Positions 1-64,000 of a stretch of 64,000 nucleotides of DNA are shown here, one piece after another. The position numbers were made by a program, and so were the translations under genes. The notes below the pieces were generated by a model. The model ran no database searches, was not told the DNA's origin, and was given only the letters and a program-made list of their open reading frames with translations. Position 1 is the stretch's first letter. The number at the start of each line of letters is the position of its first letter. Source of the DNA: Diaphorobacter sp. HDW4A. GTDB lineage: Bacteria; Pseudomonadota; Gammaproteobacteria; Burkholderiales; Burkholderiaceae_C. The stretch lies in NCBI RefSeq assembly GCF_011305995.1, contig NZ_CP049910.1, positions 6,276,501-6,340,500 of the forward strand, read 5' to 3'.

Positions 1-712
1 CGTCTTCAGCCTTGAAGGTCTGCAGCGAGAAGCAGTTGTTGATCGCGGAGTACGAGCCATCGCGCTGGGTGGGCGGGATCGACTGGTTGATGTAGGTGCC
101 CGGTTGTCCGTTTCTGGAGAGCGACAGGGTGGATTGCCCGTTTGGCGAGTTGTCGTCAATTCCTTTGGCGAAGAAGCTGATGCACAGCTGTGTGTACTTG
201 GCGCTTTGCGCGGCGCTGAGCGTGGCTGTTTCGCTCCACACGGTTCCTGTGGCGTTGGGGAACTGGAACTGCGAGTTGCTGCTTCCGGTGTAGTTGGAGT
301 CGCCGAGGTGGATGACCTTCATGGACGACTGGAAAAGGATGTCGCTCTCCTGCACCGCGCGGGTGGTGGTCTTGTTGATGAAGCTGAGTTTGCCGCTCTC
401 GTAGGTGAAAAACACTGGATAGGGCACGATGCCTTGTTTGGTGGCGAGGCCCGAGAAGTGCGTGGGGTACGCGTATTCCTTCGGTAGACGGAGCTCATAG
501 TTGCCGCTGGTGTCTGTGGTGGCGCTGTAGGTCTTGTCAAGTACGACGGACACGTTGACGTCATTGATTCCGGTGCCGCCCGCGTCGACGACCTGGCCCT
601 TGTTGACCCAGACGGCACCGTCGATGCCGTCGCTGCCGCCTCCGCAGGCCGTCAGAAACATCAGGGTGGTGGACAGGGCCGTCACTGCGGTCAGCGCTCG
701 GGATTGGTTCAT
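1..712 (-). CDS. Putative lipoprotein with carboxypeptidase-regulatory-like domain, 3' end outside the window
   Basis: The reading frame is open from the ATG at 712 to the window edge, so at least 237 residues are coded and the C-terminus is missing. The N-terminus is a lipoprotein signal with a hydrophobic stretch and lipobox LTAC, followed by a GGGS linker. Residues about 38-75 (GQVVDAGGTGINDVNVSVV then TTDTSGNYELRLP) match the beta-sandwich carboxypeptidase-regulatory / transthyretin-like fold often found in surface lipoproteins. The rest is rich in Ser, Thr and Asn and not recognised. It lies downstream of the LuxR-type gene in the same direction, separated by 218 bp holding a perfect palindrome, so it may be a target of that regulator. 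Function unknown; an outer-membrane lipoprotein is inference. Confidence 0.75.
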   Translation of the reverse strand, partial: MNQSRALTAVTALSTTLMFLTACGGGSDGIDGAVWVNKGQVVDAGGTGINDVNVSVVLDKTYSATTDTSGNYELRLPKEYAYPTHFSGLATKQGIVPYPVFFTYESGKLSFINKTTTRAVQESDILFQSSMKVIHLGDSNYTGSSNSQFQFPNATGTVWSETATLSAAQSAKYTQLCISFFAKGIDDNSPNGQSTLSLSRNGQPGTYINQSIPPTQRDGSYSAINNCFSLQTFKAED

Positions 713-812
713 TCTTGGCACCTCATCGGTCGGGGTTGGCTGGATATGGCATCGGCACGGTGCGTGGAGTCTGTACCGGCTGAAGCCATGGTGCTACTCT
801 TGCCGTCGACCG

Positions 813-834
813 GCATCTCCCATGTGGGAGATGC
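813..834. promoter_or_regulatory. Perfect inverted repeat, candidate operator
   Basis: Ten-base arms GCATCTCCCA and TGGGAGATGC flank a 2-bp centre. The site lies about 100 bp upstream of the lipoprotein start codon and downstream of the LuxR-type regulator gene. The octamer TGTACCGG occurs on both sides (about 772 and 836). No T-run follows, so it looks like a protein-binding site rather than a terminator. Binding by the neighbouring regulator is inference. Confidence 0.45.
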
Positions 835-930
835 ATGTACCGGGAGGTTCACGCAGGGATCCGAGGGGCGCGAGCGATGGCGTTCGCGTCAGGTCTGCCG
901 CTGAACGGTGTCTGACTGTGGGGTTGCTGT

Positions 931-2085
931 TCAGCGCGCGTCGAGCCGAGGCAGGTTGAGCACCGACATCAGGCGGATCAGATCGGCCTGCCGGTTCACG
1001 CCGGTCTTTGCGAAGATGGATTTGATCTGGATACGCACGGTGCCTGCGGTGGCTCCGGTGCGCTGCGCGATCTGCTTGGGCACCTCGCCCTGATTGAGCG
1101 CTAGCGCGACGCGTGACTCGGCGGGCGTGAGGCCGTAGAGCTGTTGCAGCAGGTACTGGTGTTCGAGATGCACCGAGTGCGGCTCGCTCAGCAGCGCGAG
1201 AGCAAGTGGGCGTGACCAGCGGTTGAACTGCTGCATTCGAGCGGGCAACGGCAGCACGAGAATCTGTAGTGGTGCCTGTTCCTGCGCGGTGGGGAGCACG
1301 ACGCCGCCTGCGAGCGCGGGGCCTTGTTTTCCGCAGGCTGAGCGCAGAAGCTGTGTGAAATGCCCGGCACGCAAACCTGCGGGCTGCAGGCAGCCTTGCC
1401 TTACGGCGAGCTGCGGGCGGCGCTGCATCAGGCGCTCGGCTTCGGCATTGGTCATGAGGATGCAGCTCTGTTCATCCAGAACCACAAGGGCAACATGCAG
1501 TTGATCGAGCACCAGGGACGCGAGTCCGGCCTTCTCCGTGAGCTGCTGCATGTGCATGCGGATGCGCACGGCTCGCTGGACATGCGGCACAAAGCGGCTG
1601 AAGTTCGAAAGATCGTCTGATGTGTAGTGCGGCTGGCGCAAGCGTCGTTGAAATGACAGAAAAGCTTCGGTGGTGTCCGTGCTCACCAGACGATTGCAGA
1701 GCACGGTGGAGACGTCGTTGCGGAGCACAAAATCCTGATAGTACGCACTTTGGCGAATTTTTTGTTCACCCAGATCTCGCTGATCCAGATACCAGCCTCC
1801 CAAAGGAATGGATTCGGCGAATGGAACAGCTTCGTCGAACTGGTGGTAGTGGCTGTTGTAGACGTCCATGACCTCGGACGCCATGCCGACCGTTTCGCGG
1901 ATGGCGTTCGTGGCCGTCTGTTTGTTGAATACCACGATGGATGCCATCGGGCTCTGCGTGACGCTCGAAATGCTGCGAAGCGCATCGCTCCACCCTTCGT
2001 CGGTGAGGGTGCCCTCATAGAGCTGTGAGGTCAGCTGTTCTGGCGGTGCAAGCTTGTGGCGCATGGGACGTCTCGCATTTCGCAA
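931..2085 (-). CDS. LuxR-family (helix-turn-helix) transcriptional regulator
   Basis: The 384-residue protein ends in a GerE/LuxR-type DNA-binding domain at about residues 310-370 (LTPAESRVALALNQG, then GTVRIQIKSIFAKTGVNRQADLIRLM). The N-terminal 250 residues resemble the uncharacterised sensory region of long single-component LuxR regulators and have no recognisable autoinducer, PAS or ATPase domain. An alternative ATG seven codons in (2064) is possible; neither has a clear ribosome binding site. It is co-directional with the downstream lipoprotein gene, which suggests local control. The ligand is unknown. Confidence 0.85.
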   Translation of the reverse strand: MRNARRPMRHKLAPPEQLTSQLYEGTLTDEGWSDALRSISSVTQSPMASIVVFNKQTATNAIRETVGMASEVMDVYNSHYHQFDEAVPFAESIPLGGWYLDQRDLGEQKIRQSAYYQDFVLRNDVSTVLCNRLVSTDTTEAFLSFQRRLRQPHYTSDDLSNFSRFVPHVQRAVRIRMHMQQLTEKAGLASLVLDQLHVALVVLDEQSCILMTNAEAERLMQRRPQLAVRQGCLQPAGLRAGHFTQLLRSACGKQGPALAGGVVLPTAQEQAPLQILVLPLPARMQQFNRWSRPLALALLSEPHSVHLEHQYLLQQLYGLTPAESRVALALNQGEVPKQIAQRTGATAGTVRIQIKSIFAKTGVNRQADLIRLMSVLNLPRLDAR

Positions 2086-2255
2086 ATTATTGCGTGGAGC
2101 ACCTCATTTGCAAACAACTGAAATAACTGAAAAAGCTAATGGGGGGCGAAAAGCAGGCGGATCAAGCGAGGTGGTGAGCAAATTTGATTGAATTGATGCG
2201 GATTTGAACGAACTTTGATCGTGCCACGCCGTGCTCGACGGGGACAATTTCCGGA

Positions 2256-2507
2256 TCAATTCGCTTGAGGTGCACAACCCTGCGGCTTGAAAACCCGCTC
2301 CGTCGATGCAGGAGATTTCGCCAATTTATCTGGCGGACGGCGTGGCCTTGGGACCAGTTCGCCGCCGCAGTTCGGACACTTGGATTGCAACACACCTTCC
2401 GCGCAGTCGCGGCAGAAGGTGCATTCGAACGAGCAGATGCGGGCGTCGGGCGAGTTGGGTGGCAGGTCCTTGTCGCAGCATTCGCAGCCGGGGCGCAGTT
2501 GAAGCAT
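2256..2507 (-). CDS. DUF1272 zinc-binding protein
   Basis: A small protein of 83 residues starting MLQLRPGCECC. It has the paired-cysteine layout of DUF1272: CECC near the N-terminus, CSFECTFCRDC, then CPNCGGELVPRP. These cysteines probably bind two zinc ions in a treble-clef/RING-like fold. The start at 2507 is preferred over 2531 because AAGGAG lies at the right distance before it. The C-terminal 25 residues are basic and low in complexity. No biochemical role is known for the family. Confidence 0.85.
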   Translation of the reverse strand: MLQLRPGCECCDKDLPPNSPDARICSFECTFCRDCAEGVLQSKCPNCGGELVPRPRRPPDKLAKSPASTERVFKPQGCAPQAN

Positions 2508-2577
2508 GGGTGACTCCTTGTATGCGCCCATTTTCGTTCATGCATCCGCATGTTGGTGACTCATGGCGTAGCGCACA

Positions 2578-2700
2578 AAACTGGCGCGCCCCAGGCCAGG
2601 GCAGGCTTGCCAAGTTCCGCCCCGCAGCGCTGGCCGCGCCCCCCGCCCGCATTGCGCAGCAATGCGTAGAGCAGGGGAAGGTGCGAAGCGACCCAAGGGG
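2578..2700 (+). repeat. Dispersed repeat family B, copy 1
   Basis: About 122 bp that aligns, in opposite orientation, with 36880-37000. Shared blocks include GGCGCG..CCAGGC.AGGGCAG, CGCCCCGCA, CCCGC.TTGCGC and GGAAGG.GCGAAGCGAC. A short hairpin (GCATTGC/GCAATGC) sits in the middle. It begins one base past the tamB stop codon and fills the space before the DUF1272 gene. Confidence 0.7.
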
Positions 2701-2701
2701 C

Positions 2702-5700
2702 TCAATCCTTTTTAATGGTATAGATCAGATCGACAGCGCTGGTCATTCCAGTCTGGCCGCGCACGGTGAGGTTGCGGGCGAGGTCGTAGAAGATGTAGAT
2801 CGTGCCCATCGCACCCGAGAGGCTTTGCTCGTAGGTGACGTAGAGCTTCTCGGAAATCCGCTTGCCCATGGTGAGGGCCGCACCCGAGGCGTCCGAGCCT
2901 TCGGTGGGACCCTTGAAACCGACTTCGTCGAGGCCGAGGTTGCTGGCGATCTTGCCGCTGCCGCTGTTGCCGCCGGCCAGCAGCGCGAGCGCCGCCTGCT
3001 GGAGCACCGCGCTGCTTGCGCCGCCCTGTGCGGGGTCGCGCCCCATGACGACCCAGGAGAGCTTTTCGGCATCGGGCAGGTCGGGGTCCGAGTACAGGCT
3101 CACGCGCGGCGCCATGGCCGAGCCGAGCACCTGCACGCCCGCGCGCTGCGTGATGTTGGGGCGGATCGCGAGGATGTCGAGCGACGGGTTGTTGTAGGGG
3201 CCGTTGAAGCGGATCAGGCCGGTTTCCACATCGAGCGACTGGCCCCACGCACGGTAGCGGCCCTGCTCGGTGTGGATCTCGCCGGTGATGCGCGGTGGGC
3301 CTCCGGCAACGGTCGCGCCCTTGATCTCGAGCGCGCCCTGCAGCCGCGTGGTGATGCCGAAGCCCTGCAGCGCGAAATCTTCGCCGAGGTTGAGCTTGAC
3401 GAGGATGTCGGGCACCTTGCGGGTCTCGGCCTTGGCGTTGGCTTTTTCGGTGGCGATCTTCTGCTTGCGCGCTTCTTCCTCGGCGGCCTTGCGCGATGCT
3501 GCGGTGTGCACGACCACATCCTTGTCGAGCGAAGGTGCCGACTCTTCCGGAAGGATGATGGTGGCGCGGTCGGTCGTGAGGTCGCCGCGCAGCGTGAACT
3601 GGCCGTTGTCGAGCTTGGCGCCGAGCGTGCCCGAGATGCTGACTTGGCGGTCGGCGCGCACCAGCACCTGCAGATGGTTGGCTTTGGCCTGCAGGTCCAT
3701 CGCGAGGTTGCCTGCCTGGCCTTCACCAGCAGGAGCGATCCAGTGCGCGAAGCCGCTGCCGGTGAGCTCGCCGCCATCGGCGGGCGCGTTGGTGAGGTTG
3801 CCGCTGTAGCCGAGGATGCGCGCGCTGCTGCCCTTGCCGCCTCTGATTCGTAGATCGGTGATATCGAGGCGCGTGCCCTGCAGCTTGGCATGCAGCACGC
3901 CCTGCTGCAGGTCGATGCCGTCGAGCACGGACAGCACGCTCAGGTCATCAGCGCTGATCGTGCCCTGCCATTGCGGATTGGAGCGGTCGCCGCTGATGGT
4001 CGCATCGGCCTGCAGCGTGCCGCGCACCCGCCAGCCGGGCGGTGCGAACAGCGCCCAGATGCCGATGTCGGGCAATGCGGCATGGACCTTGCCGGACAGC
4101 GGTGCTTTTTCGGCGAGCGTCCATTGGCCGTCGGTGTGCGTGAGCTGGGTGTTGAGGTCGGCCGTCATCTGGCCCGCGCGTTCGCTGTCCCACAGCAGCT
4201 TGGCGTTGACCTGGCTGCCCTGGGCGCGCACGTCGAGGCGCGCGTCCTTGATGCGCGCGCGCATGCCCGCGCCGGTGACCTTGTGTGTGGTGGACTGGTT
4301 GCCGGCGCTCGGACCCGTGGTGCGGATCACGGTGGTGCCGCTGCCACCATCGTCCACGGCGAGGCGCAGATCGCCCGCAGCGCGTTCGATGGTCAGCAGC
4401 GCCTTGAGCTCGGGACCGGTGGTGTCGATGTCCCATTTGCCGTTGAAGCTCAGATCACCGCTCAGTCCCGCTGCTTCCAGCGGTGGCTCGCCTTCGCCCA
4501 TGCTGAGGGCATCAACCCACGCAATCGGAATGCCTTGCAGGCGACCGGCGCTGCGCAGCGACCAGTTGCCGTCGCCGCCCTTGGTGGCGCTGGTGTTGTC
4601 CCATGCGAGCGTGACGGGGGTAAGTGGCTCGGCATTGGCGCGGCGCTGCTTGAGCGCGGGGGGCGTGATCAGCAAGCCGCCCGCCGTTGCCGTGTAGCTG
4701 GTGGAGAGCACGACCTTGTTGCCGCGCGTGCTGCCGGTCTGCTGGGCGATGCGCACAGGTGTGTTCGATTGCAGCTTCACGTTCCAGGGGCTGGGCTTGT
4801 CCTTGCCGGGGTTGAGCTCGGCCTGCAGGCGCTGGAGGCTGGCGTTCCAGTCCAGCGCCGCTGCGCCGCGCTCTGTCGCAAGACCGGCCTGCAACGCGGT
4901 GTCGAGCTGTACCCCCTGTGCGGCGCGCTGAGCGGCAGTCTGCAGCGTGATGTCGGCTTTTTCAGGGCTGCCTTGCACGCTGAGGGCGAGCTTTGGCACC
5001 ACGATGGCCTGATCGGCAGACGTGCCTGCGGGCAGGTAGCGCAGCTGTTCGCCGCGCAGGTCGGCCTTGAGCTGCAGGCCACTGTCGGGCATTGGTTGGC
5101 CAGTGGCAGTCTGCAGGCGCTTGAGCAGATTGCCCCAGCCTCCATTCCAGTCGAGTTGCAGTTGTGCCTTGCCATCGAGCTTGGCTCCGGCGAGCGGGTC
5201 TTTCACGCCGGGCAGGGTGTTGGCCCAGGCGAGGAGCATGGGCGCGGAGTTGATCTGCAGATTCGCCTTGCCCTTGCCGGTTTTGGGGCTCATCTGGCCA
5301 TCGGCCTGCAACACGGCGCCCGGCACTTCGGCCTTGAGCCGGGCCTGCCCATCCTGCTGCTCGACGTTGTATTGGACGGCGCTCGCGTTGATGGCTGCTT
5401 GCAGCGCCTCGATCTTCACGTTCGATAGCGTGAGTACCGGCTGCAGCCATTCGCCCTTGGCGGCGAGTGTCTGGATGCGCAGGGCCTTGCTGCCTACGCG
5501 CGGCGCGGGGCCAGCGGCTTTCAGATCGGCAGCGAAGGCCACTTTCTGCGCCGCATCAGCTTTGGCGCTCAACGTGCCCTGCAGCGGTGCGGCGTCCAGC
5601 GTGCTGTAGAGATCGGCGGGGTTGAGCTGCTCGACCTTGGCGTTGCCTTCGAAGACCTTGGTCTCGGGCTCGAAGTAGCCGTCGGCCGCGATGCGACCCT

Positions 5701-6910
5701 TGGCGACATCGATGTGCGCCTGCTTGATTTGCCACTGCTGGCCGGTGTAGAGCACATCGGCGTCGATGGCATCGAGCGGCAGGCGCTTCTTGTCCCACGG
5801 GCCGCGCATGGTGTTGTCGAAGCGGGCCTGCAACTGCCATTGCTCGCCGGCGGCGGGCGCGTTGTCGCTTATGACCGGGCCTGCCTTGAGATCGCCGCTC
5901 AGCAAGGTGCGCGGGCCTTCGGCCCAGAAGGCGGCGATGTCGACGTTCTTGAGCGAGGCGAGGGCGGAGTGCAGCGGCATGGATTGCCATGGCCGGATGT
6001 TGGCTTGCACGTCGGCGTGCATGGGTTCGGCAGATGGTTTCTTCGCACCGTTGCTTGCGTTGTGGCCGGAACTTGACTGCGGTGCAGCGCTGGCGAGCGC
6101 CTTCACCTCGATCTGCGCGGCCTCGGTGGCGAGGGTGCCGTTGGCATCGATGCTCGCGGTCACGGCGATGGCCGAGTCGTCCTTGGCCATCGGGTTGGGC
6201 ACTTGCAGATCGCCCTTGAGTTTGGCTTCGAGCTGCATGGGGCTGGCGCCCTGCAGCTTCAATTGCGCCTCGTACGTTCCGTCGGCGTAGTTCACCTTGT
6301 TCACCGCGAGCTGATGGGCCGCGCCGTCATAGGCGTAGTGGCCGGTCAGGCCGTCGATGGTGGTCTCGGGCGGGCCTTCCCAGATGATGCGGTCGACCTG
6401 AAAGGGCAGGTCGATCTTGATCGGTAGCGTGAGCTGTTCGAGCGGCTTGGTGGGCTCCTTGGGCGCGTCGAGGTCGGGCGTGCTTTTGATGCGCAGCTCC
6501 TCGATGTGCATCTCGCCGAGCTTGAGCGTGCGCGAGAGCAGCGGCTGCAGGCTCCAGCCGATCTGGGCGTTTTTCATTTGCACTGACATGGTCGGGCTTT
6601 GCCATTGCAGAGCGCCGATATTGCCGCCGCCGCGCACCGAGCCGGTGACCTCGCGGGCCTCCAGCGTCTGGCCTTCGGGGAGAAAGCGTGCCACGCGCTG
6701 CAGTGTGTTGGCGAGCGAGTCGTCGCGGCCGCTCCACCACCAGACGGTGCTGAGCGCAGTGACGATCACCAGCAGCAGGGTGAGCAGCAGCCAGCCGATG
6801 CCACGCAGCCAGCGGCGGGCGGGTTTCGGCGCGCGCGGTGAGCGGGGCGTGGGAGACGAGGGGTTGGATTCAGGCGATGGTGCCGAATCGTTCAAAGCAG
6901 TTTCCACCAT
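2702..6910 (-). CDS. tamB: Translocation and assembly module protein TamB (DUF490)
   Basis: A 1402-residue protein with one N-terminal membrane anchor (about residues 35-55, RGIGWLLLTLLLVIVTALS), a long repetitive beta-rich region and a C-terminal DUF490/TamB domain ending in YTIKKD. TamB spans the periplasm as a lipid-conducting beta-taco and works with TamA in outer-membrane protein and phospholipid traffic. The region GDLTTDRATIILPEES through GEIHTEQGRYRAWGQ is the usual conserved end of the family. Only 2 bp separate its ATG from the tamA stop, so the two are co-transcribed. Length is in the normal range. Confidence 0.93.
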   Translation of the reverse strand: MVETALNDSAPSPESNPSSPTPRSPRAPKPARRWLRGIGWLLLTLLLVIVTALSTVWWWSGRDDSLANTLQRVARFLPEGQTLEAREVTGSVRGGGNIGALQWQSPTMSVQMKNAQIGWSLQPLLSRTLKLGEMHIEELRIKSTPDLDAPKEPTKPLEQLTLPIKIDLPFQVDRIIWEGPPETTIDGLTGHYAYDGAAHQLAVNKVNYADGTYEAQLKLQGASPMQLEAKLKGDLQVPNPMAKDDSAIAVTASIDANGTLATEAAQIEVKALASAAPQSSSGHNASNGAKKPSAEPMHADVQANIRPWQSMPLHSALASLKNVDIAAFWAEGPRTLLSGDLKAGPVISDNAPAAGEQWQLQARFDNTMRGPWDKKRLPLDAIDADVLYTGQQWQIKQAHIDVAKGRIAADGYFEPETKVFEGNAKVEQLNPADLYSTLDAAPLQGTLSAKADAAQKVAFAADLKAAGPAPRVGSKALRIQTLAAKGEWLQPVLTLSNVKIEALQAAINASAVQYNVEQQDGQARLKAEVPGAVLQADGQMSPKTGKGKANLQINSAPMLLAWANTLPGVKDPLAGAKLDGKAQLQLDWNGGWGNLLKRLQTATGQPMPDSGLQLKADLRGEQLRYLPAGTSADQAIVVPKLALSVQGSPEKADITLQTAAQRAAQGVQLDTALQAGLATERGAAALDWNASLQRLQAELNPGKDKPSPWNVKLQSNTPVRIAQQTGSTRGNKVVLSTSYTATAGGLLITPPALKQRRANAEPLTPVTLAWDNTSATKGGDGNWSLRSAGRLQGIPIAWVDALSMGEGEPPLEAAGLSGDLSFNGKWDIDTTGPELKALLTIERAAGDLRLAVDDGGSGTTVIRTTGPSAGNQSTTHKVTGAGMRARIKDARLDVRAQGSQVNAKLLWDSERAGQMTADLNTQLTHTDGQWTLAEKAPLSGKVHAALPDIGIWALFAPPGWRVRGTLQADATISGDRSNPQWQGTISADDLSVLSVLDGIDLQQGVLHAKLQGTRLDITDLRIRGGKGSSARILGYSGNLTNAPADGGELTGSGFAHWIAPAGEGQAGNLAMDLQAKANHLQVLVRADRQVSISGTLGAKLDNGQFTLRGDLTTDRATIILPEESAPSLDKDVVVHTAASRKAAEEEARKQKIATEKANAKAETRKVPDILVKLNLGEDFALQGFGITTRLQGALEIKGATVAGGPPRITGEIHTEQGRYRAWGQSLDVETGLIRFNGPYNNPSLDILAIRPNITQRAGVQVLGSAMAPRVSLYSDPDLPDAEKLSWVVMGRDPAQGGASSAVLQQAALALLAGGNSGSGKIASNLGLDEVGFKGPTEGSDASGAALTMGKRISEKLYVTYEQSLSGAMGTIYIFYDLARNLTVRGQTGMTSAVDLIYTIKKD

Positions 6911-6912
6911 GA

Positions 6913-8832
6913 TCAGAACGTAAAGCCGAGACGCAAATGCAGGCGCAGTTGTTGCTCCTGCAGACCGTAGGCGATGTCCGCCTGCAAGGGGCCGACGGGG
7001 CTGCGCCAGCGGATGCCGGTGCCGACGCCGACGCGTGCATAGAGTTTATTGGCGTCATCGCCGACCGCGCCGGCGTCGATGAAGACGGCCTGTTCGAAGT
7101 CCTGCGTGTTGCCGCGAATCGAGATGGGGCGCTGCCATTCAACGCTGCCCGCGGCGAGGTAGCGCCCGCCGATGACCTTGCCGTTGTCGGTCTTGGCTCC
7201 GATGGACTGGTAGCCGTAGCCACGGATCGAGTTGTCGCCACCGGCGAGGAACATCAGTGTCATCGGCAGATCGGCATCCTTCTTCGCGCTGATCGCGCCG
7301 CCCCAAGCGCGCAGCTGCAGGCGGTTGCGGCGCTGGGTCTCTTCGTCGATCTTGCCGATCGGCATGAGCGTGAGCCAGCGGCCGGTGAGGCGCGTGAACG
7401 GGGTGCGTTGCGGGGTAAGTGTGGTGCCGACGCCGGCCTCCCACGCGAAGCCGTAGCCCGAGCGCGGCGAGAGCACGTTGTCGAAGTAGCGACCGGTCCA
7501 GCCATAGTTGGCCAGCAGCGAGGAGCTGGCCGGTGGCGCGCCCGTGCCCTGAGTCTTGGCCCAGTCGTACTGTAGATAGTAGGTGCGGTCGATGTGCTCT
7601 TCCGACTTGGTGCGGCCGGCGCGCAGCTGCGCACTGTTCACGTTGAAGTCGCCCACGGGCTGGCGTTCGAGCTTGGCGCTCACGAAGTTGCGCCAGTAGT
7701 CCTCGCCGGGCAGCGCGGTGAGCTGCGTGGAAAGCAGCGGATTCTTGCGATCAAGCTGGATCTTGCTCACCGCACGCCAGCCGAGGCCCGGCACCTTGTT
7801 GTGGATGTGGTCGATGGACAGTCGCGGGCCTGTGTCGGTGCTCAGGCCCACGCCGAACACCCATTTCTGCAACTTGGCCTCACGCACCTTGGCGGTGACC
7901 GGCGAGGTGACCTCGGCCCCCTGCGCGGCACGAGCATCGTCCACCTTCTGTTCGGAGTCGCCTGGGGCCGTCTGCGGCGTGTCGGCCAGCGCGAGGAACA
8001 CCGAATCGAAATAGCCGCTGGAGACGAGGCGCTGCTGCGTGTCGAGCATCACGCCCTGATCGTAGACCTGCCCCTCGGGCAGGCGTGCGACGCGCGCGAG
8101 GCCAATCGCGTCGTAGCGCTCCGTGCCTTCGATGACCAGCGGCCCGAAAGTGTAGGCCGCGCCGGGGTCGTAGGTAACGCTGACCTTGGCCTCGTTCTTG
8201 TCGGCATCCACATCGGCCAGGCTGGTGTCGATGCGCGCGGTGGGATAGCGCCTGGCCTGAAGCTCCTTGAGGCCGCCGCTCTTGGCGCCGCTCCATGCCG
8301 ATTGGGTGAATCGCTCGCCGGTCTTGAGCGGCCAGCCGCGCTGTATGGATTCGCGCTGTGCCAGACCATCGGGGGCGTTGGCAGTCGTGCCGCTGAAGCG
8401 CACGTCGCTTTGTTTGATGACAGTTTCGGGGCCGGGATCGACGTTCACTGTGACCTGGCGCGGCGCGTCCTTGGAGTCCGGCGTTTCCTTGACCTCGACG
8501 GTCACTGTGGGACTGAAGTAGCCGAGCGTGCCGATCAGGTCGCGCACGTTGGCGTCGGTGGCGCCAAGCAGCCGCGTGAGCTCGCGGCGCTGAAGATCAG
8601 GCTGGTATTGGAAGCGCTTGAGTTCGAGGTGCTTTTCCAGCAGCTCGCGTACTTCCTTGGGGGCCTCCACTTCGAGTGTGAAGGCGGGCTTGCCGGACTG
8701 GGCTGCCGCCGAAGGATCACCGCTGCTGTCCTCCTTTTTGGAGAACATGCTGCAGCCGCTCAGGAAGAGAGCCGTGGAGACCAGAAGTGCGGCGCTTGTG
8801 GCGCGCGAAGCGGACTGCTTTGATGAAACCAT
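6913..8832 (-). CDS. tamA: TamA-like BamA/Omp85-family outer membrane protein
   Basis: A 639-residue Omp85 protein with periplasmic POTRA repeats (about residues 50-300) and a C-terminal 16-strand barrel ending in phenylalanine (RLGFTF). The barrel contains the GGDNSIRGYGYQ motif and the strand LYARVGVGTGIRWRSPVGPLQ, both typical of the family. TamA forms the outer-membrane half of the TAM complex with TamB, encoded immediately downstream. The start at 8832 is chosen because it lies 8 bp past the preceding gene and opens a proper signal sequence. That signal ends in a lipobox (FLSGC, Cys27), so this TamA may be lipid-anchored at its N-terminus, unlike the E. coli protein. Confidence 0.92.
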   Translation of the reverse strand: MVSSKQSASRATSAALLVSTALFLSGCSMFSKKEDSSGDPSAAAQSGKPAFTLEVEAPKEVRELLEKHLELKRFQYQPDLQRRELTRLLGATDANVRDLIGTLGYFSPTVTVEVKETPDSKDAPRQVTVNVDPGPETVIKQSDVRFSGTTANAPDGLAQRESIQRGWPLKTGERFTQSAWSGAKSGGLKELQARRYPTARIDTSLADVDADKNEAKVSVTYDPGAAYTFGPLVIEGTERYDAIGLARVARLPEGQVYDQGVMLDTQQRLVSSGYFDSVFLALADTPQTAPGDSEQKVDDARAAQGAEVTSPVTAKVREAKLQKWVFGVGLSTDTGPRLSIDHIHNKVPGLGWRAVSKIQLDRKNPLLSTQLTALPGEDYWRNFVSAKLERQPVGDFNVNSAQLRAGRTKSEEHIDRTYYLQYDWAKTQGTGAPPASSSLLANYGWTGRYFDNVLSPRSGYGFAWEAGVGTTLTPQRTPFTRLTGRWLTLMPIGKIDEETQRRNRLQLRAWGGAISAKKDADLPMTLMFLAGGDNSIRGYGYQSIGAKTDNGKVIGGRYLAAGSVEWQRPISIRGNTQDFEQAVFIDAGAVGDDANKLYARVGVGTGIRWRSPVGPLQADIAYGLQEQQLRLHLRLGFTF

Positions 8833-8839
8833 CGATGAA

Positions 8840-10027
8840 TTATTTGGAGAGCAATCGCATTGCCTCCTCAAGTCCTTTCAAGGACAGTGGGTACATGCGA
8901 TGGCCCATCAATTGTTGAATGATGCTGATGCTCTGGCGATATTCCCACACGCCCTGAGGCTCGGGATTGATCCAGGCGAATTTAGGGAAGGCGTGCGTAA
9001 GCCGCTGTAACCACTCGGCACCCGGTTCTTCGTTGTTGTATTCCACGCTGCCGCCGGGCTGCAGAACCTCGTAGGGGCTCATGGTCGCATCGCCAACGAA
9101 GATCAGTTTGTAGTCCTTGTTGTATTTGCGGATGATGTCCCAGGTAGGGTACTTTTCTGCGAAGCGCCTGCGGTTGTTCTTCCACATGAAGTCGTAGACG
9201 CAATTGTGGAAGTAATAGAACTCCAGATGCTTGAATTCGGTCTTCACGGCCGAAAAAAGTTCTTCCACGCGCTTGATGTGCTCGTCCATCGTGCCGCCCA
9301 CATCCATGAGCAGCAACACTTTCACGTTGTTGTGGCGCTCGGGGATCATCTTGATGTCGAGAAAGCCCGCGTTAGCGGCCGTGCTGTGGATGGTATCGGG
9401 CAGGTCGAGTTCCAGCTCGTTACCTTCACGCGCAAATTTGCGCAGGCGGCGCAGCGCCACCTTGATGTTGCGTGTGCCCAGTTCCTGCGTGTCGTCGTAG
9501 TCCTTGTAGGCGCGCTGCTCCCAGACCTTCACCGCGCTCTTGTTCTTGCCCGGCCCACCGATGCGGATGCCCTGCGGGTTGTAGCCACCGTGGCCAAAGG
9601 GGCTGGTGCCGTTGGTGCCGATCCACTTGTTGCCGCCCTCGTGGCGTTCCTTCTGTTCCTCAAGGCGTTTCTTGAGCGTCTCCATGAGCTCGTCCCAGCC
9701 CATTTTCTCGATGGCCGCCATCTGCTCGGGCGAGAGTTCGCGCTCAAGCGTCTTGCGCAGCCATTCGAGCGGCAGCTCCTTGGTCAGATCGGCGATCATC
9801 TCCACGCCCTTGAAGTAGGCGGAAAACGCGCGGTCGAACTTGTCGAAGTGCTTTTCATCCTTGACGAGAATCGTGCGCGAGAGGTGATAAAAATCGTTCA
9901 GCGCCCAGCCGTCCTCGGACTTGGGTCCGACGACACCGGCCTCCAACGCTTCGAGCAGCGTGAGGTATTCCTTGACCGATACGGGCAGCTTGCCCGCGCG
10001 CAGGGTGTAGAAGAAGTCGATCAACAT
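8840..10027 (-). CDS. VWA domain-containing CoxE-like protein
   Basis: A 395-residue protein starting LIDFFYTLRAGKLPVSVKEYL, the hallmark of the CoxE-like VWA family that works with MoxR ATPases. The C-terminal von Willebrand A domain (about residues 230-395) has the metal-site stretch LLLMDVGGTMDEH, so the MIDAS DxSxS is modified to DxGxT. Later conserved segments are FYYFHNCVYDFMWKNN and LIFVGDATMSPYEV. A MoxR ATPase is encoded upstream on the same strand. The pair probably acts as a chaperone that remodels or metallates a client, but the client is not identifiable here. Confidence 0.9.
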   Translation of the reverse strand: MLIDFFYTLRAGKLPVSVKEYLTLLEALEAGVVGPKSEDGWALNDFYHLSRTILVKDEKHFDKFDRAFSAYFKGVEMIADLTKELPLEWLRKTLERELSPEQMAAIEKMGWDELMETLKKRLEEQKERHEGGNKWIGTNGTSPFGHGGYNPQGIRIGGPGKNKSAVKVWEQRAYKDYDDTQELGTRNIKVALRRLRKFAREGNELELDLPDTIHSTAANAGFLDIKMIPERHNNVKVLLLMDVGGTMDEHIKRVEELFSAVKTEFKHLEFYYFHNCVYDFMWKNNRRRFAEKYPTWDIIRKYNKDYKLIFVGDATMSPYEVLQPGGSVEYNNEEPGAEWLQRLTHAFPKFAWINPEPQGVWEYRQSISIIQQLMGHRMYPLSLKGLEEAMRLLSK

Positions 10028-10176
10028 ACTGGCTTCTCTTGGTTCGAGCGTGGTGTGTGCTGCCGGTTACTCCGCCATGCGGAACGCCGCAGTCAGCATC
10101 AAGCTTTGTAGGACGGTAATTCGAAAAACGCCGATCCGGCGTAGGGCATTGCCGCAGATTGCTCTGCGGGTGGTGA

Positions 10177-10419
10177 TCAGCGTCCCTTGGTGGGGGCCGA
10201 GGCCGTGGCGCGCGAATTGCGCCAGCGGCGTGCCAGATTCAGGCCGACACCACCGCCCAGGCCCACCAGCGCAATCGCAAGAATGCTGCGCGTGTCGTAG
10301 CCTTGGGAGAAGATGTCCAATCCCATGACGTAACCGATGCTGAACCCGAGCAGGGCGCCGCCCAGAAAGCCCACGGCGTCGGTTGCACCTTCAGCGAAAA
10401 GACGTTTGACGTCGCTCAT
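10177..10419 (-). CDS. Small membrane protein between moxR and the VWA gene
   Basis: An 80-residue protein with two probable transmembrane helices (about residues 15-35 with a GG..LG..IGY pattern, and 45-62, LAIALVGLGGGVGLNLARR) and a basic C-terminus. It starts 13 bp after the moxR stop and is co-directional with the VWA gene, so it belongs to that unit. The glycine-zipper look of both helices suggests oligomerisation in the membrane. No family is recognised; a link to MoxR/VWA function is inference from position. Confidence 0.65.
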   Translation of the reverse strand: MSDVKRLFAEGATDAVGFLGGALLGFSIGYVMGLDIFSQGYDTRSILAIALVGLGGGVGLNLARRWRNSRATASAPTKGR

Positions 10420-10432
10420 GGTCGATCGGTCG

Positions 10433-11287
10433 TCAACGGTTGCGCTGGTTCATGAACACCAGCTTCTCGAACAGGCTCACGTCCTGCTCGTTCTTGAGCA
10501 GTGCGCCCACCAGTGGCGGCACGCTCACCTTGTTGTCGGCACTTTGCAGCGCTTCCATCGGAATCTCCTCGGCGACGAGCAGCTTGAGCCAGTCGATCAG
10601 CTCGCTGGTCGAGGGCTTCTTCTTGAGACCCGGCAGGTTACGGATGTCGTAGAAGGTTTTCATCGCCACCGTGAGCAGTTCGGCCTTGAGCGTGGGAAAG
10701 TGCACATGCACGATCTGGCGCATGGTGTCCGCGTCGGGGAACTTGATGTAGTGGAAGAAGCAGCGGCGCAGGAACGCGTCGGGCAGTTCCTTCTCGTTGT
10801 TCGAGGTGATGAACACCAGCGGACGGTGCTTGGCTTTGATCAGCTCGCGCGTTTCGTAGCAGTAGAACTCCATGCGGTCGAGTTCGCGCAGAAGGTCGTT
10901 TGGAAACTCGATATCCGCCTTGTCGATTTCATCGATCAGAAGCGCTACCGGTTCATCCGCCGTGAATGCCTGCCAGAGCACGCCTTGAACAATGTAATTG
11001 CGAATATCTTTGACGCGCTCGCTGCTTTCCGCGTCGCCCAATTGGCTGTCACGCAGACGGCTTACCGCGTCATATTCGTATAAACCCTGCTGGGCCTTGG
11101 TTGTGGATTTGATGTGCCATTGCAACAATGGCAGATTCAATTCGCTGGCGACTTCCTCGGCCAGCATGGTTTTGCCGGTACCGGGTTCGCCCTTGACGAG
11201 CAATGGCCTTTGCAGCGCCATCGCTGCATTCACAGCGAGTTTCAAATCCTGAGTGGCGACGTAATTCTGTGAACCTTGGAATTTCAT
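10433..11287 (-). CDS. MoxR-family AAA+ ATPase
   Basis: A 284-residue AAA+ protein with Walker A GEPGTGKT (residues 33-40), Walker B LLIDEID (about 112-118), sensor 1 FITSNNEKELPDAFLRRC and sensor 2 in the C-terminal lid. This is the MoxR subgroup, normally encoded beside VWA proteins. It is the first gene of the MoxR / small membrane protein / VWA set and begins 126 bp from the divergent cytochrome c4 gene. The role is ATP-driven conformational work on a client bound by the VWA partner. The client is unknown. Confidence 0.93.
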   Translation of the reverse strand: MKFQGSQNYVATQDLKLAVNAAMALQRPLLVKGEPGTGKTMLAEEVASELNLPLLQWHIKSTTKAQQGLYEYDAVSRLRDSQLGDAESSERVKDIRNYIVQGVLWQAFTADEPVALLIDEIDKADIEFPNDLLRELDRMEFYCYETRELIKAKHRPLVFITSNNEKELPDAFLRRCFFHYIKFPDADTMRQIVHVHFPTLKAELLTVAMKTFYDIRNLPGLKKKPSTSELIDWLKLLVAEEIPMEALQSADNKVSVPPLVGALLKNEQDVSLFEKLVFMNQRNR

Positions 11288-11322
11288 GGGCCGTAATTGA
11301 GGGAAATCGTTGATGAATATGC

Positions 11323-11343
11323 TTGACAGGGGCTGGCTATAAT
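11323..11343 (+). promoter_or_regulatory. Candidate promoter of the cytochrome c4 gene
   Basis: A perfect TATAAT (11338-11343) lies about 70 bp upstream of the cytochrome c4 ATG. A perfect TTGACA lies only 9 bp before it, too close to act as its -35, so the -35 is either weak or used by another start. The -10 is the convincing part. Confidence 0.4.
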
Positions 11344-11413
11344 CGCAAAACCCTTAGGTAGAGCGCCTACAAGAGGCTGGGACAACTCACTCAACATAGA
11401 TTGTGCGCGGAAA

Positions 11414-12073
11414 ATGAAAAGAACGTTTACCACGATATTCGGCTTGGTTGTCGCGTGCGCGACGGGCCTTGTTCAAGCCCAGGAGATCAAGGGAGATGCG
11501 AAAGCCGGTGAAGGCAAGATTGCCATGTGCATCGGCTGCCATGGCATCGTTGGCTATCAAGCCACTTTTCCCGAGGTGTACCGCGTGCCGATGATCTCGG
11601 GCCAGAGCGCGAAGTACATCGTCAACGCGCTGACCGAATACAAGAAGGGCGAGCGCAAGCACCCGACCATGCGCGGCATCGCCGACTCGCTCTCCGAGCA
11701 GGACATGGCCGACGTGGCTGCGTTCTACTCGACCCACACCAAGGACCCGCAACCCGTGCCGGCCAAGGCCCGCGAGCCGAGCGCGCAGGTGGCGCAACTG
11801 CTGCAGAAGGGGGCCTGCGTGTCCTGCCATGGCGACAACTTCTCCAAGGCCGTTGACCCTTCCTACCCCAAGCTGGCTGGGCAACACAAGGACTACCTGT
11901 ACTCCGCGCTGCGTTCGTACAAGGCCGAGGCCAACCCGCTCGGCGGCCGCACCAACGCCATCATGGCGGGCATGGCCAAGCAGTTCACGAATGCCGAGCT
12001 CAAGGAGCTGGCGGGCTACATCAGCTCGCTGCCAAGCGAACTCCAGACGGTGCCCGAGTCGCGCTTTCGCTGA
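11414..12073 (+). CDS. Diheme cytochrome c4-type protein
   Basis: A 219-residue periplasmic protein with an N-terminal Sec signal (MKRTFTTIFGLVVACATGLVQA) and two c-type heme sites, CIGCH near residue 39 and CVSCH near residue 136. Two similar domains with candidate distal methionines (PTMRGIA, AGMAKQF) fit cytochrome c4, a soluble electron carrier that feeds terminal oxidases. It is monocistronic: a strong terminator follows directly. It lies divergent from moxR. It could donate electrons to the aa3 oxidase encoded 30 kb away, which is inference. Confidence 0.92.
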   Translation: MKRTFTTIFGLVVACATGLVQAQEIKGDAKAGEGKIAMCIGCHGIVGYQATFPEVYRVPMISGQSAKYIVNALTEYKKGERKHPTMRGIADSLSEQDMADVAAFYSTHTKDPQPVPAKAREPSAQVAQLLQKGACVSCHGDNFSKAVDPSYPKLAGQHKDYLYSALRSYKAEANPLGGRTNAIMAGMAKQFTNAELKELAGYISSLPSELQTVPESRFR

Positions 12074-12092
12074 CCCTCCAAACGCTCGCATG

Positions 12093-12133
12093 AAGGCCTG
12101 CGGTTCCTGTGGAATCGCAGGCCTTCTGTTTTT
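12093..12133 (+). terminator. Rho-independent terminator after cytochrome c4
   Basis: Perfect 10-bp stem AAGGCCTGCG / CGCAGGCCTT with a 13-base loop, followed by CTGTTTTT. It begins 20 bp after the stop codon. Confidence 0.9.
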
Positions 12134-12667
12134 GAGCAGTGCGTGCAGTAGTTTCATTCTGGCAAGCTTTGGTGCGGTATCCATGCGCATTGCAGCCCGA
12201 TTGCGCGCGTGTGCCTAGAATCGGCCGCATGATTCGCCCTCTCTCTCATCCCACGACCTCCGCGCCGCAGCCTCAGTGGCCTGCGATCCGCCGGATGCGC
12301 GTGCGCGAATCGCAAAGGATGGGTGTTCTGAGACCAGCAGCACTGGCTTCGGATTTCTGAGTCCGACGGTTTCTGACGCTTTCGTTTTGCCCGACCGCCG
12401 GGCCTCATTCCCCTGTTCATCTTTCATCGGTTGCTGTTTTGTGACCGGCTGGGGTGCGTCTTTACGTGTGTCAAGAAACACACATACAGGGTTGCCCCTC
12501 ATTCAACTCCGGGCGCCGGAGGTGAACAGTCGTATTCAATGATGACGCGGAATCTATAGGTGAGATGACTATCTCCCTTGTGGTACGGACAGTCTTCATG
12601 GACTTGCCTGAGAAATGCGTCAATTGGCATCGACAAGGCAGGCCGATTTCCTGAAGGAGGGACGAGT
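12134..12667. other. Intergenic region without a supported gene
   Basis: About 530 bp between the terminator and the universal stress gene. Short open frames on the minus strand have no ribosome binding site and no family-like composition. A small hairpin (GTGTG/CACAC) lies near 12468. The last bases hold the AAGGAGG ribosome binding site of the downstream gene. The promoter of that gene presumably lies here but no clear -35/-10 pair was found. Confidence 0.5.
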
Positions 12668-13600
12668 ATGCGTATCCAGACCATTGCTGCATTGACCGAT
12701 TTTTCGACCCAGGCCGAACAGGCGTTGGACCGGGCCGCGTTGCTGGCGGCTGAACACCAGGCGGTGCTGTGGCTCGTCTATGCGGCAGACGAGCAGGACC
12801 CGCGCTTCGTGAGCCCGCAGGCGCGGCTTGAGCAGCGTGCCCGTCAGCTGGCGCGTCGCCATGGGATCGACGTGATCGCGCGCGAGTTTGACGGCTACCA
12901 CGGCATCGCCGAGCGTGCGATGGCCGTGGCTAGCGGCGCTGATTTGCTGGTGCTGGACCGGCGCGACGAGCGCCAATGGAACAAACCCTGGCGCGGCGCC
13001 GCGCTCGCGCACTGCCTGCGCCACAGCCCGTGCCCGGTGCTCATCGTGCAACAGGCTCCCACCCATATCGAAGAGTTGGCCAGTGCCGCCAGTGGTGCGT
13101 ACTCGCGCATGCTCGTGGCCGTAGACGGCACGCAGCGCGCACGTGATGTACTGCATTTCGCGGCCGGCCTGCAGCGCAGCACGGCGGTTGATCTGTTTCA
13201 GCCGCGCGATGCCGGCACATCCGGTGTCGAGGAAGAGCAGGAGTTCGAAGTGCTCGAGCAGTTGCGCGACGAGCTCAAGCGCGAGACGGCGGAGCAGCGC
13301 CGCCTGCGCATCAAGGATGCTGACGACGCCCGCCGCAACCGCGTGGACAGCCAGAACGGCACGCGCGATGTGACGCGCCAGATCATGGTGCAGCAGCAGC
13401 GCTCGGGCGCCGACCTGATCGTGATCGGCGCCACACGCAACCACTGGATCGACAACTGGGCCCTGAGCACGCGCGCGACGCGTTTGTCGACGATGGTGTC
13501 ATGCGACATGCTAGTCTGTGGCCAACTGCCACAGGAGCGCGAACGCCCGCGTCCCATCGAGCTCGGCGGCCGCAAAGGTTGGTTGCAGCTCCGCTTTTGA
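12668..13600 (+). CDS. Tandem-domain universal stress protein (UspA family)
   Basis: 310 residues forming two Usp domains. The first (about 1-140) opens RIQTIAALTDFSTQAEQALDRAA and ends HCLRHSPCPVLIVQQ; the second (about 150-295) opens RMLVAVDGTQRARDVL and ends with the degenerate GADLIVIGATRNHW and SCDMLVC. The start is set by a strong AAGGAGG 8 bp upstream of 12668. The glycine-rich ATP-binding tail (G-x2-G-x9-G) is not intact in the second domain, so nucleotide binding there is doubtful. Cytoplasmic stress protein; no partner is evident. It ends 4 bp from the convergent DUF1841 gene. Confidence 0.87.
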   Translation: MRIQTIAALTDFSTQAEQALDRAALLAAEHQAVLWLVYAADEQDPRFVSPQARLEQRARQLARRHGIDVIAREFDGYHGIAERAMAVASGADLLVLDRRDERQWNKPWRGAALAHCLRHSPCPVLIVQQAPTHIEELASAASGAYSRMLVAVDGTQRARDVLHFAAGLQRSTAVDLFQPRDAGTSGVEEEQEFEVLEQLRDELKRETAEQRRLRIKDADDARRNRVDSQNGTRDVTRQIMVQQQRSGADLIVIGATRNHWIDNWALSTRATRLSTMVSCDMLVCGQLPQERERPRPIELGGRKGWLQLRF

Positions 13601-13604
13601 ACCG

Positions 13605-14039
13605 TCAGTCTTTGGTTGCGCGGCGCTGAACCGCCGCCACATAGGCCTCGCCGTCTGGAGGACGGCCCGAGCGCTGGCTTTCCCACAGCATGGTGCCGAG
13701 GCATTCCATCGCGGCGTGGTGTGCGTCGTGCAGTGAATCAAGGCGCTTGGACAGCAGCTCCACCGCCTGGCGGATGCCGCGTGGCTGGTCGATGCTGCAT
13801 TGCTCGCTGATCGACAGGTGCATCGACAGATGCAGAAACGGATTCGTGCGATCCGGCGTTTCGTCGTAGTTGCGCTTCACGGCCGCTTCGGCATCCAGCA
13901 GCTCTTCACGGTATTCAGGGTGCTCGTCGATCCACAGAGCAGCCAGCGTTTCGATGGCTTCCATGGGCTGATTCGCTTGTTGCTTGGCATATGCACCACA
14001 GAAAAAGCGGCGCACATCGGCTTGGGACGGGTTGAACAT
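13605..14039 (-). CDS. DUF1841 family protein
   Basis: A 144-residue soluble protein with the DUF1841 pattern: FNPSQADVRRFFCGAYAK at the start, HPEYR in the middle, and NPFLHLSMHLSISEQ with the histidine-rich helix DSLHDAHHAAMECLGTMLWE. The several conserved histidines could bind a metal, which is speculation. The family is common in beta- and gamma-proteobacteria and has no known function. Confidence 0.88.
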   Translation of the reverse strand: MFNPSQADVRRFFCGAYAKQQANQPMEAIETLAALWIDEHPEYREELLDAEAAVKRNYDETPDRTNPFLHLSMHLSISEQCSIDQPRGIRQAVELLSKRLDSLHDAHHAAMECLGTMLWESQRSGRPPDGEAYVAAVQRRATKD

Positions 14040-14095
14040 GATGGCGGGCAGGGTAGCACGAGAGGCAAGGGCCTTGCCGGTGTGTGGAGCTTTGG

Positions 14096-14196
14096 TTTAG
14101 AGCGTGGTTACGATCTCTACGCGGTCTTGCAGGCGCGGCCTCTGGGGGGCAGCAGCGTTGCAAATGCTCGCGCTGAGATCGTAAACACACTCTTAG
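14096..14196. repeat. Inverted-repeat element after the LysR gene
   Basis: Imperfect 21-22-bp arms at 14096-14117 (core GTTACGATCTC) and 14175-14196 (core GAGATCGTAAAC) enclose about 57 bp. The right arm contains the LysR stop codon. The layout resembles a MITE-like remnant or a read-through hairpin. No transposase gene is present. Confidence 0.5.
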
Positions 14197-15107
14197 CGCC
14201 GCTGCAGCAGAGGATCCGCAGCGAACAGTTCCACCACCCAGTCCACGAAAGCGCGCACCTTGGCGCTCAGATGCGAGTTGGGCGGATAGACCACGTACAC
14301 CGGCAGCAGCGGCTGGGACCATTCTGGAAGTATCTGAACCAGCTCCCCGCTCTCGAGCAGACCGCGCGCCTGAAAGGTGGTGATTTGTCCCACGCCCTGG
14401 CCCGCTAGCAGCGCGCTGGTGTAGGCGTTGGATTCATTGACGGCCAGCGACGACGGGCCCGTGATCTCGATGATCTCGCCGTCGCGGTGGAAGTCGAGCG
14501 GATAGCGGCGTACCGCAATCGGCGAGAAATAGATCAGATTGTTGTGGCCGCTTTCGAGGTCGCGGGGGTGCTGCGGCGTGCCGTGGCGAGCAAGGTAGGC
14601 GGGTGATGCCAGGGTGATGAAATCCAGATTGCCGACGCGCCGCGCAACCAGCGACTGGTCGGTGAGCTCGCCGCCGCGGATCACGCAATCGACGTTGTCG
14701 CCGATGAGGTCCACTGGGCGGTCGCTCACACCGAGGTCGATCTGGATGTCGGGAAAGCGCTCCTGGAACTTCGTCAGATGCGGAATGATGAGCAGCCGCG
14801 CAATCGAGGTGCCCACGTCCACGCGCAGCTTGCCGCGCGGCGCGGAGCGCACCTGGCTCATGCTGGCTTCCAGCTCGTCGAAATCGGCCAGCACGCGCAC
14901 GGCACGGTCGTAGTAGGCCGCGCCGTCCGTGGTCACGGTCACGCGGCGGGTGGTGCGGTTGAGCAGTTTGACCTTGAGTCGGTCCTCGAGCCCCTGCACA
15001 TGCTTGGTGACGGTGGCCTTGGGCAGCTGCAGCGTGTCGGCGGCGAGTGTGAACGTGCCCGCTTCCACCACGCGCGCGAAGATGCGCATTGCCTGTATCT
15101 GATCCAT
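14193..15107 (-). CDS. LysR-family regulator, divergent from the RND efflux operon
   Basis: 304 residues with the N-terminal winged helix (MDQIQAMRIFARVVEAGTF, KATVTKHVQGLEDRL, LLNRTTRRVTVTTDG) and a periplasmic-binding-protein-like effector domain (about 90-295). It belongs to the AaeR/DmlR-like group of LysR proteins. The start at 15107 matches the usual family N-terminus; an upstream ATG at 15170 would add an atypical 21-residue extension. It diverges from the hydrolase-RND operon with about 140 bp between starts, so control of efflux expression is likely but unproven. The inducer is unknown. Confidence 0.9.
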   Translation of the reverse strand: MDQIQAMRIFARVVEAGTFTLAADTLQLPKATVTKHVQGLEDRLKVKLLNRTTRRVTVTTDGAAYYDRAVRVLADFDELEASMSQVRSAPRGKLRVDVGTSIARLLIIPHLTKFQERFPDIQIDLGVSDRPVDLIGDNVDCVIRGGELTDQSLVARRVGNLDFITLASPAYLARHGTPQHPRDLESGHNNLIYFSPIAVRRYPLDFHRDGEIIEITGPSSLAVNESNAYTSALLAGQGVGQITTFQARGLLESGELVQILPEWSQPLLPVYVVYPPNSHLSAKVRAFVDWVVELFAADPLLQRR

Positions 15108-15248
15108 GGGCTGGATTCTCACACGCGTTGTGCACTTCGATTGTTCGGCTTTTGGAAACAGTGCGGCCACGGATTGGGGATTGATGGGTAGGATCTCAGG
15201 TCATACAGTTCAACCTGCCCAAAGCACTCCAGTCGAGTGAGGCACACC

Positions 15249-16100
15249 ATGTCAACCAGCAAGCCAGCATCCAGCATCACACCGCCAGCGAATTTCACCG
15301 ATACCGTCGTTCCGATGGCGTCGGGCGAAGGCGTGACCGTGCGCGTCTATGGCGACAAGCCAGCGGCGGGCACGAGCATTCCGCTCGTGCTGCATTTTCA
15401 CGGTGGTGCTTTTGTCGATGGTGATCTGGACAGCGGCTGCACCGTTGCCGGTCTGTTGCAGGCCGTGGGTGCGCGTGTGCTATCGGTCGCTTATCCGCTC
15501 GCTACCGAGCACCCGTTTCCGCGTCCATTGGAGATCGGATACGAGGTGCTGCAGTGGGGCTTCAAGCACCGTACCAAGCTGGCGGGCAAGGGCGCGCCGC
15601 TGTATGTGGCAGGCGAGGAGGCGGGCGGCAATCTGGCGGCCGGTGTGTGCCTCATGGCACGTGATCAACACCATCCGCCGCTGGCCGGTCAGATTCTCAT
15701 TTCGCCCATGCTCAACCCATGCGCGGGCACGGCGTCGCTGCGCGCCGTGACGGGCGAGGCCACGGATTGCAAGTGGGCGCAGGGCTGGCACAAGTATCTG
15801 GGTTGCACCTACGAAGCGGTGCATCCCTATGCAGTGCCGGCGATGGCCCAGCGGCTTGTGGGTTTGCCGCCCACGTTGGTTCTGGTGGGAGAGGGCGACC
15901 CGATGCGCGACGAAGCGCTGGCCTATGCGGCGCGATTAAAGGGCGCCGGGCTCATGGTGCAGCAGCACGCGTTCGACGACGCAAGGCAGTGGCCCGATGC
16001 ACTGCTTGCTCCCGCTCCCGAGGCCTGCCCCTGCGCTTTGCAGGTGCAGGAACAACTGCAGCTTTTTTTCGAGGCTTCACGATGTCACACAACCTCCTGA
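15249..16100 (+). CDS. Alpha/beta-hydrolase fold protein lacking the nucleophile serine
   Basis: 283 residues of the hormone-sensitive-lipase-like (alpha/beta-hydrolase-3) group. The oxyanion-hole motif HFHGGAF is present (residues 49-55), but the nucleophile elbow, normally GDSAGG, reads GEEAGG (residues 122-127), so glutamate replaces the serine. The acid residue region VGEGDPMRDE is kept; the usual C-terminal HGF histidine is not clearly present (QQHAFDDARQWPD). This predicts loss of esterase activity, or a changed chemistry. It is the first gene of the efflux operon, 210 bp before the adaptor gene, so it may bind the same compounds the pump exports. Confidence 0.8.
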   Translation: MSTSKPASSITPPANFTDTVVPMASGEGVTVRVYGDKPAAGTSIPLVLHFHGGAFVDGDLDSGCTVAGLLQAVGARVLSVAYPLATEHPFPRPLEIGYEVLQWGFKHRTKLAGKGAPLYVAGEEAGGNLAAGVCLMARDQHHPPLAGQILISPMLNPCAGTASLRAVTGEATDCKWAQGWHKYLGCTYEAVHPYAVPAMAQRLVGLPPTLVLVGEGDPMRDEALAYAARLKGAGLMVQQHAFDDARQWPDALLAPAPEACPCALQVQEQLQLFFEASRCHTTS

Positions 16101-16310
16101 TTTCATCGACCGATTGAATCGACGCTGTCATGCGCGGCCGTTCCATGTGGTGAGGAACGGTGCTGGACGCATGGCACGCTGAGCCGACTCACCACGACAA
16201 CCAAACCTGAAAACCATTGCCCGTGCGGGGCAAGGATCGACTGTCGGCTCTTGCCAGCCGCAGGGGATTTCTGTTGCCGCGCGAACCACCATTTTTCCGA
16301 GGAATACATC

Positions 16311-17561
16311 ATGAACAATCCACACAACCCCGTCGCCCGGGCTTCTTCGCAACGTCGCTGGTGGACCGTGATTGGCGCCGCTGCAGCCATTGCGGCTGCG
16401 GGCGGCACGGTCTTCGGACTGCAGAGCTCGCATGCGAATGCGCCCGCCGAAAGCACTGCACCGGCACCCGCTGTGCCGGTGTCAGTGGCCGAGGTGCTGC
16501 AGAAGGACGTGAGCCTGTGGGACGAGTTCTCAGGCCGGCTCGAAGCCGTGCAGCGCGTCGATGTGCGCCCACGCGTGGCCGGGGCGCTGCAGTCCGTGCA
16601 CTTCAAGGAAGGCGCGTTGGTGAAGGCTGGCGATTTGCTGTTTACCGTGGACCCTGCGCCTTTCTCCGTGGAAGTGGATCGCGCGCAGGCACAGGTCGTC
16701 GCCGCAAGAGCGCGCACCAGCTACGCGCAGAGCGAGGCCGAGCGCGCCGCACGGCTCTGGGACGAGCGCGCGATTGCGCAGAAGGAACTTGATGAGCGCA
16801 TCAACGCGCAGCGCGAAGCCGACGCGAATCTGCAGGCCGCACAGGCCGCGCTGCAGACCGCCAAGCTCAACCTCGGCTATACCCAGGTGCGTGCGTCGGT
16901 CGCGGGCAAGGTGGGGCGTATCGATGTCACCGTCGGCAATCTGGTGAGCGCAGGGGCTGGCGCTCCGGTGCTGACCACGCTGGTCTCGGTGAATCCGATG
17001 TACGCGAGCTTCGATGCCGACGAGCAGATCGTCACCAACGCGTTGCAAGGCCTTGCGAGTGGCAAGAGCGCCCGGGCACTGATCGAGAGCATTCCCGTGC
17101 AGATGGGCGTGGGCACCAGCGGCGCCACGCCGTACACCGGCCATCTGCAGCTCATCGACAACCAGGTCGATGCGAAGAGCGGAACGGTGCGCGTGCGCGC
17201 GGTGTTCGACAACGTCGATGGAGCGCTCATGGCGGGTCAGTTTGCGCGCATCCGCATGGGGCAGCCGCGCAGCCAGCAGGCGCTGCTCATCAACGAGCGA
17301 GCGGTGGGCACAGATCAGAGCAAAAAGTACGTGCTGGTGGTTGGCGAAGGCGACAAGGTCGAGTACCGCGAGGTGCAGCTCGGCGCGCCCGTCGACGGCC
17401 TGCGCATGGTCACGGACGGGCTGAAGGCGGGTGAGCGCATCGTCGTCAATGGCCTGCAGCGCGTGCGTCCGGGCGTGGTAGTCGCGCCGCAGGCGGTGCC
17501 GATGCAGGCGAAATCCGAACTCGCAGGTAGCGAGCCAACGGTGAAGAAGCCGATCGCCTGA
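16311..17561 (+). CDS. RND efflux periplasmic adaptor (MexE/AcrA-like)
   Basis: 416 residues with an N-terminal membrane anchor (about residues 19-42), a lipoyl/barrel-sandwich region, a coiled-coil hairpin (VEVDRAQAQVVAARARTSY through QAAQAALQTAKLNLGY) and the conserved VRASVAGKVGRIDVTVGNLV. This is the membrane-fusion protein linking the inner-membrane pump to the outer-membrane channel. The start at 16311 gives the expected signal; longer starts do not. It is followed 28 bp later by the pump gene. The closest named relatives are MexE-type adaptors that export chloramphenicol-like and quinolone compounds; substrates here are unknown. Confidence 0.93.
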   Translation: MNNPHNPVARASSQRRWWTVIGAAAAIAAAGGTVFGLQSSHANAPAESTAPAPAVPVSVAEVLQKDVSLWDEFSGRLEAVQRVDVRPRVAGALQSVHFKEGALVKAGDLLFTVDPAPFSVEVDRAQAQVVAARARTSYAQSEAERAARLWDERAIAQKELDERINAQREADANLQAAQAALQTAKLNLGYTQVRASVAGKVGRIDVTVGNLVSAGAGAPVLTTLVSVNPMYASFDADEQIVTNALQGLASGKSARALIESIPVQMGVGTSGATPYTGHLQLIDNQVDAKSGTVRVRAVFDNVDGALMAGQFARIRMGQPRSQQALLINERAVGTDQSKKYVLVVGEGDKVEYREVQLGAPVDGLRMVTDGLKAGERIVVNGLQRVRPGVVVAPQAVPMQAKSELAGSEPTVKKPIA

Positions 17562-17589
17562 GCAACCCATCCAACAAGAAGAACAGACT

Positions 17590-20500
17590 ATGAACCTCTC
17601 CCGATTTTTCATCGACCGTCCGATCTTTGCGGGCGTGCTGTCGGTGCTCATCTTTCTCTCCGGCCTGATCGCCATGCGCGCGCTGCCGATCTCGGAATAC
17701 CCCGAGGTCGTGCCGCCTTCGGTGGTGGTGCGTGCGCAGTATCCGGGCGCGAGCCCCAAGGTGATCGCCGAGACCGTGGCCACGCCGCTCGAGGAGTCGA
17801 TCAACGGCGCGGAAGGCATGCTCTACATGGGCAGCCAGGCGACGACCGATGGCGTGATGACGCTTACCGTCACCTTCAAGCTCGGCACCGATCCCGACAA
17901 GGCGCAGCAGCTTGTGCAGAACCGCGTGTCGCAGGCCGAGCCGCGCCTGCCTGAAGAGGTGCGCCGCCTCGGCGTGACCACGGTGAAGAGCGCGCCCGAC
18001 ATCACGATGGTGGTGCACATGGTTTCGCCCAACGGCCGCTATGACATCGACTATTTGCGCAACTATGCCGTGCTCAACGTGAAGGACCGCCTTGCGCGCA
18101 TTACCGGCGTGGGTCAGGTGCAGATCTTCGGCGGTGGTGACTATTCGATGCGCGCCTGGCTCGACCCGCAGAAGGTCGCACAGCGCGGCCTCTCGGCGAG
18201 CGACGTGGTCGCGGCGATCCGTGGCCAGAACGTGCAGGCTGCTGCCGGGGTTGTGGGCGCATCGCCCGGTCTGCCCGGCGTGGACATGCAGCTCTCGCTC
18301 AATGCACAGGGCCGCCTTTCCACCACCGAGGAGTTCGGCGACATCATCGTGAAGACCGGTGCCGATGGCGCGGTAACGCGGCTGCGCGATGTGGCGCGGC
18401 TCGAACTGGGCGCGGCGGACTATTCGCTGCGCTCGCTGCTCAACAACGAGCCCGCCGTCGGCATGGGCGTGTTCCAGGCGCCCGGATCGAATGCGCTCGA
18501 GATCTCCGCGAACGTGCGCAAGACCATGGACGAGCTCAACCGCAATATGCCCGAGGGCGTGGAGTACCGCATCGCCTACGACCCCACGCAGTTCGTGCGC
18601 GCCTCTATCGATTCGGTGGTGCACACGCTCATCGAAGCCATCGCGCTGGTGGTGATCGTGGTGATCCTGTTCCTGCAGACCTGGCGCGCCTCCATCATTC
18701 CGTTGCTGGCAGTGCCGGTGTCGGTGGTGGGCACATTTGCCGTGCTGCATCTGCTGGGCTTTTCGATCAACGCGCTCAGTCTGTTTGGACTCGTGCTGGC
18801 CATCGGCATCGTGGTGGACGACGCCATCGTGGTGGTCGAGAACGTCGAGCGCAACATCGAGGCGGGCCTCACTCCGCGCGAGGCCACCTACCGCGCGATG
18901 CGGGAGGTCTCCGGCCCGATCATCGCGATTGCGCTGGTCCTGGTGGCGGTGTTCGTTCCGCTCGCCTTCATCAGCGGGTTGACGGGCCAGTTCTATCGCC
19001 AGTTCGCGGTGACGATTGCGATCTCCACGGTGATCTCGGCGATCAACTCGCTCACGCTCTCGCCCGCGTTGGCCGCGCTGCTGCTCAAGGGCCACCACGA
19101 GCCCAAGGATGCGCTCACGCGCGGCATGGACAGCGTGTTCGGTGGCTTCTTCAAGCGCTTCAACGCGGTGTTCCATCGCGGCTCCGAGGCCTACAGCGGA
19201 GGCGTGCGCCGCGTGATCGGCCACAAGGCCGGCATGTTCGCGGTCTATCTGGCGCTGGTCGGCGCGACCTGGGGGCTGTTCCACCTCGTGCCCGGCGGCT
19301 TTGTGCCCGCGCAGGACAAGCAATACCTCGTCGGCTTCGCGCAGCTACCCGATGGCGCCACGCTGGACCGCACCGACGACGTGATCCGCCGCATGGGCGA
19401 GATCGTCAAGAAGAACCCGAACGTGGAGGATGCGATTGCGTTCCCCGGTCTGTCGATCAACGGCTTCACCAACAGCTCCAACTCGGGTATCGTGTTCGTC
19501 ACCTTGAAGCCTTTTGCGGAGCGCAAGCAAGCGGATCAGAGTGGCGGCGCAGTCGCGGGTCAGCTGAATCAGGCCTTCGGTGAGATTCAGGAAGCCTTCA
19601 TCGCCATGTTTCCACCACCGCCGGTGGCAGGCTTGGGCACGACGGGCGGCTTCAAGTTGCAGGTCGAAGACCGTGCATCGCTGGGCTACGAGGCCATGGA
19701 CGCGGCGGTCAAGGCTTTCATGGCCAAGGCGTATCAGACGCCGGAACTCACGGGGCTGTTCACGAGCTGGCAGGTCAACGTGCCGCAGCTCTATGCCAAC
19801 ATCGACCGCACCAAGGCGCGCCAGCTCGGCGTGCCGGTGACGGATATCTTCGAGACGTTGCAGATCTATCTGGGCAGCCTGTATGCGAACGACTTCAACC
19901 AGTTTGGCCGCACCTACAGCGTGCGCGTGCAGGCCGATGCGGCCTACCGCGCCAAGGCCGAAGACGTTGCGCAGCTCAAGGTGCGCTCGATCACGGGCGA
20001 GATGGTGCCACTCTCGGCGCTCATGAAGATCGAGCCCAGCTTTGGCCCCGAGCGCGCGATGCGCTACAACGGCTTTCTTTCGGCAGATGTGAACGGCGGG
20101 CCTGCACCGGGCTTCTCTTCCGGTCAGGCACGCGACGCTGTCGAGCGCATTGCCGCCGAGACCCTGCCGCAGGGCATCGGCTTTGAATGGACCGAGCTGA
20201 CCTATCAGGAAATCCTCGCAGGCAACTCCGCGCTGCTGGTGTTTCCGCTCGCCATCCTGCTGGTGTTTCTGGTGCTGGCCGCGCAGTACGAAAGCCTGAC
20301 GCTGCCGCTCGCCATCGTGCTCATCGTGCCCATGGGCCTGCTCGCCGCAATGACCGGCGTGTGGCTCTCGCACGGGGACAACAACGTGTTCACGCAGATC
20401 GGGCTGGTGGTGCTCGTGGGGCTGTCCGCGAAGAACGCGATCCTGATCGTAGAGTTCGCGCGCGAGCTGGAGTTCGTGGGTCGCACTCCGGTGCAGGCCG

Positions 20501-20832
20501 CGATTGAAGCGAGCCGTCTGCGCCTGCGCCCGATTCTGATGACCTCGATGGCTTTCATCATGGGCGTGCTGCCACTGGTGCTGTCGACCGGCGCGGGTGC
20601 AGAAATGCGCAGCGCCATGGGCATCGCGGTGTTCGCGGGAATGATCGGCGTGACGGCCTTCGGCCTGTTCCTCACGCCCGTGTTCTACGTGCTGCTCAGA
20701 AAGCTGGCGGGCAACCGGCCGCTTGCACACCACGGCGCGCATGTTGCACCGATTGAGGGTGCTTCAGGCATGCCGTCCGGCGCTGCCTCCGCACAACCCA
20801 TGCTGGCTGCGCCGCGCGGTCATGACGAATGA
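17590..20832 (+). CDS. RND efflux permease (MexF/AcrB-like, HAE1 family)
   Basis: 1080 residues with the two-fold RND layout of 12 transmembrane helices and two large periplasmic loops. It starts MNLSRFFIDRPIFAGVLSVLIFLSG. Helix 4 has the proton-relay pair in VLAIGIVVDDAIVVVEN and helix 10 the essential lysine in GLSAKNAILIVEFA. It uses the proton gradient to expel hydrophobic drugs through the adaptor and outer-membrane factor encoded on either side. Length is normal, with a slightly extended C-terminus rich in His, Ala and Pro. Confidence 0.95.
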   Translation: MNLSRFFIDRPIFAGVLSVLIFLSGLIAMRALPISEYPEVVPPSVVVRAQYPGASPKVIAETVATPLEESINGAEGMLYMGSQATTDGVMTLTVTFKLGTDPDKAQQLVQNRVSQAEPRLPEEVRRLGVTTVKSAPDITMVVHMVSPNGRYDIDYLRNYAVLNVKDRLARITGVGQVQIFGGGDYSMRAWLDPQKVAQRGLSASDVVAAIRGQNVQAAAGVVGASPGLPGVDMQLSLNAQGRLSTTEEFGDIIVKTGADGAVTRLRDVARLELGAADYSLRSLLNNEPAVGMGVFQAPGSNALEISANVRKTMDELNRNMPEGVEYRIAYDPTQFVRASIDSVVHTLIEAIALVVIVVILFLQTWRASIIPLLAVPVSVVGTFAVLHLLGFSINALSLFGLVLAIGIVVDDAIVVVENVERNIEAGLTPREATYRAMREVSGPIIAIALVLVAVFVPLAFISGLTGQFYRQFAVTIAISTVISAINSLTLSPALAALLLKGHHEPKDALTRGMDSVFGGFFKRFNAVFHRGSEAYSGGVRRVIGHKAGMFAVYLALVGATWGLFHLVPGGFVPAQDKQYLVGFAQLPDGATLDRTDDVIRRMGEIVKKNPNVEDAIAFPGLSINGFTNSSNSGIVFVTLKPFAERKQADQSGGAVAGQLNQAFGEIQEAFIAMFPPPPVAGLGTTGGFKLQVEDRASLGYEAMDAAVKAFMAKAYQTPELTGLFTSWQVNVPQLYANIDRTKARQLGVPVTDIFETLQIYLGSLYANDFNQFGRTYSVRVQADAAYRAKAEDVAQLKVRSITGEMVPLSALMKIEPSFGPERAMRYNGFLSADVNGGPAPGFSSGQARDAVERIAAETLPQGIGFEWTELTYQEILAGNSALLVFPLAILLVFLVLAAQYESLTLPLAIVLIVPMGLLAAMTGVWLSHGDNNVFTQIGLVVLVGLSAKNAILIVEFARELEFVGRTPVQAAIEASRLRLRPILMTSMAFIMGVLPLVLSTGAGAEMRSAMGIAVFAGMIGVTAFGLFLTPVFYVLLRKLAGNRPLAHHGAHVAPIEGASGMPSGAASAQPMLAAPRGHDE

Positions 20833-20849
20833 AGCCCCGGGAGAAGAAC

Positions 20850-22274
20850 ATGACAAACAAATTGAACCCTTGGTCCCGTATGGCCCTCGCGCCGCTCGCC
20901 GCCGCGCTGCTGCTCGCTGGTTGCGCGACGGCGCTGCCACCTGTCGAGCCACTGGCGGGCGTGACGCCTCCGGCCCAGTTCAGCACACCGCAGGATCAAG
21001 CCTCGTGGACGACCGCAGCCCCCGCCGAGGCCCAGCCGCGCGGTGAATGGTGGCGCGCATTCGCCGATGCCGAGCTGACCGCGCTTGTCGAGCGTGCAGC
21101 GAGCGTCAACAGCGATGTGCGCGTGGCCGCAGCGCGCCTGGCCGAGGCGCGTGCGCTGCTGCGTTCGGCGGACGCGCAGCGCCTGCCGCAGCTTGGCGCA
21201 TCGGGCGGCGTTGCGCGACAGGCCGGTGCCGACAAGGCCAACGGCATGCAGCCCGCCACGCTGCACACAGCGGGCCTGAATCTGTCATACGAAGTCGATC
21301 TGTTCGGCCGCCTCTCCAACGCCAGCGAGGCCGCGCGGCAAGATACCCAATCGCGCGCTGCGCTGCTGCAGAGCACGCGCCTCATGGTGCAGGCCGATGT
21401 GGCGCAGACCTATCTGCAGCTGCGCTCGCTGCAGACCGAGCGGCAGCTCGTGCAGCAAAGCCTTGCAGCCTATCGTGACACGCTGCGCCTCATCGAGCGC
21501 CGCCACCGCGCGGGCGATGCGGCCGAGCTCGATGTGGTGCGCATGCAGAGCGAGGTTTCTACCACCGAGTCCGAAGCCTTGGCGCTAGAGCGGCAGCAGA
21601 CCACGTTGACCCACGCGCTCGCGGTGCTGGTCGGCGACGTCGCCACCGGCTTCGCGCTGCCCGATGCGACCAGCCAGATCGCCCTGCCCGTGATCCCCGC
21701 CGGCGTGCCCGCCTCGGTGCTCGCCCGCAGACCTGACGTGTCCGCCGCGCAGGCCAATGTGCTGGCCGCACAGGCCCGCGTGGGCGTTGCGCAGGCCGCG
21801 TGGTTCCCGGCGATCTCGCTCACCGGCAGCGGCGGCTTTGCCTCGCCCGATCTAGGCGATCTGTTCAAGTGGTCCGCCAGATCCTGGGGCCTGGGCGCGC
21901 TGCTGTCGCTGCCCCTCTTTGACGGCGGCCAACGTGCCGCGCAGGAAGAGGGCGCCAAGGCCCGCCTCGAAGTCGCGCTGGCCGAGCAACGTGGTCAGGT
22001 GCTCGCCGCACTGCGCGACGTGGAGGACCAGCTCGGCACCTTGCGCTTGCTCCAGGGTCAGGCGGAAGTGCTGGGCCAGGCCGTGCAATCTGCAGAGCGC
22101 GCCACGCATCTGTCCGACGTGCGCTACCGCAACGGCCTCGTGAGCCAGCTCGAACTCCTCGACGCCCGCCGCAACGAACTGCGCAATCGCAGACAAGCTC
22201 TGCAGGTCCGTACCTCGCAATACACCGCCACCATCGCCCTCATTCGCGCACTCGGTGGCGACTGGACTGTGTGA
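20850..22274 (+). CDS. Outer membrane factor lipoprotein (OprN/NodT family)
   Basis: 474 residues with a lipoprotein signal (LLLAGC) and the duplicated coiled-coil/beta-strand pattern of TolC-like channels (SYEVDLFGRLSNASEAARQD, VLARRPDVSAAQANVLAAQARVGVAQAAWFPAISLTG split over the two halves). The start at 20850 follows GGGAGAAG at good spacing; a start at 20829 would overlap the pump gene. It completes the tripartite pump. No further gene follows in the operon; the DnaA-box array comes next. Confidence 0.93.
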   Translation: MTNKLNPWSRMALAPLAAALLLAGCATALPPVEPLAGVTPPAQFSTPQDQASWTTAAPAEAQPRGEWWRAFADAELTALVERAASVNSDVRVAAARLAEARALLRSADAQRLPQLGASGGVARQAGADKANGMQPATLHTAGLNLSYEVDLFGRLSNASEAARQDTQSRAALLQSTRLMVQADVAQTYLQLRSLQTERQLVQQSLAAYRDTLRLIERRHRAGDAAELDVVRMQSEVSTTESEALALERQQTTLTHALAVLVGDVATGFALPDATSQIALPVIPAGVPASVLARRPDVSAAQANVLAAQARVGVAQAAWFPAISLTGSGGFASPDLGDLFKWSARSWGLGALLSLPLFDGGQRAAQEEGAKARLEVALAEQRGQVLAALRDVEDQLGTLRLLQGQAEVLGQAVQSAERATHLSDVRYRNGLVSQLELLDARRNELRNRRQALQVRTSQYTATIALIRALGGDWTV

Positions 22275-22321
22275 GCCTGTGAAGAAGTCCACGGTTATCC
22301 CTGTTCTGGATGGACAGGCGT

Positions 22322-22330
22322 GTGGATAAG
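22322..22330 (+). promoter_or_regulatory. DnaA box 1 (TGTGGATAA)
   Basis: Exact reverse complement of the high-affinity DnaA box TTATCCACA. A TTATCC half-site faces it at 22296, forming an inverted pair. Confidence 0.65.
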
Positions 22331-22445
22331 CCGGTAAAACTGCTGTATGAGCCATGCAAGTGATTGATGTGAAAGGAGTTTCAATCACTTGCTTAATTTT
22401 TGAACAACAGAGCCAGACTTGTGCCCGCCTGCGTTGGACAGGCTT

Positions 22446-22454
22446 GTGGATAAC
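22446..22454 (+). promoter_or_regulatory. DnaA box 2 (TGTGGATAA)
   Basis: Exact match, same orientation as box 1, 124 bp further on. The facing TTATCC half-site is degenerate in this unit. Confidence 0.65.
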
Positions 22455-22629
22455 TGTGAACAAGAGTTGTATGGAGCATGCAAGTCATTGATTTCAAAGT
22501 GATTTGCATGCGCTGCCTAAAAAATGAGCGATATCCAGGCATGCACTGCTCAAATTTCAGGCAACCCGCGCTTTCCGGCAAAACCTCGCATGAATCCTCG
22601 ATTTATCCCTTGTTTTGCTGGACAAGCAT

Positions 22630-22638
22630 GTGGATAAG
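22630..22638 (+). promoter_or_regulatory. DnaA box 3 (TGTGGATAA)
   Basis: Exact match, same orientation, 184 bp after box 2. A TTATCC half-site faces it at about 22604. Confidence 0.65.
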
Positions 22639-22753
22639 CCTGAACTAGTGCTGTACGGTAAGCGCAAGTGGTTGATTTTTAAGGGATGTGCATGCGCTGC
22701 TTAATTTACGGGCAACACTGCACCAGTTATCCCATGCAGCTGCGGACAGACTT

Positions 22754-22762
22754 GTGGATAAG
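22754..22762 (+). promoter_or_regulatory. DnaA box 4 (TGTGGATAA)
   Basis: Exact match, same orientation, again 124 bp after the previous box. A TTATCC half-site faces it at 22728. Confidence 0.65.
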
Positions 22763-22889
22763 CTTGGGCAAGTCTTGTACGGTGGAGGTAAGTGGCTGAT
22801 TTGCAAGGGAAAGTGATGGGCTGCTTAATTCGCGAGCAATCGGGTGAGGCCCGAAGGTCCTTGGTCAGGCTCAAAAGTGGAGCCCGTGA

Positions 22890-23156
22890 CTACTCAGATT
22901 TGAAGCGCTGGGTTCGCCACGCTTGATACGTACGGAGCACGAAATATTCGACTCCGACCAACGCTGTAGCACCAACCATCGCAATGGGCAACCAGAACAC
23001 AGCAAACACCACCAACTGGAATCCCCATTCATGGGCGTGCAGGTCTGAGTGTGGTGGAGGCGGTGTCGCCAGCAATGCCTGTGTTTTGGCGAGGAACCAG
23101 ACAGCAGCCACCGCGACGATGCAGAGAAGCTGTACAACAGCCAATTTACGAAGCAT
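22890..23156 (-). CDS. Small two-helix membrane protein, unknown
   Basis: 88 residues with two likely transmembrane helices (about 5-22, LAVVQLLCIVAVAAVWFLA, and 48-70, QLVVFAVFWLPIAMVGATAL) joined by a His- and Pro-rich periplasmic or cytoplasmic loop, and a basic C-terminus (RTYQAWRTQRFKSE). The composition and codon use look coding. It sits alone between the DnaA-box array and the IclR regulator gene. No family is recognised. Confidence 0.6.
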   Translation of the reverse strand: MLRKLAVVQLLCIVAVAAVWFLAKTQALLATPPPPHSDLHAHEWGFQLVVFAVFWLPIAMVGATALVGVEYFVLRTYQAWRTQRFKSE

Positions 23157-23294
23157 CGATTTGCCCTTTCTGCTTTCTCTTGGTCTGATCTGTATTCAGT
23201 CAAGATCGAGACTGAATGATCTTTCAAGCGGCTGCAACACGGGCAATCTTGTCAGGTGAAGCTCCCTGCCCTGATCATGGCGTCGCGAATCTCC

Positions 23295-24074
23295 TCACCT
23301 CCGCCGCGTCACCATCAATCGCGATATCGCCTGCGATGTCTGCAGCAGCTGCGGCAGCAGTTCGTTTTTCATCATCTCCACACTGGTCCGATTCGATTGC
23401 CCGCTGATGTTGAGCGCGGCGATGATGTTGCCTGCGCGGTCTTTGATGGGGGCGGCGATGGAGGTCAAGCCTTCTTCGAGCTCCTGGTTGAGCAGGCACC
23501 AGCCTTGTTCGCGGGCTTCGCGGATGCGGGTGAGGAGGGTGGCGTCGTCCATCGCGGTGTATTGCGTGTATTGCTTGCGTGGCAGGCGGGCGAGGCGGTC
23601 TTGCAGGTCGTCTTCGGGCAGTCCGGCGAGCAGCACGCGGCCGAGCGAGGTCCAGAACGCGGGCAGACGTGAGCCGACCGAGAGGTTGGTGCTCATGATC
23701 TTGTGGGTGTGCACGCGCAGCACGTAGACGATCTCCAGATCATCGAGCACGGCGGTGGAGCAGGACTCGTGCACCTTTTCCACGAGCTGGTCCATCAGCG
23801 GCTCGGCCAGGTCCCACATCGGCATGGAGGTGAGATAGGCGAAGCCGAGGTCGAGGATCTTGGGCGTGAGGCGGAAATGTCGCTCGTCGCTCGTCACATA
23901 GCCCAGCGTCTGCAGCGTGAGCAGGATGCGCCGCGCTCCGGCGCGGGTGAGGCCAGTCTGGGCGGCCACTTCACTCAGGGTCTGTTCGGGCGCGTTGGCG
24001 TTGAAGGAGCGGATCACTTCCAGCCCTCGGGCGAAGGACTGGACGTAGGTATCGCCGGGGGTGGGTGCTGTCAT
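23295..24074 (-). CDS. IclR-family regulator of the beta-ketoadipate operon (PcaR/PobR-like)
   Basis: 259 residues with an N-terminal winged helix (YVQSFARGLEVIRSF, LSEVAAQTGLTRAGARRILLTLQTLGYV) and a C-terminal IclR effector domain (WDLAEPLMDQLVEKV, LNISGQSNRTSVEMM). Sequence style and position, divergent from pcaI, match PcaR, which activates pca genes when 3-oxoadipate or a related acid is bound. The 213-bp divergent spacer holds a plausible promoter and GAAC repeats. Named regulator identity is inference; the family call is firm. Confidence 0.9.
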   Translation of the reverse strand: MTAPTPGDTYVQSFARGLEVIRSFNANAPEQTLSEVAAQTGLTRAGARRILLTLQTLGYVTSDERHFRLTPKILDLGFAYLTSMPMWDLAEPLMDQLVEKVHESCSTAVLDDLEIVYVLRVHTHKIMSTNLSVGSRLPAFWTSLGRVLLAGLPEDDLQDRLARLPRKQYTQYTAMDDATLLTRIREAREQGWCLLNQELEEGLTSIAAPIKDRAGNIIAALNISGQSNRTSVEMMKNELLPQLLQTSQAISRLMVTRRR

Positions 24075-24142
24075 GGATGAATTTTCTCGTCATTTGCCTG
24101 TAGGACAAGCGGATTACAAGGGTTATCCCTAGGCGGTTGCCA

Positions 24143-24172
24143 TTGTCGAGCAACAGCTTTGCGGCCTAGAAT
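24143..24172 (+). promoter_or_regulatory. Candidate pcaI promoter
   Basis: TTGTCG (24143-24148) and TAGAAT (24167-24172) with an 18-bp spacer, about 115 bp before the pcaI start and just upstream of the GAAC repeats. Confidence 0.45.
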
Positions 24173-24181
24173 TCATTATAC

Positions 24182-24206
24182 GAACATTTGTTCTTAATGC
24201 GAACAA
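24182..24206. promoter_or_regulatory. Candidate IclR operator
   Basis: Three half-sites in alternating orientation, GAACA-TT-TGTTC followed by GAACAA, giving two overlapping palindromes in 25 bp. It lies between the divergent regulator and pcaI and overlaps the expected transcription start. Multiple 10-bp repeats in the divergent spacer are typical of PcaR/PobR/PcaU control. Confidence 0.5.
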
Positions 24207-24287
24207 AATTCGATAATGCAGAGATTCAGACTCCACGGTCGGGCGCTGGTCCGGCACTTTCTTCCACCTCTCCATCCCCTTCAAGAC

Positions 24288-24983
24288 ATGATCAACAAGA
24301 TTGCGGACTCAGTGGCTCAGGCCCTGCAAGGCATCCAGGACGGTGCCACGGTATTGATCGGCGGGTTCGGCACGGCCGGCATCCCCGGTGAACTCATCGA
24401 CGGTCTGATCGAGCAGGGCGCGCGCGATCTCACCGTGGTCAACAACAATGCGGGCAACGGCGATGCGGGCCTCGCCGCGCTGCTCAAGGCGGGCCGGGTG
24501 CGCAAGATTCTGTGCAGCTTTCCGCGCCAAGCCGACAGCTATGTGTTCGACGAGCTGTACCGCAGCGGCAAGCTGGAGCTGGAGCTGGTGGCCCAGGGCA
24601 ATCTGGCCGAGCGCCTGCGTGCGGCCGGTGCAGGTGTGGGTGCGTTCTTCTGTCCCACGTCCTTCGGCACCGAGCTGGCCAAGGGCAAGGAAACCCGCGA
24701 GATCAACGGTCGCCAGTACGTGCTGGAGTACCCGATCCACGGCGATGTGGCGCTGATCAAGGCCGAGGCCGGTGACCGCTGGGGCAACCTCACTTACCGC
24801 AAGGCGGCGCGCAACTTCGGTCCCGTGATGGCGACTGCGGCCAAGCGCACGATCGCGTCGGTGCACGAGATCGTCGAGCTCGGTGCGCTCGATCCCGAAA
24901 ACATCGTCACCCCGGGCATCTTCGTGAGCAAGATCGTGAAGATCGAGCGTGTGGCCACACAGGCTGGCGGCTTCAAGAAGTAA
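24288..24983 (+). CDS. pcaI: 3-oxoadipate CoA-transferase subunit alpha
   Basis: 231 residues of the CoA-transferase family I alpha type, with the glycine loop VLIGGFGTAGIPGELI (about residues 21-36). With PcaJ it moves CoA from succinyl-CoA to 3-oxoadipate, giving 3-oxoadipyl-CoA. The start at 24288 gives the usual family N-terminus. The beta subunit gene begins 11 bp after the stop. It could act on acetoacetate-like acids, but the pcaF and pcaD genes that follow favour 3-oxoadipate. Confidence 0.93.
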   Translation: MINKIADSVAQALQGIQDGATVLIGGFGTAGIPGELIDGLIEQGARDLTVVNNNAGNGDAGLAALLKAGRVRKILCSFPRQADSYVFDELYRSGKLELELVAQGNLAERLRAAGAGVGAFFCPTSFGTELAKGKETREINGRQYVLEYPIHGDVALIKAEAGDRWGNLTYRKAARNFGPVMATAAKRTIASVHEIVELGALDPENIVTPGIFVSKIVKIERVATQAGGFKK

Positions 24984-24993
24984 GGAAACCATC

Positions 24994-25641
24994 GTGAGCA
25001 ACTACACAAAACGTTCCAAGGACGAACTGGCAGCCCGCGTGGCACGCGACATCCATGACGGTGCCTATGTGAATCTGGGCATCGGCCAGCCGACGCTGGT
25101 GGCCAACCACATTCCCGAAGGCCGCGAGGTTATTCTGCAGAGCGAGAACGGCATCCTCGGCATGGGTCCGGCACCCGCGGCGGGCGCGGAAGACTACGAT
25201 TTGATCAATGCCGGAAAGCAGCCGGTGACGCTGCTCGCGGGCGGCGCTTTTTTCCACCATGCCGACAGCTTTTCGATGATGCGCGGCGGCCATCTCGACA
25301 TCTGCGTGCTCGGCGCGTTCCAGGTGTCCGAGACCGGCGACCTTGCCAACTGGAGCACCGGCGAGCCCGGCGCGATTCCGGCCGTGGGCGGTGCGATGGA
25401 TCTGGCCATCGGCGCCAAGCAGACCTGGGTGATGATGGACCTGCTCACCAAGAAAGGCGAGAGCAAGATCGTCAAGCAATGCAGCTATCCGCTGACCGGC
25501 ATCGGCTGCGTCAAGCGCATCTACACCGACCTTGCTACGCTGGCGTGTACGGACGAGGGCCTCGTGCTGATCGACAAAGTCGACGGCCTGGAACTCGCCG
25601 AACTCGAGAAGCTGGTGGGCCTGCCGATCAAGGCAGCCTGA
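24994..25641 (+). CDS. pcaJ: 3-oxoadipate CoA-transferase subunit beta
   Basis: 215 residues, GTG start at 24994 supported by AAGGAAA upstream. It has the CoA-transferase beta motif SENGILGMG with the catalytic glutamate at residue 51, and GIGQPTLVANHIPEG near the start. It forms the heterodimer with PcaI in the cytoplasm. The neighbouring thiolase gene follows after 52 bp. Confidence 0.93.
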   Translation: MSNYTKRSKDELAARVARDIHDGAYVNLGIGQPTLVANHIPEGREVILQSENGILGMGPAPAAGAEDYDLINAGKQPVTLLAGGAFFHHADSFSMMRGGHLDICVLGAFQVSETGDLANWSTGEPGAIPAVGGAMDLAIGAKQTWVMMDLLTKKGESKIVKQCSYPLTGIGCVKRIYTDLATLACTDEGLVLIDKVDGLELAELEKLVGLPIKAA

Positions 25642-25693
25642 GCCGCACGTATTCGAACGTATTGCATCCATCATTCAACGGAGACACTGAACA

Positions 25694-26899
25694 ATGACCA
25701 CCCAAGCTTTCATCTGCGACGCCATCCGCACTCCCTTCGGCCGCTACGGCGGCGCGCTTGCGGGCGTGCGTACCGATGACCTCGGAGCGCTGCCGATCAA
25801 GGCGCTCATGGAGCGCAATCCCAACGTCGACTGGAAGGCCGTCACCGACGTGATCTACGGCTGCGCCAACCAGGCCGGTGAAGACAACCGCAACGTCGCC
25901 CACATGTCCTCGCTGCTCGCAGGTCTGCCGGTCGAGGTGCCGGGTTCGACCGTGAACCGCCTGTGCGGTTCGGGCCTTGACGCCGTAGGTACCGCCGCGC
26001 GCGCCATCAAGTCGGGCGAGGCGGGTCTGATGATCGCCGGTGGTGTGGAAAGCATGAGCCGTGCACCCTTCGTCATGCCCAAGGCCGAGTCCGCCTTCAG
26101 CCGCAACAACGCGGTGTACGACACGACCATCGGCTGGCGCTTCGTGAACAAGCTGATGAAGCAGCAGTACGGCGTGGACTCCATGCCGGAAACCGCAGAG
26201 AACGTGGCCGACGATTTCAAGATCGAGCGCGACGCGCAGGACCGCATGGCACTGGCCTCGCAGCAGAAGGCCGCTGCCGCCATCGCCGCAGGCTACCTCG
26301 CCAAGGAAATCGTGCCGGTGTCGCTCGCCCAGAAGAAGGGCGATCCGCTCATCGTGAGCCAGGACGAACACCCGCGCGCGACGACGCTCGAAGCGCTCGC
26401 CAAGTTGAAGGGCGTGGTGCGCCCCGATGGTTCGGTGACCGCAGGTAATGCCTCCGGCGTGAATGACGGTGCCTGCGCGCTGCTGCTCGCCAACGAAGAA
26501 GCGGCCAAGAAATACAGCCTCGTGCCCAAGGCCCGCGTGGTCGGCATGGCCACGGCTGGCGTGGCTCCGCGCATCATGGGCTTCGGCCCCGCGCCTGCCG
26601 TGCGCAAGGTGCTGGCGCTGACCGGCCTCACGCTCGACCAGATGGATGTGATCGAGCTGAACGAAGCCTTCGCCGCACAGGGCCTCGCCGTGCTGCGCGA
26701 CCTCGGCATCGCCGACAACGACAAGCGCGTGAACCAGTGGGGCGGCGCCATCGCTCTGGGCCACCCGCTCGGCGCATCGGGCGCGCGTCTCGCGACGACG
26801 GCTGTGAACCAGCTGCACACGCTCGGCGGTCGCTACGCGCTGTGCACGATGTGCATCGGCGTGGGCCAGGGCATTGCGGTGATTCTGGAAAAAGTGTGA
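25694..26899 (+). CDS. pcaF: 3-oxoadipyl-CoA thiolase
   Basis: 401 residues of the thiolase II family with the nucleophile cysteine in VNRLCGSGLDAV (Cys91), the histidine motif near residue 357 (ALGHPLGASGAR) and the second cysteine in CTMCIGVGQG. It cleaves 3-oxoadipyl-CoA to succinyl-CoA and acetyl-CoA, the last step of the beta-ketoadipate pathway. The N-terminus FICDAIRTPFGRYGGAL is typical of PcaF/PaaJ. PaaJ of phenylacetate catabolism is an alternative name; the operon context favours PcaF. Confidence 0.94.
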   Translation: MTTQAFICDAIRTPFGRYGGALAGVRTDDLGALPIKALMERNPNVDWKAVTDVIYGCANQAGEDNRNVAHMSSLLAGLPVEVPGSTVNRLCGSGLDAVGTAARAIKSGEAGLMIAGGVESMSRAPFVMPKAESAFSRNNAVYDTTIGWRFVNKLMKQQYGVDSMPETAENVADDFKIERDAQDRMALASQQKAAAAIAAGYLAKEIVPVSLAQKKGDPLIVSQDEHPRATTLEALAKLKGVVRPDGSVTAGNASGVNDGACALLLANEEAAKKYSLVPKARVVGMATAGVAPRIMGFGPAPAVRKVLALTGLTLDQMDVIELNEAFAAQGLAVLRDLGIADNDKRVNQWGGAIALGHPLGASGARLATTAVNQLHTLGGRYALCTMCIGVGQGIAVILEKV

Positions 26900-26992
26900 T
26901 GGACATTTTTCCCTTGCCCGTCTGTGGCCGAGGGAGAAAAACGCAGAGCGTGTGCATGACTGCATGCGCGCTGCGATGGAAGGAATGAGATA

Positions 26993-27790
26993 GTGAGCAA
27001 CGAACAATTCATCGCCACCCAAGGCGGCAATCTCCGCGTTCGCGTGGAGGGTCCGCAGGACGCTCCTGCGCTGGTGTTCTCCAACTCGCTGGGCACCACG
27101 CTCGAGATGTGGGACGCGCAAGCCGCGAAGTTCGCGAAGGACTTCCGCGTGGTGCGCTACGACACGCGCGGCCATGGCGGCAGTGTGGTGTCGCCCGGTG
27201 CCTACAGCTTTGATCTGCTGGGCGCGGACGTGATCGCGATTCTCGATGCGCTCAAGATCGAACGCGCGCATTTCTGCGGCATCTCGATGGGTGGCTTCAC
27301 CGGCTTGTGGCTGGGTGTGAACGCCGCATCCCGCATGCGCAGCATCGCCGTGTGCAACAGCGCCGCCAAGATCGGCACACCAGATGGCTGGAACACCCGC
27401 TCCGCCATGGTGCGCGAAAAGGGCAAGGCCGCGATGCGCGAGCTTGCGGATTCGTCGCCCTCGCGCTGGTTCACCGAGGCCTTCATTGCCGCGCAGCCTG
27501 CCGTGGTGCAGCGCTCGCAGTCGTGGATCGCCGCCGTCGATCCGCAGGGCTACGCCGGTTGCTGCGATGCGCTCGCAGGTGCCGATCTGCGTGACCGCAT
27601 CGGCAGCATTTCCGTGCCCACGCTGATCGTCGCGGGCAGCGCCGATCCGGTCACCACTGTGGCCGATGGTCAGTTCATGCAGCAGCATATTCCCGGCGCG
27701 AAGCTCGCCGAGGTGCCCGCCTCCCACCTCTCCAATCTCGAAGCGCCGCAGGCGTTCGACGACGCGCTTTCGCAGTTCCTGCGTGCGTGA
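26993..27790 (+). CDS. pcaD: 3-oxoadipate enol-lactonase
   Basis: 265-residue alpha/beta hydrolase with nucleophile motif GISMGG (Ser98), oxyanion region VFSNSLGTTLEMWD and YDTRGHGGS. These are the signatures of PcaD, which opens 3-oxoadipate enol-lactone to 3-oxoadipate. A GTG start is used. It follows pcaF by 93 bp, so the operon order is I-J-F-D. Both the catechol and the protocatechuate branch need this enzyme. Confidence 0.92.
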   Translation: MSNEQFIATQGGNLRVRVEGPQDAPALVFSNSLGTTLEMWDAQAAKFAKDFRVVRYDTRGHGGSVVSPGAYSFDLLGADVIAILDALKIERAHFCGISMGGFTGLWLGVNAASRMRSIAVCNSAAKIGTPDGWNTRSAMVREKGKAAMRELADSSPSRWFTEAFIAAQPAVVQRSQSWIAAVDPQGYAGCCDALAGADLRDRIGSISVPTLIVAGSADPVTTVADGQFMQQHIPGAKLAEVPASHLSNLEAPQAFDDALSQFLRA

Positions 27791-27815
27791 AGTGGCTGGG
27801 AAGGCGGTGGACGTG

Positions 27816-28889
27816 ATGGGTGAAAAGACAGTCGACAACAACCCGCGCTGGAAGCAGCGCCCCGAGGGTTCGACCTGGGGCGACTTCGGCGCGGACGACC
27901 AGCTTGGTCGCCTGAATCTGCTCACGCCCGAGAAAGTGCGCCAGGGCGCGGCGGAGGTGCAGGAAGGTCTGCGCTTTTCGCTAAGCCTGCCGCTCGACTA
28001 TCCCGGCGGCAATGCGCTCAATCCGAATCGCAATCCACCCGTGCTGCGGCCCCTGCTGCGCAAGGGGCTGGTCAACTTCAACTGCCTGCTGGGCGAACTC
28101 GAACCGGGCCGCACCGATGTGCTGTCCGACGATCTGGCGATCCTGCATCTGCAGTACTCCACGCAGTGGGACGGCCTCGCGCACGCGGGCGGCATGTTCG
28201 ACGCGAATGGCGATGGGCTGCCCGAAGCCGTCTACTACAACGGCTTTCGCGCGGGGCGCGACGTGGTGGGGCCGAGCGATGTGAGCGACTGCGGCGTGCC
28301 CGCAGCGCCTGGCGCGGCGAAAAGCACATCGTCCGCAGGCCCGCTGGGCATCGAAGCCATGGCTGCAAATGGCGTACAGGGGCGAGGCGTGATGATCGAT
28401 CTGCGCGCGCACCTCGGTGACGAGCGCACGGTGGTTGGCTACGACACGCTGATGCGCGTGATGGACGCGGACCGCGTCGTGGTGCAGCCGGGGGACATCG
28501 TCTGCCTGCACACCGGCTTTGCACAGCGCGTGCTGGACATGAAGAAGCAACCCGACCCCGCCGTGCTCGGCGCCGCCTGTGCGGTGCTCGATGGCCGCGA
28601 CGAGAAGCTGCTGAACTGGATTACCGACAGTCAGCTCGCCGCCATCGCGGCAGACAACTACGCCGTCGAGGCCTTCCCCGCAAAGCAAGGCGCTGCTTGT
28701 TGTGCGGCACTGCCTTTGCATGAGCATTGCCTGTTCAAACTCGGCGTGCATCTGGGTGAGCTCTGGCATCTCACGCCGCTGGCCCAATGGCTGCGCGCGC
28801 GTGGACGCAATCGTTTTCTGCTGACCGCTCCGCCGCTGAATTTGCCCGGAGCGATCGCCTCACCCGTCACCCCTGTGGCGACGGTGTGA
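27816..28889 (+). CDS. Cyclase-family (kynurenine formamidase-like) hydrolase
   Basis: 357 residues of the putative cyclase family (metal-dependent amidohydrolase/lactonase). The key stretch is LQYSTQWDGLAHAGG, the family's H/S-T-x-W/I-D-x-x-x-H metal-binding region, with a further DLRAHLGDERTV and PGDIVCLHTG. The start at 27816 follows a GGAAGG-like site and overlaps no neighbour. In this operon it may open a lactone or cleave an amide of a ring-fission product. The substrate is unknown. Confidence 0.85.
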   Translation: MGEKTVDNNPRWKQRPEGSTWGDFGADDQLGRLNLLTPEKVRQGAAEVQEGLRFSLSLPLDYPGGNALNPNRNPPVLRPLLRKGLVNFNCLLGELEPGRTDVLSDDLAILHLQYSTQWDGLAHAGGMFDANGDGLPEAVYYNGFRAGRDVVGPSDVSDCGVPAAPGAAKSTSSAGPLGIEAMAANGVQGRGVMIDLRAHLGDERTVVGYDTLMRVMDADRVVVQPGDIVCLHTGFAQRVLDMKKQPDPAVLGAACAVLDGRDEKLLNWITDSQLAAIAADNYAVEAFPAKQGAACCAALPLHEHCLFKLGVHLGELWHLTPLAQWLRARGRNRFLLTAPPLNLPGAIASPVTPVATV

Positions 28890-28979
28890 ACTGACATTTG
28901 TTCGACACGAGCCGCCGGACGCTCCATGGATCCGGCAACGACGCATGTCCCCAGCGGACATGCCACAGGAGACAAAGCT

Positions 28980-29276
28980 GTGCCCTACATCATCGAGACC
29001 TTCGACAAACCGGATCACCAGGAAGTGCGCCGTGCAGCGCGCGCCGCGCACCTGGAATATCTGGAGCGCAACAAGCACCTGCTGCATGCATGCGGCGCCA
29101 AGCTGGCCGACGACGGCACGGACCTTGGGGGCGGCCTGTATGTGGTGGCGCTGGACACGCGCGAGGAAGCCCAGCGCTTCATTGAAGCGGATCCGTTTTA
29201 TGCGGTGGGCCTGTTCGAGCGCGTGACGCTCACGCGTTGGCGCAAGGCGTATGTGGAGGGTCGCAGCTATCTGTGA
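28980..29276 (+). CDS. YciI-like protein
   Basis: 98 residues of the YciI family, a ferredoxin-like alpha+beta fold. Marks are PYIIETFDKPDHQEVRRAAR, the conserved HLEYLERNKHLL, and AQRFIEADPFYAVGLFERV with the family's DPF. A GTG start at 28980 follows AGGAGA; a longer ATG start would add 18 atypical residues. The fold is shared with muconolactone isomerase and related small isomerases, so a role on a lactone intermediate is plausible. Function unproven. Confidence 0.82.
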   Translation: MPYIIETFDKPDHQEVRRAARAAHLEYLERNKHLLHACGAKLADDGTDLGGGLYVVALDTREEAQRFIEADPFYAVGLFERVTLTRWRKAYVEGRSYL

Positions 29277-29330
29277 CGAGCGCGGCTGCCTTCGGGTGGC
29301 CTGCGATATTCCCCTTGGAGACTTTTTTTC

Positions 29331-30056
29331 ATGACAACCCAAGACAAGCGCGAACGCGTTCTCATCACCGGTGGAGGTGCCGGCATCGGTGCCGCCACGG
29401 CCGAGCGCTGCCGTGCCGACGGCTACGAGCCCATCGTGATCGACCGCGTGGTCGAGCATGTGCCGGGCGGAATCCAGGCCGATCTGTCGAACCCTGCCGA
29501 AACCGCGCGCGCTCTTGAGCAGGCGCTGGCCGGTGGCCCCATCACCCGATTGGTGAACAATGTGGGCGTGGTCGTTCCGGCCGAGGCCGAAGCGCAGACG
29601 CTCGAGCAGTTCGATCTGGCCTATGCGCTCAATCTGCGCTGCTCGCTGCAATGCATGCAGGCGCTGTTGCCGGGCATGAAGGCAGCGGGCTTTGGCCGCA
29701 TCGTCAACATGTCCTCGCGCGCCGCGCTGGGCAAGGATCTGCGTACCGCGTATTCCGCGACCAAGGCAGGCCTCATCGGCATGACGCGCGTGTGGGCGTT
29801 GGAGCTCGGCAAGTTCGGCATCACCGCCAACGCCATTGGCCCCGGACCGATCCGCACCGACCTGTTCGACAAGGCCAACCCGCCCGATGCGCCGCGCACG
29901 CAGGCCATCATCAACGCGGTGCCGGTCAAGCGCGTGGGTACGCCCGATGACGTGGCGCACGCGACTGCTTATTTGCTTGATGCGCGCAGCGGCTTCGTGA
30001 CGGGTCAGGTTCTGTATGTCTGCGGCGGCATGACAGTCGGCGTGGCCGGCGTCTGA
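29331..30056 (+). CDS. Short-chain dehydrogenase/reductase
   Basis: 241-residue classical SDR. The nucleotide loop is LITGGGAGIG (residues 11-20), the structural NNVG motif is at 76-79, the catalytic serine lies in NMSSRAAL, and YSATK places Tyr141 and Lys145. PGPIRTD follows at the substrate loop. The glycine loop and D38 in VIDR suggest NAD(H) preference, which is inference. It is part of the pca operon and may oxidise a hydroxy intermediate. The substrate is unknown. Confidence 0.9.
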   Translation: MTTQDKRERVLITGGGAGIGAATAERCRADGYEPIVIDRVVEHVPGGIQADLSNPAETARALEQALAGGPITRLVNNVGVVVPAEAEAQTLEQFDLAYALNLRCSLQCMQALLPGMKAAGFGRIVNMSSRAALGKDLRTAYSATKAGLIGMTRVWALELGKFGITANAIGPGPIRTDLFDKANPPDAPRTQAIINAVPVKRVGTPDDVAHATAYLLDARSGFVTGQVLYVCGGMTVGVAGV

Positions 30057-30080
30057 TCTGCAAATTCGGTCAGTCTTTCT

Positions 30081-30142
30081 GGGGACCCTCTGCACAAATC
30101 GATCGACAAGCATGCGTCGATCTGATTTGTGCAGAAGGCCCC
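30081..30142. repeat. 62-bp long hairpin / inverted repeat
   Basis: Near-perfect 27-base arms (30081-30107 and 30116-30142), sharing GGGG, CTGCACAAATC and GATCGAC, around an 8-base loop. Arms differ only by one-base insertions. It lies between the SDR gene and the transporter gene. No U-tract follows, so it is not a simple terminator. The CTGCACAAATC ends resemble IS5-type terminal repeats, by memory only. Confidence 0.7.
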
Positions 30143-30270
30143 TAAGCAACTCAAAACAAAACAACGGGGACGGGGCGGCGGCCTTCACGTGGTGCGCCGG
30201 ACAGGGTCCGGCTGCATTGCGCGGGAAGGCGTGGCGCAACCTTGCTCCTCACAAATGACAAGCGTTCTAC

Positions 30271-31608
30271 ATGTCCAAGATCACTGCATTCTTCACCGAG
30301 CTGATGCGGCGCTACCTGCCCGATCCGTTCGTCTTCGCGATTCTGCTCACGCTGCTCACTATGGTGCTGGCCGTCGTGGTGGAGGGTCGTCTGCCGACGG
30401 CCACCACCATGGACTGGGGCAAGGGCTTCTGGAGCCTGCTGGCCTTCACCACCCAGATGGCGGTGATTCTGGCGATGGGCTATGTGCTCGCCTCCGCGCC
30501 GCTGGTTGACCGCCTGCTCAACAGCGTGGTTGACCGCGTGCACAGCCCGCGCAAGGCCATCATCGTGGCCACGCTCGTGGGCTGCATCGGCAGCTATCTG
30601 AACTGGGGCTTCGGCCTGATGATCGGCGGCATCGTCGCCAAGAAGCTCGCGCGCCGCGTCAAGGGCGTGCACTATCCGCTCATCATCGCGTCGGCGTACA
30701 GCGGCTTCACGATGTACGGCCTCGGCTTCTCGGCCACGATTCCCGTGCTGATCTCCACCAAGGGCCACGCCTTCGAGTCGAAGATGGGCCTGATCCCGCT
30801 GACCGAAACCATCTTCTCGGCGCCCATCCTGCTCACCTCGCTGGCCGTGCTGATCGTGCTGCCGCTGCTCAACGCCGCCATGCATCCCAAGGCGGGCGAG
30901 ACAGTGACCGAGATCGATCCCTCACTCGACAACGATGCGCCTAAGAAAACCATCGGCGAGAGTCTGCTCGGCGACGAGAACACCATTGCGCACAAGCTCA
31001 ATCACAGCCGCATCCTGAGCCTGCTGATCGGTCTTGTCGGCATGGCCTACGTGGTCATGCACTTCATGAACAATGGCACGATGGATCTGAATCTGATCAA
31101 CTTCTTCATTCTGTTTCTCGGCGTGCTGCTGCTCGGCACTCCGTTGAACTATGTCGAGAAGCTCAACGAAGGTGTGAAGACTATTGGCGGCATCATCCTG
31201 CAGTTCCCGTTCTACGCGGGCATCATGGCGATCATGGCGGGCTCGGGCCTGGTCGAGAGCATCGCGCATGTGTTCGTGAACATCTCCACGCCCAACACAC
31301 TGCCGTTCTGGGGGCTGATCAGCTCGTTCCTGATCAACTTCTTCGCCCCCTCGGGTGGCGGTCACTGGGTGGTGCAGGGCCCGTTCATGATCGATGCGGC
31401 CAACGCGATGAACGCATCGCTCGCGCAGACCGCGATGTCGGTCATGCTGGGCAATGCCTGGAATGACCTGGTGCAACCGTTCTGGATTCTGCCTGCGCTC
31501 GCATTGTCACGCCTGAAGCTCAAGGACATCATGGGCTACACCGTGGTGTCGATGTTCGTCATCGGCGCGATCTACATTGCGGTCATCCTCATTTGGCCGC
31601 ATCTCTGA
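30271..31608 (+). CDS. Short-chain fatty acid transporter (AtoE family)
   Basis: 445 residues with about 11-12 transmembrane helices. The N-terminus FFTELMRRYLPDPFVFAILLTLLT, the loop WGFGLMIGGIVAKKLARRV and the conserved FFAPSGGGHWVVQGPF are AtoE hallmarks. AtoE imports short-chain carboxylates such as acetoacetate or butyrate across the inner membrane. In this operon it may carry a carboxylate linked to the aromatic pathway. No ribosome binding site is obvious before the ATG at 30271. Confidence 0.9.
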   Translation: MSKITAFFTELMRRYLPDPFVFAILLTLLTMVLAVVVEGRLPTATTMDWGKGFWSLLAFTTQMAVILAMGYVLASAPLVDRLLNSVVDRVHSPRKAIIVATLVGCIGSYLNWGFGLMIGGIVAKKLARRVKGVHYPLIIASAYSGFTMYGLGFSATIPVLISTKGHAFESKMGLIPLTETIFSAPILLTSLAVLIVLPLLNAAMHPKAGETVTEIDPSLDNDAPKKTIGESLLGDENTIAHKLNHSRILSLLIGLVGMAYVVMHFMNNGTMDLNLINFFILFLGVLLLGTPLNYVEKLNEGVKTIGGIILQFPFYAGIMAIMAGSGLVESIAHVFVNISTPNTLPFWGLISSFLINFFAPSGGGHWVVQGPFMIDAANAMNASLAQTAMSVMLGNAWNDLVQPFWILPALALSRLKLKDIMGYTVVSMFVIGAIYIAVILIWPHL

Positions 31609-31678
31609 TTTTTCGATTTTTGTTTTCGCATTCCCCGCAAGTCATCAACCATCAACCGTTTTTCCAAGGAGCAATCTC

Positions 31679-31963
31679 ATGCTGTACATGGTCGAAATGA
31701 TCGTCAAGATCCCTCATTCGATGGACCCGCAAGTGGTCAATGAAATCAAGGCCAAGGAAAAGGCCTACTCGCAGCAACTGCAGCGCGATGGCAAGTGGCG
31801 TCATCTGTGGCGTGTGGTGGGCGAGTACTCCAACGTCAGCATCTTTGACGTGGCCAGCAACGACGAGCTGCACACGCTGCTGAACAACTTGCCGCTGTTC
31901 CCGTTCATGGAAATCAAGGTGAAGCCGCTGGCCAACCACCCGTCGTCCATTGTGCAGGAATGA
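31679..31963 (+). CDS. catC: Muconolactone delta-isomerase family protein
   Basis: 94 residues, the full length of CatC. It reads MLYMVEMIVKIPHSMD, then RDGKWRHLWRVVGEYSNVSIFDV and LLNNLPLFPFMEIKVKPLANHPSS, which is the family signature. CatC converts muconolactone to 3-oxoadipate enol-lactone, the substrate of PcaD encoded upstream. CatA and CatB are not in the window. Alternatively it acts on substituted muconolactones. Confidence 0.92.
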   Translation: MLYMVEMIVKIPHSMDPQVVNEIKAKEKAYSQQLQRDGKWRHLWRVVGEYSNVSIFDVASNDELHTLLNNLPLFPFMEIKVKPLANHPSSIVQE

Positions 31964-32081
31964 TGTCAATCTCGAACTGAGATCCCCATCGCAGGGTCAC
32001 ATAACAAACAAGGCCCGCATCCACAAGGTGCGGGCTGTGCATTGCACATCCGTCTTTTCAAGCATTGAGGAAACAAACCAC

Positions 32082-33086
32082 ATGGCACTTCGCAACACCC
32101 CGCGTCGCACCGCTCTGACCACCATGGCAACCCTGGCCGTGGCATCCTGCGCGCTGGCCCTGCCGTTTGCCGCAACGGCCAACGACAATTTTCCGAACAA
32201 ACCGATCACCATCGTCGTACCGTTTTCGGCCGGTGGCACCACCGACATCCTGGCGCGCGTGATCGCGCAGGATCTGGGCAAGCAGCTCGGTCAGACCGTA
32301 GTGGTGGACAACCGCGCAGGCGCGGGCGGCAACATCGGCGGCGCACTGGCCGCACGCGCGCCAGCCGACGGCTACACGCTCTTTATGGGAACCGTGGGAA
32401 CCCATGCGATCAACGAGGCGCTCTACAAGAAGATGCCCTTCAATCCGGGCAAGGATTTCCAGCCGCTGTCGCGCGTGGCGAATGTGCCCAATCTGCTGGT
32501 CGCCAATCCGAACCAACCGTTTCGCACCGTGCCCGAGCTGATCGCGTATGCCAAGGCGCATCCGGGTCAGGTCAACTTTGGCTCTTCGGGCAGTGGCAGC
32601 TCGATCCATCTGTCGGGCGAGCTGTTCAAGATGATGGCCAAGGTCGACATGGTGCACGTGCCCTACAAGGGCAGCGCGCCGGCAGTGACCGACCTGCTCG
32701 GCAACCAGATCGCGATCATGTTCGACAATATGCCGTCCGCCATTTCGCATGTGCGTGCGGGCAAGCTGCGCCCCATCGCGGTGACCACGGCCAAGCGTTC
32801 GCCAGAGTTGCCGGACGTTCCAACGATTGCCGAAGCCGGTGTGCCGGGGTATGAGGCGACTTCGTGGTTTGGTCTGTTCACTACGGCGGGTACGCCCAAG
32901 CCTGTGGTGGACAAGCTGAGCGCGGCGCTTGCGAAGTCGTTGGCTGCGCCTGCGGTGCGCAACAAGATCAAGGAGCAGGGGGGCGAAGTGGTCAGCGAGA
33001 CGCCCGAGCAATTCGCCGCCTTCATCAAGACCGAAGCCGACAAGTGGGCCAAGGTAGTCAAGGCCTCCGGCGCTACTGCCGATTGA
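32082..33086 (+). CDS. Bug/TctC-family tripartite tricarboxylate transporter substrate-binding protein
   Basis: 334 residues with a Sec signal (about residues 1-28, ending ATAN) and the Bug fold: PNKPITIVVPFSAGGTTDIL, the VDNRAGAGGNIGG loop, and MFDNMPSAISHVRAGKLRPIAVT. These periplasmic proteins bind carboxylates and aromatics for import or sensing. No TctA/TctB membrane genes are nearby, which is normal for orphan Bug proteins. A hairpin GCCCGCA/TGCGGGC at 32013-32035 in the leader, without a U-tract, may be an mRNA-processing or attenuation site. Confidence 0.9.
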   Translation: MALRNTPRRTALTTMATLAVASCALALPFAATANDNFPNKPITIVVPFSAGGTTDILARVIAQDLGKQLGQTVVVDNRAGAGGNIGGALAARAPADGYTLFMGTVGTHAINEALYKKMPFNPGKDFQPLSRVANVPNLLVANPNQPFRTVPELIAYAKAHPGQVNFGSSGSGSSIHLSGELFKMMAKVDMVHVPYKGSAPAVTDLLGNQIAIMFDNMPSAISHVRAGKLRPIAVTTAKRSPELPDVPTIAEAGVPGYEATSWFGLFTTAGTPKPVVDKLSAALAKSLAAPAVRNKIKEQGGEVVSETPEQFAAFIKTEADKWAKVVKASGATAD

Positions 33087-33256
33087 TTCTTCTGTTTGGT
33101 TTCCACGAAGCCTCTTCGGCTTCGATGGCGCTCATTTTTGAGGCGCCAATACAGCCCCTGGTGCGTTGTTGCGAAGCCTTGCCGTAGTCACACTACTGTC
33201 TGCGGCTTCGGCGCCTGGCCTGAGGGGCTGTTTTGTTGTTGTAGTTGTGATTCCGA
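33085..33256 (+). repeat. Dispersed repeat family A, copy 1
   Basis: The core 33151-33231 has end arms ACAGCCCCT and AGGGGCTGT around a second hairpin (CGAAGCC .. GGCTTCG), followed by TTTTGTTGTT. An upstream hairpin GAAGCC/GGCTTC precedes it. The whole aligns with 46653-46830, including TTTTGAGGCG..AATACAGCCCCT. It lies between convergent genes and can serve as a terminator on the + strand. Confidence 0.75.
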
Positions 33257-33298
33257 GGGCGGTTGGCTTTGGGTTTCGCCGTCGTTCTCGATGTTGAC

Positions 33299-35209
33299 TC
33301 AGTCGTTGTGGGCCGGCGCTTTTTCTGGGTGCTGGTTTTTTCCGTAGACCGCCATTGATTCCTGTTCGGCTGTCGGACGATCTTTGGGGGGCTCGTGTTC
33401 CTGTCGCTCCTTGGCCATCTGTTCGACGAGCTGTGCGCGGCCTTGTTTGGCGACGGCGATCATGGCAGCGTTGTCGTTGTGGTGCTGGTACATGAGGTTG
33501 GCCAGCTCGATGTTGTGTTTGCGAAAGCGCTCAGTCACGTAGGCGGCTTCTTCGGGGGCGAGGCCTACGAGTTCGAGTACGGTGCGGCCGGTGACTAGGC
33601 TGGATTCGAAGAGTTCGCGTTCCACGCATGTGACGCCGAGGTCGCGCAACTGGTTCCAGTGCGTCACGTCGCGGGCACGGGCGACGATCTTGAGGTGTGG
33701 AAAGTGCTTTTTCACGTTCTGCACGATCTTGAGGGATTGCTCGGGCGTGTCCACCGCGACGACGATCACCTTGGCGTGCTCGGCGCCCGCGATGCGCAGC
33801 AGGTTCACGCGGGTGGCATCGCCGTAGAACACGCGGTAGCCGAAGGTGTGGGCGACTTCGAGCATTTCCACGCTGTGGTCGAGCACGGTGGCGGGCGTGC
33901 CCTGGGCGAGCAGCATGCGTGCGACGATCTGGCCGTAGCGGCCGAAGCCCGTGATGATGACCGGCGCGGATTGCGGCTCGGAGATTTCCTTCACGGTGTC
34001 GGGCATGTTCTTGAGTGTGGCGAAGCGCTTGAGCAACACGCGGTCCATCACCACCAGCAGCAGCGGCGTGAGCAGCATGGACAGCGCCACCGCTCCGATC
34101 AAGAGCGATGCGGTCTCGGCGGGAATCGCGCGGAAGGTGGCGCCGGTCTGGAACACGACGAAGGCGAATTCACCGCCCTGCGCGAGCAGCAGCGTGAACA
34201 CCGGGCGCTCCTGATACGGCATCTTGGTGATGGTGGCGAGCGCGTAGATGACGATGGCTTTCAGCACCAGAAACCCGGCGAGCAGCGCGAGCATGGCCCA
34301 TGGCGAGGCGAGGATCACGCCGAAGTCGATGCTCATGCCGACCGCGATGAAGAACAGGCCGAGCAGCAGACCCTTGAAGGGTTCGATGTCGGTTTCCAGC
34401 TCGCGGCGGAATTCGCTGTCGGCCAGCAACACGCCAGCCAGAAAGGCACCGAGCGCCATCGACAAGCCAACGGTCAGCATCAGCATGGCGATGCTGACCA
34501 CGAGGAACAGCGCGGTGGCGGTGAAGATTTCGGGCGTCTTGCTCTTGGCGATCCAGCGCAGCAGCGGGCGCAGCAGCAGTCGGCCGCCGATGATGATGGC
34601 GCCGACGACGCCGATGATCTTGGCAGCCTCCCACATCATTTGCGTCGGGTCGTGGTGCGGGGCGGTGTGGCCCTGCGTCACCTCGGCGCCCACGCCGAGC
34701 AGCGGCAGTAGCGCGAGGATCGGGATCGCGGCGACGTCCTGGAACAGCAGGATCGAGAACGCCTTCTGGCCGCTGTCAGTGCGCATGAGGTTGCGCTCTT
34801 CGATGGACTGCAGCGCAATCGCGGTGGACGACAGCGCAAGGCCAAGCGCTCCCACGAGTGCCACGCGCCACGGCATGCCGAGCGCCCAGGCCACGCCCCA
34901 GATCAATACCGCACATCCGGCCATCTGCGCGGTGCCGAGGCCGAAGATCGGCCGCCTGAAGCTCCACAGGCGGCTTGGCTGCAGCTCGAGGCCGATGAGG
35001 AACAGCATCAGCACCACGCCGAATTCGGCAAAGTGAAGAATGTCCTGCACGTTGCTTACCAGCCCAAGCCCCCAGGGTCCGATGGCGATGCCTGCCGCAA
35101 GGTAGCCGATGATGGCGCCCAGCCCAAGAGCGCGGGCGATGGGAACGGCGATCACGGCCGCCGCCAGATAAGTGAAGCCGTAGGTGAGCCAGGTGGGCGC
35201 GTTGGACAT
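33299..35209 (-). CDS. CPA2-family monovalent cation:proton antiporter (KefB/KefC/YbaL-like)
   Basis: 636 residues: about 12 transmembrane helices (residues 8-385), then a TrkA-N Rossmann domain (ITGFGRYGQIVARMLLAQG, about 415) and a C-terminal cytoplasmic tail rich in Glu, Lys and His. The membrane part has the CPA2 pattern LGLGAIIGYLAAGIAIGPWGLG and LMLFLIGLELQPSRLW. It exports potassium in exchange for protons, gated by nucleotide or glutathione adducts in the Kef branch. Whether glutathione gates this one cannot be read from the sequence. Confidence 0.92.
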   Translation of the reverse strand: MSNAPTWLTYGFTYLAAAVIAVPIARALGLGAIIGYLAAGIAIGPWGLGLVSNVQDILHFAEFGVVLMLFLIGLELQPSRLWSFRRPIFGLGTAQMAGCAVLIWGVAWALGMPWRVALVGALGLALSSTAIALQSIEERNLMRTDSGQKAFSILLFQDVAAIPILALLPLLGVGAEVTQGHTAPHHDPTQMMWEAAKIIGVVGAIIIGGRLLLRPLLRWIAKSKTPEIFTATALFLVVSIAMLMLTVGLSMALGAFLAGVLLADSEFRRELETDIEPFKGLLLGLFFIAVGMSIDFGVILASPWAMLALLAGFLVLKAIVIYALATITKMPYQERPVFTLLLAQGGEFAFVVFQTGATFRAIPAETASLLIGAVALSMLLTPLLLVVMDRVLLKRFATLKNMPDTVKEISEPQSAPVIITGFGRYGQIVARMLLAQGTPATVLDHSVEMLEVAHTFGYRVFYGDATRVNLLRIAGAEHAKVIVVAVDTPEQSLKIVQNVKKHFPHLKIVARARDVTHWNQLRDLGVTCVERELFESSLVTGRTVLELVGLAPEEAAYVTERFRKHNIELANLMYQHHNDNAAMIAVAKQGRAQLVEQMAKERQEHEPPKDRPTAEQESMAVYGKNQHPEKAPAHND

Positions 35210-35437
35210 GGGCCGTTGTTGTTGATGCTGTTGTTGTCGGAATGGTGCGTCGTGGACGAGGAGCAGGGCGTTCCGGCTCGCTGATCGGATTCTGATTCAC
35301 CATAACCACCCCGTGCTCGCTCGGGACTTTTACCGCGCGCGGCATTTGTAAAAATTCGTTATTGTCATGATTGGTACTCTGATATGCATCGACACTCAGC
35401 GCGGACGCTTGCCGATGCATAGAATTTCAGTCCCCTG

Positions 35438-35455
35438 AATTGCCAGTCGGCAATT
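35438..35455. promoter_or_regulatory. Short palindrome upstream of the LysE exporter
   Basis: AATTGCC-AGTC-GGCAATT, perfect 7-base arms, ending 37 bp before the start codon. It may be an operator. The rest of the 283-bp spacer toward the divergent antiporter gene shows no other clear site. Confidence 0.4.
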
Positions 35456-35492
35456 GGTATTTGGCTCGTGCTAACGAAAGTGGAGTGAAGCG

Positions 35493-36134
35493 ATGGAATG
35501 GCATACGTGGGTGGCTTTTTTTGTGGCGTCCTGGTTGATCGCCATCTCGCCCGGATCCGGTGCCGTTCTGAGCATGAGCCACGGCCTGTCCTACGGCGTG
35601 CGCAAGACCGAGGGCACGATCATCGGACTGGAGATCGGTCTTTTGTTCATTCTGCTGGTCGCGGGAGCGGGCGTGGGTTCGCTGCTGGTGGCGTCGGAGG
35701 TGGCGTTCAACGTGGTCAAGGTGCTGGGCGCCTGCTACCTGATCTATCTGGGCTTCATGCAGTGGCGCTCGGGCGCGGGCAATCCCATAGAGGCTGGCGC
35801 TGAGGTGGCGCCCATGAGCCTGCGCCGCCGCATCCTCGCCGGCATGCTCACCAATGCCACCAATCCCAAGGGCATCGTCTTCATGGTCGCGGTGCTGCCG
35901 CAGTTCATGACGGACTCCAAGCCACTGTGGACGCAGTTGGCGGTCATGGCGGTCACGTTGATCGGTGTCGATATGATCGTGATGACGTGTTACGCCGCCA
36001 GTGCCAGCGCGCTGCGTCGCTGGATGCGTAGCGAGCGCGCCATGCGCAACCAGAACCGGGTGTTCGGCGGACTGCTGATGCTGGTCGGTTCGGGGCTGTT
36101 TTTCGTCAAGCGCGGCGGCCAGAGCGCGGCCTGA
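35493..36134 (+). CDS. LysE/RhtB-family amino-acid exporter
   Basis: 213 residues with five to six transmembrane helices. It starts WHTWVAFFVASWLIAISPGSGAVLSMSHGLSYG, the LysE/RhtB signature, and has the later motif GMLTNATNPKGIVFMVAVLPQF. The family exports amino acids or their analogues from the cytoplasm. A single-gene unit with its own palindrome upstream; the substrate is unknown. The ParA-like gene follows 106 bp downstream. Confidence 0.92.
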   Translation: MEWHTWVAFFVASWLIAISPGSGAVLSMSHGLSYGVRKTEGTIIGLEIGLLFILLVAGAGVGSLLVASEVAFNVVKVLGACYLIYLGFMQWRSGAGNPIEAGAEVAPMSLRRRILAGMLTNATNPKGIVFMVAVLPQFMTDSKPLWTQLAVMAVTLIGVDMIVMTCYAASASALRRWMRSERAMRNQNRVFGGLLMLVGSGLFFVKRGGQSAA

Positions 36135-36240
36135 TTCGCGCTTTCACCGGGCTCATCCCAACGCAGGTGAATACACGCAGCTTGGCGTGAAAAACACCAA
36201 GCGACTACCATTGCTACCAAATTCTGCAAAGGAGTCGGGC

Positions 36241-36858
36241 ATGGCGGTGGTTGCAGTGACAAATCCCAAGGGCGGCGTTGGCAAGTCCACGCTGTCCACC
36301 AATATGGCGGGCTATTTCGCGCGTGAGGGCGGCTCGGTAGTGCTCGGAGACGTGGATCGCCAGCAGTCTTCGCGGCTGTGGCTCCAGCAGCGCCCAGAGG
36401 CGGCCCGGCCCATCGTCCGCTGGAACATCTCCGCAGACGACATGGAGCGCCCGCCCAGGGACGTGACCCATGCCGTGCTTGACACGCCTGCGGGCCTGCA
36501 CGGGAAGTTGCTCAAGGAAGTCCTGAAGCTCGCAGACAAGATAGTCGTGCCGCTGCAGGCCAGCGTGTTCGACATCTTCGCCACGCAGGAATTTCTCAGC
36601 GAACTGGCCGAGCACCGCCATGCGCAGGGTGTGCAGGTGGGCATTGTCGGTATGCGTGTCGATGGCCGCACACTGGCATCCGAGCAGTTGCACCACTTCA
36701 TTGAGGGGCTTGGCCTGCCGGTGCTCGGCTATCTGCGCGACACCCAGAACTATGTGCACCTCGCCGCGCATGGTCTCAGCGTGTTTGATGTAGCGCCCGG
36801 TCGGGTCGCTCGCGATCTGGAGCAGTGGCAGGGCATTTGCGACTGGCTGGACGCCTGA
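36241..36858 (+). CDS. ParA-family ATPase without a ParB partner
   Basis: 205 residues with the deviant Walker A KGGVGKS (residues 10-16) and LDTP in switch II (AVLDTPAGLHGK). It is a short, Soj/VirC1-like member. AAAGGAG before 36241 fixes the start; an upstream ATG would add 18 residues without a ribosome binding site. No parB or parS-like gene adjoins, so it is probably not a chromosome partitioning protein. Such orphans can position protein complexes. Role unknown. Confidence 0.88.
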   Translation: MAVVAVTNPKGGVGKSTLSTNMAGYFAREGGSVVLGDVDRQQSSRLWLQQRPEAARPIVRWNISADDMERPPRDVTHAVLDTPAGLHGKLLKEVLKLADKIVVPLQASVFDIFATQEFLSELAEHRHAQGVQVGIVGMRVDGRTLASEQLHHFIEGLGLPVLGYLRDTQNYVHLAAHGLSVFDVAPGRVARDLEQWQGICDWLDA

Positions 36859-36879
36859 TCGGAGAACGCAGAAGAAACA

Positions 36880-37000
36880 CCCCCTGAGTCGCTTCGCGCC
36901 TTCCTCCGCTCTCGCATCGCTAGCGCAACGCGGGCAGGGGGATGCAGCGAGCGTGCGGGGCGTCCCTTGCGCGGCTGCCCTCGCCTGGATCGCGCCTGTT
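36880..37000 (-). repeat. Dispersed repeat family B, copy 2
   Basis: Reverse-complement match to 2578-2700 over about 120 bp with small gaps, beginning 21 bp after the ParA stop. The 305-bp gap 36859-37163 between the convergent genes holds this repeat and the terminator at 37054 and no gene. Confidence 0.7.
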
Positions 37001-37053
37001 TCATACGTTGCGAGAGTCACATCGCGCCACGGGCAACGGCCACGGAAAGCATC

Positions 37054-37093
37054 AAGGCCGCCCGGATCGAAACCCGGGCGGCCTTGTGTTTTC
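37054..37093 (+). terminator. Rho-independent terminator between convergent genes
   Basis: Perfect 12-bp stem AAGGCCGCCCGG / CCGGGCGGCCTT with an 8-base loop, followed by GTGTTTTCTT. It ends transcription from the ParA side. Confidence 0.88.
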
Positions 37094-37163
37094 TTGCTTG
37101 TGGAGTGCCTATGTCAGGCCCGCAGCGTTCGCGCCTTGACGCGTCACTGCGGTCAGTGGGCGA

Positions 37164-37487
37164 TTACTGAACCGAGCCTTCGCCGCGCAGGGCATTGCCT
37201 GCTTGGGCCGCAGCACCAGCCTGACGCTGCACATCACCACGTGCCAGCGAAGAGCCGCGTGCATCCTTCACTGGATCGGCGTAGCTGTCGCCACCGGCCA
37301 GAGGCAGGCTACCGTCCTTGCGAGCAGCCAGGAAGGTATTGCTCACTTGTTGACGGGACAGGGTGCTCTGGGCGTTCACCACGTCGGTGGCGTAGCCGGC
37401 TTCGGCGCTTTGGACTTGGGCCTGTGCGCTCACGGCGCCCATGGCGATGACGGCAACAACTGCAGCGGTATTCAGAATGTTTTTCAT
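37164..37487 (-). CDS. DUF4148 secreted protein
   Basis: 107 residues with a Sec signal (MKNILNTAAVVAVIAMGAVSAQA) and the DUF4148 pattern: SRQQVSNTFLAARKDGSLPLAGGDSYADPV. Such small periplasmic proteins are abundant in Burkholderiales and mostly of unknown function. An AAAGGAAAAAA-like site precedes the ATG. It diverges from the LysR gene across an AT-rich 183-bp spacer, which suggests that regulator may control it. Confidence 0.88.
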   Translation of the reverse strand: MKNILNTAAVVAVIAMGAVSAQAQVQSAEAGYATDVVNAQSTLSRQQVSNTFLAARKDGSLPLAGGDSYADPVKDARGSSLARGDVQRQAGAAAQAGNALRGEGSVQ

Positions 37488-37670
37488 GATTTTTTCCTTT
37501 CAACGACTCAACGGTTGGAATTTGTTCGGTTTTCGGTGGGCAATGACTTTTGCTCGTCGATGTTTGAACTGTATTCCTGTCATCGATTGGTAAAAACTAC
37601 CTATTAAGCAATTCATTGTTTTGAAAACTGAAATAATAAAGACTGAACTTTTTGAAGAAGGGTCCTTCTG

Positions 37671-38636
37671 ATGGACAAACTCCAAGCCATGCAGATCTTT
37701 CGTTCTGTGGTGGACGAGGGCGGTTTCGCCGCTGCAGCGCGGGCCCTGAACATGTCGCCTGCCGGGGTGACGCGCTACATGTCCGATCTGGAGAGCGATG
37801 TGGGTGCGCGACTGCTCCAGCGAACCACACGCAAGATGTCACTGACCGAGGCGGGCGAGGCCTATCTGGATCGCGTGCGCCACATCCTGGACGATGTGGA
37901 GGACGCGCGCGCCGTTGTGCAGGCCCATACGCAGGAGGTGGCGGGCGTGCTGCGCATCGTCACATCGCCGCTGCTGGCCACGCATTTGCTCGCGCCGGTC
38001 GTGGCGGGGTTCCGGCAGTTGCATCCGCGGGTGACATTCGATGTGTCGGTCGAGGTCATGGGGCCGCGCTCAACGGCGGTCAACGACTGTGACATCAAGC
38101 TGTTGACGGCGCCGACCGATTTCAACGCCAACCTGATCGCGCGGCCGATCATCACTACCGTGGGGGTGTTGTGCGCATCACCGCAGTATTTGCAGGATCG
38201 GCCGCCGCTGCTCAGGCCTGAGGACCTGAAGGCCCACGACTGCATGGCCTTCCGGCACCCGGAGCGCCGCGCGGGGAACATTCAACTGACCAATCCGGAT
38301 CAGGACGGCGTGACGGTGGAGATCAACCTGCAGCCCTCGTTTCAGGTCAATCATCTGGACACGATATTGCGCGCCACACTGGACGGTGCGGGCATCTCGT
38401 CACAGCCGCTCAATCTGGTGGCGCAGTATCTGAATGATGGCCGACTGGTGCGCGTGCTCTCTCCCTGGTCGAGCGGGCAGCTCACGCTCTACGCGGCGCT
38501 GCCCAGCCGCAAATTTCTGCCCACGCGCACCCAAGCCTTTGTTGAATACCTCACCGAGCGCACGCGCAATTCGGTGCACTCCGCGTTGGCACGTGCGGCG
38601 GAGCAGCGCGAGGCTGCCGAGCGTAAGGGCCGCTGA
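37671..38636 (+). CDS. LysR-family transcriptional regulator
   Basis: 321 residues with the N-terminal winged helix (MDKLQAMQIFRSVVDEGGF, SPAGVTRYMSDLESDVGARLLQRTTRKMSLTEAG read across two helices) and an effector domain. AGAAGGGTCCTTCTG lies just before the ATG, with a GAAGG ribosome binding site. It diverges from the DUF4148 gene and ends 5 bp from the convergent trmL. The ligand and targets are unknown; the divergent gene is the first candidate. Confidence 0.9.
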   Translation: MDKLQAMQIFRSVVDEGGFAAAARALNMSPAGVTRYMSDLESDVGARLLQRTTRKMSLTEAGEAYLDRVRHILDDVEDARAVVQAHTQEVAGVLRIVTSPLLATHLLAPVVAGFRQLHPRVTFDVSVEVMGPRSTAVNDCDIKLLTAPTDFNANLIARPIITTVGVLCASPQYLQDRPPLLRPEDLKAHDCMAFRHPERRAGNIQLTNPDQDGVTVEINLQPSFQVNHLDTILRATLDGAGISSQPLNLVAQYLNDGRLVRVLSPWSSGQLTLYAALPSRKFLPTRTQAFVEYLTERTRNSVHSALARAAEQREAAERKGR

Positions 38637-38641
38637 GTGCG

Positions 38642-39127
38642 TCAGGCCGCCTTGCCGCCAGCGGCCTGAAGAAAACCGATCTGACGCCAGGCTTCGAATA
38701 CGGTCACCGCCACGGCGTTGGAGAGGTTGAGACTGCGTTGGTCCGGCAGCATCGGCAGGCGCAGGCGCTGCTCGAGTGGGAACGTATCGCGCAGCTCGGG
38801 CGCGAGGCCCTTGGATTCTGAGCCGAACACGAACCAGTCGCCGGCGCGGAAAGCCGTATCGAAGACAGGTTGGCTGCCGCGCGTGGTCATCGCGAACATG
38901 CGGGCGGGATCGGGCTTTTCGTCCTGCATCAGAGCGGACCAGCTCGCGTGCTTTCGCACGTCGGCGTATTCGTGATAGTCCAGCCCGGCGCGACGCATGT
39001 AGCGGTCTTCCATGGAAAAGCCCAGCGGCTCGACCAGATGCAGCATGCACCCGGTGTTGGCGGCCAGCCGGATCACGTTACCGGTGTTGGGCGGGATTTC
39101 GGGTTCGACGAGAACAATGTGAAACAT
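38642..39127 (-). CDS. trmL: tRNA (cytidine(34)-2'-O)-methyltransferase TrmL
   Basis: 161 residues of the SPOUT family. It begins MFHIVLVEPEIPPNTGNVIRL and ends with the knot motifs VFGSESKGL and LPMLPDQRSLNLSNAVAV. TrmL uses S-adenosylmethionine to methylate the wobble base of tRNA-Leu species in the cytoplasm. The start at 39127 gives the family N-terminus; an upstream ATG at 39160 would add 11 atypical residues. It follows comF by 60 bp on the same strand. Confidence 0.95.
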   Translation of the reverse strand: MFHIVLVEPEIPPNTGNVIRLAANTGCMLHLVEPLGFSMEDRYMRRAGLDYHEYADVRKHASWSALMQDEKPDPARMFAMTTRGSQPVFDTAFRAGDWFVFGSESKGLAPELRDTFPLEQRLRLPMLPDQRSLNLSNAVAVTVFEAWRQIGFLQAAGGKAA

Positions 39128-39187
39128 GGTGGGCGTATTGTCGTTGCCCTCGAATGGCACAGCGCGGCCAGGCGCTATGTCGATGCC

Positions 39188-39928
39188 CTATGCGGTTCGC
39201 GCAAGCACAAGCGCTCGCACCTCCGCCGCTCCAGCGCGTCTGAGTGCCAGCGCTGCGGTGTGCAGCGTTGCGCCGGTGGTCATCACGTCGTCAACGAGCA
39301 GCACGCGGCGGCCTCGCAGCTGGTGCGCACGCAGCGGATCGACCGCGAACGAGGCGCGCAGATTGCGCAGGCGCTGGGCGCGAGAGAGCTGGCTCTGGGC
39401 CGGGCTGTGGATGACGCGCAGCAGCAGGTCGCTGCGGATCTTGTCTCTGGTGTTGAGCTGGCGGGCCAGCAGCAGCGACTGGTTGAAGCCGCGTTCCGTC
39501 AGCCGTTCGAGGGATAGCGGCACCGGAATCACCAGTTCGGCCTCGTGAACGAACGGGGCAGCTTGTGCGGCACACGTCAGCAGACGCCCCAGATCAGCAG
39601 CCCAGCCGGGATCGCAGGGGGGAAACTTGAATTGCGCGATCAGATCGGCCCATGGGTAGGCGTAGTCCAGCGCGGCGCAGCAGGCGTCGAGGGCCGGAGG
39701 GTGCAGCAGGCATTCGCCGCATTGGGAGACGCCCGCAGCCACCGGCAGCGCGCAGGTGCGGCAGCGATGACGCAGTGGGACAAATCGTCCCACGCAGGCC
39801 ATGCAGATGCGTGCCGCGGGCCACCCGTGGCAGACCGCGCACTGGCTTGGCAGCAGGCTAAATATGTGCCGCAGGTGGCGCCGCAGACGCTGCAGGGCGG
39901 AATTCCCATTCTCACTCGTGATGTGCAT
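39188..39928 (-). CDS. comF: ComF-family phosphoribosyltransferase-like protein
   Basis: 246 residues. The N-terminus carries a four-cysteine zinc site (CAVC, CMAC, CRTC, CGEC) and the C-terminus the PRPP-binding loop VLLVDDVMTTGATL. ComF proteins support DNA uptake during natural transformation in several bacteria; in many others the role is unclear. The AKTGFNQ-like motif appears as ERGFNQSLLLAR. Its ATG is 26 bp from the divergent BioC-like gene. Confidence 0.92.
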   Translation of the reverse strand: MHITSENGNSALQRLRRHLRHIFSLLPSQCAVCHGWPAARICMACVGRFVPLRHRCRTCALPVAAGVSQCGECLLHPPALDACCAALDYAYPWADLIAQFKFPPCDPGWAADLGRLLTCAAQAAPFVHEAELVIPVPLSLERLTERGFNQSLLLARQLNTRDKIRSDLLLRVIHSPAQSQLSRAQRLRNLRASFAVDPLRAHQLRGRRVLLVDDVMTTGATLHTAALALRRAGAAEVRALVLARTA

Positions 39929-39954
39929 GATCTCCCTACAATCCGGCCTTCCCG

Positions 39955-40857
39955 ATGTCTGAACAACAACTCCCCCCCACCATTGACCCGGCCGCCGCGC
40001 AGCGCTGGCACGCGCGTGCCGTGGATGCTTCGCCCTGGCTGCACGAGGAAATCGCGCGCCGCATGCAGGATCGCCTGCAGTGGATGGCGGCCAAGCCCGC
40101 GAACTGGTGCGACTGGGATCCGCTCAATGGCGGCATCGAAGGACATGCGCTCGTGCAGCAGCAGTTCGCCGAGGCGGCCAGCCGCATTCATGAGACTTCG
40201 TCGACTGCGGGTCAGCAGCGCGCTCAAGAGCTGTTCGGCAAGCCTTGGTGGAGTCTCGGGCGCTGGTCGGGGCCTTCGCAGCAGTTCGGCAAGCCCGAGG
40301 ATGCCAGTGTGCAGATGCTCTGGGCCAACATGGCCTTGCATGCGGCTGCGAATCCTCAAGCCTTGATCGGGCAGTGGCACAAAGCGCTCGCGGTGGGCGG
40401 CTATGTGATGTTTTCCTGCCTCGGCCCGGATACGGTGCGCGAAATCCACAGGCTCTATGCCGACATGGGCTGGCCGGTGCCCGGCCACTCGATGACTGAC
40501 ATGCACGACTGGGGCGACATGCTAGTGCACGCCGGTTTTGCCGAGCCGGTGATGGACATGGAGCGGATCACGCTGACGTTTGCGACTCCCGAGCGATTGC
40601 TGCAGGAGCTGCGTGGATTGGGGCGCAATCTGCACCCACAGCGTTTCGGTGCATTGCGTGGACGCGGATTCAAACAGAAGCTGGAGCTCGCGTTGACAGA
40701 ACGCTTAACGGATTCTGCACAGGGAGGTCAATTGGCAATTACCTTCGAGATTATTTACGGTCACGCCTTCAAACCCGAACCCCGAGTGCCCGTCGAGGCC
40801 AATAGCGCAGTGTCTCTTCAGGATATGCGTGCGATGTTGCGTAAAGGTCGCCAATAG
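39955..40857 (+). CDS. BioC-like methyltransferase with a degenerate SAM motif
   Basis: 300 residues. The start AAAQRWHARAVDASPWLHEEIARRM and the middle LWANMALHAAANPQALIGQWHKALAVGGYVMFSCLGPDTVREI align with BioC, the malonyl-ACP methyltransferase that begins biotin synthesis. The SAM-binding motif I (usually LDLGCGxG) is not visible; that position reads ANWCDWDPLNGGIEG. Either this branch uses a diverged site or it has another role. No bio genes flank it. The C-terminus carries a BioC-like VEIIYGHA-type stretch (ITFEIIYGHAFKP). Confidence 0.75.
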   Translation: MSEQQLPPTIDPAAAQRWHARAVDASPWLHEEIARRMQDRLQWMAAKPANWCDWDPLNGGIEGHALVQQQFAEAASRIHETSSTAGQQRAQELFGKPWWSLGRWSGPSQQFGKPEDASVQMLWANMALHAAANPQALIGQWHKALAVGGYVMFSCLGPDTVREIHRLYADMGWPVPGHSMTDMHDWGDMLVHAGFAEPVMDMERITLTFATPERLLQELRGLGRNLHPQRFGALRGRGFKQKLELALTERLTDSAQGGQLAITFEIIYGHAFKPEPRVPVEANSAVSLQDMRAMLRKGRQ

Positions 40858-41337
40858 AGACGCAATCCCGAGGGCGGGACTGGCAGTGTCAATGATTTTC
40901 ATCAAGGCGCGCTACAATTCTTGTTGATTGCGGATTCGGAACTTTTTGCCGGTGAGTCGTTCATCGACGGCCTGCCGTGTATATCTTGATTACGGTCAAG
41001 ATGTGAATTGCCATATGTCAGCTCGTCTCAGGACTAACGCGGATTGCAGGAGTTTTGAGCGCTAGGCATGCTGTTGATATTCGAAAAGTTTCAACGGGGT
41101 TAATTCGATTAATCTCAAGATGGATTGCGGAGACAACAGGCTGACGGATAACAGTCTGGATTTGATGGAAACCGGGTTCATGTGGACTCCGGATTGTTGG
41201 GTTGGCTTTGAACCGTTGAAGGGGAGGCTTGCCGGATGGTCTGGTCAGTGGAATTCGCATGGCTTTGCTTAGGTGTCTCACCCACGAGGACGCGGCAAGG
41301 GATTGGTCAAATTAAGGCTTAGAAGTAAGTGAGAACT
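40858..41337. other. Leader and promoter region of the cox operon
   Basis: 480 bp with no supported gene, AT-richer than its neighbours. It holds the FNR-like box at 40986. Several TTGATT/AATTCGATTAAT-type stretches near 41105 could form promoters, but no clean -35/-10 pair was found. Confidence 0.5.
40986..40999. promoter_or_regulatory. FNR/ANR-like box upstream of coxB
   Basis: TTGAT-TACG-GTCAA matches the FNR/ANR consensus TTGAT-N4-ATCAA at nine of ten positions, within a longer inverted repeat ATCTTGA/TCAAGAT. It lies about 340 bp upstream of coxB. Oxygen-dependent control of the aa3 oxidase is plausible but the site is far from the start codon. Confidence 0.45.
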
Positions 41338-42918
41338 ATGAAGAGCATTTCCAATAAGCTGGCTTCTATGTTGCTGGTGGCCGGGGCGACGTTGGGCACA
41401 GCAGCCCACGCGGTTCAGGATCTTCCCGGTGGACCGGCAGTCAAACAGCTCAATCTTGCGCCACCTGTCACGCGCATCGCTGAGGAGCAGCATTTCCTGC
41501 ATTGGATGATGTTGATCATCTGCACGGTGATCTTCATTGCCGTGTTCGCCGTGATGTTCTATTCCATCTGGAAGCATCGCAAGTCCAAGGGCGCCAAGGC
41601 CGCGAATTTTCATGAGTCCGTCACCGTCGAAGTGATCTGGACCATTGTTCCCTTCATCATCGTGATCCTGATGGCACTGCCAGCTACCAAGGTACTGGTC
41701 GCGCAGAAGGACACCACCAACGCCGACCTCACGGTCAAAGCCACGGGCTATCAGTGGAAGTGGGGCTACGATTACCTCTCCGGCGAGGGTGAGGGGCTGT
41801 CGTTCATCTCTACGCTGGATGTGGCGCAGCGCCAGATGTCCAACAGCGGCGATGTGAGCCAGGCGCCGAACGACTACCTGTTCAAGGTGGACAACCCGCT
41901 GGTGGTTCCGGTCAACAAGAAGGTGCGCGTGATCACCACGGCCAATGACGTGATCCACTCGTTCATGGTGCCATCGTTCGGCATCAAGCAGGATGCGATC
42001 CCCGGCTTTGTGCGCGACACGTGGTTTCGCGCCGAAAAGATCGGCGACTACTACGGTCAGTGCGCCGAGCTGTGTGGCAAGGAACACGCCTACATGCCGA
42101 TCCATGTGAAGGTACTCTCTGCAGAGGACTACTCCAAGTGGGTCGAGGGCGAGAAGAAGAAGGCCGACGCCAAGAAGGATGATCCAAGCAAGGTCTGGAC
42201 GCTGACCGATCTGGTCGCTCGCGGTGAGAAGGTCTACGGCGCCAACTGCGCGGCCTGCCACCAGGCCAACGGCAAGGGCGCTGGCCCTATCAAAGCACTG
42301 GATGGCAGCCCCGTGGTGCTCGGCCCCACCGCCGACATGATGCACGCCGTGCTTGAAGGCCGTGCCAATGGCGCAATGCCTTCCTGGAAGCAGTTGAGCG
42401 ACACTGATTTGGCGGCTGTGGTGACCTTTGCCAAGAACCACTGGAGCAACAAGACTGGCACGATGGTGCAGCCGGCGGAATTCGTGGCAGCGCGCGGCGG
42501 CAAGTTCCCGGAGGGCGGCGGTGCAGCGGCTCCGGCGGCGGCAACGCCTGCTCCGGCAGCGGCTCCAGCCAGCGCCGGGGCAACCGCAGCAGCATCCGCG
42601 AACGGCCCGTTCCAGATCTTCTTCGAGACTGGCAAGAGCGACCTCGGCCCCGAGGCGCAGGCCGAAGCCAAGCGCGCAGCTGACTACTGGAATGCACACA
42701 AGGACGGCAAGATCGCCCTGTCCGGGTTTGTCGATTCGACCGGCAGTGCCGACGTGAATGCCGAGCTCGCCAAGAAGCGCGCGCAGGCCGTTGCCAAGGT
42801 ACTGACCGACAATGGTGTGGCAGCCGACCGCATCGAACTGCGCAAGCCCGAGACGGTGACCGCAGGGGCAGGTGATGATCGTCAGGCGCGCCGCGTCGAT
42901 GTCGTCGCAGCGCAGTGA
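41338..42918 (+). CDS. coxB: Cytochrome c oxidase subunit II fused to cytochrome c and an OmpA-like domain
   Basis: 526 residues in four parts: signal peptide (1-25), two transmembrane helices (about 50-120), the CuA domain with CAELCGKEHAYM (Cys242, Cys246, His250, Met253) and aromatic stretch YQWKWGYDY, then a class I cytochrome c with CAACH (304-308), and after an Ala/Pro linker an OmpA-type domain (about 424-526, FQIFFETGKSDLG, GFVDSTGSADVNAELAKKR). Subunit II receives electrons from cytochrome c. The CoxB-cytochrome c fusion is the caa3 form; the OmpA part, normally peptidoglycan-binding, is unusual and may tether the oxidase. Confidence 0.93.
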   Translation: MKSISNKLASMLLVAGATLGTAAHAVQDLPGGPAVKQLNLAPPVTRIAEEQHFLHWMMLIICTVIFIAVFAVMFYSIWKHRKSKGAKAANFHESVTVEVIWTIVPFIIVILMALPATKVLVAQKDTTNADLTVKATGYQWKWGYDYLSGEGEGLSFISTLDVAQRQMSNSGDVSQAPNDYLFKVDNPLVVPVNKKVRVITTANDVIHSFMVPSFGIKQDAIPGFVRDTWFRAEKIGDYYGQCAELCGKEHAYMPIHVKVLSAEDYSKWVEGEKKKADAKKDDPSKVWTLTDLVARGEKVYGANCAACHQANGKGAGPIKALDGSPVVLGPTADMMHAVLEGRANGAMPSWKQLSDTDLAAVVTFAKNHWSNKTGTMVQPAEFVAARGGKFPEGGGAAAPAAATPAPAAAPASAGATAAASANGPFQIFFETGKSDLGPEAQAEAKRAADYWNAHKDGKIALSGFVDSTGSADVNAELAKKRAQAVAKVLTDNGVAADRIELRKPETVTAGAGDDRQARRVDVVAAQ

Positions 42919-42953
42919 AGAGTCCAGCACAGAAGATCGATTGGAGATAACAA

Positions 42954-44582
42954 ATGAGCGCAGTACTGGACAACCACGGTCACGCACACGATCACGGCCA
43001 TGACGACCACCATGGCGCACCGCACGGGTGGCGTCGCTGGGTGTTTGCCACCAATCACAAGGACATCGGTACGCTGTACCTGCTGTTCTCGTTCACCATG
43101 CTCATGGTGGGCGGTATTTTGGCGCTCTTGATTCGCGCCGAACTGTTCAAGCCAGGCCTGCAATTGGTGAACCCTGAGCTGTTCAATCAGCTCACCACCA
43201 TGCACGGCCTGATCATGGTGTTCGGCGCGATCATGCCGGCCTTCGTTGGCTTTGCGAACTGGATGATTCCGCTGCAGATCGGCGCATCCGACATGGCCTT
43301 TGCCCGCATGAACAACTTCAGCTTCTGGCTGCTGATTCCTGCGGCTGCGATGCTGGTCGGTTCGTTCTTCATGCCCGGCGGTGCACCTGCTGCGGGCTGG
43401 ACGCTGTACGCACCGCTCACGCTGCAGATGGGTCCTTCGATGGACGCCGGCATCTTCGCGATGCACATCATGGGTGCATCGTCCATCATGGGCGCGATCA
43501 ACATCATCGTGACCATCCTGAACATGCGCGCTCCCGGCATGACGTTGATGAAGATGCCCATGTTCTGCTGGACCTGGCTGATCACCGCCTACCTGCTGAT
43601 CGCCGTGATGCCTGTGCTGGCCGGCGCGATAACCATGACGCTGACGGACCGCCACTTCGGCACCAGCTTTTTCAACCCCGCCGGTGGCGGTGACCCGGTG
43701 ATGTACCAGCACATCTTCTGGTTCTTCGGCCACCCCGAGGTGTACATCATGATCTTGCCGGCCTTCGGCATCGTCAGCCAGATCGTGCCTGCGTTCAGCC
43801 GCAAGAAGCTGTTCGGCTACGCATCGATGGTGTACGCAACCGCATCGATCGCGATCCTGTCCTTCATCGTTTGGGCTCATCACATGTTCACCACCGGCAT
43901 GCCGGTGACTGGTCAGCTGTTCTTCATGTACGCAACCATGCTGATCTCCGTGCCCACGGCCGTGAAGATCTTCAACTGGGTGGCGACGATGTGGCGCGGC
44001 TCAATGACCTTCGAAACCCCCATGCTGTTCAGCGTGGGCTTCATCTTCGTGTTCACGATGGGTGGCTTCACCGGTCTGATCCTGTCGATGGCCCCCATCG
44101 ACATCCAGCTGCAGGACACTTACTACGTGGTGGCCCACTTCCACTACGTGCTGGTGGCCGGTTCGCTGTTCTCCATGTTTGCCGGTTACTACTACTGGGC
44201 GCCCAAGTGGACCGGTGTGATGTATTCCGAAACGCGTGGCCGCATCCACTTCTGGGGCTCGTTGATCACATTCAACGTGACCTTCTTCCCGATGCACTTC
44301 CTGGGTCTGGCCGGCATGCCGCGTCGCTATGCCGACTATCCGATGCAGTTTGCTGACTTCAACATGCTGGCCTCGATTGGTGCCTTCGGCTTCGGTTTGA
44401 TGCAGGTGTACTTCTTCTTGTTCGTGGTCGTGCCCGGCATGCGTCACAAGGGCGAGAAGGCACCCGCCAAGCCTTGGGAAGCAGCAGAAGGTCTGGAGTG
44501 GGAAGTTCCATCGCCCGCACCGTTCCACACCTTTGAGAACCCGCCCAAACTCGACGCCACCGCGACCCGCGTGATCGGCTGA
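42954..44582 (+). CDS. ctaD: Cytochrome c oxidase subunit I
   Basis: 542 residues with about 12 transmembrane helices. The heme-copper motifs are present: WFFGHPEVY (copper B histidine and the cross-linked tyrosine), VWAHHMFTTG for the other copper histidines, and AHFHYVL for the heme a and a3 ligands. It reduces oxygen to water and pumps protons. The N-terminus is His-rich (HGHAHDHGHDDHH), possibly metal-binding. It follows coxB by 35 bp and precedes the small 36-residue protein. Confidence 0.96.
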   Translation: MSAVLDNHGHAHDHGHDDHHGAPHGWRRWVFATNHKDIGTLYLLFSFTMLMVGGILALLIRAELFKPGLQLVNPELFNQLTTMHGLIMVFGAIMPAFVGFANWMIPLQIGASDMAFARMNNFSFWLLIPAAAMLVGSFFMPGGAPAAGWTLYAPLTLQMGPSMDAGIFAMHIMGASSIMGAINIIVTILNMRAPGMTLMKMPMFCWTWLITAYLLIAVMPVLAGAITMTLTDRHFGTSFFNPAGGGDPVMYQHIFWFFGHPEVYIMILPAFGIVSQIVPAFSRKKLFGYASMVYATASIAILSFIVWAHHMFTTGMPVTGQLFFMYATMLISVPTAVKIFNWVATMWRGSMTFETPMLFSVGFIFVFTMGGFTGLILSMAPIDIQLQDTYYVVAHFHYVLVAGSLFSMFAGYYYWAPKWTGVMYSETRGRIHFWGSLITFNVTFFPMHFLGLAGMPRRYADYPMQFADFNMLASIGAFGFGLMQVYFFLFVVVPGMRHKGEKAPAKPWEAAEGLEWEVPSPAPFHTFENPPKLDATATRVIG

Positions 44583-44633
44583 TCGCAGGCATCGACAAGC
44601 ACAACAGAAGACAACACAGGAGACATCGACACC

Positions 44634-44744
44634 ATGGCAACGCCGGAACAGAAGAAAGCAAACGCCCGACTTGGATGGATTCTGGTGTCGGTGGCCGTGG
44701 CGTTCTTCATCGGTTTCATGGTGAAGATGACCTGGCTGCACTGA
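44634..44744 (+). CDS. Small cytochrome oxidase-associated membrane protein, 36 residues
   Basis: A 36-codon gene missed by usual length limits. It starts MATPEQKKANARLGW, has a single transmembrane helix (about residues 16-30, ILVSVAVAFFIGFMV) and ends KMTWLH. AGGAGA lies before the ATG. Small proteins with this look sit between ctaD and ctaG in many Burkholderiales cox operons, where they are annotated as oxidase small assembly proteins. Conserved position and a coding-like sequence support it. Confidence 0.85.
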   Translation: MATPEQKKANARLGWILVSVAVAFFIGFMVKMTWLH

Positions 44745-44753
44745 GGTGACACG

Positions 44754-45371
44754 ATGAGCATGCGACGCGAAAACCTCAAGATGGTCGGCAAGCTCGCCGT
44801 GATCACGGCGGGCATGTTCGCGTTCGGCTATGTGCTCATCCCCATTTACAAGCACATCTGTGAAGTCACCGGCATCAACATCCTCTCGCTGTCCGAGCGC
44901 CAGGTGCCCGGCAACGGCACGGCGGGCAAGGATGTGAAGGTGCCCAAGAACTCGCAGGTGGACTATAGCCGCACGATCACCGTGGAGTTCGACGCCAACG
45001 CGCGTGGTCCGTGGCAGTTCAAGCCCGCCAAGAGCTCGCTCAAGGTGCATCCCGGCGAACTCGCGACCGTGATGTACGAGTTCGAGAATGTGCAGGACCG
45101 CCGCATGGCCGCTCAGGCCATCCCGAGCTACGCACCGCGCCAGGCGACCGCGTTCTTCAACAAGCTTGAGTGCTTTTGCTTCAACCAGTACACGCTCGAG
45201 CCCGGTGAAAAGCGCGACTGGCCGGTCACCTTCGTGATCGACCCACGCCTGTCCAAGGATGTGACCACGATCACCTTGTCCTACACCTTCTTCGAAGTGG
45301 GTGGCAAGACACCTCCGGCACCCGAGTCGACCGCCGCCGTGGTGGCCCCGGCCACGGGAGGTCGCTCATGA
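44754..45371 (+). CDS. ctaG: Cytochrome c oxidase assembly protein CtaG/Cox11
   Basis: 205 residues: one N-terminal transmembrane helix and a periplasmic domain with the copper-binding CFCF motif in FFNKLECFCFNQYTLEPGEKRDWPV. Cox11 delivers copper to the CuB site of subunit I. GAGGTGAC lies before the ATG at 44754. The last bases overlap the DUF2970 start, so translation is probably coupled. An internal ATG at 44760 is a possible alternative. Confidence 0.94.
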   Translation: MSMRRENLKMVGKLAVITAGMFAFGYVLIPIYKHICEVTGINILSLSERQVPGNGTAGKDVKVPKNSQVDYSRTITVEFDANARGPWQFKPAKSSLKVHPGELATVMYEFENVQDRRMAAQAIPSYAPRQATAFFNKLECFCFNQYTLEPGEKRDWPVTFVIDPRLSKDVTTITLSYTFFEVGGKTPPAPESTAAVVAPATGGRS

Positions 45372-45637
45372 GCGAAGGAATGGGTGGCGCAATGACGACG
45401 AAAGAGCCGAATGACAAGAACAGCAGCCGCAGCGACGCGACGCCAGCGCACCAGCGGCAGGGTTCGCTGCTGCGCACGGTGCGCGCCGTCGCATGGTCGA
45501 TGATCGGCCTGCGCAAGGGTGCCGAATACCAGAAGGACATTGACAAGCTCAATCCGATCCACATCATTGTGGTGGGTCTGCTGGGTCTGTTTCTGCTGGT
45601 GATCGGACTGATCGCGCTGGTGAACTGGATCGTCTGA
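45368..45637 (+). CDS. DUF2970 membrane protein
   Basis: 89 residues with one C-terminal transmembrane helix (about 67-87, IHIIVVGLLGLFLLVIGLIALV). The preceding AVAWSMIGLRKGAEYQKDIDKLNPIH is the DUF2970 signature. The family is restricted mainly to beta- and gamma-proteobacteria and usually lies in cox operons. ATGA overlap with ctaG. A role in oxidase assembly or stability is inferred from position. Confidence 0.9.
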   Translation: MSEGMGGAMTTKEPNDKNSSRSDATPAHQRQGSLLRTVRAVAWSMIGLRKGAEYQKDIDKLNPIHIIVVGLLGLFLLVIGLIALVNWIV

Positions 45638-45700
45638 GAACGCAACGCATAGAACAACGCATAACCGATAACAGAGAATTTGAGAGATACAGGAGCTGAC

Positions 45701-46582
45701 ATGAGTGCAACCACCCCAGGCACCACGCCTTACTACTACGTACCGGCTCATTCGCATCATCCGGTGATGGCATCCATCGGTCTGTTCATGGTGATCCTCG
45801 GCGCGAGCCAGTGGATCAACGGCCATGAATGGGGCAAGTATTCGCTGTTTGTTGGCCTCGTCTGGTGGCTGACCGTGCTCTGGAACTGGTTTTGCGAGGC
45901 GCGTCGCGAAAGCGAGGGCGGTCTCTACAGCACCAAGATCGACATCTCCTACCGCTGGAGCATGAGCTGGTTCATCTTCTCGGAAGTGATGTTCTTCGGC
46001 GCGTTCTTCACAGCACTCTGGTGGGCCCGTGCGCACTCGGTGCCCGCACTCGGCAGCCTTGACAACGCGATTCTCTGGCCCGACTTCAAGGCCGTCTGGC
46101 CCAGCATTGCGGCCGGTGTGACCGCTGCGCCTGCAGGCCTCGTCGAGCCCTTCCAGACTGTCGGCCCCTTCTGGCTGCCGACCATCAATACCGCGCTGCT
46201 GCTGACGTCCGGCGTGACGCTGACCATCGCCCACCACGCGCTGCGTGAAGACCACCGCAGCAAGTGCATCCAGTTCATGTGGATCACCGTGATTCTGGGT
46301 TTCATCTTCCTGTGCGTGCAGGGCTATGAATACTTTCACCTGTACACCGAGCTGAACCTCAAGCTCAACTCCGGCATCTACGGCTCGACGTTCTATATGC
46401 TGACCGGGTTCCATGGTTTCCACGTGTTTGTGGGCATGCTGATGCTGTTCTTCATCACGATCCGTCTGATGAAGGGGGATTTCACGGCCGCGCGCCACTT
46501 CGGGTTTGAAGGGGCTGCCTGGTACTGGCACTTTGTGGACGTGGTGTGGTTGGGGCTGTACATCCTCGTCTACTGGATGTGA
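45701..46582 (+). CDS. coxC: Cytochrome c oxidase subunit III
   Basis: 293 residues with seven transmembrane helices and the conserved glutamate in FIFSEVMFFGAFFTALWW. The end AWYWHFVDVVWLGLYILVYWM is typical of subunit III. It stabilises proton uptake by subunit I. AGGAG precedes the ATG at 45701. It closes the structural operon; a terminator follows 42 bp later. Confidence 0.95.
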   Translation: MSATTPGTTPYYYVPAHSHHPVMASIGLFMVILGASQWINGHEWGKYSLFVGLVWWLTVLWNWFCEARRESEGGLYSTKIDISYRWSMSWFIFSEVMFFGAFFTALWWARAHSVPALGSLDNAILWPDFKAVWPSIAAGVTAAPAGLVEPFQTVGPFWLPTINTALLLTSGVTLTIAHHALREDHRSKCIQFMWITVILGFIFLCVQGYEYFHLYTELNLKLNSGIYGSTFYMLTGFHGFHVFVGMLMLFFITIRLMKGDFTAARHFGFEGAAWYWHFVDVVWLGLYILVYWM

Positions 46583-46624
46583 CGACTTTGCTGGGGCTAT
46601 ATGTCCCACCTACAGTCATCAGGG

Positions 46625-46647
46625 AAAGCGCCTTCGGGCGCTTTTTT
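46625..46647 (+). terminator. Rho-independent terminator after coxC
   Basis: Stem AAAGCGCC-TTCG-GGCGCTTT with a stable TTCG tetraloop and a run of six T. Confidence 0.92.
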
Positions 46648-46652
46648 CGTGG

Positions 46653-46830
46653 TTTGATTGTTGTGTTTTGATTTTTGATCGCGGAGCCTTGGCGGCTCCG
46701 AGGGCTGGTCGTTTTGAGGCGGCAATACAGCCCCTCATGCGTCGTTGCGAAGCCTTGCCGTACAAGAGTACTGGCTGCGGCTTCGACGCCTAGCCTGAGG
46801 GGCTGTCTTGCCGTTGGAGTGGTGGTTCGA
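46653..46830 (+). repeat. Dispersed repeat family A, copy 2
   Basis: Aligns with 33085-33256. The core 46727-46806 has the ACAGCCCCT/AGGGGCTGT arms. The upstream hairpin is GGAGCC/GGCTCC here and GAAGCC/GGCTTC in copy 1, a compensatory change. It lies between the convergent coxC and DUF2909 genes. The 311-bp gap holds only the terminator and this repeat. Confidence 0.75.
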
Positions 46831-46893
46831 GGCGGGTGCGCGCTGCTTGGCCTGCCGTTTGGATGCGGGGTCCGGTTGGGTTGTCTGCTTTGT

Positions 46894-47121
46894 TTATTGC
46901 GCTTTGACCGGAAGGCCTGTGGGCTGGATGTATCCGAGCTTCCAGGCGATCAGCACGCAGAGGAACAGTACGACTGAGAGCGCTATGCGTGCGGTGAGGG
47001 CCCAGGCCATGCGTTTGCTGCGGGTACGGTCGTCGCCTTTTCCGCGCATCATGAAGAAGAGCGCGGAGCCCAGACTGGCGAGGATGGCCAGGAACGCGAG
47101 GGCGACGAGGATGGATTTCAT
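46894..47121 (-). CDS. DUF2909 twin-transmembrane protein
   Basis: 75 residues with two transmembrane helices (about 3-24 and 42-62) around a basic loop RGKGDDRTRSKRMAW. This matches the DUF2909 twin-transmembrane family found in proteobacterial cox loci. A longer frame upstream on the same strand is antisense to the SURF1 gene and is not coding. Its ATG is only 15 bp from the divergent SURF1 start. Role in the oxidase locus is inferred. Confidence 0.85.
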   Translation of the reverse strand: MKSILVALAFLAILASLGSALFFMMRGKGDDRTRSKRMAWALTARIALSVVLFLCVLIAWKLGYIQPTGLPVKAQ

Positions 47122-47136
47122 GGAGAGCGATATTAC

Positions 47137-47958
47137 GTGAATACAGTGAGCGGCGGGCAGGTGCTCGGATGGCGGTTCTGGATCATCACGCTGGCGGCAT
47201 TGGCCACCATGGCGGTGACGGCCTCGCTCGGGCGTTGGCAGCTTTCGCGTGCGGCGCAGAAAGAAGCGTTGCAGCAGGCGATGGACCAGCGCATGGCCGA
47301 GCCGCCGCTCGGCGCTGCGCAGTTTCTCGTGCAACTTCGCGACCTGCCTGCTGACGTGCAAAGAGCGGGTCCGGAAAACGATCCACTGCTGCACCGGCAG
47401 GTAAAGCTCACGGGCCACTGGATTGTTGACAAGACCGTGTATCTGGACAATCGGCAGATGCACGGGCGTCAGGGTTTTTTTGTGATGACGCCGCTGCGAT
47501 TGAGTGACGCGGTCGCGCCGCCGCAGCAGTCGTCCGTCGTGATGGTGCAGCGGGGCTGGGTGCCGCGCAATTTCGAAGACCGCGCGCGGCTGCCGGAGAT
47601 CCGCACGCCCGAGGGCGAGGTGCAGATTCTGGGCCGTGTGGCGGCACGACCGGCGCGGCTCTATGAATTCGACACATCCGGAAACAGCGCAAGGGCTTCC
47701 GCGATCCGGCAAAATCTGGACTTGGTCACCTTTGGGGCCGAGACAGGTCTCCCACTGTTGCCGTTGTCTGTCGTGCAGACGGCGGGCGACGCAAACGACG
47801 GCCTGCTGCGTGATTGGCCGGCCGTTGATTCCGGTGTCGACAAGCATTACGGTTACGCATTCCAATGGTTCGGGCTTTGCGCCCTGGTGGCAATCCTCTA
47901 TGTCTGGTTCCAACTCATCCGACGCTTCTTTCGCCCACGCAGCCAGCCGTCCGCCTGA
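47137..47958 (+). CDS. SURF1-family cytochrome oxidase assembly protein
   Basis: 273 residues with transmembrane helices near each end and the SURF1 pattern: FWIITLAALATMAVTASLGRWQLSRA, VKLTGHWI, VMVQRGWVPR and YGYAFQWFGLCALVAILYVWF at the end. SURF1 helps place heme a in subunit I. GTG start at 47137, with another GTG at 47146 possible. The start lies 15 bp from the DUF2909 start, so its promoter must overlap that gene. Confidence 0.93.
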   Translation: MNTVSGGQVLGWRFWIITLAALATMAVTASLGRWQLSRAAQKEALQQAMDQRMAEPPLGAAQFLVQLRDLPADVQRAGPENDPLLHRQVKLTGHWIVDKTVYLDNRQMHGRQGFFVMTPLRLSDAVAPPQQSSVVMVQRGWVPRNFEDRARLPEIRTPEGEVQILGRVAARPARLYEFDTSGNSARASAIRQNLDLVTFGAETGLPLLPLSVVQTAGDANDGLLRDWPAVDSGVDKHYGYAFQWFGLCALVAILYVWFQLIRRFFRPRSQPSA

Positions 47959-48667
47959 GACGACGGCGGCGGCCGAGAGCCCGCTCGCGTTTACCGTGCA
48001 CAGCATGCCTAGCGCAGGCGCAGCCATGGCCGATGCCGAGGCCAAACAGCTGCGCACCGGGCGCTGGAAGATGCTCTCGGTGCTGCTCGTCTGCGCAGCG
48101 CCGGTGATCGCCTCGTACTTCACCTACTACGTGATCCGCCCCGATGGACGTCGCAACTATGGCGAGCTGATCCAGCCGCAGCACGCGATGCCTGAGAACG
48201 CGATGGTGACCACGCTGGACGGCAAGAGCGGACCGCTCGACGAGATGAAGGGCCAGTGGCTGCTGGTGAGCGTCGCGCCCGCAGCGTGCGACGAGACTTG
48301 CCGCAACCACCTCTACCTGCAGCGTCAGTTGCGCGAGAGTCTCGGCAAGGAAAAGGAGCGCATGGACTGGGTCTGGTTGGTGAACGATCAGGCGCAGATT
48401 CCCGCCGACATCGCACCCGGTCTGGCACAGGCGAGCGTGGTGCGTGCCGATCCCGCAATGATCGCGCAGTGGCTGCAGCCAGCGGCCGGACAGGCACTGT
48501 CAGACCATTTGTATGTGGTCGACCCGATGGGCCACTGGATGATGCGCTTTCCCGCCAAGATGGACCGCAAGAGCGCATCGCAGGCCAAGCGCGATCTGGA
48601 TCGACTGCTGCGTGCGTCGTCGTCCTGGGACAAGGCAGGGCGCGATGAGGAGATTGTGAAGCCATGA
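47900..48667 (+). CDS. Hypothetical membrane-anchored protein of the cox locus
   Basis: Up to 255 residues. One transmembrane helix (MLSVLLVCAAPVIASYFTYYV) is followed by a periplasmic domain that looks thioredoxin/SCO-like in layout: GQWLLVSVAPAACDETCRNHLYLQRQLRE with CDETC in the place of the SCO CxxxC, and HLYVVDPMGHWMMRFP near the end. It is normally left as hypothetical in such loci. The start is uncertain: 47900 overlaps SURF1 by 59 bp, while later ATGs at about 48006 or 48027 would avoid this. It may help copper or disulfide handling, by analogy. Confidence 0.75.
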   Translation: MSGSNSSDASFAHAASRPPETTAAAESPLAFTVHSMPSAGAAMADAEAKQLRTGRWKMLSVLLVCAAPVIASYFTYYVIRPDGRRNYGELIQPQHAMPENAMVTTLDGKSGPLDEMKGQWLLVSVAPAACDETCRNHLYLQRQLRESLGKEKERMDWVWLVNDQAQIPADIAPGLAQASVVRADPAMIAQWLQPAAGQALSDHLYVVDPMGHWMMRFPAKMDRKSASQAKRDLDRLLRASSSWDKAGRDEEIVKP

Positions 48668-49875
48668 GCTTGAACGCGAGCGACATGCAACCGCTCTATG
48701 ATTTTGCTCCGGTGCTGGAGTTGATGGCCTTTGGTCTGGTGATCGCGCTTGCGCCCATCACTTGTGTGTGGCTGCGCAACCGTCACCATACGCCCGTGCG
48801 CAAGTTGCAGGCGCTGACTGTGCTCACGCTGTTCCTCACTTTCGATCTGGTGTTGTTCGGTGCATTCACGCGCCTTACCGATTCGGGCCTTGGCTGCCCC
48901 GACTGGCCGGGCTGCTATGGCAGCTCCAGCCCCGTGGGCGCGATGGCGGAAATCACCGCTGCGCAGACCGCCATGCCCACAGGCCCCGTCACGCACGGCA
49001 AGGCTTGGGTGGAGATGATCCACCGCTATCTTGCGACGACAGTCGGAGTGCTCATCATCGTGTTGACCGTGGGTGCTTGGTGGCAGCGCCATCAGGCCAA
49101 GAAGCAGAGGGCACCCGAGCCCGCTCTTAGTCCGTGGTGGCCCACGTTCACGCTGTTCTGGGTGTGCCTGCAGGGCGCGTTCGGCGCGTGGACGGTGACG
49201 ATGAAACTCTTTCCCGCCATCGTCACGCTGCACCTCATCGGTGGCTCTGTGCTGCTGATCCTGCTGTGCGTGCAGGCCGTGCACAAGACGCTGAGCAGCA
49301 AGCACCTGTTGCCTGTTGAAGTCCCTCGCGGCATCTACATCGCCATGGCCGTCACCGGCCTGCTCGTGATCCTGCAGACGTTGCTCGGCGGCTGGGTGAG
49401 CACCAATTACGCCGTGCTCGCCTGCACCACCTTCCCCACTTGCCAGGGCAGCTGGTGGCCTGCAATGGACTTCTCGCAGGGCTTCCAGATCTGGCGTGAA
49501 CTCGGCCTGCTCAAAGATGGCAGCCACATCAGTTTTCAGGCGCTGACTGCGATCCACTATGTGCATCGTCTGGCCGCCTACATCGTGCTGGCCGCGTTGA
49601 TCGCACTGGCCTGGCGCATGCATCGCGCACAGGTGTTGCGTGATCAAATGCGCTGGCTCGGCGGGCTCACGCTGCTGCAGTTTCTCACGGGCCTGTCGAA
49701 CGTTGTTCTCGACTGGCCACTGGTCGCCGCCGTGCTCCACACGGGCGGCGCGGCTGCATTGCTGGTGGTGCTGACCTGGGGGCTGGCCGCAAGCCGCCCA
49801 ACGAGCTTGGTCACCGTCTCCGCCAAAGCTGACCAGAACAAGGTGCGCACGAGCACCACGAAAGTTTCCGTATGA
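48664..49875 (+). CDS. ctaA: Heme A synthase (COX15/CtaA)
   Basis: 403 residues with about eight transmembrane helices, conserved [20 protein letters not shown] with its cysteine pair, a second pair in [11 protein letters not shown], and heme-ligand histidines in EMIHRY and [11 protein letters not shown]. It oxidises the C8 methyl of heme O to the formyl of heme A. ATGA overlaps with the genes on both sides show tight coupling with ctaB. Confidence 0.94.
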
Positions 49876-50831
49876 GCGCCGCTCCCTCACCTTCACCGTC
49901 GACCTCTTCCTCTCCGGCAGCAGCGCCCAAGTCTGCAGCCGCCACCGCTGCAGTGCACCTGCCTTCGCGTTTTGCGCAGTTCTACGCGCTCACCAAACCA
50001 CGCGTGGTGCAGCTCATCGTGTTCTGCGCCTTTATCGGCATGGTGCTCGCCGTGCCCGGCATGCCTAGTCTGGGGCAATGGGGCCTGATGGCAATTGCCA
50101 GCGCCGGCATCTGGCTAGTGGCCGGAGCGGCAGCAGCCTTCAACTGCATCGTCGAGCAGGGAATCGACGCCAAGATGAAGCGCACCGCCTGGCGCCCCAC
50201 GGCCAAGGGCGAGCTCTCCAACGTGCAGACGCTGCTGTTCTCGGCGGCGCTGTGCGCCATCGGCTCAGCCATTCTGTACGTGTTGGTCAACCCGCTCACC
50301 ATGTGGCTCACCTTTGCCACCTTCGTCGGCTATGCGGTGATCTATACCGTGATCCTCAAGCCGCTCACACCGCAGAACATCGTCATTGGCGGCGCATCGG
50401 GCGCCATGCCGCCCGTGCTCGGCTGGGCTGCCATGACCGACCACGTCGGCCCCGAGGCACTGATCCTGTTTCTCATCATTTTCCTGTGGACCCCGCCGCA
50501 CTTCTGGGCCTTGGCGCTCTACCGCGTCGAGGACTACCGCAAGTCCGGTCTGCCGATGCTGCCCGTCACCCACGGCAACGAGTTCACTCGGCTGCAGGTG
50601 TTTCTCTACACCATCATTCTGTTCGCAGGCTGTCTGATGCCGTTTGTCTACGGCATGAGCTCGTGGATCTATCTGGCAGCGGCCGTGGTGCTGAGCATTG
50701 GCTTCTGCTGGTACGGCTTCAAGCTCTGGCGTAACTATTCCGATGCGCTCGCGCGCAAGACCTTCCGTTTCTCCCTGATCCACCTGAGCGCACTGTTCGC
50801 AGCGTTGCTGGTCGATCACTATGTTCTGTGA
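49872..50831 (+). CDS. ctaB: Protoheme IX farnesyltransferase (heme O synthase)
   Basis: 319 residues with about nine transmembrane helices after a 35-residue Ser/Pro/Ala-rich N-terminus. The UbiA-type motif reads [19 protein letters not shown], with Glu in place of the usual first Asp, and the second polar loop is [15 protein letters not shown]. It attaches farnesyl diphosphate to heme B. Heme O goes to CtaA encoded just upstream. Confidence 0.95.
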
Positions 50832-50840
50832 GAAAAATGA

Positions 50841-51476
50841 ATGATTCCCAAGCGTATGTACAACGACAAGCGTGATGCCCTGAAACGACTCGCCCGCTGG
50901 GGCTCAGCCGCCGCTTCGCTCGCCCTGCTGGCGGCGTGCTCGCCATCCACTCCTTCGGCGCCCAAGTTCCAGGGCATCGACGTGACTGGCGCGGAATACG
51001 CCAAGGACTTTCCACTTGCCGACCAGAACGGTAAGCCGCGAAATATCAAGGACTTCGCGGGCAAGGTGGTTGTGGTGTTCTTCGGCTATACCCAATGCCC
51101 CGACGTCTGCCCCACGACGATGAGCGAACTCGCCGAGGTCAAGCGCTCGCTAGGTGCAGATGGCGACAAGCTGCAGGGCGTCTTCATCACCGTCGATCCT
51201 GAGCGTGATACGCCGGAAGTGCTCAAGGCTTACATGGCGAATTTCGATCCGACCTTTGTGGGGTTGATTCCGTCGCTGGAGCAGCTTCCTGCGCTCACGA
51301 AGGATTTCAAGATCTACTACAAGAAGGTGGATGGGAAGACGGCTACGAGCTATACGATGGACCATTCGGCGGGTAGCTTCATTTATGACCCTAAGGGAAA
51401 TCTCCGGGTTTATTCTCGGTATGGGTCTGGGGCTCAGGCGCTTTTTTCTGATGTGAAGGCTTTGATTTCTGGTTGA
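50841..51476 (+). CDS. SCO1/SenC copper chaperone, lipoprotein
   Basis: 211 residues with a lipobox (LLAAC, Cys33) and the Sco motif FFGYTQCPDVCPTTM (Cys86, Cys90) plus the copper histidine in YTMDHSAGSF. It loads copper into the CuA site of subunit II. It starts 9 bp after ctaB and ends the oxidase assembly operon. The inverted-repeat pair of family C follows. Confidence 0.94.
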   Translation: MIPKRMYNDKRDALKRLARWGSAAASLALLAACSPSTPSAPKFQGIDVTGAEYAKDFPLADQNGKPRNIKDFAGKVVVVFFGYTQCPDVCPTTMSELAEVKRSLGADGDKLQGVFITVDPERDTPEVLKAYMANFDPTFVGLIPSLEQLPALTKDFKIYYKKVDGKTATSYTMDHSAGSFIYDPKGNLRVYSRYGSGAQALFSDVKALISG

Positions 51477-51516
51477 TTTCTGGTTGATTTATTGGTCTCT
51501 GCTGTTGGGTTGAGAG

Positions 51517-51699
51517 CGGAGGCCGGGAGTTCCGCCCGGCGGCGGAGTCACTTTTTGCTTGCGCGCAAAAAGTAACCCAAAACGCGCTTTTCAATACCCG
51601 CGGCAGAACTCGCTTTGCGCTGCGCGCGCCGCTCGGACAACCGCCGCGAGTCAGAGGTTTCATAAGAGGAATGTTCGGCACATCGCTTCGCTCGTGGCG
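51517..51699 (+). repeat. Repeat family C, left copy
   Basis: About 183 bp. Shares with the right copy (reverse complement) CGGAGGCCGGGA, ACTTTTTGCTTGCGCGCAAAAAGTAA-like palindromes, CGCGCTTTTCAATACC, CTCGGACAACCGCC and CACATCGCTTCGCTCGT. It begins 40 bp after the Sco stop. Confidence 0.8.
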
Positions 51700-51829
51700 C
51701 GCATCTCGCGACTTCGCGAGATGTCGGTGTGCTGGTGTTGTGAGATTTGATTTGCTTGCTGCTAACCCGAGCATCCTTGCTCAAAAAAGCAGTGGACATG
51801 TACCTCTTAACCCAACTCCATAAACGTCC

Positions 51830-52007
51830 CGGCACGAGCGAAGCGATGTGCCGCAAACATCTCTTCCAGACTGATTTCCGGCGGTTGTCCGAGCAGAGTG
51901 ACGAAGGAACGCCGCGAGTTCCGCCGGAGGTATTGAAAAGCGCGTTTTTGATTACTTTTTGCGCGCGAGCAAAAAGTGATTGCCCCGCCGGGGGCAGTCC
52001 CGGCCTC
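51830..52007 (-). repeat. Repeat family C, right copy (inverted)
   Basis: About 178 bp, the reverse complement of the left copy with roughly 75-80 percent identity by eye. The pair spans 51517-52007 and could fold into a very long hairpin. The spacer between the copies holds a perfect 9-bp hairpin (CATCTCGCG/CGCGAGATG, 51702-51723). No gene is present in 51477-52058. Confidence 0.8.
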
Positions 52008-52058
52008 CGTAAGCAACCACCCCACAGAACCAAAAAGCGGCAAAAGGTCCGCCAAACC

Positions 52059-53093
52059 TTACTCAGCCCGTATCCCCTGATCCTTGATGATCTTCCCCAT
52101 CACAGCAGTATCGGCTTTGATCCGATTGGCCAACCCCTCAGGTGAAGACCCCACCGCCTGCCACCCCTGCTGAAACATCTTCGCTCGCACCTCGGGCGAC
52201 CGAGCAATCTCGATCAACGCATTCGACAGCCGAGCCCGCAGATTCGCAGGCATCGTCGCCGGCGCAGCAAAAGCGTTCCACATTTCCAGATTCAGATTCG
52301 GCACACCTGCCTCGGCAAGGCTTGGCACATCCGGTGCCAGCGTGCTGCGTCCCCCAGCCGTCACGCCGATCAGGCGCAGTTTGCCGGCCTTTTCCTGTGC
52401 GAGCGCCAAGGCCGGTGGCAGCAGGGCCATCTGCAGCTGGCCGCCGAGCATCGCCTGTGCGACTTGTGGGTAGCCGGGGTAGGGCACGTGCACAGGCGCG
52501 ATGCCGGTGCGTGCCTTCATCAGCTCTGTGCCGATGTGGCCCACAGTGCCCACGCCGGGTGTGCCGTAGCTCCACTTGTCGCCTGACTTCTTGGCGGCGG
52601 CGAGGAACGCGCGCGCGTCCGTGCCGTCGGGTGCGTCAGGCAGATGCACTGGGGCGGTCAGCACCAGTGGCGATACGCCTACCAGCGTGAGCGGCGCCAG
52701 ATCCTTCTGCGGGTTGTACGGAACGCGCTTGTTGATCAGATTGGCGATGGTCAGATTGCCGTTGATGAACAGGCCGATGGTGTGATCGTCGCGCGACTTG
52801 GCGATGTAGTCGGCTGCGATGTTGCCGCCCGCGCCGACCTTGTTTTCCACGATCACCGGATGGCCGAGCGCCTTGGACAGCGGCTCGGCAAAGGTGCGCG
52901 CCGTCAGGTCGGGCGAGGAGCCGCCGGGAAAGCCGACAACGATGCGCAGCGGCTTGTTCGGCCATCCGGGTGTGGAGTCGGTGGAGGCCGCGGTAGTAGT
53001 AGCTGAAAACGCTGAGTTGGACAGGGCTGCCAGCGCAAGCATCGCTGCCGTCAAATTCAGAATGCTGCGGCGGGCCATCGGGAAGTGGGACAT
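52059..53093 (-). CDS. Bug/TctC-family substrate-binding protein
   Basis: 344 residues with an N-terminal signal (after MARRSILNLTAAMLALAALSNSAFS) and the Bug fold: PNKPLRIVVGFPGGSSPDLTAR, VENKVGAGGNIAADYIAKS, and the hinge KLRLIGVTAGGRSTLAPDVPSLAEAG. It is a periplasmic solute-binding protein for carboxylates. The longer frame to 53171 lacks a signal in the right place; 53093 or 53078 is more likely. No transport membrane genes adjoin. Confidence 0.88.
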   Translation of the reverse strand: MSHFPMARRSILNLTAAMLALAALSNSAFSATTTAASTDSTPGWPNKPLRIVVGFPGGSSPDLTARTFAEPLSKALGHPVIVENKVGAGGNIAADYIAKSRDDHTIGLFINGNLTIANLINKRVPYNPQKDLAPLTLVGVSPLVLTAPVHLPDAPDGTDARAFLAAAKKSGDKWSYGTPGVGTVGHIGTELMKARTGIAPVHVPYPGYPQVAQAMLGGQLQMALLPPALALAQEKAGKLRLIGVTAGGRSTLAPDVPSLAEAGVPNLNLEMWNAFAAPATMPANLRARLSNALIEIARSPEVRAKMFQQGWQAVGSSPEGLANRIKADTAVMGKIIKDQGIRAE

Positions 53094-53125
53094 GGAGATG
53101 GAATCTTTCTTGTCTTCATCTGCAC

Positions 53126-53167
53126 CAAAAACAAAAGCGCGCAGGCCCTGAACGGATCTGCGCGCTT
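53126..53167 (-). terminator. Rho-independent terminator of rpoH
   Basis: On the minus strand a perfect 10-bp stem AAGCGCGCAG / CTGCGCGCTT with a 13-base loop is followed by TTGTTTTTGG. It lies 45 bp after the rpoH stop and overlaps the upstream end of the Bug gene's leader. Confidence 0.85.
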
Positions 53168-53212
53168 GCAATTATCGCCCTCATGCCAGTGAGCGGAGGA
53201 GGGCAAGGAGGC

Positions 53213-54154
53213 TCAGGCGTACTCGGCCAGAGCTTTCTTCATCTTCTTCATCGCGGCCACTTCGATCTGGCGGATGCGTTCGGCGCTCACGCCGTAGACG
53301 GCGGCCAGATCATGCAGCGTCATGCCGCCTGAACCATCATCGTTCACCTTCAGCCAGCGCTCTTCCACAATACGGCGGCTGCGTTCGTCGAGGCTCTCCA
53401 GCGCGGTGGCGATGCCATCGCTGGCAAGGCGGTCACGCTGATGGTTCTCGAGCATGGCCGTGGGCTCGTGGCTCGCGTCCGACAGATAGGCGATCGGGCC
53501 AAAGGCCTGCTCGCCGTCGTCGCTCGGAGCCGGATCGAGCAGCACATCGCCACCCGAGAGCCGGGTTTCCATCTCGATCACTTCTTCGCGCTTGACATTC
53601 AGCTGTGCCGCCACCATATCGATTTCATGGTCGGACAACGTGTCACGCACGACGGCAGCATCGTCCATGGCAGCATCGGCCTTGAAACCCTGCTTCATCG
53701 AGCGCAGATTGAAGAATAGCTTGCGCTGGGCCTTGGTGGTCGCCACCTTGACCATGCGCCAGTTCTTCAAAATGTATTCGTGGATTTCGGCCTTGATCCA
53801 GTGCATGGCGTAGGACACCAGGCGCACACCCTGATCGGGGTCGAAACGCTTGACGGCCTTCATCAGACCGACGTTGCCTTCCTGGATCAGGTCGCCATGC
53901 GGCAGCCCGTACCCGAGGTATTGGCGCGAGATCGAAACCACCAGACGCAGGTGCGAGAGCACCAGACGGCCAGCGGAGTCCACATCGCTATCATTCTTGA
54001 GGCGCCGGGCATACGTCTGCTCTTCCTCGGCGGTCAGCAGAGGCAGGCGGTTCACGGCGGAAATATAAGCGTCCAGATTCCCCAGCGGCGGAACCAGTGC
54101 CCAAGGGTTAGCGGGCGCCAGAGACGTCGAGGTGGATGCAGCTTGCAGGTTCAT
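53213..54154 (-). CDS. rpoH: RNA polymerase sigma-32 factor
   Basis: 313 residues with sigma-70 regions 2 and 4. Region 2 reads LRLVVSISRQYLGYGLPHGDLIQEG; the RpoH box reads QRKLFFNLR; region 4 is DLAAVYGVSAERIRQIEVAAMKKM. It directs the heat-shock regulon. The start at 54154 has AAAGGA 8 bp upstream; 54163 has no room for a ribosome binding site. A perfect CIRCE element lies just upstream of the gene. A terminator follows it. Confidence 0.95.
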   Translation of the reverse strand: MNLQAASTSTSLAPANPWALVPPLGNLDAYISAVNRLPLLTAEEEQTYARRLKNDSDVDSAGRLVLSHLRLVVSISRQYLGYGLPHGDLIQEGNVGLMKAVKRFDPDQGVRLVSYAMHWIKAEIHEYILKNWRMVKVATTKAQRKLFFNLRSMKQGFKADAAMDDAAVVRDTLSDHEIDMVAAQLNVKREEVIEMETRLSGGDVLLDPAPSDDGEQAFGPIAYLSDASHEPTAMLENHQRDRLASDGIATALESLDERSRRIVEERWLKVNDDGSGGMTLHDLAAVYGVSAERIRQIEVAAMKKMKKALAEYA

Positions 54155-54188
54155 TAGAGACATCCTTTCATCACCATTTCGGTTCATA

Positions 54189-54215
54189 TTAGCACTCTGT
54201 TGGAGTGAGTGCTAA
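54189..54215. promoter_or_regulatory. CIRCE element (HrcA operator) upstream of rpoH
   Basis: TTAGCACTC-N9-GAGTGCTAA, a perfect match to the CIRCE consensus. It begins 35 bp before the preferred rpoH start. HrcA binding here would repress rpoH until heat shock. Confidence 0.92.
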
Positions 54216-54537
54216 GGCGTAAGTTCCCAACTTTTTTACTTGGGTATGAATTTTCTGATTGCAATAGCGAAAAGAGCATTCTGATCAAGCATTTATCAAG
54301 GAAACATCACTGCTTTTCGAGGTGTTGTTCACCCATGTCAGCCCTTGAAATACGAAAACCTGTGGGGTTTTCGGCGGATTCGGGATTGTGAGGTGGGAGC
54401 CTGCTGAGCGGGGTCGTTGAACTTTGACTGAGAGTGTCGGAAAAGTTCGCGTTTTCTTTTCCCTTTTTCCATGGTGACAGCCTTCTGCCATTGCATGTCG
54501 GCACTTCAGAATTCACCGCTACGGGATCGGAGATCCC
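54216..54537. other. Intergenic region between rpoH and the GntR gene
   Basis: 322 bp, AT-rich near rpoH. It carries the likely rpoH promoter (not resolved) and a weak hairpin GAAAACC/GGTTTTC near 54354-54372 that could end transcripts coming from the GntR side. No gene is supported; short minus-strand frames here lack start signals. Confidence 0.5.
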
Positions 54538-55308
54538 TCACGTTGTTGTTTTCACATGCAAGCGATTCGACTGGCAGCGATGCAGTGCCTTGTAGTGTTC
54601 CACCGGCCGCCCGCTGGCACTGTAGGCGATGGACTCGATGCGCAGCAGCGGCTCGTGGTCCGTGAGTTCCAGCAGGATGCGAGTGTCAGAGTCGGGCAGC
54701 ACGGCGTCGATCCAGCGCTCGGCGCGGACGATGCGCAGGCCGTATTGGCGCTTGAGCACATCGTAGAGCGAGCGGTTTTCGAGGCGTGCGCGCTGCAGTC
54801 CGGGGGCAAGGTCGGCGGGGATGGTGGTTTCGACCAGGAGGCGCAATTCGCCGTCCACGCTGCGCAGGCGCTTGAGGGCGATGACGTTGTCGCCCTCGTT
54901 GAGTTCGAGGGCGCGGGCCTCCTGCAAAGTGGGCGCGCGCAGGGTCTGCTCCAGCACTTGGGTGCGCACGGTCAGGCCCTTGCGGGCCATTTCGTCGGAG
55001 AAACCGAGCACGGTGGAGACGAAATCCTCATCGCGTTCGCGGGCGGCGACGAAGGCGCCCTGACCTCGTATCTTGTAGATGAGGCCGCTGCGTACCAGTT
55101 CGGCCAGCGCTTCGCGCACGACGATGCGCGAGATGCCGAACTGTTCGCCGAACTCGGCTTCGGTGGGCAGCTTGGCGTCGGTGGCCCAGACGCCGCCGAG
55201 GATGTTGGCGCGCACCACGTCGCGAAACTGTATCCACAGGGGGGTGCTGGCGTTGCGGTCCAGTGCGGGAGACTGCTGTATGGGTTGTGTTTCGATTTCG
55301 GCGGTCAT
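54538..55308 (-). CDS. GntR-family regulator with UTRA domain
   Basis: 256 residues: an N-terminal GntR winged helix (STPLWIQFRDVVRANILGG, KLPTEAEFGEQFGISRIVVREALAELVRSGLIYKIRGQGAFVA across its helices) and a UTRA ligand-binding domain of the HutC subfamily. The start at 55308 is the family start; a longer frame runs antiparallel over the next gene and is not coding. Its ATG overlaps the stop of the GlpD-like gene by 4 bp, so it is the last gene of the kinase-dehydrogenase-regulator operon. Confidence 0.92.
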   Translation of the reverse strand: MTAEIETQPIQQSPALDRNASTPLWIQFRDVVRANILGGVWATDAKLPTEAEFGEQFGISRIVVREALAELVRSGLIYKIRGQGAFVAARERDEDFVSTVLGFSDEMARKGLTVRTQVLEQTLRAPTLQEARALELNEGDNVIALKRLRSVDGELRLLVETTIPADLAPGLQRARLENRSLYDVLKRQYGLRIVRAERWIDAVLPDSDTRILLELTDHEPLLRIESIAYSASGRPVEHYKALHRCQSNRLHVKTTT

Positions 55309-57137
55309 GTCGGCACGGAGGGTGAAAATGCAGGTTGGTGAGCGGTGGCGTGTGCGGCAACGGATGCGGCAGGCAACTGGCTGGGCAGGTTGGCTGCGGA
55401 TGCGCTCGTCGCGGGCGCTTCTGCAGCTTCCAGCTCCACCCCGTGGCGTTCCTGCAGCAGGCGGCGGCAGGCCGTCAGCTCGCTTTGGGCACGCTCGGGG
55501 CTCCAGTCCAGCGCCTTGGCGGCAATCGTCGCCAGCTCGGTCAGCAGGGCCGCGTTCATACGTCCACCAATGGCCAGCACCGTACGCCGCAGCACCAGAT
55601 CGTCCAGATGCACCACGCCGCTCACATGGCAAAGATACCGCACTTCGCCGCTGGAGTAGTCGGGCGCGTGAATCAGCGGGCGGTCGTCGTGCGATGCGTG
55701 TAGGCTGCGAGCGACTTCGTTGGCGCGCGTGCCATAGCGCGAGAGCAGGGTTTGCGCGCGTGCCTGGCTGATATGGTGTTGCTGCGCGAGCGCGATGGCG
55801 AGCTGGTGCTTGGCCGTCACATCGGTCGGGAGGTGGGCTCCGCCGCCGATGGGAAGCGCCTCGGTGGACTGCACGCGGGGTCGGGCGAGGGCCTGCAGGA
55901 CCTGGTCCGATGCGGACTCGGCGAGCGCGCGGAAGGTGGTCCATTTGCCGCCGACGAGGCAGATCATTGGCACTTGACGCGTGGCGTTCGGCGGCTCGGT
56001 GACGACGCTGTGCTCGCGCGAGATCTGGCCGGGCTGGTCGGCGGGTGCGCGGGCGAGCGGGCGCACACCGACGTAGGTGTAGAGCACTTGCTCGCGATGG
56101 AAGCTCTGGCGAGGGAAGACCTCGTGCAGCACGTCGAGCAGGTAGTCGATTTCCGCGGGCTCTGTGGTGGCGGTGTCAGGGTCGTCGACGGGAATGTCGG
56201 TGGAGCCGACGAGCACCCGGTCCATGAACGGAAAGACGATGCATACGCGGCCATCGGCGGCCTCGAAATAGACCATGCGACCGTTGAGCTGGCGATGCAG
56301 CTGGGGATGGTCGAGGATCAGATGCGAGCCCTTGGTACCCATCACGCGTTCGGTCGCGCCGCCCAGCATGTTGGCGCTGTGGTCGAGCCACGCACCCGTC
56401 GCGTTGACGATGCTGTCGGCGCTCACTTCGGCTGTCTCTCCTGTGATTTCGTCGCGCAGCTGAACGCGGTTGCCGCTGCAGCCTGTGGCGCGGCAGTAGG
56501 TGGCGGCGATGCTGGCACGGTGATGTACGTGGGCATCGGCGATGAGTTCGTGGATCAGCCATTCGGGGTGGCTGATCCACGCATCGAAATACGCCGCCGT
56601 CCAGCGCACGCCATCGCGCAGCAGCGCCTTGTCGGCGGGGCTCACGCGGTCAATGCGGTGGTGGGGCATCACGCGTTGCTTGCTGCCCAGCAGGTCATAC
56701 AGACGCAGGCCGAGCGACACCACGAACAGCCCGCGCTGCGACTTGCCCGCACCCGATGCGCCGACGAAGCGCAGTGCCCCATCCATCAGCCCGCCCAGAC
56801 GCTGCGACAGCGGCACCACGGTCTTGAGTGGATGCACCAGATGCGGCGCGTTGCGCAGCAGCAGATTGCGCTCGCGCGTGGCCTCGGCCACCAGCGCGAA
56901 CGAGCCGTGCTCGAGATAGCGCAGGCCGCCGTGGATCATGCGCGAGGGCGCGCTGCTCGCGCCGCTGGCGATGTCGCCCTTGTCGATGACGAGGCAATCG
57001 AGGCCCTGCAGGCTCAGGTCGCGGAACACGCCCACGCCGTTGATGCCGGCGCCGACGATGACCGTCGAGAAATGTCGGCCATGCAGTGCGGCCGGGCGGG
57101 TGTACGCGGTGGACTTGGTGCCGGTTGCTGGATTCAT
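55305..57137 (-). CDS. GlpD-like FAD-dependent glycerol-3-phosphate (polyol phosphate) dehydrogenase
   Basis: 610 residues of the GlpD/EryB family. The FAD loop is VGAGINGVG (residues 28-36), followed by DKGDIASGASSAPSRMIHGGLRYLEHG and, further on, DRVLVGSTDIPVDDPDT and GGKWTTFRALAE. A C-terminal GlpD-type helical domain is long, adding 60-80 residues beyond typical GlpD and ending in Ala/Ser/Pro-rich sequence. It oxidises a polyol phosphate and feeds electrons to quinone. The kinase and transporter context, without glpF, points to a polyol other than glycerol. Confidence 0.88.
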   Translation of the reverse strand: MNPATGTKSTAYTRPAALHGRHFSTVIVGAGINGVGVFRDLSLQGLDCLVIDKGDIASGASSAPSRMIHGGLRYLEHGSFALVAEATRERNLLLRNAPHLVHPLKTVVPLSQRLGGLMDGALRFVGASGAGKSQRGLFVVSLGLRLYDLLGSKQRVMPHHRIDRVSPADKALLRDGVRWTAAYFDAWISHPEWLIHELIADAHVHHRASIAATYCRATGCSGNRVQLRDEITGETAEVSADSIVNATGAWLDHSANMLGGATERVMGTKGSHLILDHPQLHRQLNGRMVYFEAADGRVCIVFPFMDRVLVGSTDIPVDDPDTATTEPAEIDYLLDVLHEVFPRQSFHREQVLYTYVGVRPLARAPADQPGQISREHSVVTEPPNATRQVPMICLVGGKWTTFRALAESASDQVLQALARPRVQSTEALPIGGGAHLPTDVTAKHQLAIALAQQHHISQARAQTLLSRYGTRANEVARSLHASHDDRPLIHAPDYSSGEVRYLCHVSGVVHLDDLVLRRTVLAIGGRMNAALLTELATIAAKALDWSPERAQSELTACRRLLQERHGVELEAAEAPATSASAANLPSQLPAASVAAHATAHQPAFSPSVPT

Positions 57138-58621
57138 TGGTGGGCCCTGTACAGATGTGCGAAGGCGGGTGTGAGCGAGTGCATGAGCTCGGCGTAGTCC
57201 GCCAGAAAACGGGCGTGGGCGGTGGCCTGCAGCGGATCGGGTGTGATCGTGCTGCAGCGCGCGAGCAGTGGCGCCGTCGGCGCGCCTTGCGACTGCGCCG
57301 CATAGAGGGCTGCGCCGCGCGCGCCGGTCTCGTCATCGCCACAGCGCTGCACCGGATGACCGAGCAGCGATGCCAGCAGCTGCACCATGCGTGCATCGCG
57401 TGCGCCGCCGCCAAGTGCGGCTACGCGTGCCGGTGATCCGAGGCCGCAGGCGGCCAGATGTTGCAGATGCACGCTGTGCTGAGAGAGCACCGCGTCCACC
57501 ACCGCGCGCGCCATGTGCGTCCGCTCGTGGTGGCTGGACAGGCCGATGAAGCCCGCCTTGGCATGCGCGGGCGAACCACCGCCGTTGATGAAGGGGGCGA
57601 AGCGCAGTCCGTCCGCGCCGAGCGGCACGCTCATCGCGCATTCCACGACGGCCGCAGCGCTCTCGAACTGCAGCGTGCGCGCCAGCCACGCGACGTTGGC
57701 CATCGACGAGGGGCTGTTCTCCAGATAAAGACGCTGATCGGGCGGCCCGAAGCGCACGATGGCGCCTACTTGCGGCTTGGGCTCGCGCACCGGCGCGATC
57801 ACGGCATTCACGCACCAGGTACCAAGCACGGCCACGGCTTGCCCGACGGCGGCTGCGCCCACCGCATGCAGCGAGGCCAGCAGGTCGATGGCGCCTGCAG
57901 CCACCGGAATGCCTGCTGGCAGCCCGCACTGTGCTGCAGCATCAGGCGTGAGTCGGCCGATCTGCGTGCCGCTGTCGACGAGCGGCGGCAGGGCTGACTG
58001 CAGTCCCGGCAGACCGACCACCTCGAAGGCCAGTTCACTGGGGCGCCCCGTGGTCAGTGACAGCAGGCCGGCGGTGCTGACGTCGCTCGCATCGGTGACG
58101 AGCACGCCAGTGAGCAGCCAGGTCAGGTAGTCCTTGGCGCAGACGAGGTGCGCAATCTGCGGCAGATCGATGTCGCCGCGTGCGACCAGCTCGGCCAGCA
58201 CCTGCGTGGGCTGTCCGGACCAGGGCTGGCAACCCACGGCCTCGTAGAGCGCCGCACCCTGCTGCTGCGCGAGTTGCGCCGCGCGGTGGGATGCGCGCTG
58301 GTCCGTCGATGCCACCGCAAGCCCGCGCAGCAGTGCGCCGTGGGCATCGAGCGCATACAGCCCGGCTCCATGCCCGGTGCAGGCGATGGCACCGATCTGC
58401 CGCACGCGCTGCTCACCCAGTTGCTGCGCGATGCTGGCCAGCGCCTGCATCAGCGCGTCGTGGATGCACTGTGCCGTCAGCTCGCAGCCACCGCCGCTGC
58501 TGCGCCGGTGCGTGAGCGCATCCCCTGCGACTGCCAGACTTGCGCCACTCCCCGCGTCGAAAGCCACCGCCTTCAAACCCGTGGACCCCATGTCGATACC
58601 GATGAAGATGTTTGTTTTCAT
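57134..58621 (-). CDS. FGGY-family carbohydrate kinase
   Basis: 495 residues of the FGGY kinase family, with the N-terminal nucleotide loop GIDMGSTGLKAVAFDA (8-23), VTDASDVSTAGLLSL mid-protein, and the catalytic aspartate in VAAGAIDLLAS (Asp246). The second ATPase half carries GGGARDARMVQLLASLLG. It phosphorylates a sugar or polyol with ATP. The gene overlaps the GlpD-like start (ATGA) and leads the minus-strand operon, divergent from the ABC transporter. The sugar is not identified. Confidence 0.88.
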   Translation of the reverse strand: MKTNIFIGIDMGSTGLKAVAFDAGSGASLAVAGDALTHRRSSGGGCELTAQCIHDALMQALASIAQQLGEQRVRQIGAIACTGHGAGLYALDAHGALLRGLAVASTDQRASHRAAQLAQQQGAALYEAVGCQPWSGQPTQVLAELVARGDIDLPQIAHLVCAKDYLTWLLTGVLVTDASDVSTAGLLSLTTGRPSELAFEVVGLPGLQSALPPLVDSGTQIGRLTPDAAAQCGLPAGIPVAAGAIDLLASLHAVGAAAVGQAVAVLGTWCVNAVIAPVREPKPQVGAIVRFGPPDQRLYLENSPSSMANVAWLARTLQFESAAAVVECAMSVPLGADGLRFAPFINGGGSPAHAKAGFIGLSSHHERTHMARAVVDAVLSQHSVHLQHLAACGLGSPARVAALGGGARDARMVQLLASLLGHPVQRCGDDETGARGAALYAAQSQGAPTAPLLARCSTITPDPLQATAHARFLADYAELMHSLTPAFAHLYRAHQ

Positions 58622-58630
58622 GTCATAACA
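58621..58630. promoter_or_regulatory. Candidate GntR half-operator, TGTCATAACA
   Basis: Nine of ten bases match the palindrome at 58711. It abuts the FGGY start codon. The two sites share the longer pattern TGTCATRACA.CGTTRC and lie 90 bp apart in the divergent promoter region. Confidence 0.45.
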
Positions 58631-58710
58631 TCGTTACTCAATAAAAATCGCGACGCAGTGGTGTTTTCCCTAGATTGTTTCATAAAAATGACTCAGATAC
58701 ATTGCATCAA

Positions 58711-58720
58711 TGTCATGACA
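58711..58720. promoter_or_regulatory. Candidate GntR operator, TGTCATGACA
   Basis: A perfect 10-bp palindrome of the GT-N4-AC type used by GntR proteins. It lies 80 bp before the transporter binding-protein gene, in the divergent promoter region. Binding by the GntR protein encoded at the end of the minus-strand operon is inference. Confidence 0.5.
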
Positions 58721-58799
58721 ACGTTGCGGATGTGCAAGAGGTCAGGCAATCAACGGCAAGTGGCGTGGGCCCGGCCAATCAACGACACAGGAGACGGCA

Positions 58800-59840
58800 A
58801 TGAGGCGTGATTTCTTGAAGACTGCGGCCCTGGCGGGTGCGGGCATGATGGGCGGCGCGAGCGGCGCCATGGCACAGCAGCCATCTGCTGCTGGCGGTTT
58901 GCGCGGCAACGCGGGCGACACCTACGTGATGAACGTGATGGTGTCGGGCGTGGAGTACTGGTTCCCGGTTTACGAGATGATGAAACAGCTCGGTCGCACG
59001 CTGGGCGTGAAGACGCGCTACAGCGGCACGCCGGAGTACGACGTGAACAAGCAGCTCGCTTCGTTCGAGCAGGAGCTGGCGCGTAAACCGGCGGGCATTC
59101 TGCTGCACCCGATGAACCCCGATCCGTTCATCGAACCCATCAACCGCGCGGCGGCGATGGGGATTCCGGTGGTGACCTTCGCCGCCGATTCGCCCCATTC
59201 CAAGCGGGTGTCCTTCGTCACCTCCGACAATTACCGTGAAGGCCAGCAGGCAGCCGATGCGATTGCCGCCGCGATGGGCGGCAAGGGCGAATACGCGTTG
59301 CTCGAGAACCCCGGACAAGACAACCACGACCGCCGCATTTCGGCCTTCGTGGAGCGCATGAAGTCCAAGCACCCGGGCATGAAGCTCGCGGGTCGCGCGG
59401 CCAGCAATCAGGACCCGAACAAGGCCTATCAGGCCACGCTGAGTCTGGCGCAGGCCAACCCGAATCTCGGCGCGATTTTCATGCCCGAAGCCAACTCCGC
59501 CATGGGGGCCGCGCAGGCCAAGCTGGAATCCAAGAAGAACATCCGCGTGATGTGCTGCGACGTGAACGCCAAGATCCTCGACATGATCAAATCAGGCGAT
59601 GTGTTCGGCTCCATCAACCCCAATCAGGGCGTGCAGGGATACATGGGAATGATGCTGCTGTTCATGGCCAGGAACCAGCAGCTCATCGACCCGATGAACG
59701 ACGCCAAGCGCAACGGCACCAATCCGATGTCCGTTCCGTTTCTCGACAATGGCCTGTCGGTGGTCAGCAAGGCCAATGCCGATGACTTCTACTGGGACAA
59801 GTATCTGGCCCGCCGTGGCACCAAGGGCATCAACGAGTGA
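58800..59840 (+). CDS. Sugar ABC transporter substrate-binding protein with Tat-type signal
   Basis: 346 residues. The N-terminus MRRDFLKTAALAGAG is a twin-arginine signal (RRDFLK) with cleavage after GAMA. The mature protein is a periplasmic binding protein of the RbsB type: GIPVVTFAADSPHSKRVSFVTSDN, GQQAADAIAAAMGGKGEYALLEN, and ASNQDPNKAYQ. The ligand would be a sugar or sugar alcohol. It leads the import operon. Most RbsB-like proteins use Sec, so export of a folded form is unusual. Confidence 0.9.
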   Translation: MRRDFLKTAALAGAGMMGGASGAMAQQPSAAGGLRGNAGDTYVMNVMVSGVEYWFPVYEMMKQLGRTLGVKTRYSGTPEYDVNKQLASFEQELARKPAGILLHPMNPDPFIEPINRAAAMGIPVVTFAADSPHSKRVSFVTSDNYREGQQAADAIAAAMGGKGEYALLENPGQDNHDRRISAFVERMKSKHPGMKLAGRAASNQDPNKAYQATLSLAQANPNLGAIFMPEANSAMGAAQAKLESKKNIRVMCCDVNAKILDMIKSGDVFGSINPNQGVQGYMGMMLLFMARNQQLIDPMNDAKRNGTNPMSVPFLDNGLSVVSKANADDFYWDKYLARRGTKGINE

Positions 59841-59903
59841 TGGGTCTCGCGGGCCGTCGCGCGCCGGGTGCGCGGCCCGCCCTTTGGGTGTGAGGAGGTG
59901 TCA

Positions 59904-61442
59904 ATGAGTCTGGACGAGAGGCCGCTGCTTGCGCTGCGCGGCATCACCAAGAGCTTCGGAGCGTCGCGTGCGCTGGCCGGAGTGAACTTTGCGCTGCGCC
60001 GTGGCGAGATCCATGCGCTGTGCGGAGAGAACGGCGCAGGCAAGTCCACGCTGATGAAGATCTGCGACGGCATCCACGTGCCCGACGCGGGCGAGATCGC
60101 GCTCGACGGCGAGGTGGTGCGCATCGATGGACCGGCGCATGCGATGCGGCTTGGCATCGGGCTCGTGCATCAGGAGATCGCGCTGTGCGGCGATGCCAGC
60201 GTGGCCGAGAACATCTTCATGTCCGAGGTCGGCGCAAGCCGCCGCACGCTCATGGACTATGCCGGCCTGAATCGCCGTGCACGCGAGGTGCTGTCACGAT
60301 TGGGGCAGGACATTGCGCCAGAGACGCGCGTGGAGGAGCTGCCGATCTGCAGCCAGCAGTTGGTGGAGATCGCCAAGGCGCTCACGCTCGACTGCAAGGT
60401 GCTGATCCTCGACGAGCCGACCGCCGCGCTGACCGAGGTCGAATCGGCCGCGCTGTTCCGCGTGCTGCACGAGCTCAAGCGACAGGGCATGGGCATCATC
60501 TACATCAGTCACCGCATGGCCGAGATCTTCGGCCATTGCGACCGCGCGACTGTGTTGCGGGACGGGCGCGATGTGCATTGCGCCGATATCGCGGACCTCA
60601 CGCCTGACTCGCTGGTGCGCGCGATGGTGGGCCGCGATCTGGGCAACTACTACCCGCCCAAACGTGCGGAACTGGCGACGCGCCACGCGAACACGCCCTT
60701 GCTCGAAGTGCGCGAGCTGGGCGATGGCGAGCGGGTGCACGGGGTCTCATTCGCGCTGCAGCGCGGAGAGATTCTCGGCATTGCTGGGCTGATGGGCGCA
60801 GGCCGCAGCGAACTGGCCGAAACGCTCTGCGGGCTGCGCCGCGCGCGTGCCGGAACGGTGCTGCTCGAAGGCCAGGAGCTGCGGATTCGCCGATACAGCG
60901 ACGCGCTCGATCACGGCATCGCCTACCTGAGCGAGGACCGCAAGGCGGCTGGCGTTTTCCTTGAGTTGCCGGTGGCAAGAAACATCGCCTCGATGGCGCT
61001 CGCCCGCGTGAGCAGCAAGCTCGGCCTCTTGCGCCAGTCGGAGGAGGCGCGCCTTGCGCAGGAGCTGATCGCGCGTCTCAACATCAAGACGCACGATGCC
61101 CAGACCGAGGCAGGCAGCCTCTCGGGCGGCAACCAGCAGAAGGTGGCCATTGCCAAGCTGCTGGCCATCGAGCCGCGTGTGCTGCTCATGGATGAGCCGA
61201 CGCGCGGCGTCGACGTGGGCGCGAAGTCGGAAATCCATCACATCCTGCGCCGCCTCGCGGATCAGGGCGTGGGCGTGATCGTGATTTCGTCGGAGCTGCC
61301 GGAAATCATCGGCCTGTGCGATCGCGCGCTGGTGATCCGTGAAGGCGAGATCGCCGGCGAAGTGCCATCGGAAGAAATGACCGAGGAAGGCCTGCTGCGC
61401 CTTGCATCGGGACTCAGCGAAGAGGAGAACCACACATCATGA
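59904..61442 (+). CDS. Sugar ABC transporter ATP-binding protein (RbsA-like)
   Basis: 512 residues with two ABC domains. The first has Walker A GENGAGKS and Walker B LILDEPTAAL; the second has a degenerate Walker A GLMGAGRSE, signature LSGGNQQK and Walker B LLMDEPTRGV, the usual RbsA asymmetry. It drives sugar import with the permease encoded after it. Start at 59904 with GAGGAGG upstream. Four-base overlap with the permease gene. Confidence 0.95.
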   Translation: MSLDERPLLALRGITKSFGASRALAGVNFALRRGEIHALCGENGAGKSTLMKICDGIHVPDAGEIALDGEVVRIDGPAHAMRLGIGLVHQEIALCGDASVAENIFMSEVGASRRTLMDYAGLNRRAREVLSRLGQDIAPETRVEELPICSQQLVEIAKALTLDCKVLILDEPTAALTEVESAALFRVLHELKRQGMGIIYISHRMAEIFGHCDRATVLRDGRDVHCADIADLTPDSLVRAMVGRDLGNYYPPKRAELATRHANTPLLEVRELGDGERVHGVSFALQRGEILGIAGLMGAGRSELAETLCGLRRARAGTVLLEGQELRIRRYSDALDHGIAYLSEDRKAAGVFLELPVARNIASMALARVSSKLGLLRQSEEARLAQELIARLNIKTHDAQTEAGSLSGGNQQKVAIAKLLAIEPRVLLMDEPTRGVDVGAKSEIHHILRRLADQGVGVIVISSELPEIIGLCDRALVIREGEIAGEVPSEEMTEEGLLRLASGLSEEENHTS

Positions 61443-62476
61443 ATTCCACCACCCACACCGCTGCGAGCGCGCAGGCGCTGAACCTGCCGCAGGCGAGTGC
61501 CGCTTCAGCCGCGAGACCAGTCGCGCGGCGCATGCGCCTGTCCAACATGCGCGAAGCGGGGCTGCTGCTCATCATCGCGTTGCTGTGCGTGGCGATGAGT
61601 TTTGCCTCGCCGCACTTCCTCACCTGGGACAATATCCGTGCGATGCTGCTGTCGTTCTCCATCGAGGGCATCGTCGTCGTCGGCATGACGGTGCTGATGA
61701 TCGTCGGGGGCATCGATCTTTCGGTGGGATCGGTCGTGTGCTTTGCGATGGTGATCACCGGCAAGCTGTTTCTCTTGGGGCTCGACCCCTGGTCGGCGAG
61801 CCTGATCGCGATTGCCTGCTGCGCGCTCATCGGCGCGATGATCGGCGGCTGCGTCACCGGCATCGGGTTGAGTCACTTCATCGCGTCGCTCGCTTTCATG
61901 GTGATTGTGCGCGGGCTATGTCTGGCGCTCACGCAGGGCACGCCGCAGTCGCTGTTTTCGCTGCCACCCGAGTTCAAGTTCATCGGTCAGGGATCGATCG
62001 GCGGCATGCCGGTGGTGATCCTGATCTTCGCCGTGCTGGTGCTGGTGAGCGACTTTCTGCTGCGCCGCGCGTCGCTCTTGCGCAAGGTGTTCTACACCGG
62101 CAGCAACGAGAAGGCCGCGCTGTATTCGGGCATCCGCACCGGCCATGTGAAGTTCTGGGTGACGGTGTTGTGCTCGGCCATGGCGGGGCTGGCGGGCGTG
62201 ATCTACACCGCGCGCTTCGGTGCGGCCACGCCGACCTTCGGCGCGGGCATGGAACTCAATGTGATCGCCGCCGTGGTGATCGGCGGTGCGAGCCTCAAGG
62301 GCGGCTCGGGCACGGTGCTCGGCGCAGTGCTGGGGCTGGCGCTGCTGTCGGTGGTGACGAGCTCGCTGATTCTCCTGGACGTGTCGCCGTACTGGCAGGA
62401 CGTGATCAAGGGGCTGATTCTTTTGGCGGCCGTGACGGTCGACCATCTCATGAACGTGAAAAAGGGAACCCGATGA
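61439..62476 (+). CDS. Sugar ABC transporter permease (RbsC-like)
   Basis: 345 residues with about nine to ten transmembrane helices. It has the RbsC-type stretch IEGIVVVGMTVLMIVGGIDLSVGSVV and the coupling region EKAALYSGIRTGHVKFW, GAGMELNVIAAVVIGGASLKGGSGTV read over two helices. It forms the channel for the binding protein and ATPase above. Overlaps the aldo/keto reductase start by four bases. Confidence 0.94.
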   Translation: MNSTTHTAASAQALNLPQASAASAARPVARRMRLSNMREAGLLLIIALLCVAMSFASPHFLTWDNIRAMLLSFSIEGIVVVGMTVLMIVGGIDLSVGSVVCFAMVITGKLFLLGLDPWSASLIAIACCALIGAMIGGCVTGIGLSHFIASLAFMVIVRGLCLALTQGTPQSLFSLPPEFKFIGQGSIGGMPVVILIFAVLVLVSDFLLRRASLLRKVFYTGSNEKAALYSGIRTGHVKFWVTVLCSAMAGLAGVIYTARFGAATPTFGAGMELNVIAAVVIGGASLKGGSGTVLGAVLGLALLSVVTSSLILLDVSPYWQDVIKGLILLAAVTVDHLMNVKKGTR

Positions 62477-63456
62477 AGACGGTGAATCTGGGAAAGTCCG
62501 ACGTGCAGTGCGAGCCCGTGGGTCTGGGCACCTGGGCCATGGGCGGCTGGATGTGGGGGGGCAGCGATGACGCAGCCGCCGTGCAGGCGATCCGCGCATC
62601 GCTCGATGCGGGCGTGCGCATGATCGACTCCGCACCGGCCTACGGGCTCGGCCATGCGGAGGAGCTCGTGGGGCAGGCCGTCAAAGGGCGTCGACACGAC
62701 GCGGTGATCGCCACCAAGTGCGGCCTCGTGTGGCACGAGCAGAAAGGCACGCATTTCTTCGACGAAGAGGGCAAGGCGGTCTACCGCTATCTCGGCCGTG
62801 ACGTGATTGTCCATGAGGCGGAGGTGAGTCTCAAGCGCCTCGGCACCGACTACATCGACCTCTACATCACCCACTGGCAGGATGCAACGACGCCGGTGGC
62901 CGAGACCATGGATGCGCTGCTGACGCTCAAGCGCCAAGGCAAGATACGCGCCATCGGCGTGAGCAATATCGATGCGCCCACACTGCGCGAGTATCTGAAG
63001 CATGGGCAGGTTGATGCGATTCAGGAGCGCTACAGCCTGATTGATCGCGGCATCGAATCCGACCTTGTGCCGATCTGCCGTGAGCATGGCGTCTCGGTGA
63101 TCGGCTACTCGTCGCTAGCGCTCGGCCTGCTGGCAGGCCCGATGGATGCTGCGCGGCAGTTCAGCGGCGACGACCAGCGTAAAGACAACCCGCGTTTCTC
63201 AAGCGAGAACCGCGAGCGCCTGAACCGCTTTTTCACCGAACTCGAGCCGCTGCGCGCACGCGTCGGCTGCACCTTCGCGCAACTGATGATCGCCTGGACC
63301 ACCGAAGCCGAGAAGATCGACATTGCGCTGTGCGGTGCGCGCACGCCGGTGCAAGCGCAGGAGAACGCCCGCGCGGGCAACGTGACCATCGGCGCGGCAT
63401 ACGTGCAGGCCATCAACATTGCCGCCGAGCGCCATCTCGGCTCGCTGATGGGCTGA
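62473..63456 (+). CDS. Aldo/keto reductase
   Basis: 327 residues of the AKR superfamily, with the catalytic tetrad Asp in MIDSAPAYG, its Tyr, Lys in ATKCG and His in YITHWQD. The C-terminal NADP loop reads CGARTPVQAQEN. Start at 62473 overlaps the permease stop. Placed between the importer and an aldolase, it could reduce an aldehyde released by aldol cleavage or oxidise the sugar before phosphorylation. The substrate is unknown. Confidence 0.9.
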   Translation: MKTVNLGKSDVQCEPVGLGTWAMGGWMWGGSDDAAAVQAIRASLDAGVRMIDSAPAYGLGHAEELVGQAVKGRRHDAVIATKCGLVWHEQKGTHFFDEEGKAVYRYLGRDVIVHEAEVSLKRLGTDYIDLYITHWQDATTPVAETMDALLTLKRQGKIRAIGVSNIDAPTLREYLKHGQVDAIQERYSLIDRGIESDLVPICREHGVSVIGYSSLALGLLAGPMDAARQFSGDDQRKDNPRFSSENRERLNRFFTELEPLRARVGCTFAQLMIAWTTEAEKIDIALCGARTPVQAQENARAGNVTIGAAYVQAINIAAERHLGSLMG

Positions 63457-63541
63457 CGCCCTCAACGCGCTCTACACCGGGCTTCGACAACCTCTGTGCC
63501 TTCGCCGTGCGCGAGGGCAGGGGACGACTTTGCCCAACGAA

Positions 63542-63577
63542 TCCAACAGTTTCAACGTCTTCAACGCTTTCAACATT
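63542..63577 (+). repeat. Four 9-bp tandem repeats before the aldolase gene
   Basis: TCCAACAGT, TTCAACGTC, TTCAACGCT and TTCAACATT follow one another. They lie in a possible leader reading frame of about 22 codons (TTG at 63530, stop TGA at 63596-63598) whose stop overlaps the aldolase ATG. Confidence 0.45.
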
Positions 63578-63594
63578 TGCACAGGAGCCTTCCC

Positions 63595-64000
63595 ATGATG
63601 GAAAAAAAACAGGCGCGCCTCAACCGCCTCATGCGCAACGGACGCTGTCTCGACATCGCCGTGGACCACGGTGTCTGCAACGAGCCCGGCTTTCTCGATG
63701 GGCTCGAAGACATGCCCCGCGTGATGGAGCAGCTCATCGCGGCCCAGCCCGATGCGATCCAGCTCAACTACGGCCAGAGCGAGCTGCTGCAAAGCCGCCC
63801 CGGCAAGAACAAGCCCGCGCTCGTCATGCGCATGGACATGGGCAACCCCTACAACGCCACCACCCACCGCGTGATGTGGGCGGTGCTGCAGAACGAGGAT
63901 GATCCCGTGTTGCCCGCCGTGCAGATGGATGCTGCCTGCGCTGTGGTCAACCTGTTCATGCTGCCCGACGAGCCCGACTTGTTTCGTCAGTGCGTGAAGA
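63595..64000 (+). CDS. Class I aldolase of the DhnA/LsrF type, 3' end outside the window
   Basis: The first 135 residues are present. The sequence reads KKQARLNRLMRNGRCLDIAVDHG, where DIAVDHG is the N-terminal signature of DhnA-type class I fructose-bisphosphate aldolases. ACAGGAG precedes the ATG at 63595; a second ATG follows at once. Members split ketose phosphates by a Schiff-base lysine, which lies beyond the edge here. It is the fifth gene of the import operon and would cleave the phosphorylated intermediate. Confidence 0.85.
   Translation, partial: MMEKKQARLNRLMRNGRCLDIAVDHGVCNEPGFLDGLEDMPRVMEQLIAAQPDAIQLNYGQSELLQSRPGKNKPALVMRMDMGNPYNATTHRVMWAVLQNEDDPVLPAVQMDAACAVVNLFMLPDEPDLFRQCVK

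Follow-up and report, generated by a model that had tools for sequence, protein, structure and literature searches.

Four tandem DnaA-box modules in Diaphorobacter sp. HDW4A probably form a DARS-type nucleotide-exchange site

The chromosome of Diaphorobacter sp. HDW4A has four perfect DnaA boxes in a single non-coding stretch far from dnaA, which raises the question of what such an array does. The 9-mer TGTGGATAA occurs exactly on the + strand at 22321, 22445, 22629, and 22753 of the window (the whole 64,000-nucleotide stretch of DNA analyzed), with spacings of 124, 184, and 124 bp, and there is no further exact copy on either strand of the window; single-base shuffles of the 596-bp stretch (20,000, + strand counted) contain 0.004 on average and 2 at most. 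These are the same-orientation boxes of the original prediction, which was also correct that the array is AT-rich (47.5% GC versus 62.9% for the window) and that dnaA is outside the window, at C1:4990584. It was partly correct in describing facing TTATCC half-sites, which are present in three of the four units, with unit 2 having TTGTGCC instead, and its plural hairpins reduce to a single inverted repeat of at least 12 nt, in unit 1 (arms 22356-22367/22381-22392). The genome-wide count that it proposed gives 33 exact TGTGGATAA boxes, versus 16 for a backward-read control. The array is intergenic, lying between an RND outer-membrane efflux gene and two - strand ORFs (identified by Pfam searches of the flanks), and the genes on either side are convergent.

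The repeated unit extends beyond the box. It spans 96 nt, with copies 68 to 73% identical to a reference copy, and each perfect box is one landmark of a rigid module of ∼115 bp that is present in four copies. DnaA resetting is known in detail mainly from E. coli, and the most probable reading of the array, at roughly 70%, is that it is a DARS-type (DnaA-reactivating sequence) nucleotide-exchange site made of four tandem modules. Each module is organized as a three-box core with spacings of 14 and 12 bp, followed at fixed distances by an IHF site and then a Fis-type site (Table 1). Among the roles originally suggested, promotion of DnaA nucleotide exchange thus seems the best supported, given a core spaced as in DARS1 and DARS2 together with predicted IHF and Fis-type sites; that prediction recognized the strong boxes and missed both the weak boxes as parts of a core and the IHF and Fis sites.

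Table 1. Predicted features of the array and its flanks (window coordinates)
Feature	Coordinates	Strand	Basis
RND outer-membrane efflux gene	20829-22274	+	Pfam
Whole array, four putative DARS-type modules in one orientation	22291..22840	+	R1 matches and flank Pfam
Module 1, profile match	22291-22407		R1
Module 1 DnaA box I (TTATCCCTG, 3 mismatches)	22295..22303	+	
Module 1 DnaA box II (4 mismatches)	22309..22317	-	
Module 1 DnaA box III, perfect TTATCCACA	22321..22329	-	
Module 1 IHF consensus, 1 mismatch	22357..22369	-	
Module 1 Fis consensus, exact to both forms	22391..22405	.	
Module 2, profile match	22416-22530		R1
Module 2 DnaA box I (TTGTGCCCG, 4 mismatches)	22419..22427	+	
Module 2 DnaA box II (4 mismatches)	22433..22441	-	
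Module 2 DnaA box III, perfect	22445..22453	-	
Module 2 IHF consensus, exact	22481..22493	-	
Module 2 Fis consensus, exact to both forms	22515..22529	.	
Weak partial match to module 3' (Fis) end in the 184-bp interval, uncertain (4.6 bits, E 1.9)	22539..22565	+	
Module 3, profile match	22599-22716		R1
Module 3 DnaA box I (TTATCCCTT, 3 mismatches)	22603..22611	+	
Module 3 DnaA box II (3 mismatches)	22617..22625	-	
Module 3 DnaA box III, perfect	22629..22637	-	
Module 3 IHF consensus, exact	22665..22677	-	
Module 3 Fis consensus, exact to GNNYRNNWNNYRNNC, 1 mismatch to GNNYANNNNNTRNNC	22699..22713	.	
Module 4, profile match	22723-22840		R1
Module 4 DnaA box I (TTATCCCAT, 3 mismatches)	22727..22735	+	
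Module 4 DnaA box II (3 mismatches)	22741..22749	-	
Module 4 DnaA box III, perfect	22753..22761	-	
Module 4 IHF consensus, 1 mismatch	22789..22801	-	
Module 4 Fis consensus, exact to GNNYRNNWNNYRNNC, 1 mismatch to GNNYANNNNNTRNNC	22823..22837	.	
ORF flanking the array	22871-23227	-	
IclR regulator, second - strand ORF	23295-24074	-	Pfam

Relative to the perfect box (0, -), the weak boxes start at -26(+) and -12(-), giving start spacings of 14 and 12 bp with box I facing boxes II and III; this is the layout of a DARS core, despite boxes I and II of the window modules matching the 9-mer at only 5 to 6 of 9 positions. Scanned with the same box, E. coli K-12 has sites at 2969135(+), 2969149(-), and 2969161(-) in DARS2 and at 813107(+), 813121(-), and 813133(-) in DARS1, both spaced 14/12; the DARS1 core is in bioD-uvrB, and uvrB-ybhK, tried as its location, proved to be the wrong place. 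Primers listed in PMC4585315 for deletion of DARS2 boxes I to III bracket just the three scanned sites, and a passage of PMC5742627 describes DARS1 and DARS2 as sharing one structure, with equal spacing and box I opposite II and III. A scan of all offsets on both strands, anchored on the strong box alone, places -26(+) and -12(-) at the top among 61 dereplicated tandem-type modules with an exact main box (means of 6.00 and 5.85 of 9, against a background mean of 2.25 and standard deviation of 1.03). The next-ranked offsets are +10(-), at 5.28, and +44(+), which overlaps the IHF block, at 5.23. For the DARS reading, the chief doubt concerns DnaA binding at the predicted weak boxes I and II of tandem-type modules.

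The blocks that follow the core are likewise in register, although their frequencies are partly imposed by selection: the pattern TTATCC + TGRACA + box picked out the 100 loci, and only modules scoring >60 bits against a profile spanning the IHF and Fis blocks as well were retained. The first three conserved blocks were in the search pattern, and the later ones only in the profile. Among 82 dereplicated modules, all above that score, the block at +36 is an exact - strand match to the IHF consensus WATCAANNNNTTR in 71; the consensus occurs away from +36 once on that strand and never on the other, and at 0.002 per module in single-base shuffles. Fis-type sites were scored with a stricter form, GNNYANNNNNTRNNC, and with a looser 15-mer, GNNYRNNWNNYRNNC, which we take to be a Fis-type consensus. 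The looser form lies at +70 in 49 of the 82 modules, with 18 matches elsewhere and 0.27 per module in shuffles, and the stricter one in 27, with 20 elsewhere and 0.13 in shuffles, so the Fis assignment rests on position and not on rarity; in the window, the looser form is exact in all four modules and the stricter in two. Both WATCAANNNNTTR and GNNYANNNNNTRNNC are as given in the relevant part of PMC4585315. Information content is 1.84 bits/position at -26..-20 (box I), 1.60 at -12..-4, 1.86 in the main box, 1.55 at +36..+48, and 1.08 at +70..+84, with 0.1 to 0.3 in the spacers measured. A TGTATG block at +23 to +28 from the main box of the tandem type, at 1.56 bits/position, is conserved like the IHF site, and we know of no familiar site that it fits.

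The host encodes the proteins that such sites would use. Fis (NF002517, 129.8 bits, cut-off 122), IHF-beta (NF001222, 145.3 bits, cut-off 115), and IHF-alpha (NF001401, 151.2 bits, cut-off 111) are all present, as are DnaA and Hda, each above the curated cut-off of its best-matching family; the ORF ahead of fis is presumably dihydrouridine-synthase-like. A structured non-coding RNA or terminator array would account for the ability of TTATCC...GGATAA to pair and for a short inverted repeat at the Fis position, but this is very improbable, with no Rfam match above gathering score across 22200-22950 (the single match is 15.9 bits versus 35), a covariation term of -0.06 kcal/mol over 20 modules, and changes on both sides in 2 of 12 pairs.

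The module is conserved in close relatives. Of 60 genomes searched, including that of the window (G000), 10 match, among them all five others of the same genus. Box spacing there is 124/184/124 exactly in three of the five (G002, G004, and G005) and partial in two, G001 retaining 124/184 (three boxes) and G003 having two boxes 124 bp apart on a short contig. The arrays are only 67 to 84% identical between species with the register kept, so the distances have been held while the intervening sequence diverged. The 6.8-Mb G000 genome has 8 modules at 3 places, a lower bound as 150 of 915 candidates were scored. Locus C (L085; G000:C1:933935-934345, - strand), with relatives in G001 to G005, appears to be a second DARS-type array with three modules (76, 76, and 55 bits), and its units, those of the window array (array A), and their relatives align without gaps over 130 bp. 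A lone decayed module (L267; G000:C1:1669271-1669375) scores 38.9 bits and has an imperfect main box.

These copies also bear on the original suggestion of a dispersed, REP/MITE-like repeat family that happens to hold a DnaA box. The units are indeed tandem and diverged, with relatives at two further genome loci, but so few copies, conservation of 1.1 to 1.9 bits/position at the protein sites versus the low spacer values, and a register that persists between diverged species leave such a family with hardly any likelihood; few parts of the module are better conserved than the box, and the suggestion is largely refuted.

Tandem arrays are concentrated in one group of genera. A pattern scan of a species-genome collection returned 100 stretches, 80 listed by title, and those listed are mostly from Acidovorax, Paracidovorax, Diaphorobacter, Giesbergeria, Simplicispira, Extensimonas, and allies; single matches outside that group (Herminiimonas, Zoogloeaceae, Comamonas, Stutzerimonas, and others) score ∼17 to 46 bits. 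A profile built from earlier-found units yields 168 distinct modules of >60 bits, 136 with an exact main box, and 82 remain after dereplication. Counting the window, there are 66 loci with modules of >60 bits, of which 61 have at least two (two in 30 loci, three in 24, four in 6, and seven in 1) and 5 have one recognized module; the longest array, with seven modules, is in Paracidovorax wautersii (L175). All 102 neighboring pairs are in the same orientation, and their distance varies from 123 to 244 bp with clusters at 124-125, 134-138, 172-173, and 184 bp, the first two classes being about one helical turn apart. A distant blastn search (E up to 0.01) of plasmid and phage collections gives no match.

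DnaA, IHF, and Fis each act as transcription regulators, and the array could be a promoter or regulatory region through which they control adjacent genes. The uniform orientation of neighboring modules fits this, but the window array sits between convergent genes, and its neighbors change: the IclR gene adjoins the array in G001, G002, G004, and G005 and the efflux gene in G002 and G005 only. Outside the genus, the 9 window flank genes (sought at ≥40% identity in stretches of up to 8 kb, often one-sided) were not found beside arrays save for a 41% match in L147, and regulation of neighbors is accordingly improbable.

A broader search reveals a second form of the module. Among 200 genomes of the family, which we take to be a Comamonadaceae-type family within Burkholderiales in the broad GTDB sense (the order searched below), at least 82 match R1, representing 60 of 141 genera. 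Of 20 loci fetched, 19 being weaker R1 matches from other genomes and one from G000, 15 form a wide type, in which the strong box is box II and is accompanied by box I at -14 and box III at +12, which is the E. coli arrangement; an example is CTATCCACC attgc TGTGGATAA ctt TGTGAACAA. Left out of the set are L251 and L253, which have their facing site at -26 and lack an IHF match, as well as L265, L266, and L267 (the last from the window's own genome). In 8 of the 15, the R1 alignment starts at about the main box, which leaves box I at -14 unselected there. In the offset scan of the 15, +12(-) and -14(+) rank highest after the main box (6.13 and 6.00), reaching at least 6/9 in 11 and 12 modules, respectively, and the tandem and wide types therefore both read I-14-II-12-III. 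All 15 have an IHF-like site at +38, scored without regard to its last base, so that box III and IHF are 26 bp apart versus 36 in the tandem type, a difference of about one helical turn; in L265 and L266 this distance is 37 and 26. Only 2 of the 15 match the looser Fis form exactly at +72, but all have its end letters G and C, 14 apart.

A second model, R2, built from the 15 wide-type modules and used at E≤1e-4, extends the range further. At least 213 of 300 order genomes match, covering 108 of 135 genera, compared with 0 of 300 for a reversed-column control; these and the other genome counts, the control included, are lower bounds because part of the candidates was scored (per genome, 17 for R1 in the family, 12 for R2 in the order, 12 for the control, and 14 for the class). 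In 28 of the 30 best order loci, the box at -14 reaches 6/9 in 26 and that at +12 in 24, a recovery that is not independent as both positions are in R2, and box I, at 7.04 of 9, comes closer to consensus than the 6.00 of the training modules. L268 and L278 are omitted here as tandem-type, L286 and L292 are mis-anchored yet counted, and L283 equals L284 over the stretch printed. Of the 28, 3 have the IHF-like site at +38 and 15 have the looser Fis form at +71/72, so what is shared across the order is the DnaA core together with a Fis-like element; a good IHF consensus is mainly a feature of the window's family and is mostly lost beyond it. At class level, at least 117 of 274 genomes match, many over the core only. 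Five genomes (G446, G417, G351, and G312 of f22, and G481 of f32) have 7 to 9 R2 matches each, suggesting amplification in other families too. R2 does not act as a mere oriC detector: in a comparison with ORFs of at least 200 aa from L073-L075, no origin-region proteins were found beside the L269-L297 modules save for weak matches at L291 and L293 (25 to 30% identity), and the trio-like repeats near these modules are confined to the far edge of L273 and L277.

The principal competing reading is a datA-like or titration site that binds ATP-DnaA and lowers free DnaA or stimulates its ATP hydrolysis. The array resembles datA in that its strong boxes all point one way and successive ones are separated by an IHF site; E. 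coli datA boxes 2 and 3 share orientation, are 162 bp apart, and have an IHF site between them, and R2 touches datA weakly (E 0.0077). According to passages of PMC10380432, minimal datA consists of boxes 2, 3, and 7 around one IHF site and promotes DnaA-ATP hydrolysis, without a facing box I at 14 bp and without a Fis site, so the conserved facing box of the 14/12 core and the Fis site of the modules are foreign to it. The box-IHF-box order is shared, but spacing and the extra facing box differ; moreover, it is the distance between modules that varies while the geometry within them is fixed, and five loci have a single recognized module. A datA-like or titration role is less likely on this evidence, although the scarcity of exact Fis forms in the wide type (2 of 15) shifts some weight toward it from the DARS reading.

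Chromosomal position offers a further comparison. The cumulative skew of G000 is flat, lowest at ∼5.155-5.18 Mb, with another sign change near 2.38-2.42 Mb. Adjoining the minimum are two oriC-like loci ∼13 kb apart, G000:C1:5151491-5151825 (L074) and 5164924-5165124 (L075), each with several perfect boxes in mixed orientation and a DnaA-trio-like TACTACTA run near a TTATCCACA box; dnaA is ∼160 kb from the pair, matching box clusters are 11 to 13 kb apart in G002, G004, and G005, and the pair is possibly a bipartite origin. The window array is not itself oriC, being ∼1.1 Mb from the skew minimum and having no TACTACTA run by eye; perfect TGTGGATAA boxes are common to both, whereas the mixed orientation and TACTACTA runs occur in the oriC-like loci only. 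Locus B (L078; G000:C1:5971574-5971907) and its relatives L079-L084, in 7 genomes of 3 genera, have two perfect same-orientation boxes 325 to 334 bp apart and adjoin an ORF that presumably resembles hemE; IHF-like sites and a TGTGCACAA lie between the boxes or next to them. At 0.20-0.25 of the half-chromosome in 4 genomes, locus B is a datA-like candidate.

With the point midway between the two oriC-like clusters as zero, array A, locus B, and locus C of G000 lie at 0.352, 0.251, and 0.696 of the half-chromosome. The corresponding fractions are 0.339/0.241/0.699 in G001, 0.352/0.223/0.685 in G005, and 0.121/0.198/0.890 in G002, with origins set from homologous box clusters and not from skew, so the relative placement agrees in three of the four genomes and G002 departs; of the six genus genomes, G003 and G004 were left out as they are in many contigs. 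In E. coli, DARS2 is at 0.412, datA at 0.201, and DARS1 at 0.659, using what we take to be the oriC coordinate. For E. coli, PMC5010248 reports that relative position is conserved.

The DARS reading would work as follows. ADP-DnaA on strong box III and weak boxes I and II would meet head-to-head across I/II, IHF and Fis would bend the DNA and keep the complex assembled, ADP would depart, and the apo-DnaA released would rebind ATP. The site would thereby supply ATP-DnaA for the next round at oriC, with four modules multiplying the dose of exchange activity, and its target would be the DnaA pool of the cell and not an adjacent gene. A wider proposal, which we advance tentatively and at clearly less than even odds, is that reactivation by compact sites (a 14/12 core and a Fis-like element, with strong IHF in the Comamonadaceae-type family) is general in beta-proteobacteria, and that tandem arrays of 2 to 7 modules, with the strong box shifted from II to III, arose in the Acidovorax-Diaphorobacter clade. 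The non-oriC classes B, A, and C, at ∼0.2, 0.35, and 0.7 of the origin-to-terminus distance, would then match datA, DARS2, and DARS1, and the DnaA cycle of both lineages may thus be set alike by gradients of gene dosage. If the modules work, DnaA rejuvenation would occur in most of the order genomes sampled, DARS-type timing of chromosome copying would extend beyond the enterobacterial model, and a natural series of one to seven modules, with IHF a helical turn nearer or further, would make dose, phasing, and position testable.

Comparison with the known sites both supports and qualifies this assignment. R2 matches the E. coli DARS1 core (E=2.2e-5 in 134 kb) and R1 does not; DARS2 is matched by neither, and R1 finds no match in DARS1, DARS2, or datA. 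DARS1 has the identical 14/12 core and, according to part of PMC5742627, works without IHF or Fis in vitro, a difference from the window modules, in which sites for both are conserved. A sentence in that 2017 review names beta-proteobacteria, which counts against calling DARS there wholly unreported, and titles and abstract openings of the open-access PMC literature yielded no paper about DARS in Comamonadaceae or about DARS arranged in tandem. Portions of PMC4245941 (Kasho 2014) describe Fis and the DARS2 core as conserved specifically among gamma-proteobacteria related to E. coli, and DARS2 relatives are compared in gamma-proteobacteria in part of PMC8682772; PMC13220808 is a further paper cited beside the latter and PMC10380432.

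DARS2 is a close counterpart in overall plan. It has three boxes with I opposite II and III at 14 and 12 bp, IHF and then Fis on the box III side in the same order as in the window modules, and a non-coding location between origin and terminus, as for the array, whose host encodes both IHF and Fis. However, DARS2 has one core where the array has four tandem modules, two IHF sites (IBS1-2) where each module has one, and IHF and Fis at about +67,+83/+119 from box III versus +36/+70, and site positions matter according to a passage in PMC4245941. The strong box is III in the window modules and II in both DARS1 and DARS2. With these different distances, the array is not classed as a DARS2 orthologue, and its tandem organization and shifted strong box point instead to a new DARS variant.
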